The notes under the pieces: generated by a model
The model's database searches: none
What the model was told of the DNA's origin: nothing
The model's input: the letters and a program-made list of their open reading frames with translations, nothing else
Assembly: GCA_016786495.1 (NCBI GenBank)
Contig: JAEUUJ010000011.1
Span: 1 to 41,477, forward strand
DNA length: 41,477 nt
DNA from: Cyclobacteriaceae bacterium
GTDB taxonomy: Bacteria > Bacteroidota > Bacteroidia > Cytophagales > Cyclobacteriaceae
Direction of reading: 5' to 3'
Program-made: the position numbers and the translations under genes
Shown here: positions 1 to 41,477 of the stretch, piece by piece
Layout of the letters: each line of letters begins with the position of its first letter
Numbering within the stretch: the stretch's first letter is position 1

Positions 1-161
1 CTTACCTGTTTGAAAACATCGGATGACAGGGTTGATTTCATCTGGCTAAGTCCGAATGTATTCTCGCCAAAGAAGTCGGAAGCTTTAGCCGAGGGAAATT
101 CAACATGAATTTTCGGCCGGTTACTGAGCTGCTCCAAAGCCCGGAAGCGTAAATGCGCCAT
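1..161 (-). CDS. glnN: Glutamine synthetase type III, N-terminal fragment
   Basis: The minus strand from an ATG at 161 reads without a stop to the window edge (53 codons). It begins MAHLRFRALEQLSNR and continues through SDFFGENTFGLSQMK. This matches the N-terminus of type III glutamine synthetases, the large (about 700 residue) glutamate-ammonia ligases common in Bacteroidota, which start with a short LRF-AL segment and an SD-FG-N-F motif. The catalytic part lies outside the window, so activity cannot be judged. The upstream 234 bases to the next gene are AT-rich and would hold its promoter. I recognise the family from this motif only, so the call is good but rests on few residues. Confidence 0.75.
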   Translation of the reverse strand, partial: MAHLRFRALEQLSNRPKIHVEFPSAKASDFFGENTFGLSQMKSTLSSDVFKQV

Positions 162-378
162 AATAGTGGTTGTTTGGAAGAAATTACGGACGCAAATCTA
201 TCGATTTTTACTATGAATGGGTCAAAAATGACCCTGTTTTTGAAAAAAATATATTCATTTTTCCAAAATCACGTAAAATTTTAACCGGTATGTCCCGAAA
301 ACGTGAACTCCTCTCGCATCGGTTGACGCTGCCTGACTGAATATGTTTCACCTGATCAACACGATTTCCAAAATCTCT

Positions 379-386
379 TATTTTTG
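379..386 (+). promoter_or_regulatory. Possible -7 promoter box TATTTTTG
   Basis: TATTTTTG fits the Bacteroidota -7 consensus TAnnTTTG and lies 9 bases before the ATG at 396, which would give a very short or absent leader. I see no clear TTTG -33 box at the expected distance, so this is tentative. Confidence 0.35.
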
Positions 387-395
387 CTTTACCTC

Positions 396-881
396 ATGAA
401 GCATCAAAAAATTGACATCCGGAACGGCACATTGTTCCCGTGGCATTTTCAGTTTATCGCTGCACTTATCCTGTTGGCAGGGTTGGCACTCATTGTGGAA
501 AAACCGGTAATGGGCTCGGTGCTCATATTTGCTGCAGGATTTATTCTGAGTGCCGCTGATGGGACGGAAATTAACCTCGCAAGCAACCGATACCGCGAGT
601 ACACGTCATTCTACTTTTTTATCCGGGGCGGTAAATGGAAGAAATACCCGGGTGCCGAAAAGATTTATATCAACAGCGCAAAGTCCGCCACGCAGGCGTA
701 CTCGGCATTCACCAATCGCTCGGCGGTCTTTGAAAACCTCGAATACAATGCCTACCTCAAGCTGAACACCGGTGATAAGATTCATCTGGTCAACAGCCGC
801 AAAAAAGAAAAGCTGACAACTACGCTTCAGAAAGTTGCCAGCTCCTTAAACTGTCCCTTGCAGGACAATACGTTAGTTTGA
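396..881 (+). CDS. Small membrane protein of unknown function
   Basis: I do not recognise a family. The 161-residue product begins MKHQKIDIRNG. It has two closely spaced hydrophobic segments in the first 60 residues (around FQFIAALILLAGLALIV and VMGSVLIFAAGFILS), followed by a soluble basic C-terminal domain. This looks like a two-helix anchor with a cytoplasmic domain. I chose the ATG at 396 over an in-frame TTG at 384 because the latter overlaps the likely -7 box. The gene overlaps the convergent DUF2807 gene by 9 bases at its 3' end. Confidence 0.7.
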   Translation: MKHQKIDIRNGTLFPWHFQFIAALILLAGLALIVEKPVMGSVLIFAAGFILSAADGTEINLASNRYREYTSFYFFIRGGKWKKYPGAEKIYINSAKSATQAYSAFTNRSAVFENLEYNAYLKLNTGDKIHLVNSRKKEKLTTTLQKVASSLNCPLQDNTLV

Positions 882-1553
882 TTTCTTTACCGAGCCACCA
901 CTCGATGATGTCGTGTTGCTTTGTTCAGGATTTCCGCGGTAGCGAATCGAACCTCCACTAACCGCCCGCGCCTTTATTGACTTGACCGCATTTACCTTGG
1001 CGGATCCGGCACTTACGGCACTTACTTCCACGTTATCGGCTGAAAGCTCGTATGCATCAACGTCTGCAGCGCTTACCGCATTGATCGAGATTGATCCCGC
1101 TTTACCCTTTAGTTCAATTTCTGCCGCACTGGAGGCGCTCACTTCCATTGTTCCGGCATCCACCTGGATATCGATCGTTCCGGCACTGGAAGCACTTAAG
1201 GAAAGCACGTCAGACTTAACCACATTTTCTGCAAAGATGCTGCCGGCCGAACTGGCCGAGATTTTTGTGAGCTCCGTATAGGTTACATAAACCTTAACAG
1301 AATGTTCATTTCGGTAATTGCCTTGTCTCATTTGAATCTTCAGGTATTCACCTGAAACTTCCGTTACCACATCACTCAGCTCAACTCCGGTAACTTCCAC
1401 ACGCACAGCCTCTCTGGAGCCCTTCTTCAGATACACGTCAATCCCCTGCAGGGCCTTAACACCCTTAAATGAATCCACCGCGCGAGTCTCGGATTTCTGA
1501 CCGTACGCGACTGCGGTTGTCAATATCAGGACGAAGATTATAAGCCTTTTCAT
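873..1553 (-). CDS. Head GIN domain (DUF2807) secreted protein
   Basis: The 226-residue product starts with a Sec signal peptide (MKRLIIFVLILTTAVAYGQ). It then has a GIDVYLKKG-type entry and a run of short repeats rich in SASSAGSI, SAVSAGSA and similar units between about residues 95 and 200. This is the pattern of the DUF2807 'head GIN' family, predicted to fold as a right-handed beta-helix. Members are extracytoplasmic and their function is not established. The C-terminus is Ser/Gly-rich and low complexity. A 16-base inverted repeat (1561-1576) lies just upstream of the start codon. The 3' end overlaps the convergent gene. Confidence 0.85.
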   Translation of the reverse strand: MKRLIIFVLILTTAVAYGQKSETRAVDSFKGVKALQGIDVYLKKGSREAVRVEVTGVELSDVVTEVSGEYLKIQMRQGNYRNEHSVKVYVTYTELTKISASSAGSIFAENVVKSDVLSLSASSAGTIDIQVDAGTMEVSASSAAEIELKGKAGSISINAVSAADVDAYELSADNVEVSAVSAGSAKVNAVKSIKARAVSGGSIRYRGNPEQSNTTSSSGGSVKKSN

Positions 1554-1560
1554 ATTTACC

Positions 1561-1576
1561 TCTTTACACCTAAAGA
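1561..1576. promoter_or_regulatory. Inverted repeat TCTTTA-CACC-TAAAGA
   Basis: A perfect 6-bp dyad with a 4-bp spacer ends 8 bases upstream of the DUF2807 start codon. It could be an operator or a 5' UTR hairpin. No regulator is identifiable. Confidence 0.35.
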
Positions 1577-1620
1577 CCCGCCCGTATCCGGAAGGTTGCG
1601 CGGGTGTCTATTTTTGTTCA

Positions 1621-1653
1621 TTTGCCAAAACATCGTAATTTTCCCTATATTTC
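1621..1653 (+). promoter_or_regulatory. Likely promoter of the TerB-like gene
   Basis: TTTG (1621-1624) is followed after 21 bases by TATATTTC (1646-1653). This matches the Bacteroidota TTTG-N19-21-TAnnTTTG promoter except for the last base. The ATG at 1698 follows 44 bases later. Confidence 0.45.
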
Positions 1654-1697
1654 AAAGCTTATTCAAAAATTTTAGGATCCAAAACAACTTTCAACCT

Positions 1698-2102
1698 ATG
1701 GCATTTAATAAAAAAGCTGAGCTCAACATCCTGATTAATCTGGCGGCAAGTGACAGCAAGATTGAGGACCGCGAAGCAAAGCTTATTCACATGGTAGGAC
1801 AAGCTAACGGCATGAGCAAAGAAGAGGTTACGGAGATGATTAAAAACCCTCAGCCTATCGGAGCAATGAATGCATTAACGTCAGACGAAAAGTTTGAGCA
1901 TTTGTATTACCTGATCCAGATGATGAAAATGGATGGCCAGGTGTTTAAAAGCGAAGTCACCTTCTGCGAGCAGATAGCAGAAAAGATGGGGTATAAGAAG
2001 GGCGTGGTGCGCGAGCTTTCTCAACATATCTACAGCGATCCGTCAATCACAGCCGACCGCGAGATGCTGCGCAAGAAAGCAGAAAAGTTTATCGTGTTTT
2101 AA
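1698..2102 (+). CDS. TerB-like (tellurite-resistance TerB family) protein
   Basis: This is a 134-residue soluble, all-helical protein. Its pattern AELNILINLAASDSKIEDREAKLI followed by FEHLYYLIQMMKMDGQVFKSE resembles TerB-family helical domains, in which an acidic residue pair after each 'A-D-G/K-I' turn contributes to metal binding. The ATG at 1698 (MAFNKKAEL) is preferred to a longer in-frame reading from 1596, because that extension covers the predicted promoter and has no conserved look. The gene stands alone. A bidirectional terminator follows. Its role is unknown and tellurite resistance should not be assumed. Confidence 0.7.
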   Translation: MAFNKKAELNILINLAASDSKIEDREAKLIHMVGQANGMSKEEVTEMIKNPQPIGAMNALTSDEKFEHLYYLIQMMKMDGQVFKSEVTFCEQIAEKMGYKKGVVRELSQHIYSDPSITADREMLRKKAEKFIVF

Positions 2103-2121
2103 TCAACCTAACCTATAAACC

Positions 2122-2156
2122 AAAAAAGAAGGGAACCGAAAGGCTCCCTTTTTTAT
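2122..2156. terminator. Bidirectional intrinsic terminator
   Basis: GGGAACC-GAAA-GGCTCCC (one A-C mismatch) is flanked by an A-run on the left and T6 on the right. It lies between the stop codons of the TerB-like gene (plus) and the amidohydrolase gene (minus), so it can serve both. Confidence 0.8.
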
Positions 2157-2178
2157 TTTCTTTTAATCTCCGTCCGGA

Positions 2179-3879
2179 TTATTTCTTCTCGTAGACCACC
2201 TTGCCCCCCACGATGGTCGTTACCACTTCGGTGTTCAGGATTTCCTTCTCGGGAACAGTCATGATGTTCTTAGACAGGATGGCAAAGTCAGCCAGCTTGC
2301 CCTTCTCAATCGAACCTTTAATCTTCTCTTCAAAAGCCCCATAGGCTGCATCAAGCGTGTAGGAGCGTAATGCCTGTTCGCGCGTCATTTTTTCTTCGGG
2401 CTCATACCCGCCTTCCGGCTCGCCCTTCAACGTCATCCTGCTAACCGAGGCATAGAAACTCGGAATCGGATTAACAGGCTCCACGGGAGCATCTGTTCCG
2501 TTGACAATCTTAGCTCCAGACTTCAGCAGCGACTGCCACATATACGCACCCTCTTTGATTCGCTTCTCTCCCAACCTGTCGATCGCCCAGGGCCGATCGC
2601 TCGACATATGAATGGCCTGCATGGCCGGAATCACGCCAAGTTTCGCGAAGCGCGGAATGTCGGTCGGGTTAAGATGCTGTGCGTGCTCGATTCGGAAACG
2701 TGCGTCTTTCACATCGGGATTTTCGTTCATGGCCATTTCATAGCGATCCAGAATCTCGCGGTTAGCACGATCGCCAATGGCGTGCGAACAAACCTGAAAA
2801 CCAGCCTTCAACCCTTTCCGTGAAGTAGCCAATACAGTGTCCATCGAAAGCGTAGCCATGCCATAGAAATCCGGGCGATCGGTGTACGGTTCCAACAACC
2901 ATGCTCCGCGTGAACCCAACGCACCATCGCAATTCAATTTGATCGACCGGATGGTTAGCCAACTCTTAGGATCAATCTCCGGACCTTTTCGCATCCACTC
3001 ATGAACGAGGTCACGATCCCAGCCCGTTACCATCACATACATCCGCACACCGAGTTTGCCCAACGCATACTGGATTCTATAAAAATCGATAACCTCGCGC
3101 CCAACACCTGCATCGTGAAAACCGGTGATGCCGTTCTTCAAACAGGTTTGCGTTGCCAGGTCAAACGCCTTGCCCATCCGCTCAGCATCGTTGGCCGGAA
3201 TGAATCGGGCAATTACATCTTCCGCGTTCTCATTGAACAGTCCGGTCGGGTTCCCGTTGGCATCGCGAATGATCTCACCCCCTTCGCCACTGAATTTGTT
3301 CAGGTTTTCTTTTGACAATTGATTAACGCCTGCAATCTCCATCGCTTTCGCATTCGCCAGACTCATATGTCCGCTGGCATGCGAAAGAAACACCGGATTA
3401 TCAGGCGAAACCGCACTTAGCTGCGCATGCGATGGATAACCCTTTACCATATCGGCAGGTTTTGAATCCCACTTATCCTGGTGCCAGCCGCGACCGAGAA
3501 TCCACTCGCCCGGCTTCGCCTTACTTGCGGCTATCCGAACGCGCTCTACGATTTCATCAAAGCTCTTAACGCCGGAAAGGTCAAGATCAAGTTCATTAAA
3601 TCCTACACCCATGAAGTGACCATGCCCTTCAATAAATCCGGGAATCATGGTTTTCCCTGCGAGGTCAATAACGTTTGTGTTATCGCCAATCCACTCCTCC
3701 GCAGCCTTGGCCGTTCCTGCAAAAACGATGGTATCCGCATTAACCACTACCGCCTCCACAATGGGTTGTGCATCATCGAGCGTGTAGATGGTGCCTCCCG
3801 TGATGACCAGATCGGCCGGCTTCTTTCCGGAACATGAGATCAAAACAACAAAGAGTATAAGGGGTAAAAGCTTGTTCAT
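2179..3879 (-). CDS. Amidohydrolase family 3 (YtcJ-like) lipoprotein
   Basis: The 566-residue product begins with a lipoprotein signal (MNKLLPLILFVVLISC, lipobox LISC), so it should be anchored in an envelope membrane facing the periplasm. The body is a composite-domain amidohydrolase of the YtcJ/Amidohydro_3 type. An N-terminal beta-sandwich strand (GGTIYTLDD) is followed by the metal-binding HxH in EGHGHFMG (about residue 87), then HDAGVG, SHAIGDRAN and RIEHAQH, and a late NGTDAPVEP with the metal Asp. The substrate is not predictable; relatives act on N-acyl or formamide-type bonds. It is monocistronic, divergent from the next gene, and ends at a shared terminator. Confidence 0.85.
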   Translation of the reverse strand: MNKLLPLILFVVLISCSGKKPADLVITGGTIYTLDDAQPIVEAVVVNADTIVFAGTAKAAEEWIGDNTNVIDLAGKTMIPGFIEGHGHFMGVGFNELDLDLSGVKSFDEIVERVRIAASKAKPGEWILGRGWHQDKWDSKPADMVKGYPSHAQLSAVSPDNPVFLSHASGHMSLANAKAMEIAGVNQLSKENLNKFSGEGGEIIRDANGNPTGLFNENAEDVIARFIPANDAERMGKAFDLATQTCLKNGITGFHDAGVGREVIDFYRIQYALGKLGVRMYVMVTGWDRDLVHEWMRKGPEIDPKSWLTIRSIKLNCDGALGSRGAWLLEPYTDRPDFYGMATLSMDTVLATSRKGLKAGFQVCSHAIGDRANREILDRYEMAMNENPDVKDARFRIEHAQHLNPTDIPRFAKLGVIPAMQAIHMSSDRPWAIDRLGEKRIKEGAYMWQSLLKSGAKIVNGTDAPVEPVNPIPSFYASVSRMTLKGEPEGGYEPEEKMTREQALRSYTLDAAYGAFEEKIKGSIEKGKLADFAILSKNIMTVPEKEILNTEVVTTIVGGKVVYEKK

Positions 3880-3964
3880 TGTGCAATAAATTATTAGACC
3901 TAATTTTAGGGATATTTTAACTCAAAAACCAAGCTGTAGATGTTGCACGGCTGGTTAACCTGAT

Positions 3965-5797
3965 ATGCGCGAACGTTTTACCATCATGCTTCGGCTTGCC
4001 ATCTTCTGGATGACGGTAATGGTTGCGTCCAGAATTTGCTTTTTGGTATACAATTCAGAACTCACTTCTCAACTAACCGCAGGCGATATCGCTAACGCGA
4101 TGCTGTATGGTTCAAGAATGGATATGAGCATGACCGGATATATCCTGTTGCTTTCCGGACTATTTTTGACTGCATCGGTTTTCACGCAACGAAAGTGGGT
4201 ACCCGTTGCGCTGAACACATTCAACGTCCTGATGCTGGTGGCGCTTTGCGCAGCCGTGGTTGCCGACCTTGAACTGTACCATCACTGGGGCTTCCGCCTC
4301 AACACCACGCCACTGTTTTATATGAGCTCGGAAGCTGCAGGAAGTGCAGGCAAGGGCGTAATTGCCATGCTGATCACCATCCTGATTGCCCTGCTGGCGG
4401 TTTTTACGTTTGGATATCTCCGGTTTGTGGCGCGGTACACATTCCGGCTAACTCCTGCCAATAGAAAAGCGGCCATTCCGTTGTTCGTGGTAACTGCATT
4501 GATGTTCATTCCGATTCGTGGTGGGTTTAGTGTAGCCACCATGAATGCAGGCCAGGTGTACTTTCATAAAACGAACAACTTCGCCAACCATGCGGGCATT
4601 AATGTGCTTTGGAATTTCCTCAGCAGCCTGCAAAGCGATGTAAACCTGCAATACCCGGAAGACTATTTTGATCGCTCCCTTACGGAAACATATTTCAAAA
4701 ATCTGTATCCACAGAATGATTCAACAACGACTGTCCTTAAAACCAACCGACCAAACGTTATCCTGATAATCGTGGAAGGTTTTACGGCCAATGTGATTGA
4801 ATCGCTTGGCGGAAGAAAGGGCATTACACCCAACTTTAACCAACTCAGCAAGGAGGGCATTCTGTTTACCAACTTCTACGCCAGCGGTGACCGCACCGAT
4901 AAGGGACTGGTGAGCATTTTAAGTGCTTTCCCCGCACAAACCCAACGGTCCATCATCAAGTTTCCGGATAAAACCCAGAAGCTTTCGTACATCAGTCGCA
5001 AGCTTGAAGGGCTTGGCTATCAAACATCCTTTGTGTACGGAGGCGATGCCGACTTCGCCAACTACCGGTCGTTTCTCACTTACGCGGGATTTCGTCATAT
5101 CACATCCGTGGATGATTTCGACAGTGAGTACAACACCTCAAAATGGGGCGTGCATGACCAATATCTTTTTGAACAGGCGCAAAAAGAACTCGATACCACG
5201 TCACTCGACAAACCGTTCTTCCAGGCGATGCTTACCTTGAGCAGTCATGAGCCGTTTGACGTTCCGTTAAAACAGATACCCGGTGAAGATGACGCTTCGT
5301 TGTTTCTGAACTCATGCTACTACACCGATAAATGCCTGGGCGACTTCATCGCATACTGCAAACAACAGCCGTGGTGGAACAATACACTGATCATCATCAC
5401 GGCCGACCATGGTCATCGCTTGCCGGATAAAATCGATTCACGCATCCGTGAGAAGTTCCACACACCGATGCTCTGGCTGGGCGGGGCCATAAAAAAGGAC
5501 ACCGTGGTTAACCGGTTTGGCGGGCAAACAGATATTGCCAACACATTACTCGCACAGCTTGACAAGCCCTCCGCAGATTTTATCTTCAGCAAAGACTTGT
5601 TTGGCAACAACACCAAAAATTTTGCGATGTACCTGTTTATTGACGGGTATGGCTATGTTGAGCCGGAGCGTTATATCGTGTATGACAATCCCGGGAAACT
5701 GTACCTCCACCAGGCAGGCGTTACCCGCGAAGAAGATACTTATCCTGCCCGCGCCTACGTTCAGAAATTATTCCTCGACTATAACTCGAAAAAATGA
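3965..5797 (+). CDS. LtaS/MdoB-like membrane sulfatase-fold phosphotransferase
   Basis: The 610-residue product has about five N-terminal membrane helices (to about residue 200), then a periplasmic alkaline-phosphatase/sulfatase-fold domain. Visible active-site elements are NVILIIVEGF (metal Glu), ASGDRTDKGL (the Thr at the position of the catalytic Thr in LtaS) and IITADHGHR (metal Asp-His). LtaS, MdoB and EptA relatives transfer phosphoglycerol or phosphoethanolamine from phospholipids to envelope glycans or lipids. In a Gram-negative organism lipoteichoic acid is unlikely, so the acceptor is unknown. It overlaps the following outer-membrane gene by ATGA (4 bases), which suggests a shared envelope role. 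Confidence 0.85.
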   Translation: MRERFTIMLRLAIFWMTVMVASRICFLVYNSELTSQLTAGDIANAMLYGSRMDMSMTGYILLLSGLFLTASVFTQRKWVPVALNTFNVLMLVALCAAVVADLELYHHWGFRLNTTPLFYMSSEAAGSAGKGVIAMLITILIALLAVFTFGYLRFVARYTFRLTPANRKAAIPLFVVTALMFIPIRGGFSVATMNAGQVYFHKTNNFANHAGINVLWNFLSSLQSDVNLQYPEDYFDRSLTETYFKNLYPQNDSTTTVLKTNRPNVILIIVEGFTANVIESLGGRKGITPNFNQLSKEGILFTNFYASGDRTDKGLVSILSAFPAQTQRSIIKFPDKTQKLSYISRKLEGLGYQTSFVYGGDADFANYRSFLTYAGFRHITSVDDFDSEYNTSKWGVHDQYLFEQAQKELDTTSLDKPFFQAMLTLSSHEPFDVPLKQIPGEDDASLFLNSCYYTDKCLGDFIAYCKQQPWWNNTLIIITADHGHRLPDKIDSRIREKFHTPMLWLGGAIKKDTVVNRFGGQTDIANTLLAQLDKPSADFIFSKDLFGNNTKNFAMYLFIDGYGYVEPERYIVYDNPGKLYLHQAGVTREEDTYPARAYVQKLFLDYNSKK

Positions 5798-6525
5798 TCC
5801 GGAAAATAACGTTCATTGTATTGGCTTTCGTACTGACTACCTCTTTCGCGCAGGCGCAACAGTTCGGACTCTCATTCTCATACTTCCTCCCAAAAAACGG
5901 CTACCTGTCGACACCGATCAGTCCATTCTCGATTCGCGGAGTAGGCGTTAACCTGACCAACTTCCTTTCGCTGGAAACGGGCGGATCGTTGTACCGCATG
6001 AGCGGATTAAACCTGAAAGATCTCCCCTTCGACAGCAAAGATCCGCTGGTTGGACCCAACTTCACCGCGTTTGTGCCGGCCGAAATTGTGTTGATGCTCA
6101 AAGGCGGCAAGGTTGAACTCGACTTGAAAGGCGGAGGTTTTTTCTTTTACTGCTTTGGAAACAAAATCAACTACGGAAATTTCGATCGCGCACTGCGTAC
6201 GTTCGAAAACCTGGAGGTCGTGAACTCCGATCTAACGTTTAACAGCAAGCCGGGCTTCGGGTATCATGCCGGCGCTGAACTAACGGTGTATGTGACAAGC
6301 CAGGTGGGCGTATCGTTTGAAACAAACTACCTGGTTGGCCAGGCTGGATTTCCACTCGAAGGATCGTACACTGGCAGTGATAATACCGGCACGTTAACAA
6401 CAGCGGGGATTGATTATAAAGATGCAAAGATTGATTTCACCGGACTTGAATTCTCTATCAGTCTGATCTTCGATACCGGTGGCGGACCTGCTCCGGGTAA
6501 GAAGAGTGCCAAGCGAAGACGTTAA
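5794..6525 (+). CDS. Secreted, probably outer-membrane beta-barrel protein
   Basis: The 243-residue product has a clear signal peptide (MIRKITFIVLAFVLTTSFAQA). It then has alternating polar/hydrophobic strands with glycines and aromatic residues (FGLSFSYFLP, GYHAGAELTVYV, ISLIFDTGGG), as in small Bacteroidota outer-membrane barrels. The C-terminus is very basic (GKKSAKRRR), so the barrel-closing strand probably ends before it. I cannot name a family. It is translationally coupled to the upstream LtaS-like gene by an ATGA overlap. Its stop codon abuts the stop of crcB on the other strand with no gap. Confidence 0.7.
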   Translation: MIRKITFIVLAFVLTTSFAQAQQFGLSFSYFLPKNGYLSTPISPFSIRGVGVNLTNFLSLETGGSLYRMSGLNLKDLPFDSKDPLVGPNFTAFVPAEIVLMLKGGKVELDLKGGGFFFYCFGNKINYGNFDRALRTFENLEVVNSDLTFNSKPGFGYHAGAELTVYVTSQVGVSFETNYLVGQAGFPLEGSYTGSDNTGTLTTAGIDYKDAKIDFTGLEFSISLIFDTGGGPAPGKKSAKRRR

Positions 6526-6894
6526 TCAGCGTACAACCGACAGGCCCAGCCACGCAGCAAGCAATCCTGCAACAAGACTTACCACGGAATAAACAATCGC
6601 GGTAGACAGATTGCCGGAATTCATCAGTCGAACATTTTCAAGCGCAAAGGCAGAAAAGGTTGTAAAGCCACCACAGAAACCTGTCAGCAACAGAACTTTC
6701 AGGTTCTGCGCGTCTGCAGTTTCCTGCGTGATTGAGGCGAAGATCAGTCCTGCGAGAAAACAACCCACAACATTCACCACCAGCGTGGCCAACGGAAAGG
6801 ACGCAGAGTAATACTTCAGCGTAACGACACTCGTGAGGTAGCGCAGCATGCTCCCCGCAGCACCGCCCAGACCAACAAAGAGAACTTGTTTCAT
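6526..6894 (-). CDS. crcB: Fluoride channel CrcB/FluC
   Basis: This 122-residue protein has four predicted membrane helices. It carries the family signatures GGAAGSMLRY near the N-terminus, NVVGCFLAG around residue 41 and GFCGGFTTFSAF around residue 72, including the conserved Asn, Phe and Thr residues of the fluoride pathway. FluC forms a dual-topology dimer that exports fluoride from the cytoplasm, and the length is typical. It overlaps the capA-like gene upstream by 4 bases and is probably translated from the same message. I saw no fluoride riboswitch in front of either gene. Confidence 0.93.
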   Translation of the reverse strand: MKQVLFVGLGGAAGSMLRYLTSVVTLKYYSASFPLATLVVNVVGCFLAGLIFASITQETADAQNLKVLLLTGFCGGFTTFSAFALENVRLMNSGNLSTAIVYSVVSLVAGLLAAWLGLSVVR

Positions 6895-8030
6895 TCTTCT
6901 TCCGGTTTTAACGCTTCGCCCGGTTGCACACGGCTCGTAATCTCACCCAGCGAAATGTTGTGTTTCCTAAAAAGCTTGCGCGAATCTTCGATAAACAACT
7001 TCAGCGCAGCAGCCGACATCGTATCATTAACGAAGCCTGTTGTATCCTGTTCAAAATCCTGCACAGGTAAAATGTAATAATGCTTCCGGGCATCAGCGGT
7101 CCGGTAAACCCATTCAAGCATGTATCCGGCCGAATCGATACGCGTAGTGGAAACACTATCGGTAGCGGTTTTCATCAAATCGACTTTCAACATCGTCCCG
7201 CCATTCTTATACCGGTCGCGCTGGCCGCTCACAAAGTTTCCGAGTGAATACGCGATCAATTGATCACTTTCCTTACGCCATTCCATTGGCTGGAGTACGT
7301 GCGGGTGTGCACCGATAACCAGCTTAGCGCCCGCGTCAAAACACACTGCAGCCACGTCACGCTGCCATTTGTTCGGAAGCGATTGATACTCCTGCCCCCA
7401 ATGCAAGAACACGATAATGGCATCGGGCGATTGTGCTTTTGCGTTGGCGATATCGTTACGGATGGTGGTTGTATCAATTCGGTTGACCACATTGGGTTTG
7501 GTTACGGGGATGCCATTCGTTCCGTATGTGTAATTCAACAGTGCGAGTTTGAAACCGTTCTTCTCCACCAGTAACGGATAATCATTCATTCGTTCAACCG
7601 TATCGCGGAATGTTCCGGTATGCAGGATGTCGAGACTATCCAGCATCATGATCGTTCTTTCAAGACCTTTCTTACCCCGGTCAAGACAGTGATTGTTCGC
7701 AGTAACCAAGATATCCAGCCCGGCATCCTTCAGCGTAAGCGCCAGTTCATCCGGCGCACTGAATTGCGGGTAGCCTTTGTACGGTGAGCCGGCCAAGGTT
7801 ACTTCGAGGTTGCCGATCGCAAGATCCGCGGATGCGAGATACGGCTTTACAAATTGAAAACATGCACTGTAGTCATATGCCTTGGCAGAAACATTATACG
7901 CAGCTTTCATCTGCGAGTCGTGCTGCATTACATCGCCAATAAATAATAATGAAATACGCGTAGTGTCCTGTGCAAACAGCGAATGCGCAGTGCCAAGCAC
8001 GGTTAAAACAAAGGCCAGTCTGATCTTCAC
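6891..8030 (-). CDS. capA: CapA-family (poly-gamma-glutamate synthesis type) metallophosphatase
   Basis: The 379-residue product starts at a GTG with a signal peptide (MKIRLAFVLTVLGTAHSLFAQ). It shows the CapA/PGA_cap calcineurin-like fold motifs in order: FIGDVMQHD, AIGNLEVTLAG, TANNHCLDRG, IVFLHWGQEY, IGAHPHVLQPME and YSLGNFVSGQ. These supply the metal-binding Asp, Asn and His residues. CapA proteins are linked to poly-gamma-glutamate capsule, but many homologues lie outside capsule loci, as here, where no capB/capC is present. The start codon forms CACGTG with the GTG on the opposite strand. It is coupled to crcB downstream, with no obvious functional link. Confidence 0.85.
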   Translation of the reverse strand: MKIRLAFVLTVLGTAHSLFAQDTTRISLLFIGDVMQHDSQMKAAYNVSAKAYDYSACFQFVKPYLASADLAIGNLEVTLAGSPYKGYPQFSAPDELALTLKDAGLDILVTANNHCLDRGKKGLERTIMMLDSLDILHTGTFRDTVERMNDYPLLVEKNGFKLALLNYTYGTNGIPVTKPNVVNRIDTTTIRNDIANAKAQSPDAIIVFLHWGQEYQSLPNKWQRDVAAVCFDAGAKLVIGAHPHVLQPMEWRKESDQLIAYSLGNFVSGQRDRYKNGGTMLKVDLMKTATDSVSTTRIDSAGYMLEWVYRTADARKHYYILPVQDFEQDTTGFVNDTMSAAALKLFIEDSRKLFRKHNISLGEITSRVQPGEALKPEEE

Positions 8031-8072
8031 GTGCAGGATTTTTTTAATACCTTGTGGATAGTCTATCTCTCC

Positions 8073-8816
8073 ATGACAAAATTATCATTTCTGCTCGCTT
8101 TTACAGCGTTCGCAATCAGTGTACACGCACAAGACTATCCGGAATTCGACAAACTTCAATTCGCGACTTCGAACGACACGCTACCCTATCGCCTGCTGAA
8201 GCCTGTTCAGCAACGGGAATCTGAAAAGTATCCGTTGGTGATTTTTCTGCATGGCTCCGGAGAGCGGGGCAATGACAATGCTGTTCAACTCAAATACATA
8301 TCACCCCTTTTTCTGAACGCGGCTAACCGCGAACAATATCCATGCTTCCTGTTGGCTCCGCAGTGTCCAGCGAATGAAAACTGGAATTATCCCGACTGGT
8401 ACCTGGAACCAAAAAAGCCGATGAGCACGCTGATCGCATTAATCGATTCGTTGATTGCGCTGCCTCACATCGACAAGTCACGGGTGTACATCACGGGGTT
8501 ATCAATGGGCGGGTATGGAACCTGGTATCTGCTAACCAAGCGGCCTGAATTATTTGCCGCGGCCGTCCCGATTTGTGGTGGCGGGGATATGCATCAGGCG
8601 GAGAAGTTCAGCCATGTGCCCATCTGGAATTTTCATGGAGCTAAAGATGATGCCGTTCCGGTTGAGTTTTCGCGAAGCATGATCCGGGCGCTGAAAGCTG
8701 CAGGCGGATCGCCCCGGTACACCGAATACAAAAAAGTGGGCCACGATAGCTGGACAAACGCTTACTCCGAACCCGACCTGCTCCCATGGCTTTTCAGTAA
8801 AACCCTCGGCCGGTAA
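8073..8816 (+). CDS. Secreted alpha/beta hydrolase (predicted peptidase/esterase)
   Basis: From the ATG at 8073 the product is 247 residues with a signal peptide (MTKLSFLLAFTAFAISVHAQ). It shows an oxyanion region VIFLHGSGERG, nucleophile elbow GLSMGGYGTW, catalytic-Asp region FHGAKDDAVP and catalytic His in VGHDSW. This matches the COG4099-type predicted peptidases and PHB-depolymerase-like esterases. An in-frame GTG at 8031 would place 14 residues before the signal peptide and is rejected. The substrate is unknown. Downstream lies an AT-rich 11-bp inverted repeat rather than a classic terminator. Confidence 0.85.
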   Translation: MTKLSFLLAFTAFAISVHAQDYPEFDKLQFATSNDTLPYRLLKPVQQRESEKYPLVIFLHGSGERGNDNAVQLKYISPLFLNAANREQYPCFLLAPQCPANENWNYPDWYLEPKKPMSTLIALIDSLIALPHIDKSRVYITGLSMGGYGTWYLLTKRPELFAAAVPICGGGDMHQAEKFSHVPIWNFHGAKDDAVPVEFSRSMIRALKAAGGSPRYTEYKKVGHDSWTNAYSEPDLLPWLFSKTLGR

Positions 8817-8829
8817 AGTTAGCACAGAC

Positions 8830-8870
8830 TTAAAATACAACTTATTGATAATCAGAAATTTGTATTTTAA
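8830..8870. repeat. Perfect 11-bp inverted repeat, 19-nt loop
   Basis: TTAAAATACAA (8830-8840) and TTGTATTTTAA (8860-8870) are exact reverse complements. The arms are AT-rich and the loop itself contains TTATTGATAA. It lies between the esterase stop and the Pho-box-like array. It may be a weak terminator hairpin or a binding site. Confidence 0.5.
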
Positions 8871-8882
8871 ACATTACGACTC

Positions 8883-8909
8883 TTTACAAAAGTTAACATT
8901 GGCATAACA
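8883..8909 (+). promoter_or_regulatory. Pho-box-like repeat array
   Basis: Three 6-base repeats, TTTACA (8883), TTAACA (8893) and ATAACA (8904), are spaced 10 and 11 bases apart start to start. A -10-like TATTTAA follows at 8919. The repeat unit and helical phasing resemble TT(A/T)ACA PhoP boxes known from Bacillus and the Pho box layout of PhoB targets. The downstream genes are a phosphate transporter and a phosphate-type porin. Which regulator binds is inference. Confidence 0.45.
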
Positions 8910-8959
8910 CAGCAACCGTATTTAACGGTTAGATTGCGCCCGCAATTCTCATTGTCTAT

Positions 8960-10375
8960 ATGTTCGACCTTGACCTCTCCTACTCGATCCTTCTCATCGT
9001 CTGTCTTATTGCGGCTTGCGGATTTGAATTTGTGAACGGATTTCACGACACAGCCAACGCTGTCGCTACCGTGATCTATACGAATTCACTCAAGCCCTGG
9101 GTGGCTGTAATATGGTCGGGATTTTTCAACTTTCTGGGGGTTTTATTGGGGGGAATTACGGTTGCAGTTGGGATTATTAACCTGTTGCCGGTAGAAACAC
9201 TGGTCGATCAAAATCTGGCGCATAGCATGTCGATGATTATGGCGTTGCTGATCAGTGCCATTACGTGGAACTTGCTGACATGGTATTTCGGTATCCCCTG
9301 CTCAAGCTCTCATACATTATTGGGATCGATCCTGGGTGTTGCGATTGCATACTCATTACTGCCCGGAGTAACAGAAGCACCGGTTAACTGGGAAAAGGCT
9401 TCTCAAACCGGCATGTCGTTGTTGATCTCTCCGTTGTTCGGATTTTCCATGACGATCATCCTGATGTTCATTATTAAGCGACTGACCCGCAGAACAGAAT
9501 ATGGCGACAGTCTCTTCAAGGAACCCAAAAAGAATGCTCCGCCTCCAACCTGGATTCGCGGAATTCTGATTCTTACGTGTACCAGCGTAAGCTTTTCCCA
9601 TGGTTCAAACGATGGGCAAAAAGGTGTAGGCTTGGTCATGCTGATTCTGATTGGAATTGTGCCCGCTTATTTTGCGCTTGATTCAAAATTTTCACCTTCT
9701 GATCTGATGGCTCCTGTTACCAAAATTGAACAGGTTCTGAAATCGGTTGATGGCTCTCCGCTATCCGACCCGGATCAGCAGAAACTCGCGACAACAATTC
9801 AACTTAACGATGAATTAAAGGTGCTCGTGGCGACAACACCAACGGTGGCCGCAATCGCCAAAGAGCAGCGGTTTGAAGTTCGCAAAGATATTATGCTGAT
9901 CGAACGCAACATCAAAGATTTGTTGAAGAAGCCTGAGTTGAGAATGAGCGATGTGGAACGTGCTGCGCTTGGCAATCAAACCAAGTCACTGCGCAAGATG
10001 ATCGATTATTCACCTACCTGGGTAATTTTGATGATCGCCTTGTCGCTTGGAGTAGGAACGATGATCGGCTGGAAACGCATTGTTAAAACCATCGGTGAAA
10101 AAATCGGAAAGGAACATCTCACCTATGCTCAGGGTGCGAGTGCCGAACTTGTAGCCGCCAGTACCATCGGAGTATCAACCTATTTCGGGCTGCCGGTTAG
10201 CACCACGCACGTGCTGTCATCCGGAATTGCCGGAAGTATGGTGGCCAACAAAGGGATTAAAAACCTTCAGGCCGACACGGTGAGAAACATTCTGATTGCC
10301 TGGTTCCTTACGCTCCCGGTAGTGATGCTGATGGCAGGAGCCTTGTTCCTGTTGTTCCGGACAGTTTTCATTTAA
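8960..10375 (+). CDS. PiT-family inorganic phosphate transporter
   Basis: The 471-residue product has about ten membrane helices. It carries the two inverted PiT signatures, GFEFVNGFHDTANAVA near residue 21 and SFSHGSNDGQKGVGLVM near residue 212. A hydrophilic cytoplasmic insert of about 100 residues (around 245-345) separates the halves, and the C-terminal half includes STIGVSTYFGLPVSTTHVL. PiT proteins import phosphate by symport with H+ or Na+ across the inner membrane. No PhoU-like gene is adjacent. A phosphate-starvation-type repeat array lies upstream and a phosphate-selective-type porin follows, so the pair probably forms an outer-to-inner membrane phosphate uptake route. Confidence 0.92.
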   Translation: MFDLDLSYSILLIVCLIAACGFEFVNGFHDTANAVATVIYTNSLKPWVAVIWSGFFNFLGVLLGGITVAVGIINLLPVETLVDQNLAHSMSMIMALLISAITWNLLTWYFGIPCSSSHTLLGSILGVAIAYSLLPGVTEAPVNWEKASQTGMSLLISPLFGFSMTIILMFIIKRLTRRTEYGDSLFKEPKKNAPPPTWIRGILILTCTSVSFSHGSNDGQKGVGLVMLILIGIVPAYFALDSKFSPSDLMAPVTKIEQVLKSVDGSPLSDPDQQKLATTIQLNDELKVLVATTPTVAAIAKEQRFEVRKDIMLIERNIKDLLKKPELRMSDVERAALGNQTKSLRKMIDYSPTWVILMIALSLGVGTMIGWKRIVKTIGEKIGKEHLTYAQGASAELVAASTIGVSTYFGLPVSTTHVLSSGIAGSMVANKGIKNLQADTVRNILIAWFLTLPVVMLMAGALFLLFRTVFI

Positions 10376-10404
10376 TTGCTTACGATTTTAGGGTTACGGG
10401 CGCA

Positions 10405-10436
10405 TTTGGCGCTCCCAAACATTACTCCTAATTTTG
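10405..10436 (+). promoter_or_regulatory. Consensus Bacteroidota promoter of the porin gene
   Basis: TTTG (10405-10408), 20 bases, then TAATTTTG (10429-10436) is an exact match to TTTG-N19-21-TAnnTTTG. The ATG at 10459 follows 22 bases later, so the porin can be transcribed independently of the PiT gene. Confidence 0.65.
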
Positions 10437-10458
10437 GGGCCAGTTCTACCTGACCTCC

Positions 10459-11688
10459 ATGAGACGACTTCTACCCGTAGCAGCACTATTGATGTTGCTT
10501 TCCATTCCCTCGTTCAGCCAAATCAACACACAGGTTCCCTATTTTACCTATGGTAAAGGGCTTGGCATTATGTCGCCCGACAGCCTGTTCCTGATGAACA
10601 TCCGTTTCCGGATGCAAAATCGAATCGGACTTGAAACATCGAGTCCTACCGACTGGCAGCCCGAAGTTATTGAAGGCCGTGTTCGGAGGCTTCGCTTGCG
10701 CTTTGATGGTTACGTATACAATCCCAAACTTACGTACGTGCTTCAGCTTTCGTTTTCACGCGGGGATATCGATTATGAAGACAGTGGTTTTCCCAACATC
10801 ATCCGCGATGCGATGGTGATCTATAACTTCAATAAACACTTCGCGTTGGGTATTGGCCAAACCAAACTTCCCGGAAACCGCCAACGGGTGAATTCATCAG
10901 GCGACTTGCAATTGCCCGACCGATCGATTGTAAACTCCGAGTTCAACATCGATCGTGACTTTGGGGTACAAGTATACTATCGCAATGCAATCAAAGGTTT
11001 CGCCTACGTTCTTCGCGGAGCCGTAAGTTCGGGTGATGGCCGAAATTTCAACAATGCCGGAACATCTTCGACCGTAAAAACCGACATCGCGGTAAACGGT
11101 TTGTGTTACACCGGACGAATCGAGTTGCTTCCGTTCGGAGAATTCACCAACAGTGGCGACTACTTTGAAGGTGATCTCGCGCGTGAGCCAAAACCCAAGG
11201 TTTCTATCGGTGGCGGATTCTCCAACAACGAAAACGCAAAACGCTCCGGAGGTCAGCTTGGAAAATACCTGTACGAATCACGTGATATTGAAACCACCAT
11301 GTTTGATTTACTGTACAAGCACAACGGCTGGGCACTTGCGGGCGAATTCTTAAGGCGCTATGCCAAGAATCCCGTCACCCTCAACCCCGATGATGCCACC
11401 AAAGAACAGCATGTGTTTGCAGGACACGGACAGAACTACCAGGGCAGTTATCTATTCCGCAGCAACTATGAGCTTGTTGGCCGGTATTCAATTGTCAAGC
11501 CTGATAGTGACATCAAACTTCTGGAACCGATGCTGGAACAGTATACGCTCGGGGCCACCAAATACCTGCGGGGTCATCGCGTGAAGCTGCAAACCGAATT
11601 CACCTACGCCAAAGATACCTGGCTTGAAGGGCCTGAAGACGATCACGAATACTTCATCATGCGCTTCCAGGTTGAAGTAGGTATTTAG
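10459..11688 (+). CDS. OprO/OprP-like phosphate-selective porin
   Basis: The 409-residue product has a signal peptide (MRRLLPVAALLMLLSIPSFSQ) and a beta-barrel pattern throughout. It includes the family-typical early segment FLMNIRFRMQNRIG, the central GRVRRLRLRFDGYVYNPKLT, LGIGQTKLPGNRQR and NIDRDFGVQVYY, and the end RVKLQTEFTYAKD...YFIMRFQVEVGI with an aromatic-containing final strand. This matches the Porin_O_P family. Position after the PiT transporter supports a role in phosphate passage, though many Bacteroidota members of this family have unproven substrates. It has its own consensus promoter. Confidence 0.85.
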   Translation: MRRLLPVAALLMLLSIPSFSQINTQVPYFTYGKGLGIMSPDSLFLMNIRFRMQNRIGLETSSPTDWQPEVIEGRVRRLRLRFDGYVYNPKLTYVLQLSFSRGDIDYEDSGFPNIIRDAMVIYNFNKHFALGIGQTKLPGNRQRVNSSGDLQLPDRSIVNSEFNIDRDFGVQVYYRNAIKGFAYVLRGAVSSGDGRNFNNAGTSSTVKTDIAVNGLCYTGRIELLPFGEFTNSGDYFEGDLAREPKPKVSIGGGFSNNENAKRSGGQLGKYLYESRDIETTMFDLLYKHNGWALAGEFLRRYAKNPVTLNPDDATKEQHVFAGHGQNYQGSYLFRSNYELVGRYSIVKPDSDIKLLEPMLEQYTLGATKYLRGHRVKLQTEFTYAKDTWLEGPEDDHEYFIMRFQVEVGI

Positions 11689-11758
11689 TCCGTTTTAGGA
11701 CACCGTTTGCTGCATCAAATTTCGCGCGAATCCGTTAAGGCTTGCTAAAGCCCCGGAT

Positions 11759-12748
11759 TTGAAAAGACTTCTACCCTTGCTTTTGCTGGCCATATGCTCG
11801 TTAGGGGCATTTGCGCGCGCATCCGGGCCGGGCGTTGATCGCACGCGCGACCACTCCGTTGTCAACCTGTCGATCTTCTACTCAGGAAACGCGTCCGATG
11901 ATTTCAAAACGCTGGTGATTCCGATTAAGCGTGTCCAGAACCTGATCATCATCGAAGCGCAAATTGATACGATCATGGGTAACTTCATTCTGGATACCGG
12001 GTCCCCGATTCTCGTCCTGAACAAAACCTACTTCCGCAAAGGCTGGGACGCAAATTTATCGGCGGCCAATGCAGGCGGAACAGTAACCCCGGTGATGCGT
12101 ACCAAAGTTGATGACTTTGCCATCCGCGAATTATTTTTTGAAAATCTTCCGGCTGATCTGAACGACCTCGGTCACATTGAAAATCATCGGGGTATAAAAA
12201 TTCTCGGACTCCTCGGAGTTAGTTTGTTCACCTCATTTGAGATGGTGATTGATGTGAACAAAAGTGTTTTATACCTGCACCGGGTGGATAAAAACGGACT
12301 CGTTCCGGAGAGCGAGAAGATCGTTACATCTGAGCCCACGTTAGCCATACCGTTCAAACTCATCCGTAACACGATCACGGTTGATGTGATGGTAGGTGGA
12401 AAAAAGCTCGTGTTTTGTGTAGACACCGGTGCCGAGGCGAATGCCCTGAGTAACCGGTTGCCGGATAAAATTCTCGAAACATTTCAGGTTTCGAAACGCA
12501 TGGTGCTGGTAGGCACGGGCGGAGCGCAAACGGAAGTCCTGCTGGGCACCGTTGACGATATGATTATCGGAAACCGGTCGTTTAAGAATATGTATGCGAC
12601 TATCACGCGGTTAGACGGCCTGGGAGAGGCCTATGGGCGCTCGATTGACGGGATATTGGGCAGCAACTTTTTGGTGAAAGGAATAATTAGCATCAACTTT
12701 GTTAAGAAGGAACTACGGATGCATCCGTTTGACCTCAGTAAACCATGA
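11759..12748 (+). CDS. Secreted retropepsin-like aspartyl protease
   Basis: The 329-residue product begins at TTG; the signal peptide MKRLLPLLLLAICSLGAFA directly follows, which decides this start. Two retropepsin-type lobes are visible. Lobe one has FILDTGSPI (Asp79) with a hydrophobic-Gly pair ILGLLGVSLF. Lobe two has FCVDTGAEANA (Asp222) with DGILGSNFL. The double DTG/S-A arrangement could form an intramolecular active site like pepsin, although each lobe looks like a retroviral-type unit. Bacteroidota encode many such exported proteins of unknown substrate. It overlaps the CBM48-repeat gene by ATGA, so the two are probably made together. Confidence 0.8.
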   Translation: MKRLLPLLLLAICSLGAFARASGPGVDRTRDHSVVNLSIFYSGNASDDFKTLVIPIKRVQNLIIIEAQIDTIMGNFILDTGSPILVLNKTYFRKGWDANLSAANAGGTVTPVMRTKVDDFAIRELFFENLPADLNDLGHIENHRGIKILGLLGVSLFTSFEMVIDVNKSVLYLHRVDKNGLVPESEKIVTSEPTLAIPFKLIRNTITVDVMVGGKKLVFCVDTGAEANALSNRLPDKILETFQVSKRMVLVGTGGAQTEVLLGTVDDMIIGNRSFKNMYATITRLDGLGEAYGRSIDGILGSNFLVKGIISINFVKKELRMHPFDLSKP

Positions 12749-14175
12749 AATTCAGGGTAACGATATTGCTTCAGCTGATAACCGTTCTGAGCGGCTATGC
12801 GCAGTTGCCTGACCTGAAAGAATACAAAATTGAAGGTCACAACATCGTGCTTCATCTTGAAAGCAAAATGCCCCGCGAAGAGCAGGAGAAATTGCTGTTG
12901 AAGACAGGCATGGAGGGTTTGTCGCTCGATACACTCTGGACGTTCAATAGCCTCGGTCAGTGGGCTAAAGATGGCTGGAAGCTCGCCAAGACCGATACCG
13001 GATATAAAATCTACAAATCGATCACCGATCTGACAGGCGACATCAAGTGGAACAAGGCGATCATTCACTATAAAAGCGACCTCACCATGACCATCCGGTC
13101 GCAGGTAGCCGCGAACTTTGGAGTCAATGCGATAAGAAACCGCGCGGTGGTAACAGATGCTTCCGGTACGCGATTCTTCCTGAAAGGATATCGCTCAGCC
13201 GGTGACGTTTATTTGTCGGGCACATTTAACGAATGGAGCACATTAAAAACGAGGATGATCAAGAGTGACTCCGGCTGGCACGTTACCGTTCCGTTACAAC
13301 CGGGCAAGCATCAATACAAATACATCATCGACAGTCACTGGAAGGAAGATCCGTTTAACGACCAACGCGAAGATGATGGCCAGGGCGGATACAATTCGGT
13401 TTATTTCGTAACGAATTATGTATTTACACTGAGCGGACGCCCAGGCGCCAAACGAGTTATTGTTTCAGGAACGTTCAACAACTGGAATGAGCGCGACTTG
13501 AAAATGAAACAAACGTCAACCGGATGGGCATTGCCGGTTTATCTCAAAGACGGAACGTTCGAGTATAAATTCATTGCTGACGGCGAGTGGATTGTTGATC
13601 CCGGCAATCCGAACAGGCGTGATGATGGTAAAGGAAACTATAATTCATTCATCGAAAAAGGTGAAGCTGCTGTGTTCAAACTCAATGGATTTCCGGATGC
13701 GCACCGCGTTATTGTGGCAGGCGAGTTCAACAACTGGAATGAAGAGCAGCTTGTGATGAAAAAAACCGCTACCGGATGGGAACTTCCCTATGTGCTCGGG
13801 CCGGGAAATTACCAGTACAAATTTATCGTTGATGGCCAGTGGATGACCGACCCGGCCAATCCACATTTGGCTAGTTTGTACGGCCATACAAACTCGGTTT
13901 TAACCGTAAAGCCCAATCATACCTTTATCCTGAAGCAGTATTTGAACGCTACCAGTGTTGCCGTTGCCGGAACCTTTAACGACTGGGGTGTCGGGTATAC
14001 TATGAAAAAGACTCCGGAAGGATGGATTTATCAAGCCTTCCTGCCTCCGGGCAAACATTTATACAAGTTCATTGTCGATGGCAAATGGATTATTGATCCG
14101 GGCAATGAACAATGGGAACAGAATGAGTTCCGGAACGGCAATTCTGTTTTGTGGATTACTCCGGAAGAGGAATAA
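12745..14175 (+). CDS. Secreted protein with four tandem CBM48-like (glycogen-binding) modules
   Basis: The 476-residue product has a signal peptide (MKFRVTILLQLITVLSGYAQ), a unique N-terminal region to about residue 140, then four modules of about 84 residues starting near 143, 225, 309 and 393. Each module has a V-V/SG-FN-W core (FNEW161, FNNW244, FNNW328, FNDW411), a GW segment, a PG-YKFIVDG-W segment and a DP-N tail. This is the early-set/CBM48 fold of AMPK beta and branching enzymes, which bind alpha-glucans. No catalytic domain is visible, so it may be a surface or periplasmic glucan-binding or structural protein. It is coupled to the aspartyl protease upstream. Confidence 0.82.
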   Translation: MKFRVTILLQLITVLSGYAQLPDLKEYKIEGHNIVLHLESKMPREEQEKLLLKTGMEGLSLDTLWTFNSLGQWAKDGWKLAKTDTGYKIYKSITDLTGDIKWNKAIIHYKSDLTMTIRSQVAANFGVNAIRNRAVVTDASGTRFFLKGYRSAGDVYLSGTFNEWSTLKTRMIKSDSGWHVTVPLQPGKHQYKYIIDSHWKEDPFNDQREDDGQGGYNSVYFVTNYVFTLSGRPGAKRVIVSGTFNNWNERDLKMKQTSTGWALPVYLKDGTFEYKFIADGEWIVDPGNPNRRDDGKGNYNSFIEKGEAAVFKLNGFPDAHRVIVAGEFNNWNEEQLVMKKTATGWELPYVLGPGNYQYKFIVDGQWMTDPANPHLASLYGHTNSVLTVKPNHTFILKQYLNATSVAVAGTFNDWGVGYTMKKTPEGWIYQAFLPPGKHLYKFIVDGKWIIDPGNEQWEQNEFRNGNSVLWITPEEE

Positions 14176-14194
14176 TTTATCCAGGAATACCCCG

Positions 14195-14223
14195 TTGCGG
14201 GTGAGGCTTCCCTCCTATCTTTA
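14195..14223 (+). promoter_or_regulatory. Possible promoter of the rhomboid gene
   Basis: TTG (14195-14197), 18 bases, then TATCTTTA (14216-14223) is close to the Bacteroidota promoter consensus with one mismatch in the -7 box. The ATG at 14253 is 29 bases downstream. Confidence 0.4.
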
Positions 14224-14252
14224 CATCGATTAATTTCTAATTTCACGTCTTC

Positions 14253-14879
14253 ATGGAATTCAATTTTACTATTGCCATCATTGTTATCACTTCTGCGATA
14301 AGCCTGTACGCCATGAATAGTCGCGAGGTGCTTTCGCGATTCATGATGAACCCGTACATGGTTACCCAGCGTGGTCAATATTACCGGCTGCTAACATCCG
14401 GACTGATCCATAAAGACTTCACGCACCTGATCTTCAACATGTTTTCGTTGTTTTTCTTTGGCCCAAACCTGGAATCCATCTTTGGTATGATCTTCGGCTC
14501 GTTAGGCCCTGTATACTTTATCGCACTTTACGTTCTGGGCATCATTGTCTCTGATCTACCCACCGTACTTAAGCACAAAAGCAATCCAGGCTATAATTCA
14601 CTTGGAGCATCGGGTGCAGTTTCATCGGTAATCTTTGCCTGTATTCTATTCGACCCGCTTTCGAACCTTTACCTCTATTTTGCCATACCCATCAAAGGTT
14701 TCATATTCGCAGCCATCTATTTAATCTACTCTTACATGAGTGCGAAAAACTCGCGTGACGGAATCAATCACGATGCGCACCTCTACGGAGCATTGTTTGG
14801 AATTCTGTTCTGCATTGTACTCTACCCGGATTCCATCCGGATATTTATCGAACAGATTTCGCACTGGAAAATGATTTAA
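14253..14879 (+). CDS. Rhomboid family intramembrane serine protease
   Basis: The 208-residue product has about six membrane helices. The rhomboid catalytic dyad is present: Ser120 in LGASGAVSSV (GxSG) and His176 in HDAHLYGALFG. The conserved early HLIFNMFSLFFFG segment (His58, Asn62) supplies the oxyanion side. Rhomboids cleave transmembrane helices of membrane proteins near the lipid surface; the substrate is not predictable. The size is that of the minimal bacterial form. Three bases separate it from the next gene, so the two are probably co-transcribed. Confidence 0.93.
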   Translation: MEFNFTIAIIVITSAISLYAMNSREVLSRFMMNPYMVTQRGQYYRLLTSGLIHKDFTHLIFNMFSLFFFGPNLESIFGMIFGSLGPVYFIALYVLGIIVSDLPTVLKHKSNPGYNSLGASGAVSSVIFACILFDPLSNLYLYFAIPIKGFIFAAIYLIYSYMSAKNSRDGINHDAHLYGALFGILFCIVLYPDSIRIFIEQISHWKMI

Positions 14880-14882
14880 CGC

Positions 14883-16079
14883 ATGACAGAACTTGCCTCC
14901 ACGATAACCCAAAAACAACGGCTCGCCTCAATTGACCTCGTGCGGGGAATTGTGATGATCATCATGGCACTCGATCACACGCGGGAGTTCTTTCACGTTG
15001 ATGCGAGTCTGTTTAATCCCACCGATCTGACCAAGACAACTACCGTTCTCTTCTTCACCCGGTGGATCACCCATTTCTGCGCACCAACGTTTGTTTTCTT
15101 ATCAGGCTTGTCGGCCGGTCTTTCGCTGCAGCGAAAATCAAAAAAAGAGCTGTCGTGGTTTTTATTCACCCGCGGACTTTGGCTCGTACTGATTGAAATT
15201 GTTGTGATGCGCTTCGGCTTTACGTTTCAATTCTACTACGACATCACCTTCTTTGAAGTTATTTATACCATCGGAGTATCCATGATCACACTTTCCGTTT
15301 TGGTGTATTTACCGCAACAACTTGTTTTGGTGATTGGATTAGTGCTGATTTTCGGACACGATGCGCTTACTGCCGTTCGCCTCGCTCCCGGAGATTCCGG
15401 TTATACACTTTGGACGCTCACGGTGCAGCCCGGCTTTATTCCCCTTGCCGAAGGGAGCGGAATCTTTGTCAGCTACCCGCTGATTCCCTGGTTAGGCATC
15501 ATGCTGGCGGGTTATGGCGCAGCCCGGCTTTACACACACATGGAGTCCGGCAGGCGAAAAAAGATTTTGCGCTTGAGCGGAATTGCCGCAATCCTCCTGT
15601 TCGTATTCATCCGATATACCAACGTTCTGGCACCCCTGGACGCATGGGCTGTACAGGACAGTGCGTGGTTTACCTTCCTGAGCTTTATCAATTGTACCAA
15701 GTATCCGGTAACGGTCTTGTTCACCTTAATGATTCTCGGACCGATCATGATTTTGCTGTCGTTCACTGAAAATGCGCGTGGATGGTTTACCGAAAAAGCG
15801 ACAGTATTCGGGCGTGTCCCGCTGTTCTATTTCATAGTTCATTTTTATGTACTTCATGTGGCTGCGCTGGCTACCCACCTGATTGTTTCAGGCAAATCGC
15901 TGAAGGACATTGACCTCCACGTAAATGCGGGGTTAGGCGGCATCGGCCCGGGAGTTGGCTATCCGCTCATCTGGACCTACATCGTGTGGGCCGTGGTGGT
16001 AATCGCCTTGTATCCGTTATGCCGGTGGTACAACCGTTTCAAAAGCACGCACACCTATCCCTGGCTCAGCTATTTGTAG
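14883..16079 (+). CDS. DUF1624-type polytopic membrane protein (HGSNAT-like)
   Basis: The 398-residue product has about ten hydrophobic segments. The N-terminus reads RLASIDLVRGIVMIIMALDHTREFF, the hallmark of the DUF1624 / heparan-alpha-glucosaminide acetyltransferase-like family, where a His in the DH motif is thought to take part in transmembrane acyl transfer. Other family-like stretches are FTRWITHFCAPTFVFLSGLSAG and the C-terminal RVPLFYFIVHFYVLH. I infer a possible acyl or acetyl transfer across the inner membrane to an envelope sugar, but no substrate is evident from the neighbours. It starts 3 bases after the rhomboid stop. Confidence 0.82.
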   Translation: MTELASTITQKQRLASIDLVRGIVMIIMALDHTREFFHVDASLFNPTDLTKTTTVLFFTRWITHFCAPTFVFLSGLSAGLSLQRKSKKELSWFLFTRGLWLVLIEIVVMRFGFTFQFYYDITFFEVIYTIGVSMITLSVLVYLPQQLVLVIGLVLIFGHDALTAVRLAPGDSGYTLWTLTVQPGFIPLAEGSGIFVSYPLIPWLGIMLAGYGAARLYTHMESGRRKKILRLSGIAAILLFVFIRYTNVLAPLDAWAVQDSAWFTFLSFINCTKYPVTVLFTLMILGPIMILLSFTENARGWFTEKATVFGRVPLFYFIVHFYVLHVAALATHLIVSGKSLKDIDLHVNAGLGGIGPGVGYPLIWTYIVWAVVVIALYPLCRWYNRFKSTHTYPWLSYL

Positions 16080-16128
16080 TGAGAATTATTTTCCACAATT
16101 AATCGACCAATGGTAACCTGAACGCGCG

Positions 16129-16154
16129 TCAATCCCGGTTGGCACACCGATTGA
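16129..16154. repeat. Imperfect inverted repeat in an intergenic gap
   Basis: TCAATC-cc-GGT and ACC-GATTGA flank a TGGCAC loop (two-base bulge). It lies 32 bases before the TTG start of the PqiA-like gene. It may be a hairpin or operator; nothing else supports it. Confidence 0.3.
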
Positions 16155-16185
16155 CAAACCCGAGCGTAGGTTAACCCCTGTTCAT

Positions 16186-17514
16186 TTGAAAACATATTTA
16201 CAACGCTCGTTACTTATTCTGCTCACCACTGCGCTACTGGTTGTGGCCGGCTTTAGTGCCTATCAGGTTTATGATCTCTCCAGACAACGGGCCGAGATCA
16301 AGCGCGATTACAGTCTGCTGAACAACATCACCTATGGATTATTGTCCGTCAATGCCTGGCGTGATCACATGGTACGCGTGGTGACGCACCGGATTGATGA
16401 CTTTGAGTTCACACCGGAGCAGGAAGTAGCCCTGAAGGCCGAAATTTCAGAAGTACTCCATGCTGTGATCAACAAGGCCGACAGCATGATCAACGCGAAG
16501 CAGAAGACGTTTAAAGGGAAAATCCGCAAAGTAGCCGTTAAGGCGCTCTACAACGAAGACAAGCTTCACAAGCGTGTGCCGCAGTTTTCTGAAACCATTG
16601 TGAAGGAAATTACCAATCAGAAGAATAAAGAACGACTCAAATTCCTGATTCAAAGTAAACTCGAGCAATTCGGTTCCATCACGTACGACAGCGTAAACGA
16701 TGTTGACCGGGTTCAGACTATCCTGTCGAAATATCAGGCGGCAAGTCTGGAGGAATTTAACGCCCGAAGCGAGATCGTACTGGACGGTTTACAAGACTCG
16801 GCCTATTTCTTCATGTTTGTCATTCTGGGCGTTTTGATTTCGTTTCTGATTCTCTGGTGGTTGGTGAAAGACACAAAAGTCTATCATACTCCGCTGTTCG
16901 TGATGTCGGTGTTGCTCGCGCTGATTGTTTTGTTTGCCGGACTTACCGCACCGATGATTGAAATTGACGCACGCATCAAGGAGTTAACCTTTCATCTCAT
17001 CGGAGAACCAATTGAATTTAAAGATCAGGTTATCTTCTTCCAAAGCAAAAGCATTGTTGACGTGGTGCACATCCTCCTCGAAAATGGCAAGTACGATTCG
17101 ATTATGGTCGGGGTATTAATTATGGCGTTCAGTATTCTGTTTCCGGTTGCCAAAATTCTATCGACAAAACTCTACCTGCTCGGAAATACCAAATGGCGTC
17201 ATAATAAAGTGATCCGCTTCTTTGCTTTCAAATCCGGAAAATGGAGTATGGCCGATGTGTACGTAGTTGCTATCTTCATGGCATACATCGGCTTTCGCGG
17301 AATTCTGGATGATCAAATCAGTGGCCTGACCATGCAAACCGACTCACTCGTTAGCATTTCCACGAGCGAAACATCCTTGCAGCCCGGCTTTGTGCTCTTC
17401 GTCGGCTTTGTCTTATTCGGACTAATCTTATCAGAGGTATTAAACCGGATTACTGTGCGTGAACAACGTAAGAAACGGAAAACAACTTCCACACCTGTTC
17501 CCGCAGTACCTTAA
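16186..17514 (+). CDS. Membrane protein with C-terminal PqiA-like domain
   Basis: The 442-residue product starts at TTG. It has an N-terminal membrane helix (SLLILLTTALLVVAGFSAYQ), a charged extracytoplasmic region of about 180 residues with helical and coiled-coil character, a second helix (FFMFVILGVLISFLILWWLV), and a C-terminal block of four helices. This block resembles the paraquat-inducible protein A domain: SVLLALIVLFAGLTAPMIEI, IMAFSILFPVAKILSTKLYL and MADVYVVAIFMAYI. PqiA-type proteins are inner-membrane partners of MCE lipid-transport proteins, but no MCE gene is visible here. The 3' end overlaps the convergent cydB stop by 4 bases. Confidence 0.7.
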   Translation: MKTYLQRSLLILLTTALLVVAGFSAYQVYDLSRQRAEIKRDYSLLNNITYGLLSVNAWRDHMVRVVTHRIDDFEFTPEQEVALKAEISEVLHAVINKADSMINAKQKTFKGKIRKVAVKALYNEDKLHKRVPQFSETIVKEITNQKNKERLKFLIQSKLEQFGSITYDSVNDVDRVQTILSKYQAASLEEFNARSEIVLDGLQDSAYFFMFVILGVLISFLILWWLVKDTKVYHTPLFVMSVLLALIVLFAGLTAPMIEIDARIKELTFHLIGEPIEFKDQVIFFQSKSIVDVVHILLENGKYDSIMVGVLIMAFSILFPVAKILSTKLYLLGNTKWRHNKVIRFFAFKSGKWSMADVYVVAIFMAYIGFRGILDDQISGLTMQTDSLVSISTSETSLQPGFVLFVGFVLFGLILSEVLNRITVREQRKKRKTTSTPVPAVP

Positions 17515-18527
17515 TCGTGAGGATATTCTTTGTGCTTGAATTTGTAGTACAGATAAAACAGCGCAGGGATAATAAACACGGTACCGATCAGCAGCGCCCA
17601 GCCTAAGGCATTGATCGTTTGCATCGTAGCCCGATGATCCATCAGCGTGAGGTTAGTTCCGTTCTTGATCACGATAAAATCCGGAAAGTGCGCATAGCCG
17701 AGCGCCAGCATGATCATGGTGACCTGAAAGCCGGCCAGCAGACGTATGATAATGGCATTTCCCGAATAAATCAGTACCCACAGAATAACAAGCGAGATTC
17801 CCGCTGCGATTACGGCAATGAGTCCGACTGTGGTGCCGAAGATCCAGTTGGCAAGCGGAATTCCGTCAATCCATGCCGTTACAAAAACGTAGGCTCCGCT
17901 GGCGACCGCGGCAATATTCATGTGACGTGCTTTATTGATGAAGCGTTTGCGGTCGTCACTATTGTCTGTTTCTCCAATCAGGTACACCGAAGCCAGAAAC
18001 CCGCAGAGCGCAACAACAAAAAATCCGACCCCCACTGAAAACCAGTTCAGCCAACTGAAAATATATACATCGACAAAGCCTGAAGCGGCATGATCAATAT
18101 GTCCGGAGATGACGCTACCCGCCACGATGCCCAGAAAAAGCGGAGTAATAAAACTTGACGCAAAATAGATGCGGTTGTAGACGTGCTGCATATCATCCTT
18201 TATGGCATCATAATTCCGGAACACAAAGGCGGTACCCCGCGCGATAATCCCGAGCAACATGATAATGAGCGGGATGTGCAGGTACACCGACAATTCAGCA
18301 TAGATAAGCGGATAGGCAACAAAAAGAATCACAATCGTGATAATCAGCCACATGTGATTGGCTTCCCAGATCGGTCCAATCGCCCGGTACAACGTATCGC
18401 GTGTTCTGTTTTTGTTCTTTTCCGATGTAAACAATTCAATGATGCCCGCTCCAAAGTCGGCTCCGCCCAGCACCACGTAGAGGAGAATGGAAAGAAACAG
18501 ATATGCAATGACAACGTATTCCATCAA
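17511..18527 (-). CDS. cydB: Cytochrome bd ubiquinol oxidase subunit II
   Basis: The 338-residue product has about eight membrane helices and the typical start VIAYLFLSILLYVVLGGADFGAG, followed by AIGPIWEANHMWLIITIVILFVAYP. CydB is the structural partner of CydA in the two-subunit quinol oxidase, which reduces oxygen to water at high affinity in the inner membrane. Its start overlaps the end of cydA by 4 bases, indicating an operon. No separate CydX-like small ORF is apparent after it, since it ends against the convergent PqiA-like gene. Confidence 0.93.
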   Translation of the reverse strand: MMEYVVIAYLFLSILLYVVLGGADFGAGIIELFTSEKNKNRTRDTLYRAIGPIWEANHMWLIITIVILFVAYPLIYAELSVYLHIPLIIMLLGIIARGTAFVFRNYDAIKDDMQHVYNRIYFASSFITPLFLGIVAGSVISGHIDHAASGFVDVYIFSWLNWFSVGVGFFVVALCGFLASVYLIGETDNSDDRKRFINKARHMNIAAVASGAYVFVTAWIDGIPLANWIFGTTVGLIAVIAAGISLVILWVLIYSGNAIIIRLLAGFQVTMIMLALGYAHFPDFIVIKNGTNLTLMDHRATMQTINALGWALLIGTVFIIPALFYLYYKFKHKEYPHD

Positions 18528-19858
18528 TGACCAGGTTGAGGAGAATCTTGTTTATCATACAACACGGGAACCATTTGAATCTGGCGTCTCAGCAAAAAGA
18601 TCACCGCGGTTGTAAGCGACACGTACACCACCGTGAACATATAAAACGAGTAAGCAATACCGGGCATGGGAGTAACGGCATCAGCCGTACGCATCACGTT
18701 GTAGATAATCCAGGGTTGCCGCCCAACCTCGGTTACCACCCATCCTGCTTCAACCGCAATAAAGCCGAGGGGAATAGCCGCCACGAAAAGTTTCAGAAAC
18801 CATGACTGGTTGTACCAGCTTTTCTTTTTGAGCGAAATAACGTACAGCAACGCGGCCACCACGAGGAACGATCCGATGCCCACCATGATTTGAAAAGCAA
18901 AGTGCGTGATCATCACGGGCGGGTGATTCTCTTTCGGAATCTGATCAAGCCCGGTCACTTCGTGTGTAAAGTCGCCATGCGCCAGAAAACTGAGCATACC
19001 TGGCAACTCGATTTTATACTTTACGGTTTGCGTTTTTTCATCGGGAATGCCACCAATAATTAATGGCGCAGATTTTTCTGTTTTGAACAACGCCTCCATC
19101 GCGGCAAGTTTGGCCGGCTGCCGTTTGGTTACATCTTTTGCTGAAATATCACCGCTGATCGGTTGCAACAATGCGGCCACCGCTCCAAACGCAATAGCGA
19201 TACGAAAGGCCTTCTGATGGAAGACTACATTCTCTTCTCGCAGAATCATAAGCGCATGCACACCGGCTACTGCGAAACCAGTTGCTGCAAATGCCGCAAG
19301 TGTCATGTGGAGCGCCTGTGAGAACCAGGCTTCGTTGAACATGGCTTTGATCGGATCAATGTTGACATACTCGCCCTGGATAAAATCAAACCCGGCGGGA
19401 CTGTTCATCCAGGCGTTTGCCGAAACCACCAGGATTCCCGATGCCAATCCGCTTACGCCCACCACAATTCCCGTAAACCAGTGAAACCACTTATTGAGTT
19501 TATCCCATCCGTAAAGAAAAAAACCCAGTGCAATCGCTTCAATGAAGAATGCTGTTCCTTCCAGTGAAAAAGGCATACCGAAAATAGGGCCTGCGTGCTT
19601 CATAAAACCGGGCCAAAGCAGCCCGAGCTCAAATGACAGCACCGTTCCTGAAACCGCTCCGGTGGCAAAGAAGATAGCCACGCCTTTGCTCCATGCTTTC
19701 GTAATGTTCCGGTAAACGATGTTATTTGTCTTCAGCCACTTGTAGTGTGCAACGGCCATAAAGAACGGCATCACCATGCCAATGCAGGCATAGATGATAT
19801 GAAAACCCAGTGATAATGCCATCTGCGAACGCGCAGCGATAAAATCATCCATACTCAT
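18524..19858 (-). CDS. cydA: Cytochrome bd ubiquinol oxidase subunit I, short Q-loop type
   Basis: The 444-residue product contains the CydA hallmarks. These are His20 in SLGFHIIYA (haem b595 ligand region), the second His region SQALHMTLAAFAATG, and the quinol-site GDISAKDVTKRQPAKLAAME in the Q-loop. The late GRQPWIIYNVMRTADAVTP follows. The Q-loop between helices 6 and 7 is only about 85 residues, and the protein is much shorter than the E. coli long-loop form (over 500). It therefore belongs to the short-loop class that includes cyanide-insensitive oxidases. It would supply high-affinity respiration and oxidative-stress tolerance. Confidence 0.93.
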   Translation of the reverse strand: MSMDDFIAARSQMALSLGFHIIYACIGMVMPFFMAVAHYKWLKTNNIVYRNITKAWSKGVAIFFATGAVSGTVLSFELGLLWPGFMKHAGPIFGMPFSLEGTAFFIEAIALGFFLYGWDKLNKWFHWFTGIVVGVSGLASGILVVSANAWMNSPAGFDFIQGEYVNIDPIKAMFNEAWFSQALHMTLAAFAATGFAVAGVHALMILREENVVFHQKAFRIAIAFGAVAALLQPISGDISAKDVTKRQPAKLAAMEALFKTEKSAPLIIGGIPDEKTQTVKYKIELPGMLSFLAHGDFTHEVTGLDQIPKENHPPVMITHFAFQIMVGIGSFLVVAALLYVISLKKKSWYNQSWFLKLFVAAIPLGFIAVEAGWVVTEVGRQPWIIYNVMRTADAVTPMPGIAYSFYMFTVVYVSLTTAVIFLLRRQIQMVPVLYDKQDSPQPGH

Positions 19859-19897
19859 CCATTAACCGGTGCAATATAGTGCCGGAAAAACGTGCCC

Positions 19898-20887
19898 CTA
19901 AACTTCTGCCTGCTTATTATTAACCTGATACTTATGGGGCTTCCGATACTTGAAAAAACAATAGAGCCTTTCCACCCGCCAATGCGAGAGAATACGCGAA
20001 CCCAACCTGAAAAAAATGCCTTTCGGGATTTTTCCATTATTTACCTTGATGGCGTAGTGAAAGTACGCATCTGCGGCTTCACGGTTACGGCTCAATAATA
20101 AGTGCCTGCCTCGTTTCCAGAGGTCGCGTGCAATACGGTGGGAAGCCAACCTCGCTGTGTCAGATTCAAGCGTCCGTAACTGGCCGAGAATGATGGTGTG
20201 TGTATGAACATATCGGTACGGGTTGCGCACCACCCACTGCGGGCTTGATATATTGTCATCACCCGGAAGCCGATGCTGATACACCACTTCAGCAATGTAG
20301 CGAAACGTAAATCCCTGAAGCAACAACCGGATGCACAACTCACGGTCCTGCAACACCTGAACGGCCGGATCGAAACGCAACGTTTCAAAACATCGGCTAC
20401 GGAACAACAAACACCCGGTTACAATAGACATTCCCGCAACATAGGCTACCGGATGCTGATCATGATACCGAAGATAAGCGTGTTTCTTAACAATCGCCGA
20501 ATCCGCGTCAATTTTAAAACAATCGCCAAACACCACATCGTGACTGGCTATTGATTCTACCTTACGCGAAATACCCTGCTGTGTAAATAAATCATCGGAA
20601 TCCAAAAACTGAATGAACTCACCCGATGCCATCTCCAATCCAGAATTTCGGGCAACCGCCGAACCCAAATTTTGTTGCATCCGATACCGGAACGAAACGC
20701 CCGGTTCGTACTGATGCGCAGAAATGAAGTTTTCGATTACGCGATGCGATCCATCGGTCGAACCGTCATTCACCAGAACAACTTCAATTGGCCGGTACAC
20801 CTGATCCAAGCAGCTTTGCAGGCACTCCTGCAGATAGCGCTCGCGGTTATACACCGGAATAACGATGCTAACCAGCGCCCCCTTCAT
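19898..20887 (-). CDS. Family 2 glycosyltransferase
   Basis: The 329-residue cytoplasmic GT-A protein begins ALVSIVIPVYNRERYLQECL. It carries the nucleotide-sugar site VLVNDGSTDGS (residues 37-47), NLGSAVARNSGLEMASGEF and the metal-binding LDSDDLF (95-101), all classic GT2 features. The C-terminal third is basic and probably helical, suggesting peripheral membrane association. The acceptor is unknown. It follows a small membrane protein by 4 bases, and cydA begins 39 bases downstream on the same strand. It is not obviously part of the carotenoid locus on the other side. Confidence 0.9.
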   Translation of the reverse strand: MKGALVSIVIPVYNRERYLQECLQSCLDQVYRPIEVVLVNDGSTDGSHRVIENFISAHQYEPGVSFRYRMQQNLGSAVARNSGLEMASGEFIQFLDSDDLFTQQGISRKVESIASHDVVFGDCFKIDADSAIVKKHAYLRYHDQHPVAYVAGMSIVTGCLLFRSRCFETLRFDPAVQVLQDRELCIRLLLQGFTFRYIAEVVYQHRLPGDDNISSPQWVVRNPYRYVHTHTIILGQLRTLESDTARLASHRIARDLWKRGRHLLLSRNREAADAYFHYAIKVNNGKIPKGIFFRLGSRILSHWRVERLYCFFKYRKPHKYQVNNKQAEV

Positions 20888-20891
20888 GCTG

Positions 20892-21203
20892 TTAACCCTG
20901 GAAGTAGGCGATCACCACGGTGATCAGTTGACTGAGAAAGAATACCGCCGAAAATGCGATCAGAATTTTCATGTACCGGGCAAACTCGAGGTTTCTGCGA
21001 ACCGGCCATGTTAACAAAAGAATAAGGAGCGCTACAACTAAATGAATGATCAAGTAACCGGCGAAAAACACGGTGAACCACTTCACCTTCGGCCACGATG
21101 TTTGCGATACCGTCATCCAAGCCTGGCCTGCAACGAGCAACACGTACGCAAGCCAATATATTTTATAATCATTAAACCACTGCAAGCGGCTCCGATCCGA
21201 CAT
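20892..21203 (-). CDS. Small three-helix membrane protein
   Basis: The 103-residue product has three or four hydrophobic segments (IYWLAYVLLVAGQAWM, WFTVFFAGYLIIHLVVALLILLL, ILIAFSAVFFLSQLITVVIAYF). I recognise no family. Four bases separate it from the glycosyltransferase that follows on the same strand, so it could be a membrane partner of that enzyme, but this rests on position only. It diverges from the B12-binding MerR gene across a 101-base gap. Confidence 0.6.
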   Translation of the reverse strand: MSDRSRLQWFNDYKIYWLAYVLLVAGQAWMTVSQTSWPKVKWFTVFFAGYLIIHLVVALLILLLTWPVRRNLEFARYMKILIAFSAVFFLSQLITVVIAYFQG

Positions 21204-21211
21204 CTTCCCAC

Positions 21212-21231
21212 ATTTAGTTAATATGCTAAAT
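21212..21231. promoter_or_regulatory. Inverted repeat in the divergent promoter region
   Basis: ATTTAG-N8-CTAAAT lies between the small membrane protein gene (minus) and the MerR/B12 gene (plus). MerR-type proteins bind dyads, so it is a possible autoregulatory site. This is not shown. Confidence 0.35.
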
Positions 21232-21304
21232 TACCTGATAAAGGTCATTTTGTAAAATTTTTAAACATTTCCGATTGTTGTGCGTTTTCCTAAAAAACCA
21301 AACC

Positions 21305-22180
21305 GTGGGTACGTACTCGATCAAGGAACTGGAAAAGCTCTCGGGCATCAAAGCTCATACGATCCGTATTTGGGAAAAACGCCATAACCTGATTCACCCG
21401 TCCAGAACGTCTACCAACATCCGGTTCTATTCGGATGAAGATCTTAAGAAGATTATCAACGTTTCACTGCTGAACAATCACGGGGTAAAAATCTCCCGGA
21501 TTGCGGGTATGTCGCCTGACGAGATTAACAAAACGGTACTTAATGTTACTGCTTCTCAAACTTCCGCGGCCGCCTATATCGAGCAGCTTGTGGTGGCGAT
21601 GGTTGATCTGGATGAGGCTCATTTCGACACCATTGTTGCTACACTTGTCCGGAAGTTCGGATTTGAACGCACCGTCACGGAGGCGATATATCCATTTCTG
21701 GAAAAAATCGGGGTGCTGTGGCTAACGCAAAATATCAACCCTGCGCAGGAACATTTTATCTCAAATCTGATCCGGCAGAAAATTATTGCGGCCATCGATG
21801 CACTCCCGCATGCGGTGAACAGTAAAAAGAAAATTCTCTTATTCCTGCCTGAACGGGAAATGCATGAAATGGGTCTCCTCTTCCATTGCTACCTGGCAAA
21901 ACAGGCAGGCCTGAAAGTGTATTATCTTGGTCAAAATGTTCCCCACAGTGATCTCGTAAGTGTAGTGAACACTCACCAGCCACAAACAATCGTTACCTCA
22001 ATCACGGTAACGATGCCCATGGGCATCACTGCATATTTGTCACGTTTGTCGGAAGAATTTAAGGATCGAAAAATCCTCGTGTCAGGACTTCAAACGGCCG
22101 AATTGTCAGGTAAACTCCCCGCCAACGTCCTGATTTTCCGGAACGCAAGTTCGTTCAAAGACTTGATTTCCAAGCTCTAA
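21305..22180 (+). CDS. CarH/LitR-type B12-binding MerR photoreceptor regulator
   Basis: Starting at GTG 21305 the product is 291 residues. The N-terminal MerR helix-turn-helix reads TYSIKELEKLSGIKAHTIRIWEKRH. It is followed by a four-helix cap domain and a Rossmann-like B12-binding domain with EREMHEMG (axial His187) and YYLGQNVPHSDLV. The cap carries the photoreceptor signature W-x9-EH (Trp139, Glu149, His150). In CarH, adenosylcobalamin makes a dark tetramer that represses DNA, and light breaks the Co-C bond and releases it. The residue after Trp139 is Leu, where Thermus CarH has His132, the light-state second ligand. An in-frame TTG at 21275 would only add ten unlikely residues. It lies directly upstream of an ECF sigma gene and crt genes. 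Confidence 0.88.
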   Translation: MGTYSIKELEKLSGIKAHTIRIWEKRHNLIHPSRTSTNIRFYSDEDLKKIINVSLLNNHGVKISRIAGMSPDEINKTVLNVTASQTSAAAYIEQLVVAMVDLDEAHFDTIVATLVRKFGFERTVTEAIYPFLEKIGVLWLTQNINPAQEHFISNLIRQKIIAAIDALPHAVNSKKKILLFLPEREMHEMGLLFHCYLAKQAGLKVYYLGQNVPHSDLVSVVNTHQPQTIVTSITVTMPMGITAYLSRLSEEFKDRKILVSGLQTAELSGKLPANVLIFRNASSFKDLISKL

Positions 22181-22183
22181 CAG

Positions 22184-22218
22184 CTCACTCCAAAAATCTC
22201 GCGACTCACTCCAAAATC
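22184..22218. promoter_or_regulatory. Direct repeats CTCACTCCAAAA, 21-bp period
   Basis: CTCACTCCAAAAATC (22184-22198) and CTCACTCCAAAATC (22205-22218) start exactly 21 bases apart, two helical turns. They sit 70-105 bases before the ECF sigma start codon and upstream of its -7 box. This is a good candidate operator for the neighbouring MerR/B12 regulator, by position. Confidence 0.55.
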
Positions 22219-22262
22219 AGCGCAAAAACGCACTTTGGCCTTTACTTTGTTTAATCTTTTGC

Positions 22263-22270
22263 TACATTTG
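22263..22270 (+). promoter_or_regulatory. -7 box of the ECF sigma gene
   Basis: TACATTTG matches TAnnTTTG exactly and lies 18 bases before the ATG at 22289. TTTG sequences upstream (22234, 22246) are not at the usual 17-23 base spacing, so the -33 part is non-standard. This would suit a regulated promoter. Confidence 0.5.
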
Positions 22271-22288
22271 TTAAACAAAATAAGTTGT

Positions 22289-22789
22289 ATGACAGCGATC
22301 GAGTTTACCCACCAGCTTTCCGGTCTTACCCCCACCCTTCAGTCATTTACCCGCCGGTTTACCAACAACCGCGAGGAATCAGACGACCTGGTTCAGGAAA
22401 CCTTGCTGAAGGCGTTCGCCTGCCGCGACACCTTTCGCGAGAATACCAACCTGAAAGGATGGTTGTTCACCATCATGCGGAACACATTTATTAATATGTA
22501 TCGCAGACAAAAGCGCGCAAGAACCGCTACAGACGATACAAAAGAGTTGTATTTCCTGAATGTGGAAGATCGCCACACTTTTAACAAACCGGAGAGTACG
22601 TTCGAGTACAACGACATTCTCCGTCACATCAACGCAATTGATTCAGACTTGCGGGAGCCGTTTATGCTTCACACGAATGGATATAAATACCACGAAATCG
22701 CGAAAGACCTCGATCTGCCGATCGGAACAGTGAAAAACAGAATTTTCCACGCGCGTAAAGAAATTCAAAAGAGGTTGACAGGATATTAA
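22289..22789 (+). CDS. ECF-type RNA polymerase sigma factor
   Basis: From the ATG at 22289 the product is 166 residues with the two sigma regions of the RpoE/ECF class. Region 2 is EESDDLVQETLLKAFACRDTF plus NLKGWLFTIMRNTFINMYRR. Region 4 is the C-terminal helix-turn-helix YKYHEIAKDLDLPIGTVKNR. A longer TTG reading from 22235 would run through the -7 box and is rejected. No anti-sigma gene is adjacent. Together with the upstream B12 regulator this matches the LitR-LitS logic of actinobacteria, in which the sigma factor is made in the light and drives crt and phr genes. The stop codon lies inside a 17-base palindrome. Confidence 0.9.
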   Translation: MTAIEFTHQLSGLTPTLQSFTRRFTNNREESDDLVQETLLKAFACRDTFRENTNLKGWLFTIMRNTFINMYRRQKRARTATDDTKELYFLNVEDRHTFNKPESTFEYNDILRHINAIDSDLREPFMLHTNGYKYHEIAKDLDLPIGTVKNRIFHARKEIQKRLTGY

Positions 22790-22800
22790 GTATCTTAATA
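22784..22800. promoter_or_regulatory. Palindrome TATTAAG-TAT-CTTAATA
   Basis: A perfect 7-bp dyad with a 3-bp centre overlaps the sigma factor stop codon (22787-22789) and ends 4 bases before the crtI ATG. It may be a regulator site or a small hairpin affecting crtI translation. Confidence 0.4.
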
Positions 22801-22804
22801 GCGA

Positions 22805-24298
22805 ATGGAAAAGGTAGCCGTTATCGGATCGGGGTTTTCAGGACTTGCAGCGGCCTGCACGCTGGCTCAGGAGGGTTATGATGTTACCGTGCTGGAAAAG
22901 AACAGTTCACCGGGCGGTCGGGCGCGCAAATTTGAAACGGCTGGCTTTATGTTCGACATGGGTCCGAGCTGGTATTGGATGCCCGATGTGTTCGAATCGT
23001 TTTTCAACGCATTCAACAAGAAATCTTCGGATTATTATTCGCTCGTTCGGCTTGATCCCTCCTATCGCGTTTTCTTTTCGAAAGACGATGTTTGGGACGT
23101 ACCGGCCGGAGTGCCTGCGTTATGCGAGCACTTCGAGCGCATTGAGCCGGGCAGCAGCGTAAACCTGCTCAAGTTTCTCCACGAAGGTCAGTACAAATAT
23201 GAGATTGGCATGCAGAAACTGGTTTATAAGCCCGGACTGTCGGTAACCGAATTAATGGATACCGGCCTCTTAAAAGGCATGCTCAAGCTGCACGTATTTC
23301 AGTCGATGTCGGCTTACGTGCGCAAGTATTTTAAGGATCAGCGCCTCATTCAGTTGTTGGAGTTTCCGGTATTGTTTCTGGGAGCATCGCCACAGAACAC
23401 TCCCGCTTTGTACAGCCTGATGAACTATGCCGACATGAGCCTTGGTACTTGGTATCCGCAAGGCGGCATGTACAAGATCATTGAAGGCATGGTTTCGCTG
23501 GCAGAATCGCTGGGCGTGAAATTCCGGTTCAACAGCGCGGTCGACCAAATCGTAGTGAAGAATAAAACGGCAGAGGGGTTAATCGTAAACGGCAAACAGG
23601 AAAACTTCACATACATTGTGGCGGGAGCCGATTACCATCACGTAGAACAGGAACTCCTTCCTTTCGAGTCAAGAAAATACGATGAAGAGTATTGGGACGA
23701 ACGCAAGCTCGCTCCCTCATCGCTGATCTATTACATCGGGTTAAACAAGAAGCTGACTAAACTTCAGCACCATAACCTGTTCTTCGATGCCGACTTCAAT
23801 AAGCATGCAGATCAGATTTATGAACATCCGGCGTGGCCTGAAAAGCCGCTCTTCTACGTTTCATGCCCTTCCAAAACAGACGACTCTGTAGCACCTGAGG
23901 GTCATGAAAACCTGTTTATCCTGATGCCTTCCGCACCGGGACTGATTGAAACAGAGGGTGTTCAAAAACGTTTTTTTGAACACATCATCAGCCGGATCGA
24001 AGCGCTTACGGGAGAGTCGATCAAAGAAAACATCGTGTATTGCCGGAATTATGGTCCGACAAACTTCAAACAGGATTACAACGCGTTCAAAGGAAATGCC
24101 TACGGGTTAGCGAACACACTGATGCAAACCGCAAACCTCAAGCCTTCCATCATCAATAAGAAAGTGAAGAACCTCTTTTATACCGGACAGTTGACCGTGC
24201 CGGGACCGGGTGTTCCGCCTTCCCTAATCTCCGGACAGGTTGTTGCCAGGCATGTAATCGCCCAGGACAAAAAATCCAGAAAGAAGGAATTCGCGTAA
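22805..24298 (+). CDS. crtI: Phytoene desaturase
   Basis: The 497-residue flavoprotein has the N-terminal FAD-binding AVIGSGFSGLAAACTLAQEG and LEKNSSPGGRARKFE. It is followed by the CrtI-typical GFMFDMGPSWYWMPDVFE, and the C-terminal carotenoid-oxidoreductase signature NLFYTGQLTVPGPGVPPSLISG. CrtI desaturates 15-cis-phytoene, normally to all-trans-lycopene, at the inner membrane. The length is typical. It starts 15 bases after the sigma factor stop and heads a tightly packed crt run. Only one desaturase/ketolase-type gene is present, so no CrtD- or CrtO-like step is encoded here. Confidence 0.95.
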   Translation: MEKVAVIGSGFSGLAAACTLAQEGYDVTVLEKNSSPGGRARKFETAGFMFDMGPSWYWMPDVFESFFNAFNKKSSDYYSLVRLDPSYRVFFSKDDVWDVPAGVPALCEHFERIEPGSSVNLLKFLHEGQYKYEIGMQKLVYKPGLSVTELMDTGLLKGMLKLHVFQSMSAYVRKYFKDQRLIQLLEFPVLFLGASPQNTPALYSLMNYADMSLGTWYPQGGMYKIIEGMVSLAESLGVKFRFNSAVDQIVVKNKTAEGLIVNGKQENFTYIVAGADYHHVEQELLPFESRKYDEEYWDERKLAPSSLIYYIGLNKKLTKLQHHNLFFDADFNKHADQIYEHPAWPEKPLFYVSCPSKTDDSVAPEGHENLFILMPSAPGLIETEGVQKRFFEHIISRIEALTGESIKENIVYCRNYGPTNFKQDYNAFKGNAYGLANTLMQTANLKPSIINKKVKNLFYTGQLTVPGPGVPPSLISGQVVARHVIAQDKKSRKKEFA

Positions 24299-24308
24299 AT
24301 TGACAGGA

Positions 24309-25145
24309 ATGAAAGAACTGTACGACAAAGTTTCGATCAAATGCAGCAGGCTTACCACAAAAGCCTACAGTACATCCTTTTCACTTGGCATTCGTTGCCT
24401 GGGCAAAGAGTTGCGTGATCCAATCTATTCGATTTACGGCTTTGTTCGCTTTGCGGATGAGATTGTTGACACATTTCACGATTACGACAAAAAGAAGCTG
24501 CTCGAAAAGTTTAAAGAAGATACCTATCGTGCCATCGATGACAAGATCAGCACCAACCCGATCCTGAATAGTTTTCAGATCACCGTGAACCACTTCAACA
24601 TCGACCGGGAATTGATCGATTCGTTCCTGAAAAGCATGGAAATGGATCTGCAATTGAAAAGCTATTCCAACGAGGGTATCAAAGAATACATCCTGGGTTC
24701 GGCCGAAGTGGTTGGACTGATGTGCCTGCGCGTGTTTTGCAACGGCCAGCAGGAAATGTACAGCGCACTGAAACCCCATGCGATGAGCCTGGGTTCGGCT
24801 TTTCAGAAGATCAACTTCCTGCGCGATTTACGGGCCGACTACGTAGGCATGGGCCGCACGTATTTCCCGGATGTGGACATGAACAACTTCAATGACGAAA
24901 CCAAGCGGGAGATCGAGGAAAACATCGCACAAGACTTTCACCACGGATACGAAGGCATCGTAAAACTTCCCCGGTCATCGCGGTTCGGTGTGTATGTAGC
25001 CTATGTATATTATCTGGCTTTGTTCAAGAAGATAAAAAACACGCCTTCCGAAGATGTGCTTCAAAGCCGTGTACGAATTGCCAATCACTACAAGGCACGC
25101 CTCCTCGCCTACTCCTATTTCAAACACCAGCTTAACATGTTATGA
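24309..25145 (+). CDS. crtB: Phytoene synthase
   Basis: The product is 278 residues from the ATG at 24309 (MKELYDKVSIKCSRLTTKAYSTSFSLGI, the usual start for this family). An in-frame TTG at 24300 adds only three residues. Both Mg-diphosphate-binding motifs are seen: DEIVD (Asp50-Asp54, in GFVRFADEIVD) and DLRAD (Asp173-Asp177, in QKINFLRDLRADYVGMGRTYFP). CrtB condenses two GGPP to phytoene. The GGPP synthase that must feed it is not in this window. Its end overlaps the idi start by 4 bases. Confidence 0.95.
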   Translation: MKELYDKVSIKCSRLTTKAYSTSFSLGIRCLGKELRDPIYSIYGFVRFADEIVDTFHDYDKKKLLEKFKEDTYRAIDDKISTNPILNSFQITVNHFNIDRELIDSFLKSMEMDLQLKSYSNEGIKEYILGSAEVVGLMCLRVFCNGQQEMYSALKPHAMSLGSAFQKINFLRDLRADYVGMGRTYFPDVDMNNFNDETKREIEENIAQDFHHGYEGIVKLPRSSRFGVYVAYVYYLALFKKIKNTPSEDVLQSRVRIANHYKARLLAYSYFKHQLNML

Positions 25146-25669
25146 GAAACCTGGTAGTGCTGGTTGATACGAGCGATAATGAAATCGGCTACCTGGATAA
25201 GCTGGAGGCGCATCAAAAAGGTATGCTGCACCGGGCTTTTTCGGTGCTGATCTTTAACTCAGCCGGAGAATTATTGTTGCAGAAGCGCGCTGCCGGAAAG
25301 TATCACAGTGCGGGGTTGTGGACCAATACCTGCTGCAGCCACCCCATGCCGAACGAGCGAATCACCGATGCCGCGCAACGCAGGCTGAAAGAAGAAATGG
25401 GCGTGACCTGCGAGATGAAGTTCCTGTATAAATTTCGCTACCGCGCACCCTTAGACAACGAGCTCACAGAACACGAGATCGATTACGTTTTCACCGGCAT
25501 TTCGGATCGTGTACCTGTGATTGATTCGCAGGAAGTAGCCGACTGGAAATACATTTCGCTGCCAACCCTTCGGCACGACATCGCGCTTAACCCTCACCAT
25601 TACACCTTCTGGTTTAAAGAGATTATTAACCATCCGGCATTCCTGGAGTTCGTGCCTGCATCTGCATAA
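25142..25669 (+). CDS. idi: Isopentenyl-diphosphate delta-isomerase, type I
   Basis: The 175-residue Nudix-fold protein has the catalytic Cys region LWTNTCCSHP (Cys64/65, metal His67), the Nudix helix AAQRRLKEEMGV, and the acidic pair in NELTEHEIDYVF (Glu110, Glu112). Type I Idi interconverts IPP and DMAPP, setting the starter pool for prenyl chains. ATGA overlap with crtB and a one-base overlap with the photolyase gene show tight coupling in the carotenoid operon. Confidence 0.95.
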   Translation: MRNLVVLVDTSDNEIGYLDKLEAHQKGMLHRAFSVLIFNSAGELLLQKRAAGKYHSAGLWTNTCCSHPMPNERITDAAQRRLKEEMGVTCEMKFLYKFRYRAPLDNELTEHEIDYVFTGISDRVPVIDSQEVADWKYISLPTLRHDIALNPHHYTFWFKEIINHPAFLEFVPASA

Positions 25670-26976
25670 TGGACCTCAAGAAACTCATCGATACAGATAC
25701 GGTTGTGTTCTGGTTTCGCAGAGATTTGCGGCTCGCAGACAATGCAGGGCTGTATCGCGCGCTGAAAGAACATAATGCTGTCCTCCCCGTTTTCATTTTT
25801 GACACGGCCATTCTCGACAAGCTGGAAGACAAGGCCGACAAGCGCGTGGAGTTCATTCATGACGCGTTACGTGTCTTAAAAAATCAACTGGCAGAGTCGG
25901 GCAGTTCGTTGCTCGTGTTTAACGGCACACCGGAGGAGTTCTTCGGAAGCATCAAGCCGAAGATGGTATACACCAACCATGACTATGAGCCCTACGCGCG
26001 CCAGCGCGATCAGCGCATTGCCGATATCCTCGCTGCAAACGGTTCCACATTAAAAACTTACAAAGACCAGGTTATTTTTGAAAAGGATGAAGTTACCAAA
26101 GACGATGGCAACCCGTATACCGTCTTCACTCCTTACAGCAAAAAATGGAAAGCCAAGCTGGAAGCATTTTACTATAAAAGCTACCCCGTAGAAAAATACA
26201 GTAAGTCGTTCAAGAAAGTTAAGCCGTTACCATTTCCTTCGCTTGCCGACATTGGCTTTAAAAAAACGAATGCCAAGTTTCCCGAACGGAATATCAAGCA
26301 ATCGATCGTTGAACATTATCACGAAACACGCGATTATCCCGCTGTAGCGGGAACCACCAAACTCAGTGTCCACCTGCGCTTCGGCACGGTAAGTATCCGT
26401 AAACTTGTTCAGATCGCCCTGAAAAAGAATGAGACCTGGTTGAATGAACTGATCTGGCGCGATTTCTATCACATGATTCTGTGGCACTTTCCCAAAGTCG
26501 AAAAAGCATTTAAGCCACAGTACGACCGGATCAAGTGGCGGAATAATGAAGCGGAATTCAACGCATGGTGTAAAGGACAAACCGGCTACCCAATTGTCGA
26601 TGCGGGCATGCGCGAGCTTAACGAAACCGGGTTTATGCACAACCGTGTTCGGATGATCGTGGCAAGTTTTCTCACCAAACATTTGTTGATCGACTGGCGC
26701 TGGGGCGAGGCATACTTTGCCAAAAAATTGCTTGACTTTGACCTCGCCGCCAACAACGGAGGCTGGCAGTGGGCATCCGGATCGGGCTGCGATGCAGCGC
26801 CATACTTTCGGGTATTTAACCCGCACCTGCAAACCCAGAAGTTTGACCCCGACCTGAAATATATCAGGAAATGGGTTCCGGAAGTTGATTCACCTGCCTA
26901 TCACAAACCTATTGTACAGCACGAGTTTGCACGCAAGCGCGTGCTTGAAGTTTATCAGAAAGCCCTCAAAACATGA
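25669..26976 (+). CDS. phrB: Deoxyribodipyrimidine photolyase (class I family)
   Basis: The 435-residue product starts with the Rossmann-type antenna domain (TVVFWFRRDLRLADNAGLYRAL). The helical FAD domain has ELIWRDFYHMILWHFP, WCKGQTGYPIVDAGMRELNETG, the FAD-contact NRVRMIVASFLTKHL, and DFDLAANNGGWQWASGSGCDA with the electron-transfer tryptophans. This favours a CPD photolyase that uses blue light to split pyrimidine dimers, rather than a sensory cryptochrome, and there is no C-terminal extension. Its place inside the crt operon fits joint light induction of DNA repair and photoprotective pigment. Confidence 0.93.
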   Translation: MDLKKLIDTDTVVFWFRRDLRLADNAGLYRALKEHNAVLPVFIFDTAILDKLEDKADKRVEFIHDALRVLKNQLAESGSSLLVFNGTPEEFFGSIKPKMVYTNHDYEPYARQRDQRIADILAANGSTLKTYKDQVIFEKDEVTKDDGNPYTVFTPYSKKWKAKLEAFYYKSYPVEKYSKSFKKVKPLPFPSLADIGFKKTNAKFPERNIKQSIVEHYHETRDYPAVAGTTKLSVHLRFGTVSIRKLVQIALKKNETWLNELIWRDFYHMILWHFPKVEKAFKPQYDRIKWRNNEAEFNAWCKGQTGYPIVDAGMRELNETGFMHNRVRMIVASFLTKHLLIDWRWGEAYFAKKLLDFDLAANNGGWQWASGSGCDAAPYFRVFNPHLQTQKFDPDLKYIRKWVPEVDSPAYHKPIVQHEFARKRVLEVYQKALKT

Positions 26977-27446
26977 AAGTTTACACCCTCATACGCACAC
27001 AAGTATTGCCCATCTCGATAACAGAAGCCTGGGAGTTCTTTTCATCACCCAAAAATCTGGAAAAGATCACTCCGTCTAAGATGAACTTCCGCATTCTTCA
27101 CATCTCAGGCGGAGACAAAGCATATCCCGGGCAAATCATCCGGTATAAGGTAAAGGCACTTCCACTCATTTCCGTTACCTGGGTTACAGAAATTACCTAT
27201 GTTCAGGAGCCACATTATTTTGTGGATGATCAACGCGTAGGACCTTTTGCCATTTGGCATCACCAGCACAGCTTCCGCGAAGTCGAAAACGGGGTTGAGA
27301 TGACTGACGAGGTTACCTACGGCATTCCCTTCGGCCCGCTCGGCACGCTCGCCCACTGGCTGTTTGTGAAACGTGACTTAAACACTATTTTTAGTTATCG
27401 GTACGAAGTACTAGAGCGCTACTTCAACAAACGCACGAACGCATGA
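26973..27446 (+). CDS. SRPBCC-family (START-like) ligand-binding protein
   Basis: The 157-residue soluble protein begins VYTLIRTQVLPISITEAWEFFSSPKNLEKITP, the typical opening of the SRPBCC / polyketide-cyclase-like helix-grip fold with a large hydrophobic cavity. Later VTEITYVQEPHYFVDDQRVGPFAIWHHQHSF fits the same family. It overlaps both photolyase and crtZ by ATGA, so it is firmly within the operon. A role in holding or delivering a carotenoid or its precursor is an inference from position. No enzymatic residues are evident. Confidence 0.85.
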   Translation: MKVYTLIRTQVLPISITEAWEFFSSPKNLEKITPSKMNFRILHISGGDKAYPGQIIRYKVKALPLISVTWVTEITYVQEPHYFVDDQRVGPFAIWHHQHSFREVENGVEMTDEVTYGIPFGPLGTLAHWLFVKRDLNTIFSYRYEVLERYFNKRTNA

Positions 27447-27937
27447 ACTGGACCTTGATATTAACTTGCTCAGCAATAACCATCGGAACATTTTTGTTTT
27501 GGGAATTTGTGGCGTGGTTTACGCACAAATATGTCATGCACGGCTTTTTATGGATTTGGCATAAATCGCACCACACCGTTCACCACCATGCAACAGAAAA
27601 GAACGATCTGTTTGCGGTTGTGTTCAGCCTACCCTCCATCGGACTCTTCTACTACTTCAGCCTGGTGAATTATAGTCCGTATGGATTGTCAGTTGGGCTG
27701 GGCATCCTCTGTTACGGCATTTTCTACCTGATCTTTCACGACATCATCGTTCATCAGCGAATCCGGTGGCTTCCAAAAAACAGAAGTCAGTATCTGCAGC
27801 GGATGATTCACGCACATTACATCCATCACGCAAAACACACCAAAGAAGGATGCGAAGCCTTTGGCTTTCTGTGGGCTCCTAAAAAATACGAGCCAAAAAA
27901 ATTCATCTTCAAAAAAGAACGTCAGCAAACGCAATAG
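27443..27937 (+). CDS. crtZ: Beta-carotene hydroxylase
   Basis: The 164-residue membrane protein has the di-iron histidine boxes of the CrtZ / fatty acid hydroxylase superfamily. They are HKYVMH (His28, His33), HKSHH (His40, 43, 44) with HHH just after, HDIIVH (His99, His104) and HYIHH near residue 125. CrtZ adds hydroxyls to the beta-ionone rings, giving beta-cryptoxanthin and zeaxanthin. The length and two pairs of hydrophobic segments fit the bacterial enzyme. It starts inside the SRPBCC stop codon overlap, and the cyclase gene follows after 3 bases. Confidence 0.93.
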   Translation: MNWTLILTCSAITIGTFLFWEFVAWFTHKYVMHGFLWIWHKSHHTVHHHATEKNDLFAVVFSLPSIGLFYYFSLVNYSPYGLSVGLGILCYGIFYLIFHDIIVHQRIRWLPKNRSQYLQRMIHAHYIHHAKHTKEGCEAFGFLWAPKKYEPKKFIFKKERQQTQ

Positions 27938-27940
27938 CCT

Positions 27941-28630
27941 GTGAAACAATACCTGTACCTGCTGCTGGATGTACTGACGATTCTGTTTCCGTTTCTCTTC
28001 AGCTTTTATCCAAAAGCAAATTTTTCGAAGAAGTGGAAATACCTGTGGATAGCAATTCTCATCCCGGGTATCATTTTTTTAGTGTGGGATGAAGCGTTTA
28101 CCCAACTGAATGTATGGGGCTTTAACCCGGAATATCTCAGCGGCATGTATCTGAACAGCCTCCCGCTGGAAGAAGTTTTATTCTTCATTTGCATACCGTA
28201 TGCGTGTGTGTTTACCTACGAGGCACTGAACTACCTGGTAGCAAAAGATTATGCAGCACCCTATCAAAGAAAAATTTCAGTGATACTGATAGCAGGCTCA
28301 ATCGTGATGGCGTTGCTCAATACCGATAAATGGTATACCGTTACCACGTTTGGCGGGTTAGCCGCGTACATCGCACTGCTGGAATTCGGAATTCGGGCAA
28401 ATTACCTAAGTCGCTTTTACTTCGCGTATATTTTTATCCTGGTTCCGTTCTTCATCGTGAACGGAATTCTTACCGGAAGTTTTATTGAAGGTGAAGTGGT
28501 GTGGTACAACAATGCCGAGAACCTCGGCATCAGAATGGGAACAATTCCCGTAGAAGACACCTTCTACGGGATGTTATTGTTGATTATGAATGTGTCGCTG
28601 TTCGAGTGGTTGCAACGCAGAAAGAATTAA
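27941..28630 (+). CDS. Fused two-domain lycopene cyclase (CrtYc-CrtYd type)
   Basis: The 229-residue membrane protein starts at GTG. It consists of two repeats of the lycopene-cyclase domain of about 110 residues. The first has FLVWDEAFTQLNVWGFNPEYLSG and LPLEEVLFFICIPY. The second has FIVNGILTGSFIEGEVVWYNN and IPVEDTFYGMLLL. In actinobacteria these halves are separate proteins (CrtYc, CrtYd) that act as a heterodimer; in Bacteroidota and archaea they are fused as here. It cyclises lycopene to beta-carotene. It is the last gene of the crt operon, and its stop codon overlaps that of the convergent lysine-rich gene. Confidence 0.9.
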   Translation: MKQYLYLLLDVLTILFPFLFSFYPKANFSKKWKYLWIAILIPGIIFLVWDEAFTQLNVWGFNPEYLSGMYLNSLPLEEVLFFICIPYACVFTYEALNYLVAKDYAAPYQRKISVILIAGSIVMALLNTDKWYTVTTFGGLAAYIALLEFGIRANYLSRFYFAYIFILVPFFIVNGILTGSFIEGEVVWYNNAENLGIRMGTIPVEDTFYGMLLLIMNVSLFEWLQRRKN

Positions 28631-28890
28631 GCTTCAACGGATTTCTCAGCTTTCTTTTTCTCTTTCTTCACGGTCTTGGCAAACTCTTTGTCGAGCGCTT
28701 TGGCCGCTTTCTTATTCTTCTTCTCGGCACGCTTCGCTTGTTTGGCTACCGCCGATGCAATCTTCTTCGATGATTTAGTAATCAGCTTTTTCACTTTCTT
28801 CGACTCCTTGGCAACCGGTGTTACCGTCTGTTCCATCGAAACGGTAAGTTTCTCCTGAAGTTCTTTCTTAAGCGATTTGTCCTTAGTCAT
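28627..28890 (-). CDS. Small lysine/alanine-rich, histone H1-like protein
   Basis: The 87-residue product contains 28 lysines (about a third) interspersed with Ala and Glu, for example KKVKKLITKSSKKIASAVAKQ and KRAEKKNKKAAKALDKE. This composition is like that of histone H1-type tails and some bacterial nucleoid-associated proteins. It has no membrane segment or signal peptide and is probably a long charged helix. A role in DNA or RNA binding is inferred from composition only. It is transcribed alone, because a strong terminator (28972-28993) separates it from the permease genes upstream on the same strand. Confidence 0.65.
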   Translation of the reverse strand: MTKDKSLKKELQEKLTVSMEQTVTPVAKESKKVKKLITKSSKKIASAVAKQAKRAEKKNKKAAKALDKEFAKTVKKEKKKAEKSVEA

Positions 28891-28971
28891 AGTACTTGTG
28901 TGTTAAGAATAGAAAATTAGCGAATCGTTACCGGAAGATTAAGCTTTAACAATTATTTAATATTGGAACAT

Positions 28972-28993
28972 AAAAAGTGCTCATAATGAGCAC
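28972..28993 (-). terminator. Intrinsic terminator of the permease genes
   Basis: On the minus strand GTGCTCA-TTA-TGAGCAC forms a perfect 7-bp hairpin followed by TTTTT. It lies 23 bases after the stop codon of the last permease gene. Confidence 0.85.
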
Positions 28994-29015
28994 CTTACAT
29001 TTTTCAGTTCCAAGC

Positions 29016-31427
29016 CTACTCCTGACGAAGCGAATCCACCGGATTGGCCGCAGCAGCCTTAATCGACTGGTAAGAAACGGTAATCCAGGCGACCGAAATG
29101 GCCGCTATTCCACTGGCGATAAATATAACCGGACTAAGTTCAATGCGATACGCAAACCCGTTCAACCACCAGGTAACGACCCAATAAGCAAGTGCCGCAG
29201 CAGGCACGAACGCGATAATCACCAGCCGTGTAAACTCACGCGACAACAGCATTACCAGGCCGGCCGGAGAAGCGCCCATTGCCTTGCGGATGCCGATCTC
29301 CTTCGCGCGCTGCTCGGTAGTGAAGGCAGCGAGTGCAAATAACCCCAGGCTGGCGATAAAAATAGCAAGGCCTGAGAACACGCGGGCCAGTTGCCCGATG
29401 CGTTGTTCGGACCGGAACAACTCATCAAAATTCTGATCGAGGAACCCGTAGTCGAATGGTTCATTGGGTGCATACTGTTTCCACAACTTCTCGGTTGATG
29501 CAACCACCTCCTGCGTGTTGCCCTGATACCGCACCATCAGTTCCCACGAGTCGTTGGTTAACCGAATCGCCAGCGGACGCACTTTTGATTTCATCGATTC
29601 GAAATTAAAATCCTTGAATACACCGATCACTCTTAGCTTTTGCTTGGTGCTGTTATCGCTGTAAATTACTTCTTCCCGCAACGGGTCAGTATATCCAAAT
29701 TCCTTAACCGCTGCTTCGTTCAACAGGATGGCGCTTGAATCAGACGGGAAATCTTTTGAAAAGTAGCGCCCCTCCTTCATCTCGAACTTCATGACCGACT
29801 GGTGATCGTAATCGGCATAGTAAAGACCCATAATGTGATCCTGTTCAGAACCAACGGCCTTGAACACAGTTGTGTTATTGACACCGGGAAAGCTATTGTT
29901 CGTATAGCTTGACGCCACGATATCCGTCTGACTCTCGAGTGCGTTTTTAAACGCTGCCTTGTTGTCTCCCAGGCGTCCGGAACTGTGAATGAGCAGCACG
30001 TTGTGTTTGTCGATGCCCATGTTCCGGTCTTGCATGAAATTGAGCTGCTGGTATACAACCGCCGTGGCGATAATTAAAATAATGGAGATCATGAATTGCA
30101 GCACCACCAATCCGGAACGTATTCCTTTGCTCTTCATGCCTGACCGAACCTTTCCTTTCAGTACTTCGACAGCATTAAAGGAAGTCAGGTAGAATGCCGG
30201 GTAACTGCCGGCCACAATTCCTACCAGCAGAATCATACCGATTAGCGCCAGCAAAAATGCTTTGCTGGTTAGTGCTTCCATTCCGAGTTGCTTGCCCGCC
30301 AGCAAATTGAAATACGGTAACAGCAGGTAACACAATCCCACGGCCAGCAAAACAGCAATCAGACTGTAGATTAATGACTCAGCCATGAACTGAACGATCA
30401 TCTGACTGCGCAACGAGCCAAGTGTTTTACGCAAACCCACCTCTTTCGCGCGTCCGGCCGAACGGGCGGTACTCAGGTTCATGAAGTTGATGCAGGCGAT
30501 GATAATAATGAACCCGCCAATGGCAGCAAACACGTACACGTACGCGATGTTACCGCCCGGCTCCAGATCATTTTGCGATTTCGATCTCAGGTGAATGTCG
30601 GTGACCGGAGTCAAATAATATCCAAAATCACCACCCTGCTGTTTCATCTGCTCCAGTGTGCCGCCCATGAACCGTTCGATCTCCGGACCCACGTATTTAC
30701 CGGTTAATTCAGCAAACTTGCTCTCCACCGCTGACACCGGTGTTTTCTCGTTGATCATCAGGTAGGTGTGAAGATAATTGCTCAGCCACTCGTTGGACTT
30801 TAAATGCTCGCCCGATGAAGATGACACGAGCATGTTGTACAGAAAATGTGAATTCGCAGGACAGTCTTCGGAGATGCCCGTTACCTTAAATGTTTTTTCC
30901 TGTCCACCGATCGACAACAACTTGCCCATCCCCGACTCGTTCCCAAAATACTTTATCTCCATGCTCCGTGTGAGCACAACTGAATTCGGCTCCAGCAGTA
31001 CCTTTTCCGGATCGCCCTGGATGAGTTTGAAACTGAAAAACGTAAAGAAATTGGAATCGGCATAAAAGAGTTTTTGCTCCGTGAACATGAGATCTTTCGG
31101 CTCATACTTGACAACGCCTGAACCCCATACCTCCGCAAGACGGGTTGCCTGCTCCACGCCCGGAATCTCCCGCACGAAAGCCTCGGCCATCGGCGGACAC
31201 GTGGTTGATGTCATGATATCCTGGCCACCCAGTCGGGCGTGTAAGCCCACCTGATAAATTTTATCCGCCTGCGCATGGAACCGGTCGTAACTCAACTCCT
31301 GCGTTACATACAGCGCGATGAACAAGCAGGCTGTTACCCCGATCGTCATCCCGAGGATGTTGATCAAAGAGAAAAACTTGTACTTTAAAATGTTTCGGAA
31401 TGCGACTTTGAGGTAATTCTTAAACAT
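29016..31427 (-). CDS. ABC transporter permease, MacB/FtsX type (third of three)
   Basis: The 803-residue inner-membrane protein has eight predicted helices in two halves. Each half is a MacB-like periplasmic domain plus FtsX domain. The N-terminus MFKNYLKVAFRNILKYKFFSLINI holds the first helix. The cytoplasmic coupling motifs are AKEVGLRKTLGSLRSQMIVQF in half one and AKEIGIRKAMGASPAGLVMLL in half two. This duplicated form of about 800 residues is typical of Bacteroidota and works with a separate ATPase. The substrate is unknown; MacB relatives export peptides or toxins or transmit mechanical work across the envelope. It is about 60 bases after the previous permease and ends at a strong terminator. 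Confidence 0.88.
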   Translation of the reverse strand: MFKNYLKVAFRNILKYKFFSLINILGMTIGVTACLFIALYVTQELSYDRFHAQADKIYQVGLHARLGGQDIMTSTTCPPMAEAFVREIPGVEQATRLAEVWGSGVVKYEPKDLMFTEQKLFYADSNFFTFFSFKLIQGDPEKVLLEPNSVVLTRSMEIKYFGNESGMGKLLSIGGQEKTFKVTGISEDCPANSHFLYNMLVSSSSGEHLKSNEWLSNYLHTYLMINEKTPVSAVESKFAELTGKYVGPEIERFMGGTLEQMKQQGGDFGYYLTPVTDIHLRSKSQNDLEPGGNIAYVYVFAAIGGFIIIIACINFMNLSTARSAGRAKEVGLRKTLGSLRSQMIVQFMAESLIYSLIAVLLAVGLCYLLLPYFNLLAGKQLGMEALTSKAFLLALIGMILLVGIVAGSYPAFYLTSFNAVEVLKGKVRSGMKSKGIRSGLVVLQFMISIILIIATAVVYQQLNFMQDRNMGIDKHNVLLIHSSGRLGDNKAAFKNALESQTDIVASSYTNNSFPGVNNTTVFKAVGSEQDHIMGLYYADYDHQSVMKFEMKEGRYFSKDFPSDSSAILLNEAAVKEFGYTDPLREEVIYSDNSTKQKLRVIGVFKDFNFESMKSKVRPLAIRLTNDSWELMVRYQGNTQEVVASTEKLWKQYAPNEPFDYGFLDQNFDELFRSEQRIGQLARVFSGLAIFIASLGLFALAAFTTEQRAKEIGIRKAMGASPAGLVMLLSREFTRLVIIAFVPAAALAYWVVTWWLNGFAYRIELSPVIFIASGIAAISVAWITVSYQSIKAAAANPVDSLRQE

Positions 31428-31484
31428 GGGGGAAATCGGGTTTACAACATGACGTGGTTACCGGCTCAAAGGTTGCGTAAAACC

Positions 31485-33911
31485 TCACTCCTCTTTTAAG
31501 TTTTCAACCGGATTCAGGTACATAGCCTGTAACGTCTGCGATCCGATGGTAATCACCCCTAAAACAACCAGAATGAATACACCCAGTCCGATGGTGAATA
31601 TATCAACCGTAACGTGTAACACGAAGTTTTCAAGCCACAGTGTATTGAGGAAGTATGCAGCCGGAACAGCCAGTGCGATGGCGACAACCAACAGCGTAAG
31701 ATAGCCTTTGGAAAGAATCATCACGAGTGATTGATTTGAGCTTCCAAGAATTTTTCGTACCGCAATTTCCTTCCTGCGCGTTTGAATGGTGTAGGTGGCC
31801 ATGCCCAGCAGTCCGAGACAGGAGATGATGATCGCGAGGGTCGAAATGAAGCCCAGTACCTTCACCATGGTGCCAAACACAATCTCATACAACACGCCCA
31901 TCTCTGCCCTGAACTCCTTTACATCGGCCTTTAAACCCGGGTTGATGGTTGCCCACGCTTTCTCTACCGACTTCCGGGCCTGATGCAGGTCACCGGCATA
32001 GGAGATTTGCAACAGCGAAAATTCGTCAGGCCGGTAAAGAAATCCCAAAGGATTGAGTTTGTCTGTAAACAACTCGTGGTAGTAATCTTTCACGACACCC
32101 ACAATAACTTTCTCACTGGAATCATATTTCAATACCAGGTGCTGACCAATCGCTTCAGCAGGTGTACCGAGTTGATAAGCGCGTACAGCCTCCTCATTGA
32201 GGACAATAAAATTTGAGTTTGAACTGCCGGCTTCTTTCTTAAAAAACTCTCCCGCAACCAGGGTCAGGCCCATGTTATCAACGTAATCTTCATCCACCGC
32301 AAAATACGACAGGTTACTCCACGTATCCGTTCCCGGCTTCTGCATGTCCGTTCCGCGAACCATGCCCGCCATGGGAATATGAGAAGCGGCCGATACACTG
32401 ACAACGTTAGGCTGACGTTCAAGCTCCTGCTTCAGCACATCCAACCGGGTATTGCCTTTATGAATAAGCACTTTGTTTTCAACCACAAATCCGTTGTCGT
32501 TGTGCAGGAATAAATTCAGTTGATTGTAGAGAACGATTACGGTAAGAATAAAGATCAGCGACAGTGAAAACTGCACCACCAGCAATACTTTTCGCAATCC
32601 TACTTTCGACATCAGTTTTGAATCGCCAATGTTCTTAAGAACCTTAATCGGCTGAAAACCCGATAATACCCCGGCCGGAAACAAACCGGCAATAATCCCC
32701 ACGGCAACAGCAAAGACGAGAAACGCTCCGTATACCACATAATTGGCCGACAGATTCCAACGCATGATGCGCACGAACGCCAGGTCAACAATAAAGGGTT
32801 TAATCATATAAATCAGCACAAGTGCAAGCACGAGCGCAAACAATGCAATCACTACCGACTCGCTCAAAAACTGCACAAATAATTGCCAGCGAACCGCACC
32901 GGTCACTTTACGAACACCAATTTCTTTCGCCCGGGTTAGCGAACGCGCAATGGATAAGTTCGTAAAATTGAAACAGGATGTTATCAGGATCACGCCTGCA
33001 ATGAAGGCAAGAAAATAGATAAGGTACCACGGCATGAAGGGACCAATGGGATTGTTCAAGAGCGGGCCGGGCACGATGTCGAGCAGGTTCTGAAGCGAAT
33101 ACCGGAAGATATCGCCTTCCTGCGATTTACGTTTTACAAAATGATCGTCAGTAATTTTTCCAAGCGTTGCCTGAACATCGACAGGCGAAGTTCCTTCTGA
33201 CAACTGCACATACACCCAGCCACCATGGGCATAATCCCAATTATCGATGTTGGATGTCATGATGCCCGCTTTTTCCAGACTGGGAACAGTCGACATGCTC
33301 GCAAACGCTTCCACAACAATGTGCGAACGTTTATCGGTTTTTTTGATAACGCCCGTCACGGTATACACACCCAGGTTACCGACCTTCAGGGTTTCACCTA
33401 CAGGGTTTTCCTTTTCGAAGAGTTTTTCTGCCGCCTGCTTCGTTAAAACCACCGAGTAGGGTTCAACAAGGGCCGTCTTCATGTCGCCATACTGCAGTTG
33501 GTAGTCGAACATCTCCAGCGCCTCTGCGTCTGCGAAGTATCCGCTTACCGGGATGTTGACATCATAGTTGGGCTCAAGTTCAAGCCACATATTTCCGAAG
33601 CCCCGCATGAAGCGCACGGCCTTTTCCACGCCTGTATATTTCGTTAAAAGCTCATCGCGGAGAGGAAGTGTCGTGGAAGCAGTTTCGCTTCCCGGCTGAC
33701 CGTTATTGTCTTTCCAGTACGGCACGGTGTTGATGCGGTAAATGCGGTCGGCCTTTGGGTTGTCGCGATCGACCATCATCTGATCGGCCACCATCATCAT
33801 AATGGCCATACAAACGCACATGGCTACCGCGAGACCAAAGATGTTGATGAAGGAGAATGTCCGGTGCTTAACGATATTCCGGAGTGCGACTTTAAGGTAG
33901 TTTCTGAACAT
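31485..33911 (-). CDS. ABC transporter permease, MacB/FtsX type (second of three)
   Basis: The product is 808 residues from the ATG at 33911 (MFRNYLKVALRNIVKHRTFSFINI, aligned with the start of its paralogue). An upstream ATG at 33956 would add 15 non-conserved residues. The architecture is the duplicated MacB-periplasmic plus FtsX layout, with coupling motifs AKEIGVRKVTGAVRWQLFVQF and RKEIAVRKILGSSNQSLVMIL. The periplasmic parts differ strongly from the other two permeases, so the three are not recent copies. No promoter-like signal is evident in the gap before it, so it is probably read through from the first permease. Confidence 0.87.
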   Translation of the reverse strand: MFRNYLKVALRNIVKHRTFSFINIFGLAVAMCVCMAIMMMVADQMMVDRDNPKADRIYRINTVPYWKDNNGQPGSETASTTLPLRDELLTKYTGVEKAVRFMRGFGNMWLELEPNYDVNIPVSGYFADAEALEMFDYQLQYGDMKTALVEPYSVVLTKQAAEKLFEKENPVGETLKVGNLGVYTVTGVIKKTDKRSHIVVEAFASMSTVPSLEKAGIMTSNIDNWDYAHGGWVYVQLSEGTSPVDVQATLGKITDDHFVKRKSQEGDIFRYSLQNLLDIVPGPLLNNPIGPFMPWYLIYFLAFIAGVILITSCFNFTNLSIARSLTRAKEIGVRKVTGAVRWQLFVQFLSESVVIALFALVLALVLIYMIKPFIVDLAFVRIMRWNLSANYVVYGAFLVFAVAVGIIAGLFPAGVLSGFQPIKVLKNIGDSKLMSKVGLRKVLLVVQFSLSLIFILTVIVLYNQLNLFLHNDNGFVVENKVLIHKGNTRLDVLKQELERQPNVVSVSAASHIPMAGMVRGTDMQKPGTDTWSNLSYFAVDEDYVDNMGLTLVAGEFFKKEAGSSNSNFIVLNEEAVRAYQLGTPAEAIGQHLVLKYDSSEKVIVGVVKDYYHELFTDKLNPLGFLYRPDEFSLLQISYAGDLHQARKSVEKAWATINPGLKADVKEFRAEMGVLYEIVFGTMVKVLGFISTLAIIISCLGLLGMATYTIQTRRKEIAVRKILGSSNQSLVMILSKGYLTLLVVAIALAVPAAYFLNTLWLENFVLHVTVDIFTIGLGVFILVVLGVITIGSQTLQAMYLNPVENLKEE

Positions 33912-34025
33912 AGCGATAACGAGGTTAGTGTCCGGCCTTAGCCGGATTGCGATCATCCAACAAAAGATTAGGTAATTTCCTGTTAGACGCCTCCCCTTAG
34001 TAATCGGTTACAGCAATCGACAACA

Positions 34026-36404
34026 TTATTCGCTCCGCAAAACATCAACCGGATTCATCTTTGCGGTGCTATAGGTTTTAAACGCGACAGTAAAAACACA
34101 GGCTACCACCAACAGCACGCATGATACCACAGCAGTGGTAATGGTAGGTGCCTGATAGTGATCAAAGATCGCACCCATCAAGATATCCGATATCCACATC
34201 CCCGCGTAGCTTCCAATCACAAGCGCAATCAACAGCAACACGATAAACTGACTGTTGATGATGCGGGAAAGATTTGCGACAGATGCGCCCAGGACTTTCC
34301 GTACACCGATTTCCTTCATCCGCTTGATGATGTTGAGTGAAACCAGCGTAAACAGGCCCGTGATGGACAACAGTAACGCCACGCCCCCTTCAAAAACGAA
34401 CATCACCAGGATATTCTTATTAACCTGATTAGCCTCTACCGCACCTGCATTCATAAAGCGCGCAGAATACATCCGGTTCGGGAAAACCTCTTTCCATTTT
34501 TTCTCCATGAATGAATTCACGTTCTGCACGTTTTCAGGCGAAGTATTCACGATGGCATAATTCACCCGTTCCGGATCCGCATACCGCAGCATCATCGGCT
34601 CAAGCGGTTCCCAAATACTGTAAATATCCCGGGCCACCCCTACCACATACAACTTCACGGTATCCATCCAGACAATTTCCTTTCCGATCGGTTTATCCCA
34701 ACCGAATTTGCGTACAAGTTCCTGTGTAACAATAACAGACTCCCTGCGATCAGTTTCCGAATCTTTGATAAAGTCACGTCCCTCAACCAATGTCATGCCT
34801 ACCGTTTTCATATAGTCGTCTCCAACATCCATGATGTTCGCTTCGAGCTCCTGACTTTCATGTTTAACAGGGTCATTGTAATAGTTCGAGTAGATATGAT
34901 TGGGCGATCCCGTAATGGATTTGATGTCGGGGTTACCCGCCAGTGCGTTGCGGTAAGCTTCGTATTCTGCCCGGGAGTCGACAAACGTAAAAATCACACC
35001 ATCTTTATTAAAGCCCATGTCAAAGTCGCGTTGAAACCGGGCGTTGCCTACAAATGCCGCCGAACACACAATGGCCGCCAACGAAAGCGCGAGTTGCACG
35101 CCTAAAAAAACATAGGTAGCAACTCCATTACCTCCAAATTGTTGTTTGCCTTTCAGCACAACTGCCGGATGAAACTTGCTTACGTAGAATGCCGGATAAC
35201 TGCCCGCTACAACACCTGCAAAAATCAGCACGCTCAACATCACAATCAGGAACTCAGGCTTTTCCAGGTACTGCGCTTCGAGTTTCATGTAAGGCCACAG
35301 TTTGTTGAACGCAGGAAGGAGGAAACTATCAGCCAGCACAATGCCCAACAGCAGCGCGATGAAGCAGATCACCAGTGTTTCTCCGATGTATTGCACAATA
35401 AGTTGTCTGCGCATACTGCCCATCACCTTCCGGATACCGATTTCTTTCAATCGCTTGGATGACAATGCGATCGATGTATTGGTGAGGTTAAAGCACGCGA
35501 TTAACAACATGATAACGCCCATAACCGCACAGCCAATAACAGCCGACAAAGGCGATGCATGACGGGTGATTACTCCCGGCCGGTGCGCAACTTCATCGCG
35601 AACGGCCATGCCTTTCAGTTGATCAAGCTGGAATTCACGGATTATAAAATCTTCGCGCACGTTGTTATTATTTGCAATGTACGGCTGAAGCTGGCTGGTA
35701 ACCGTTGCTACACGTTGCGGATTAGAAATGTAAACAAAAAGTGCATTGCGCTCTTTCCAGTTCGCTCCGTTTTCAAATACGGGTGATACATCCCAGTAGT
35801 TATCGTACAAGGCAAAAAGATCCTCATCGAAGCTCGAATTCCGTTTGGCAAGCTTATAGACACCTACAATTTCATACTCTTTTTTTACGTCACCATGAAC
35901 CAGGTTGGTAACTGCCTTGCCAATGGGATTCTCGTTGCCGAAGTACCGTGTAGCCAACTGATCGCTGATCACAATCTTGCTTTTGTCGGTTATGGCGGCA
36001 GCGCTGCCGCGCACAAACTCGAACGAAAACATCTTGAAAAAGTCCGGATCAATATACGCGCAATTGGTACCGAACATTTCGTCACCAATACGGATGTTCA
36101 TTCCGCCCCCGCTTACCCGTGTGAACATCTCCACATCCTTGATATTTTGCCGGACCATCTCTCCGAGCGGAAGTGGAACCAATCCGTACGCAGTCGATTT
36201 ACCCTGGTATTCACGGACGGAGTTAACCCTGTAAATGGATTCGGCATTCACATGCACCTTGTCGAACGAATTATTGAAATCAAAATTGAAATAACCGACT
36301 ACACAACATCCGATGGCAATAGCAAGCCCCGCGATGTTGATGAATACAAACAGGCGGTTTTTATTCAGGTTTCTGAACAGGATGAGAAGGTGGTTTTTTA
36401 ACAT
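34026..36404 (-). CDS. ABC transporter permease, MacB/FtsX type (first of three)
   Basis: The 792-residue product begins MLKNHLLILFRNLNKNRLFVFINIAG. It has the same two-half layout, with LKEIGIRKVMGSMRRQLIVQY and MKEIGVRKVLGASVANLSRII as coupling motifs. It is the promoter-proximal permease gene. The 194 bases upstream hold, in order toward the gene, the ATPase operon terminator, a tandem GTTC-N6-GAAC array and a sigma-54-like element. It therefore probably has its own regulated promoter, although the ATPase and adaptor it needs are encoded just upstream. The substrate is unknown. Confidence 0.88.
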   Translation of the reverse strand: MLKNHLLILFRNLNKNRLFVFINIAGLAIAIGCCVVGYFNFDFNNSFDKVHVNAESIYRVNSVREYQGKSTAYGLVPLPLGEMVRQNIKDVEMFTRVSGGGMNIRIGDEMFGTNCAYIDPDFFKMFSFEFVRGSAAAITDKSKIVISDQLATRYFGNENPIGKAVTNLVHGDVKKEYEIVGVYKLAKRNSSFDEDLFALYDNYWDVSPVFENGANWKERNALFVYISNPQRVATVTSQLQPYIANNNNVREDFIIREFQLDQLKGMAVRDEVAHRPGVITRHASPLSAVIGCAVMGVIMLLIACFNLTNTSIALSSKRLKEIGIRKVMGSMRRQLIVQYIGETLVICFIALLLGIVLADSFLLPAFNKLWPYMKLEAQYLEKPEFLIVMLSVLIFAGVVAGSYPAFYVSKFHPAVVLKGKQQFGGNGVATYVFLGVQLALSLAAIVCSAAFVGNARFQRDFDMGFNKDGVIFTFVDSRAEYEAYRNALAGNPDIKSITGSPNHIYSNYYNDPVKHESQELEANIMDVGDDYMKTVGMTLVEGRDFIKDSETDRRESVIVTQELVRKFGWDKPIGKEIVWMDTVKLYVVGVARDIYSIWEPLEPMMLRYADPERVNYAIVNTSPENVQNVNSFMEKKWKEVFPNRMYSARFMNAGAVEANQVNKNILVMFVFEGGVALLLSITGLFTLVSLNIIKRMKEIGVRKVLGASVANLSRIINSQFIVLLLIALVIGSYAGMWISDILMGAIFDHYQAPTITTAVVSCVLLVVACVFTVAFKTYSTAKMNPVDVLRSE

Positions 36405-36433
36405 GGGGGCATGTGATTGATCGCGGTCGCTAA

Positions 36434-36449
36434 GTCAAACAGGATGCCA
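36434..36449 (-). promoter_or_regulatory. Sigma-54-like -24/-12 element before the first permease
   Basis: Read on the minus strand: TGGCAT-CCTGT-TTGA. The -24 half (TGGCAT) and spacing fit TGGCAY-N5-TTGC; the -12 half has GA instead of GC. It lies about 30 bases before the start codon. It is weak alone but is supported by the dyad array 63 bases upstream. Confidence 0.4.
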
Positions 36450-36501
36450 ACCGAAAAACCGCAAATTCAATCCGTATTCATCACATTTCAGGCGTCAGAT
36501 T

Positions 36502-36535
36502 GTTCGGATATGAACGATGGTGTTCGCCCCGGAAC
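36502..36535. promoter_or_regulatory. Tandem GTTC-N6-GAAC dyads (candidate activator sites)
   Basis: GTTC (36502), GAAC (36512), GTTC (36522) and GAAC (36532) alternate with exact 10-base periodicity. They form two dyads 20 bases apart, centred about 65-95 bases upstream of the expected transcription start. A matching array precedes the adaptor operon. This is the expected geometry of NtrC-type upstream activating sites. Confidence 0.6.
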
Positions 36536-36545
36536 TGTTATACAA

Positions 36546-36574
36546 TAAAAAACCCTGACGGTACGCGCCAGGGT
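36546..36574 (-). terminator. Intrinsic terminator of the adaptor-ATPase genes
   Basis: On the minus strand ACCCTG...CAGGGT forms a hairpin followed by TTTTTT. It is 25 bases after the ATPase stop codon and just ahead of the permease regulatory region. Confidence 0.85.
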
Positions 36575-36598
36575 CGTTACTAAACTGTAAACTGATTC

Positions 36599-37288
36599 TT
36601 AGATATGGAACTGCTCCTTGATGTTCTCCGTAACCACCTTTCCGTCGAACAGGTTAACAATGCGGTGTGCATAGTTGGCATCGTACGGTGAGTGTGTTAC
36701 CATGATGATGGTTGTTCCCTCCTCGTTCAACTGCGAAAGAAGCTTCATTACTTCTTCACCGTTTGCAGAGTCAAGGTTACCAGTCGGTTCATCGGCCAGG
36801 ATCACTCTAGGCTTTGCAACAATCGCCCGTGAAATCGCCACGCGCTGCTGCTGACCACCCGAAAGCTGCTGCGGGAAGTGATTTCTGCGGTGCATGATAT
36901 TCATGCGCTCCAGAACCTCCTCTACACGCTGCTTTCTTTCAGAAGCCGGCACTTTCATATACAGCAACGGCAATTCAACGTTTTCGAATACCGTCAATTC
37001 ATCAATCAGGTTGAAGCTCTGGAACACGAATCCGATAGAGCCTTTACGAAGTTGTGCACGCTGACGCTCGGAATATTTGGCAACTTCGTGCTCACCAAAG
37101 TGATATTCACCGCCTGATGGGTTGTCCAACAGACCGAGAATGTTCAATAGCGTTGACTTACCGCAACCTGAAGGTCCCATGATGGCTACAAACTCGCCTT
37201 CTTTGATTTCCAGGTTTATATTATTCAGCGCGGTAGTTTCTACTTCTTCAGTAGTGTAAACTTTCTCAAGATTCTTAAGTTTGATCAT
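36599..37288 (-). CDS. ABC transporter ATPase, MacB/LolD type
   Basis: The 229-residue cytoplasmic ATPase has Walker A GPSGCGKS (38-45), Q-loop [18 protein letters not shown], signature LSGGQQQR (142-149), Walker B VILADE (163-168) followed by PTGNLDS, and H-loop His199. The LTV-ENVELPL segment and the DEPTGNLDS stretch are typical of the MacB/LolD/FtsE class that drives FtsX-like permeases. It is the only ATPase in the cluster and probably serves all three permeases. It lies 100 bases after the adaptor gene and is followed by a strong terminator. Confidence 0.93.
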
Positions 37289-37388
37289 GGCTGGTTTATT
37301 TACAAGTTAGATAGTGGATGCTTATTTAGGGTGATTGGTTGTATGATACCTGAACAATTTATACTTCTTTTTCCAGAAAAAGTTACAA

Positions 37389-38642
37389 TTACTTTAAAAT
37401 CAACACCTCGTTGTTGCCAAAATTCTCGTAGGATGAGGTAATTACCTGATCTCCCGGCTTCAATCCTTCAAGCACTTCAAAGTTTTCGGTGTTCTTTCTA
37501 CCGAGTTTGACGTTACGTTTCACTGCTTTGTTACTGCCTTCTTCCAAAACAAATACCCAGTTACCGCCTGTATCCTTATAAAAGCCACCCACAGCAAGCA
37601 ATAATTCTTCTGACGACTGGCCCAATTCGATGCGCAGGCGCAGCGACTGACCTCTGCGAATTCCGGGGGGCGTTTCGCCTACGAAGTTCATATCAACCGC
37701 AAAGCGTCCGCCCGCAGCTACATCCGGATAGATGTAGGTGATCGATAACACGTAATCCTTATTGTTGTATGTGGTGGTCGCTTTCAATCCGGTTTGAATG
37801 CGGGGCAGGTAAATCTCATCGATTTCCACCCGAACCTTGAAACTGCCCAGGATATCGATCTGGCCCAAACGCTGGCCCGTGTTTACGTTTTGACCAACAT
37901 CCAGTTGCGGTCTGGCAAGCTGGCCGTCAATTGGCGCGCGAATAACGAGGTTATCCAAAATCTTCGACAACCCGTTCAAACTGGCCATCATTTTCTGTTC
38001 CGATTCAGATGTAAACCGTAACTGACGGATCCGGTCAACAGAGTCGGCCCGATAAACCTCATAGGTAATCTGCATCCGTTTCTTATTGAATTCGTAGTTC
38101 GCTTTCGTTTGCTCGTACTCCTGCTTAGAGATCAGGTTCTTTTCAAAAAGTTGCTTCTGACGAAGGTATTGAGGCTCCAGAATATCGAGTTGGTTTTGAA
38201 TGGTCGCCAGGGTTTGGCGTTGTTCAAGGTCATTTCGCATGATGTTCAGGCGAGTTTCGCGTGCACGGTTGATACTTTCGTTGAACGAAGCTTCCTGCTG
38301 CAACACAGTAAGTTCCCGGTTGAGGTTGTTCAACTCGAGAATCACATCACCTTTCTTCAGCATGGCACCGCTTTCTGCAACAACACGCTTAATTGTGCCG
38401 CCCTCTACCGCGTCCAGATACACCGTGCGGCTTGGTTCAACGGTTCCGGTTTGGGGAATGTAATCCTGAAAGATGCCGCGTCCCACCGTAGCGATCGTTA
38501 CTTTATCTTTTTCAATCACCAGGGTTGAGCGTCTGTCACCTAACAAAAACTGGTAAGCGATAAATAATACAAAAGCTGCGATACCGCCATAGAGCGCGAT
38601 ACGCTTTAACGTCCATTTTTTCTTTTTGAGTTGCTTATCCAT
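37389..38642 (-). CDS. Periplasmic adaptor (MacA/HlyD family)
   Basis: The 417-residue product has an N-terminal membrane anchor (RIALYGGIAAFVLFIAYQFLLG) and a lipoyl/biotinyl-like half (VEGGTIKRVVAESGAMLKKGDVILELNN). A long coiled-coil hairpin (about residues 110-220, ending in NLVIRAPIDGQLA) and a beta-barrel with membrane-proximal domains (GGNWVFVLEEGSNKAVKRNVKLG) follow. Adaptors of this family link an inner-membrane ABC pump to an outer-membrane channel; no TolC-like gene is in the window. Its upstream region carries a sigma-54-like element and tandem dyads, and it diverges from the sigma-54 activator gene. Confidence 0.9.
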   Translation of the reverse strand: MDKQLKKKKWTLKRIALYGGIAAFVLFIAYQFLLGDRRSTLVIEKDKVTIATVGRGIFQDYIPQTGTVEPSRTVYLDAVEGGTIKRVVAESGAMLKKGDVILELNNLNRELTVLQQEASFNESINRARETRLNIMRNDLEQRQTLATIQNQLDILEPQYLRQKQLFEKNLISKQEYEQTKANYEFNKKRMQITYEVYRADSVDRIRQLRFTSESEQKMMASLNGLSKILDNLVIRAPIDGQLARPQLDVGQNVNTGQRLGQIDILGSFKVRVEIDEIYLPRIQTGLKATTTYNNKDYVLSITYIYPDVAAGGRFAVDMNFVGETPPGIRRGQSLRLRIELGQSSEELLLAVGGFYKDTGGNWVFVLEEGSNKAVKRNVKLGRKNTENFEVLEGLKPGDQVITSSYENFGNNEVLILK

Positions 38643-38696
38643 TCTGTTTGTCTAAGTATCCGGGTGATTCTTTCGTTTGCGAATCGTCCGGATGTT

Positions 38697-38712
38697 GCCA
38701 ACAAGTGTGCCA
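38697..38712 (-). promoter_or_regulatory. Sigma-54-like -24/-12 element before the adaptor gene
   Basis: Read on the minus strand: TGGCAC-ACTTG-TTGG, then C. The -24 half is a perfect TGGCAC and the spacing is right; the -12 half has GG where GC is usual. It lies about 55 bases before the adaptor start codon. A dyad array lies 65 bases further upstream. Confidence 0.45.
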
Positions 38713-38753
38713 AGTGGGTTTATAGTCGCTTTGGTGCCTTTTCGGCAGCAAAT

Positions 38754-38818
38754 CGGCCGGATTCACGTTCAGATGTGAACGTAAATGTTCGTTACCGGAC
38801 ACGGCCGGACGCACGTTT
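38754..38818. repeat. Imperfect 17-bp direct repeat pair
   Basis: CGGCCGGATTCACGTTC (38754-38770) and CGGCCGGACGCACGTTT (38802-38818) agree at 14 of 17 positions and lie 48 bases apart. They bracket and partly overlap the GTTC-N6-GAAC array in the divergent adaptor/regulator region. Confidence 0.45.
38765..38800. promoter_or_regulatory. Tandem dyads (candidate NtrC-type activator sites)
   Basis: ACGTTCA-GATG-TGAACGT (38765-38782) is a perfect 7-bp dyad. Its GTTC (38767) and GAAC (38777) are followed at 10-base steps by GTTC (38787) and GGAC (38797). The array aligns without gaps to the one before the first permease over 15 bases, GTTCrGATrTGAACG, then N4-TGTTCG. It lies between the divergent adaptor operon and the sigma-54 activator gene. 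Confidence 0.65.
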
Positions 38819-38906
38819 GCAGGCGATTTCTGCATTTTCGAACCAAATTTTGATATACAGTCTTTCGGTATCAGTTTTGCCCACCAGCGGACATATTTGA
38901 TCGCTC

Positions 38907-40286
38907 ATGGAACAAAAACACGGTAAAATTCTGATTGTTGATGATAACGAAGACTTGCTGAAGGCAGCAAAGATGTTCCTGAAACGCCACTTCTCTCAGG
39001 TCGACATTGAGAAGAACCCGGAGGCTATTCCGGCTCTCATGAGCAACGAGGATTACGATGTTATCCTGCTCGACATGAACTTCACCAAAGATGTGAGCAG
39101 CGGAAGCGAGGGCTACTACTGGCTGGAGAAAATTCTTCAACTCGATCCTTCATCGGTAGTCGTGTTAATCACTGCGTATGGCGATGTTCAAATGGCAGTA
39201 AAGGCGATAAAAGCCGGAGCTACCGACTTTGTTTTAAAGCCTTGGGAAAACGAGAAGCTGTTGGCAACCTTATTCTCCGCGATGCGCTTGCGTGAATCGC
39301 GTGATGAAGTGCAAAACCTGAAGATAAAAAACCATGAGATCAACCAGGCGCTGAACGACAGGTTCAGTGAAATCATCGGCCAAAGCACAGCCATGCAAAA
39401 GATCTTTCAAACGATCGATCGCGTGGCAAAAACGGATGCCAATGTGTTAATCCTGGGCGAAAATGGTACGGGTAAAGAGTTAATCGCCCGAGCCATACAC
39501 CGCAATTCATCGCGCAAGGCAGAAAACTTCATCAGTGTCGATTTAGGCTCTATTACCGAAACACTCTTTGAAAGCGAACTGTTCGGACATAAAAAAGGCG
39601 CATTCACCGATGCCAAAGAAGACCGTGCGGGACGCTTTGAATTATCGAATGGCGGAACACTCTTCCTGGATGAGATCGGAAACCTTTCGATGCCCTTGCA
39701 GGCTAAGCTGCTCACCGTGTTACAAAGCCGGAAAGTAAGCCGCGTGGGCGCGAACAAAGATACCCCGATTGACATCCGGCTGATCTGCGCCACCAACATG
39801 CCGCTATACGACATGGTGAAAGAGAACCGGTTCCGTCAGGATTTGTTGTATCGCATCAACACCATTGAGGTTGAGATACCCGCGCTCCGCGACCGGCTCG
39901 AAGATATTCCGTTACTGGCGTCACATTTCCTGAAACACTATGCAGTGAAATACGACAAGTCGGTAAACAAAATCAGTGAGGGTGCCATGACCCGCATGCA
40001 CAAGCACCCGTGGCCGGGAAACATCCGCGAGTTGCAGCACGCGATTGAACGTGCCGTAATCCTGAGCAACACCAGCGTACTTCAACCGGAAGATTTCAAC
40101 TTCGCCCCGGTTACACAACGCGAAGACGGACAACTCAACCTCGACCAATACAACCTCGAGGAAGTGGAGAAACTCCTCATCCGCAAGGTGTTAAAGAAGT
40201 ACAATGGCAATATCACGCAGGCAGCTTCCGAGCTTGGCCTGACGCGGTCTTCGCTTTACCGCAGACTTGAAAAATACGGTCTGTAA
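38907..40286 (+). CDS. NtrC-family sigma-54-dependent response regulator
   Basis: The 459-residue product has three domains. The receiver (1-120) has acidic DDNED, phospho-acceptor Asp56, Thr89 and Lys111. The AAA+ domain (about 153-385) has Walker A GENGTGKE (184-191), the sigma-54 contact loop GAFTDA (231-236) and Walker B GGTLFLDEIG. The C-terminal Fis-type helix-turn-helix is NITQAASELGLTRSSLYRRLEKYGL. The loop reads GAFTDA rather than the canonical GAFTGA; the core GAFT is intact. It should hydrolyse ATP to open sigma-54 promoters when phosphorylated, most likely by the kinase encoded 84 bases downstream. It probably targets the divergent efflux genes. Confidence 0.93.
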   Translation: MEQKHGKILIVDDNEDLLKAAKMFLKRHFSQVDIEKNPEAIPALMSNEDYDVILLDMNFTKDVSSGSEGYYWLEKILQLDPSSVVVLITAYGDVQMAVKAIKAGATDFVLKPWENEKLLATLFSAMRLRESRDEVQNLKIKNHEINQALNDRFSEIIGQSTAMQKIFQTIDRVAKTDANVLILGENGTGKELIARAIHRNSSRKAENFISVDLGSITETLFESELFGHKKGAFTDAKEDRAGRFELSNGGTLFLDEIGNLSMPLQAKLLTVLQSRKVSRVGANKDTPIDIRLICATNMPLYDMVKENRFRQDLLYRINTIEVEIPALRDRLEDIPLLASHFLKHYAVKYDKSVNKISEGAMTRMHKHPWPGNIRELQHAIERAVILSNTSVLQPEDFNFAPVTQREDGQLNLDQYNLEEVEKLLIRKVLKKYNGNITQAASELGLTRSSLYRRLEKYGL

Positions 40287-40324
40287 TCTGCGTCTGATTC
40301 GGTAAATTGCTGTCTTTAAAACTA

Positions 40325-40359
40325 ACCCGCCAACGCGAACATCCTGTTGGGCAGCGGGT
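40325..40359. other. Inverted repeat between regulator and kinase genes
   Basis: ACCCGC-CAAC (40325-40334) can pair with GTTG...GCGGGT (40346-40359). The hairpin ends 11 bases before the kinase ATG and has no T-run. It may modulate kinase translation rather than terminate transcription. Confidence 0.35.
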
Positions 40360-40370
40360 AACGTACAAAC

Positions 40371-41477
40371 ATGCTTAAAGACTTCCGGTCGCGGGTAATT
40401 CTGCGCACAATTTTCCTGGCAATTTCCCTGTCGCTTGCGGTCTACATGATCGGCAAGACCAATATGCTGTTTGCCGCCATTCTGATGTGCGTGATCATTG
40501 TTTTTCAGATTGCCGAACTGTTTCATTTCGTAAGCCTTACTAACCGCAAACTCACCCGCTTTCTGGAATCGGTTAAGTATTCCGATTTCGTTTCAGGATT
40601 TACGGCCGACAACAAGCTGGGCAAAAGCTTCAAGGAACTGAACATCTCATTCAACGAAGTACTGGAGGCCTTCCGAAAGGCGCGTTCGGAAAAGGAAGAA
40701 CACTGGCAATACCTGAATACTGTAGTACAACAGGTTCGCACCGGGATTTTATCGTTCGATACAGACGGTACCGTTCAGTTGATCAACATGAATGCGCGCA
40801 AATTTCTGAATATCCAGAATATCAAGAACATCCACGAACTGAAGGAACGCAACTACAAGCTGCATCATATCCTAACAACCACCGAACCGGGCAAGAGTTC
40901 GCTGTATAAAGATGCTAACGAATTTCATTTAACCATTCAGGCTACGGAACTGCGCATTCGCGGAGCGGATGTCAAGCTGCTCACACTCCAGAACATTCAA
41001 CCGGAATTACAGAAGCAGGAACTGGAAGCCTGGCAGAACCTTACCCGGGTGCTCCGGCATGAGATCATGAATTCGATCACGCCTATCTCTTCACTGACGT
41101 CAACCCTCAAAGACATTCTCGATTACGACCTCACGCAAAAGGGAGATCATTTCGAACTGAAAGCAGAAGGCGCTGACGATTTGAAAGAGGGGTTGAATAC
41201 CATCGAGAACCGAAGTAAAGGCCTGATTAAATTTATTGACGCCTACCGGGAATACACCTCACTGCCCAATCCGAAGCTTAAAACGATCCGGTTAAAAAGT
41301 CTGATCGAAAAGGTCGCCATGCTGATGCGCCAGGAAATGAAAAATTACCGGGTCGATTTTCACTACGAATGCCATTCCGAATACCTGACCATTCAGGCAG
41401 ATGAAGAGATGATTGAACAGGTATTAATCAACTTGCTGAAGAATTCAGCAGAAGCAGTGGCGCAGGTTGAGAATCCC
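40371..41477 (+). CDS. Sensor histidine kinase, N-terminal part (cut by window end)
   Basis: The reading frame from the ATG at 40371 is open to the window edge (369 codons). Two membrane helices lie near residues 10-50 (TIFLAISLSLAVYMIG, MLFAAILMCVIIVFQI) with almost no loop between them, so there is no large periplasmic sensor. A PAS-like domain follows (WQYLNTVVQQVRTGILSFDTDG, INMNARKFLNI), then the H-box VLRHEIMNSITPISSL (His230). The start of the ATPase domain has the N-box QVLINLLKNSAEAV. The H-box form HEIMNSITPI is like NtrB-type kinases. It follows the NtrC-type regulator and is its likely partner. The catalytic G-boxes lie beyond the window. Confidence 0.9.
   Translation, partial: MLKDFRSRVILRTIFLAISLSLAVYMIGKTNMLFAAILMCVIIVFQIAELFHFVSLTNRKLTRFLESVKYSDFVSGFTADNKLGKSFKELNISFNEVLEAFRKARSEKEEHWQYLNTVVQQVRTGILSFDTDGTVQLINMNARKFLNIQNIKNIHELKERNYKLHHILTTTEPGKSSLYKDANEFHLTIQATELRIRGADVKLLTLQNIQPELQKQELEAWQNLTRVLRHEIMNSITPISSLTSTLKDILDYDLTQKGDHFELKAEGADDLKEGLNTIENRSKGLIKFIDAYREYTSLPNPKLKTIRLKSLIEKVAMLMRQEMKNYRVDFHYECHSEYLTIQADEEMIEQVLINLLKNSAEAVAQVENP

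Follow-up and report, generated by a model that had tools for sequence, protein, structure and literature searches.

Tandem dyads and a sigma-54-type element as a probable common switch of MacB/FtsX-type exporter operons in a Cyclobacteriaceae bacterium

Two exporter operons in a stretch of 41,477 nucleotides from a Cyclobacteriaceae bacterium (contig JAEUUJ010000011.1; the whole stretch is called the window below) are each preceded by a tandem array of dyads and, at a nearly fixed distance downstream of it, by a -24/-12 element of the sigma-54 type. It is very likely that these arrays are the upstream activating sequences of an NtrC-family activator at sigma-54 promoters of the exporter operons, and the layout common to relatives points to a shared stress-response switch for exporters and some envelope-stress genes. 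With operator, promoter and activator defined in this way, a regulon of MacB/FtsX-type permeases becomes directly testable.

Table 1. Promoter features and genes of the window
Feature	Position	Strand	Evidence or remark
Distal 14-bp dyad, adaptor promoter, GTCCGGTAACGAAC	38787..38800	-	YGTYCG-N4-CGRAC kept in 45 aligned non-redundant promoters, picked for a dyad score of at least 7/8, so that half-site conservation comes partly from selection
Proximal 14-bp dyad, adaptor promoter, GTTCACATCTGAAC	38767..38780	-	Half-site columns of 1.4-2.0 bits in the same 45 promoters
Sigma-54-type -24/-12 element, adaptor promoter, TGGCACACTTGTTG	38699..38712	-	TGGCAC-N5-TTG; 54 bases past the proximal dyad
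Distal dyad, permease promoter, GTTCCGGGGCGAAC	36522..36535	-	Pattern search of the window
Proximal dyad, permease promoter, GTTCATATCCGAAC	36502..36515	-	Pattern search of the window
Sigma-54-type element, permease promoter, TGGCATCCTGTTTG	36436..36449	-	TGGCAT-N5-TTG; 52 bases past the proximal dyad
NtrC-type activator	38907..40286	+	Receiver, Sigma54_activat and HTH_8, all three above the Pfam cut-off
Histidine kinase, cut by the contig end	40371..41477	+	Hydropathy: two N-terminal hydrophobic helices separated by hardly any loop
Periplasmic adaptor (membrane fusion protein), first gene downstream of the 38.7-kb promoter	37389..38642	-	Pfam, NCBIfam
ABC ATPase	36599..37288	-	Pfam, NCBIfam
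MacB_PCD/FtsX permease, first gene downstream of the 36.4-kb promoter	34026..36404	-	Pfam, NCBIfam
Second MacB_PCD/FtsX permease	31485..33956	-	Pfam
Third MacB_PCD/FtsX permease	29016..31427	-	Pfam

An earlier note on this DNA had described alternating GTTC/GAAC half-sites in exact 10-base steps at both promoters, and they are there, starting at 36502, 36512, 36522 and 36532 in the permease array and at 38767, 38777, 38787 and 38797 in the adaptor array, where the last half-site, GGAC instead of GAAC, is the sole one to deviate. On the transcribed (-) strand the permease array reads GTTC-N6-GAAC-N6-GTTC-N6-GAAC and the adaptor array GTCC-N6-GAAC-N6-GTTC-N6-GAAC, each being two 14-bp palindromes of the form GTYC-N6-GRAC with centres 20 bp apart. 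The near-identical distance to TGGCAY-N5-TTG that the note had claimed holds to within 2 bases, the direct gaps from the last GAAC to the T of TGGCAY being 52 and 54 bases, whereas its figures of 63 and 65 vary with the points taken as dyad centre and as -24 half. As it had also claimed, the activator gene runs divergently to the adaptor array and encodes the only sigma-54 activator in the window; it carries GAFTDA at residues 231-236 and the recognition helix LTRSSLYRR in HTH_8. Elsewhere in the genome there are 8 other full-strength Sigma54_activat matches and one fragment at a contig end, as well as one rpoN with an ARRTVAKYR box. The truncated kinase protein has no Pfam match and falls under the cut-off of all NCBIfam kinase models; by hydropathy only, and with duplicates included, two hydrophobic segments were found in 78 of 82 group-1 kinase loci. 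The second and third permease genes probably belong to the operon of the first.

Activator binding, RpoN dependence, phosphorylation, the signal and the exported substrate are inferred throughout. Each array would offer two dimer sites, two helical turns apart, to a phosphorylated NtrC-family activator, most likely the adjacent one, which would contact sigma-54 RNA polymerase waiting at TGGCAY-N5-TTG about five turns downstream. The kinase, whose two membrane helices are joined by hardly any outside loop, probably responds to changes in the membrane or in the permeases themselves. Upon activation, an adaptor-ATPase-permease exporter and further MacB-like permeases would be made, joined in some other genomes by PspC and DUF4407 membrane proteins.

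Conservation of the dyads in orthologous regions, on which the earlier note had let its reading depend, was found: among adaptor promoters a dyad with at least 7/8 key bases is present in 45 of 51 non-redundant loci, and TGGCAYN5TTGG stands at a fixed place in 75 of 78 orthologous loci; counting against the main reading, 6/51 have no clear dyad where one is expected and 3/78 have no -24/-12 match. Among 59 relatives, 26 have the composite of dyads and element, at 40 places in all (2 for the reversed control), and among 245 family genomes 99 have it, at 145 places (7 for the reversed pattern). Over these 145 sites the gap between dyad and element falls in helically phased classes, with 4 sites at 42, 104 at 51-56, 32 at 61-66, 5 elsewhere and none at 43-47 or 57-60, in a search that allowed 42-70 bases and among sites of related genomes, which are not independent; the periodicity estimate peaks at 11-12 bases rather than 10.5, over a range of 29 values that is too short to tell the two apart. 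One scan by gene class found the composite before 51 of 59 adaptor genes and before 18 of 55 first permease genes after the ATPase, and in none of the control classes, that is, ATPase (0/61), later permeases (0/60) and the adjacent-type activator's own gene (0/81, redundant loci included); that the permease promoter reaches the strict cut in just 18/55 loci counts against the main reading. In one relative (G007) the permease operon lies ~26 kb away from the activator and has retained its own array and promoter. The cultured relatives Chryseolinea serpens DSM 24574 (locus L318) and Ohtaekwangia koreensis DSM 25262 (locus L308) also have this cluster.

The predicted regulon extends beyond the window. 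Downstream genes were read at 141 of 155 sites, classes being checked by Pfam on examples, and comprise 49 adaptors, 41 MacB-like permeases, 9 PspC and 4 DUF4407 genes; the remaining 38 sites (1 activator-like protein, 35 genes outside these classes and 2 without an ORF) count against the main reading, and among the first 125 sites 8 lie within an open frame. In the source genome three further permeases have the composite, one strong and two weaker. The genome's PspC genes have no composite and DUF4407 is absent from it, so neither sigma-54 control of pspC nor membership of PspC and DUF4407 genes in the regulon is supported in this genome. The compact regulon predicted by the earlier note thus stands as a grouping of kinase, activator, adaptor-ATPase and permease genes; its compactness does not, since further permeases and an unlinked activator-kinase pair join it and PspC and DUF4407 genes have the element in other genomes.

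That unlinked pair (G000, contig C57) raises the question of which activator works the dyads. Its activator is 65% identical to the adjacent one and has the recognition helix LTRASLYRR, and its own promoter holds the same dyad (L026 1097-1110) with a TGGCAY element, an arrangement also seen in 26 of 50 non-redundant relatives of 60-66% identity (shuffled mean 0). The paralogue probably recognises sites of this kind too and drives its own gene as well. Since the recognition helices of the two activators are nearly identical, either could bind, which makes the adjacent one the probable, not the exclusive, binder. A stronger version, in which the dyads are worked mainly by the paralogue while the adjacent activator serves another purpose or only assists, we consider unlikely, even though it has in its favour the paralogue's own promoter and also genome G004, where the adaptor cluster keeps both promoters, the stretch read shows no adjacent activator and the paralogue alone was found (E<=1e-130). 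Against it, the composite tracks the adjacent-type activator, being found in 24 of the 28 genomes that have this activator and in 2 of the 9 that do not (Fisher p = 0.0009; counts within the family, taken by hand and uncorrected for kinship). Counting against the main reading, in four genomes (G012, G017, G029, G036) this activator is present and the strict composite was not found, the contig of G012 starting there. Also against the stronger version, the gap classes are unlike, with 62-63 bases in 18 of 26 paralogue promoters and 52-55 in 45 of 45 adaptor promoters.

That the dyads are instead bound by an unrelated dimeric regulator, for example a repressor, with the sigma-54-like element a mere look-alike, is very unlikely. 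In favour of that explanation, TGGCAYN5TTG alone, with one mismatch allowed, occurs 23 times in the window where 23.6 are expected, and GAFTDA, which replaces GAFTGA at 162 of 162 loci of the activator family, departs from the usual sigma-54 contact motif, a departure that counts against the main reading. GAFTDA is nevertheless a variant of GAFTGA known to work, as accepted here because D occurs naturally at the fifth motif position in FlgR (as described in PMC3162934) and NorR G266D still forms open complexes (as described in PMC2941729). As the element by itself is at chance level in the window, it is the combination of dyad and element that carries the weight, and the two are locked in helical phase across the 145 sites; in addition, several other permease-adjacent activator subfamilies have their own dyad at the same position.

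The three-half-site pattern has 3 exact matches in the window, every one within the two arrays; with up to 2 mismatches there are 8 against 3.9 expected, a number reached by 8 of 100 shuffles. The composite was found at 2 places in the 4.0-Mb genome, both in the window (reversed control, 0). Chance likeness of the two promoters, or recent copying of one of them, is refuted by the composite counts, the alignments and the low spacer identity, since the two agree at 7 to 17 of the 52 positions from dyad to -24 element, according to the offset, and at 6 of 31 below the -12 element, like unrelated DNA, and each is conserved separately among relatives. Terminators or mobile-element repeats were also dropped as an explanation, as both arrays sit right above genes with a promoter element at a fixed distance, and 40 of the 84 genera sampled have the composite. 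Two other dyad matches in the genome were set aside, one (C79:50136) lying within a permease gene, the other (C38:29055, L001) having neither window-like proteins beside it nor a composite by protein comparison and composite scan.

With its receiver, Sigma54_activat and Fis-type HTH (Pfam), the activator belongs with the NtrC family (type Ia enhancer-binding proteins), whose systems resemble this one in the -24/-12 element, the neighbouring kinase and the tandem dyads, centred here roughly 87 and 107 bp upstream of the predicted start; unlike them, it has MacB-like exporter targets, GAFTDA at all loci compared, helical spacing classes and a kinase without an evident outside sensor domain. In BceRS-BceAB of Bacillota, a two-helix kinase with almost no loop likewise stands beside an FtsX-type permease system, a likeness that rests here on hydropathy; there, however, the regulator is OmpR-type, not NtrC-type with sigma-54 (Pfam), and the present exporter has a periplasmic adaptor. 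The PspF/phage-shock system of enterobacteria places PspC genes under sigma-54 control, and within this family four other genera have a sigma-54-type element before PspC genes, which would tie exporters to PspC-type envelope stress; the regulator here differs in being a two-component response regulator, and the PspC genes of the source genome lie outside the element. Among NCBIfam models, adaptor and ATPase are best matched by DarC and DarD of the darobactin exporter DarBCD, and the permeases match DarB and MacB weakly. Unlike MacAB and DarBCD, ATPase and permease are separate genes here and there are three permeases, and both assignments were dropped on scores under the curated cut-offs (MacB 25-36 bits for the permeases vs 966, MacA 32 vs 342, with the ATPase unfused; DarD 291.5 vs 375, DarC 203.9 vs 450, DarB 79-129 vs 700). 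Sigma-54 promoters were predicted in 2025 before COG0577 genes (FtsX-like, antimicrobial-peptide ABC permeases) in Bacteroidia (PMC12316311), the same promoter type, permease class and phylum; we found no activator, operator or kinase described there for these permeases, and 'macb' and 'pspc' have 0 occurrences in its main text. No earlier report of the activator, operator or regulon was found in the open-access literature.

Tentatively, with slightly less than even confidence, we propose that Cytophagales have a family in which GAFTDA activators are paired with intramembrane-sensing kinases, many of the pairs serving MacB/FtsX-type permeases, and that each subfamily reads its own tandem dyad by a helix code: TRSS or TRAS would read GTYC-N6-GRAC, TRTA GTATCG-N4-CGATAC, TRPA GTAACG-N4-CGTTAC, TRAT with K TGTTTAA-N3-TTAAACA, and SRGA GTGCCCAT..ATGGGCAC. 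If true, this would be a sigma-54 envelope-stress network uniting roles played elsewhere by Bce modules and the Psp response, and the paralogous activators with different dyads would form a natural series for working out DNA choice by Fis-type helices. Against a simple code, L144 (helix SRQA) has a GTCCG..CGGAC dyad like the TRSS activators, L153 and L154 (ITRTA) have the hybrid dyads GTATCG..CGGAC and GTATCG..CGAAC, and the dyad of L138 (TRTA) is imperfect; no -24/-12 element was found towards the divergent gene at L139, L146, L147, L149 and L152. The GTAACG-N4-CGTTAC dyad had 0 sites in 245 family genomes, both training cases being from other families. GTATCG-N4-CGATAC had 5 sites, one the training case and 4 new; three of the new ones have an adjacent activator, all with helix TRTALYRR and of one clade, hence kin and not of independent origin, and one has no activator in its stretch.

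As a separate observation, MacB/FtsX-type permeases are greatly multiplied in this genome, with 76 matches to the MacB_PCD domain and as many as two of them in a gene.

The contig that forms the window, C53, comes from a 4.0-Mb genome. The minus strand of this contig carries, in order, genes for an adaptor, an ABC ATPase and three MacB_PCD/FtsX permeases, and an NtrC-type activator and a kinase, the latter truncated at the contig end, are encoded divergently from the adaptor operon. Two promoters of the same design lie upstream of the adaptor gene and of the first permease gene, and outside their shared elements they are no more similar than unrelated DNA. The earlier note had read tandem dyads followed by TGGCAY-N5-TTG at both efflux promoters; both composites were found there, and they are the only matches to GTTCN6GAACN{40,70}TGGCAN6TTG in the whole genome (reversed control, 0). 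The stricter pattern GTTCN6GAACN{42,70}TGGCAYN5TTG occurs at 40 places in 26 of 59 relatives (control, 2), and at 145 places in 99 of 245 family genomes, representing 40 of 84 genera (control, 7). As judged from these sequence searches, the composite in the two window promoters is neither chance nor artefact.

Features of the composite, its regulators and related switches (L, loci read; C, contigs of the window's own genome)
Feature	Location	Details
Adaptor promoter (transcription direction)	~38.7 kb, minus strand	GTYC-N6-GRAC, 6 bases, GTTC-N6-GAAC, 54 bases, TGGCAY-N5-TTG, 56 bases, ATG
Permease promoter (transcription direction)	~36.4 kb, minus strand	GTYC-N6-GRAC, 6 bases, GTTC-N6-GAAC, 52 bases, TGGCAY-N5-TTG, 31 bases, ATG
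Sigma-54 contact motif, window activator	38907-40286, residues 231-236	GAFTDA
Putative kinase gene	40371-41477	
Membrane protein, 229 aa	27941-28630	resembles a lycopene cyclase domain
Second activator, upstream of own gene	L026 1097-1190 (C57)	GTTC-N6-GAAC-N6-GTAC, TGGCAC-N5-TTC
Permease L051	C35	both dyads 8/8, gap 52, TGGCATTGGCCTTG
Permeases L055, L056	C79, C4	proximal dyad 8/8, distal 5/8, one mismatch in -24/-12 element
PspC genes behind dyad and sigma-54 element	L192, L195, L270, L277, L296, L297, L299-L301	four other genera
DUF4407 membrane proteins behind composite	L187, L191, L260, L303	function unassigned
Distant dyad GTATCG-N4-CGATAC		helix TRTA
Distant dyad GTAACG-N4-CGTTAC		helix TRPA
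Distant dyad TGTTTAA-N3-TTAAACA		helix TRAT
Distant dyad GTGCCCAT..ATGGGCAC		helix SRGA

Conservation of the dyads in orthologous regions, a check set by the earlier note, was borne out: the proximal dyad matches 7 or more of the 8 key bases in 45 of 51 adaptor promoters (a set differing by more than 20%), 44 of these lying 53-55 bases upstream of the -24 element, and TGGCAYN5TTGG is present in 75 of 78 adaptor promoters with activators of at least 66% identity. Among named relatives whose activators are 84-99% identical, Cytophagales predominate (Chryseolinea, Ohtaekwangia and Dawidia, besides many assemblies labelled 'Cyclobacteriaceae' or 'Flammeovirgaceae'). The adaptor promoter alignment resolves into the palindromes YGTYCG-N4-CGRAC and CGTTCA-N4-TGAACG, 20 bp apart, with little information between and around them, and the distal palindrome, which was ignored in selecting the rows, matches the proximal one in sharpness. 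In a single scan across gene classes, the composite was found upstream of 51 of 59 adaptors and 18 of 55 first permeases after the ATPase, and upstream of none of 61 ATPases, 60 later permeases or 81 adjacent-type activators' own genes (shuffled sequences, 0.00-0.05); the permease promoter is thus real, yet only some of the relatives show it.

The gap between dyad and element at the 145 family sites, which are not independent because the genomes are related, is 51-56 bases at 104 sites, 61-66 at 32 and 42, the edge of the permitted range, at 4, the others being 48, 49, 68 and 70 (twice); no gap of 43-47 or 57-60 occurs among the 29 values permitted. The step of about 11 bases between preferred gaps suggests acceptance of one helix face, which would be expected if an activator has to loop over to the polymerase. 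Most likely, the phosphorylated activator would occupy both dyads as two dimers, assemble a hexamer and open sigma-54 polymerase at the downstream element.

The gene beyond the activator probably encodes a kinase, judging from sub-cut-off NCBIfam matches and its conserved place. At 78 of 82 group-1 loci (duplicates included) the kinase has two hydrophobic segments separated by almost no loop, much as intramembrane-sensing kinases do, so sensing may take place within the membrane or by way of the permeases. The own genome encodes rpoN, including its ARRTVAKYR box. All 162 family activator loci read (145 distinct sequences) have G[AS][FY]TDA (GAFTDA, GSFTDA or GAYTDA) at the usual place of GAFTGA, whereas the motif is GAFTGA, GSFTGA or GSFTSA in the seven other sigma-54 activators read in the own genome. 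This does not exclude sigma-54: the D is shared by FlgR (PMC3162934), and NorR carrying this exchange (G266D) remains dependent on its enhancers and able to open promoters but escapes repression by its sensor domain (PMC2941729).

The interpretation proposed earlier, a compact regulon, is supported by clean comparative evidence and is widened here. Among 30 permease-domain loci read in the own genome, three further unlinked MacB-like permeases have the composite just upstream of the start codon (0 in 10 shuffled sets); it is absent from the own-genome PspC genes, and no DUF4407 gene was found there. Of the 155 distinct sites from the searches of relatives and family genomes, 141 were read for the first long ORF starting no more than 420 bases downstream, with Pfam assignment run on six examples: the downstream gene is an adaptor (49), a MacB-like permease (41), PspC (9), DUF4407 (4), an activator-like protein (1) or unmatched (35), with no ORF at 2. 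Eight of the first 125 sites fall within an open frame of at least 150 codons. Of the nine PspC sites, seven lie no more than ~50 bases from the gene, while at L270 and L277 the distance is ~300 bases; five come from a single genus. The unmatched genes include those for a PadR regulator, one DUF2807 and one DUF4440 protein, a membrane protein of the YccF type, and short secreted or membrane proteins; short proteins with a single N-terminal hydrophobic stretch stand behind the element with gap 56 or 62-66 at L190, L245, L262, L273, L275, L400, L401 and L408-L410. In one relative (G007) the permease operon, ~26 kb from the activator, retains its own array and promoter, and another (G004) has the adaptor cluster with both promoters and, in the stretch read, no adjacent activator.

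An unlinked contig encodes a second activator, 65% identical to the adjacent one, with a kinase 35% identical; the recognition helices of the two activators, LTRSSLYRR (adjacent) and LTRASLYRR, differ by one residue. Dyad and element precede the own gene in 26 of 50 non-redundant activators at 60-66% identity (shuffled mean, 0), with gaps of 53 (3), 62-63 (18), 66 (1) and 72-76 (4). The composite is present in 24 of 28 family genomes with the adjacent-type activator and in 2 of 9 without it (Fisher p = 0.0009, uncorrected for kinship), one of these two sites lying inside a gene (G025). One further sigma-54 activator is apparently split across the ends of two contigs (L027 on C62, L031 on C1).

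According to a 2025 computational survey (PMC12316311), predicted sigma-54 promoters are enriched upstream of COG0577 permeases in Bacteroidia, which its authors describe as the first evidence for a link of this kind; sigma-54 before such permeases is therefore already in print, as a prediction. Searches of the open-access literature turned up nothing on the activator, tandem dyads, phasing, second activator or PspC link in Bacteroidota, and the main text of PMC3162934 has no word that starts with bacteroid, macb, permease, efflux, cytophag or abc transport.

More distant activators adjoining permeases have differing dyads at about the same position, each known from one or two cases. Searching forward with GTATCG-N4-CGATAC gave four new sites, three with an adjacent activator, all three TRTA; GTAACG-N4-CGTTAC gave no site in the family genomes. 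There are exceptions to the match (L144, L138, L153, L154), five loci had no element found, and helix classes closely track an activator tree whose bootstrap is unsettled; we regard the correspondence as a lead, not yet a code. By-eye counts put the dyad repeat at 22-23 bases in other subfamilies versus 20. These tandem dyads unlike those of the window, often matching the recognition helix, with exceptions, were seen at L138, L140-L145, L150 and L151, upstream of permeases, and at L392-L394.
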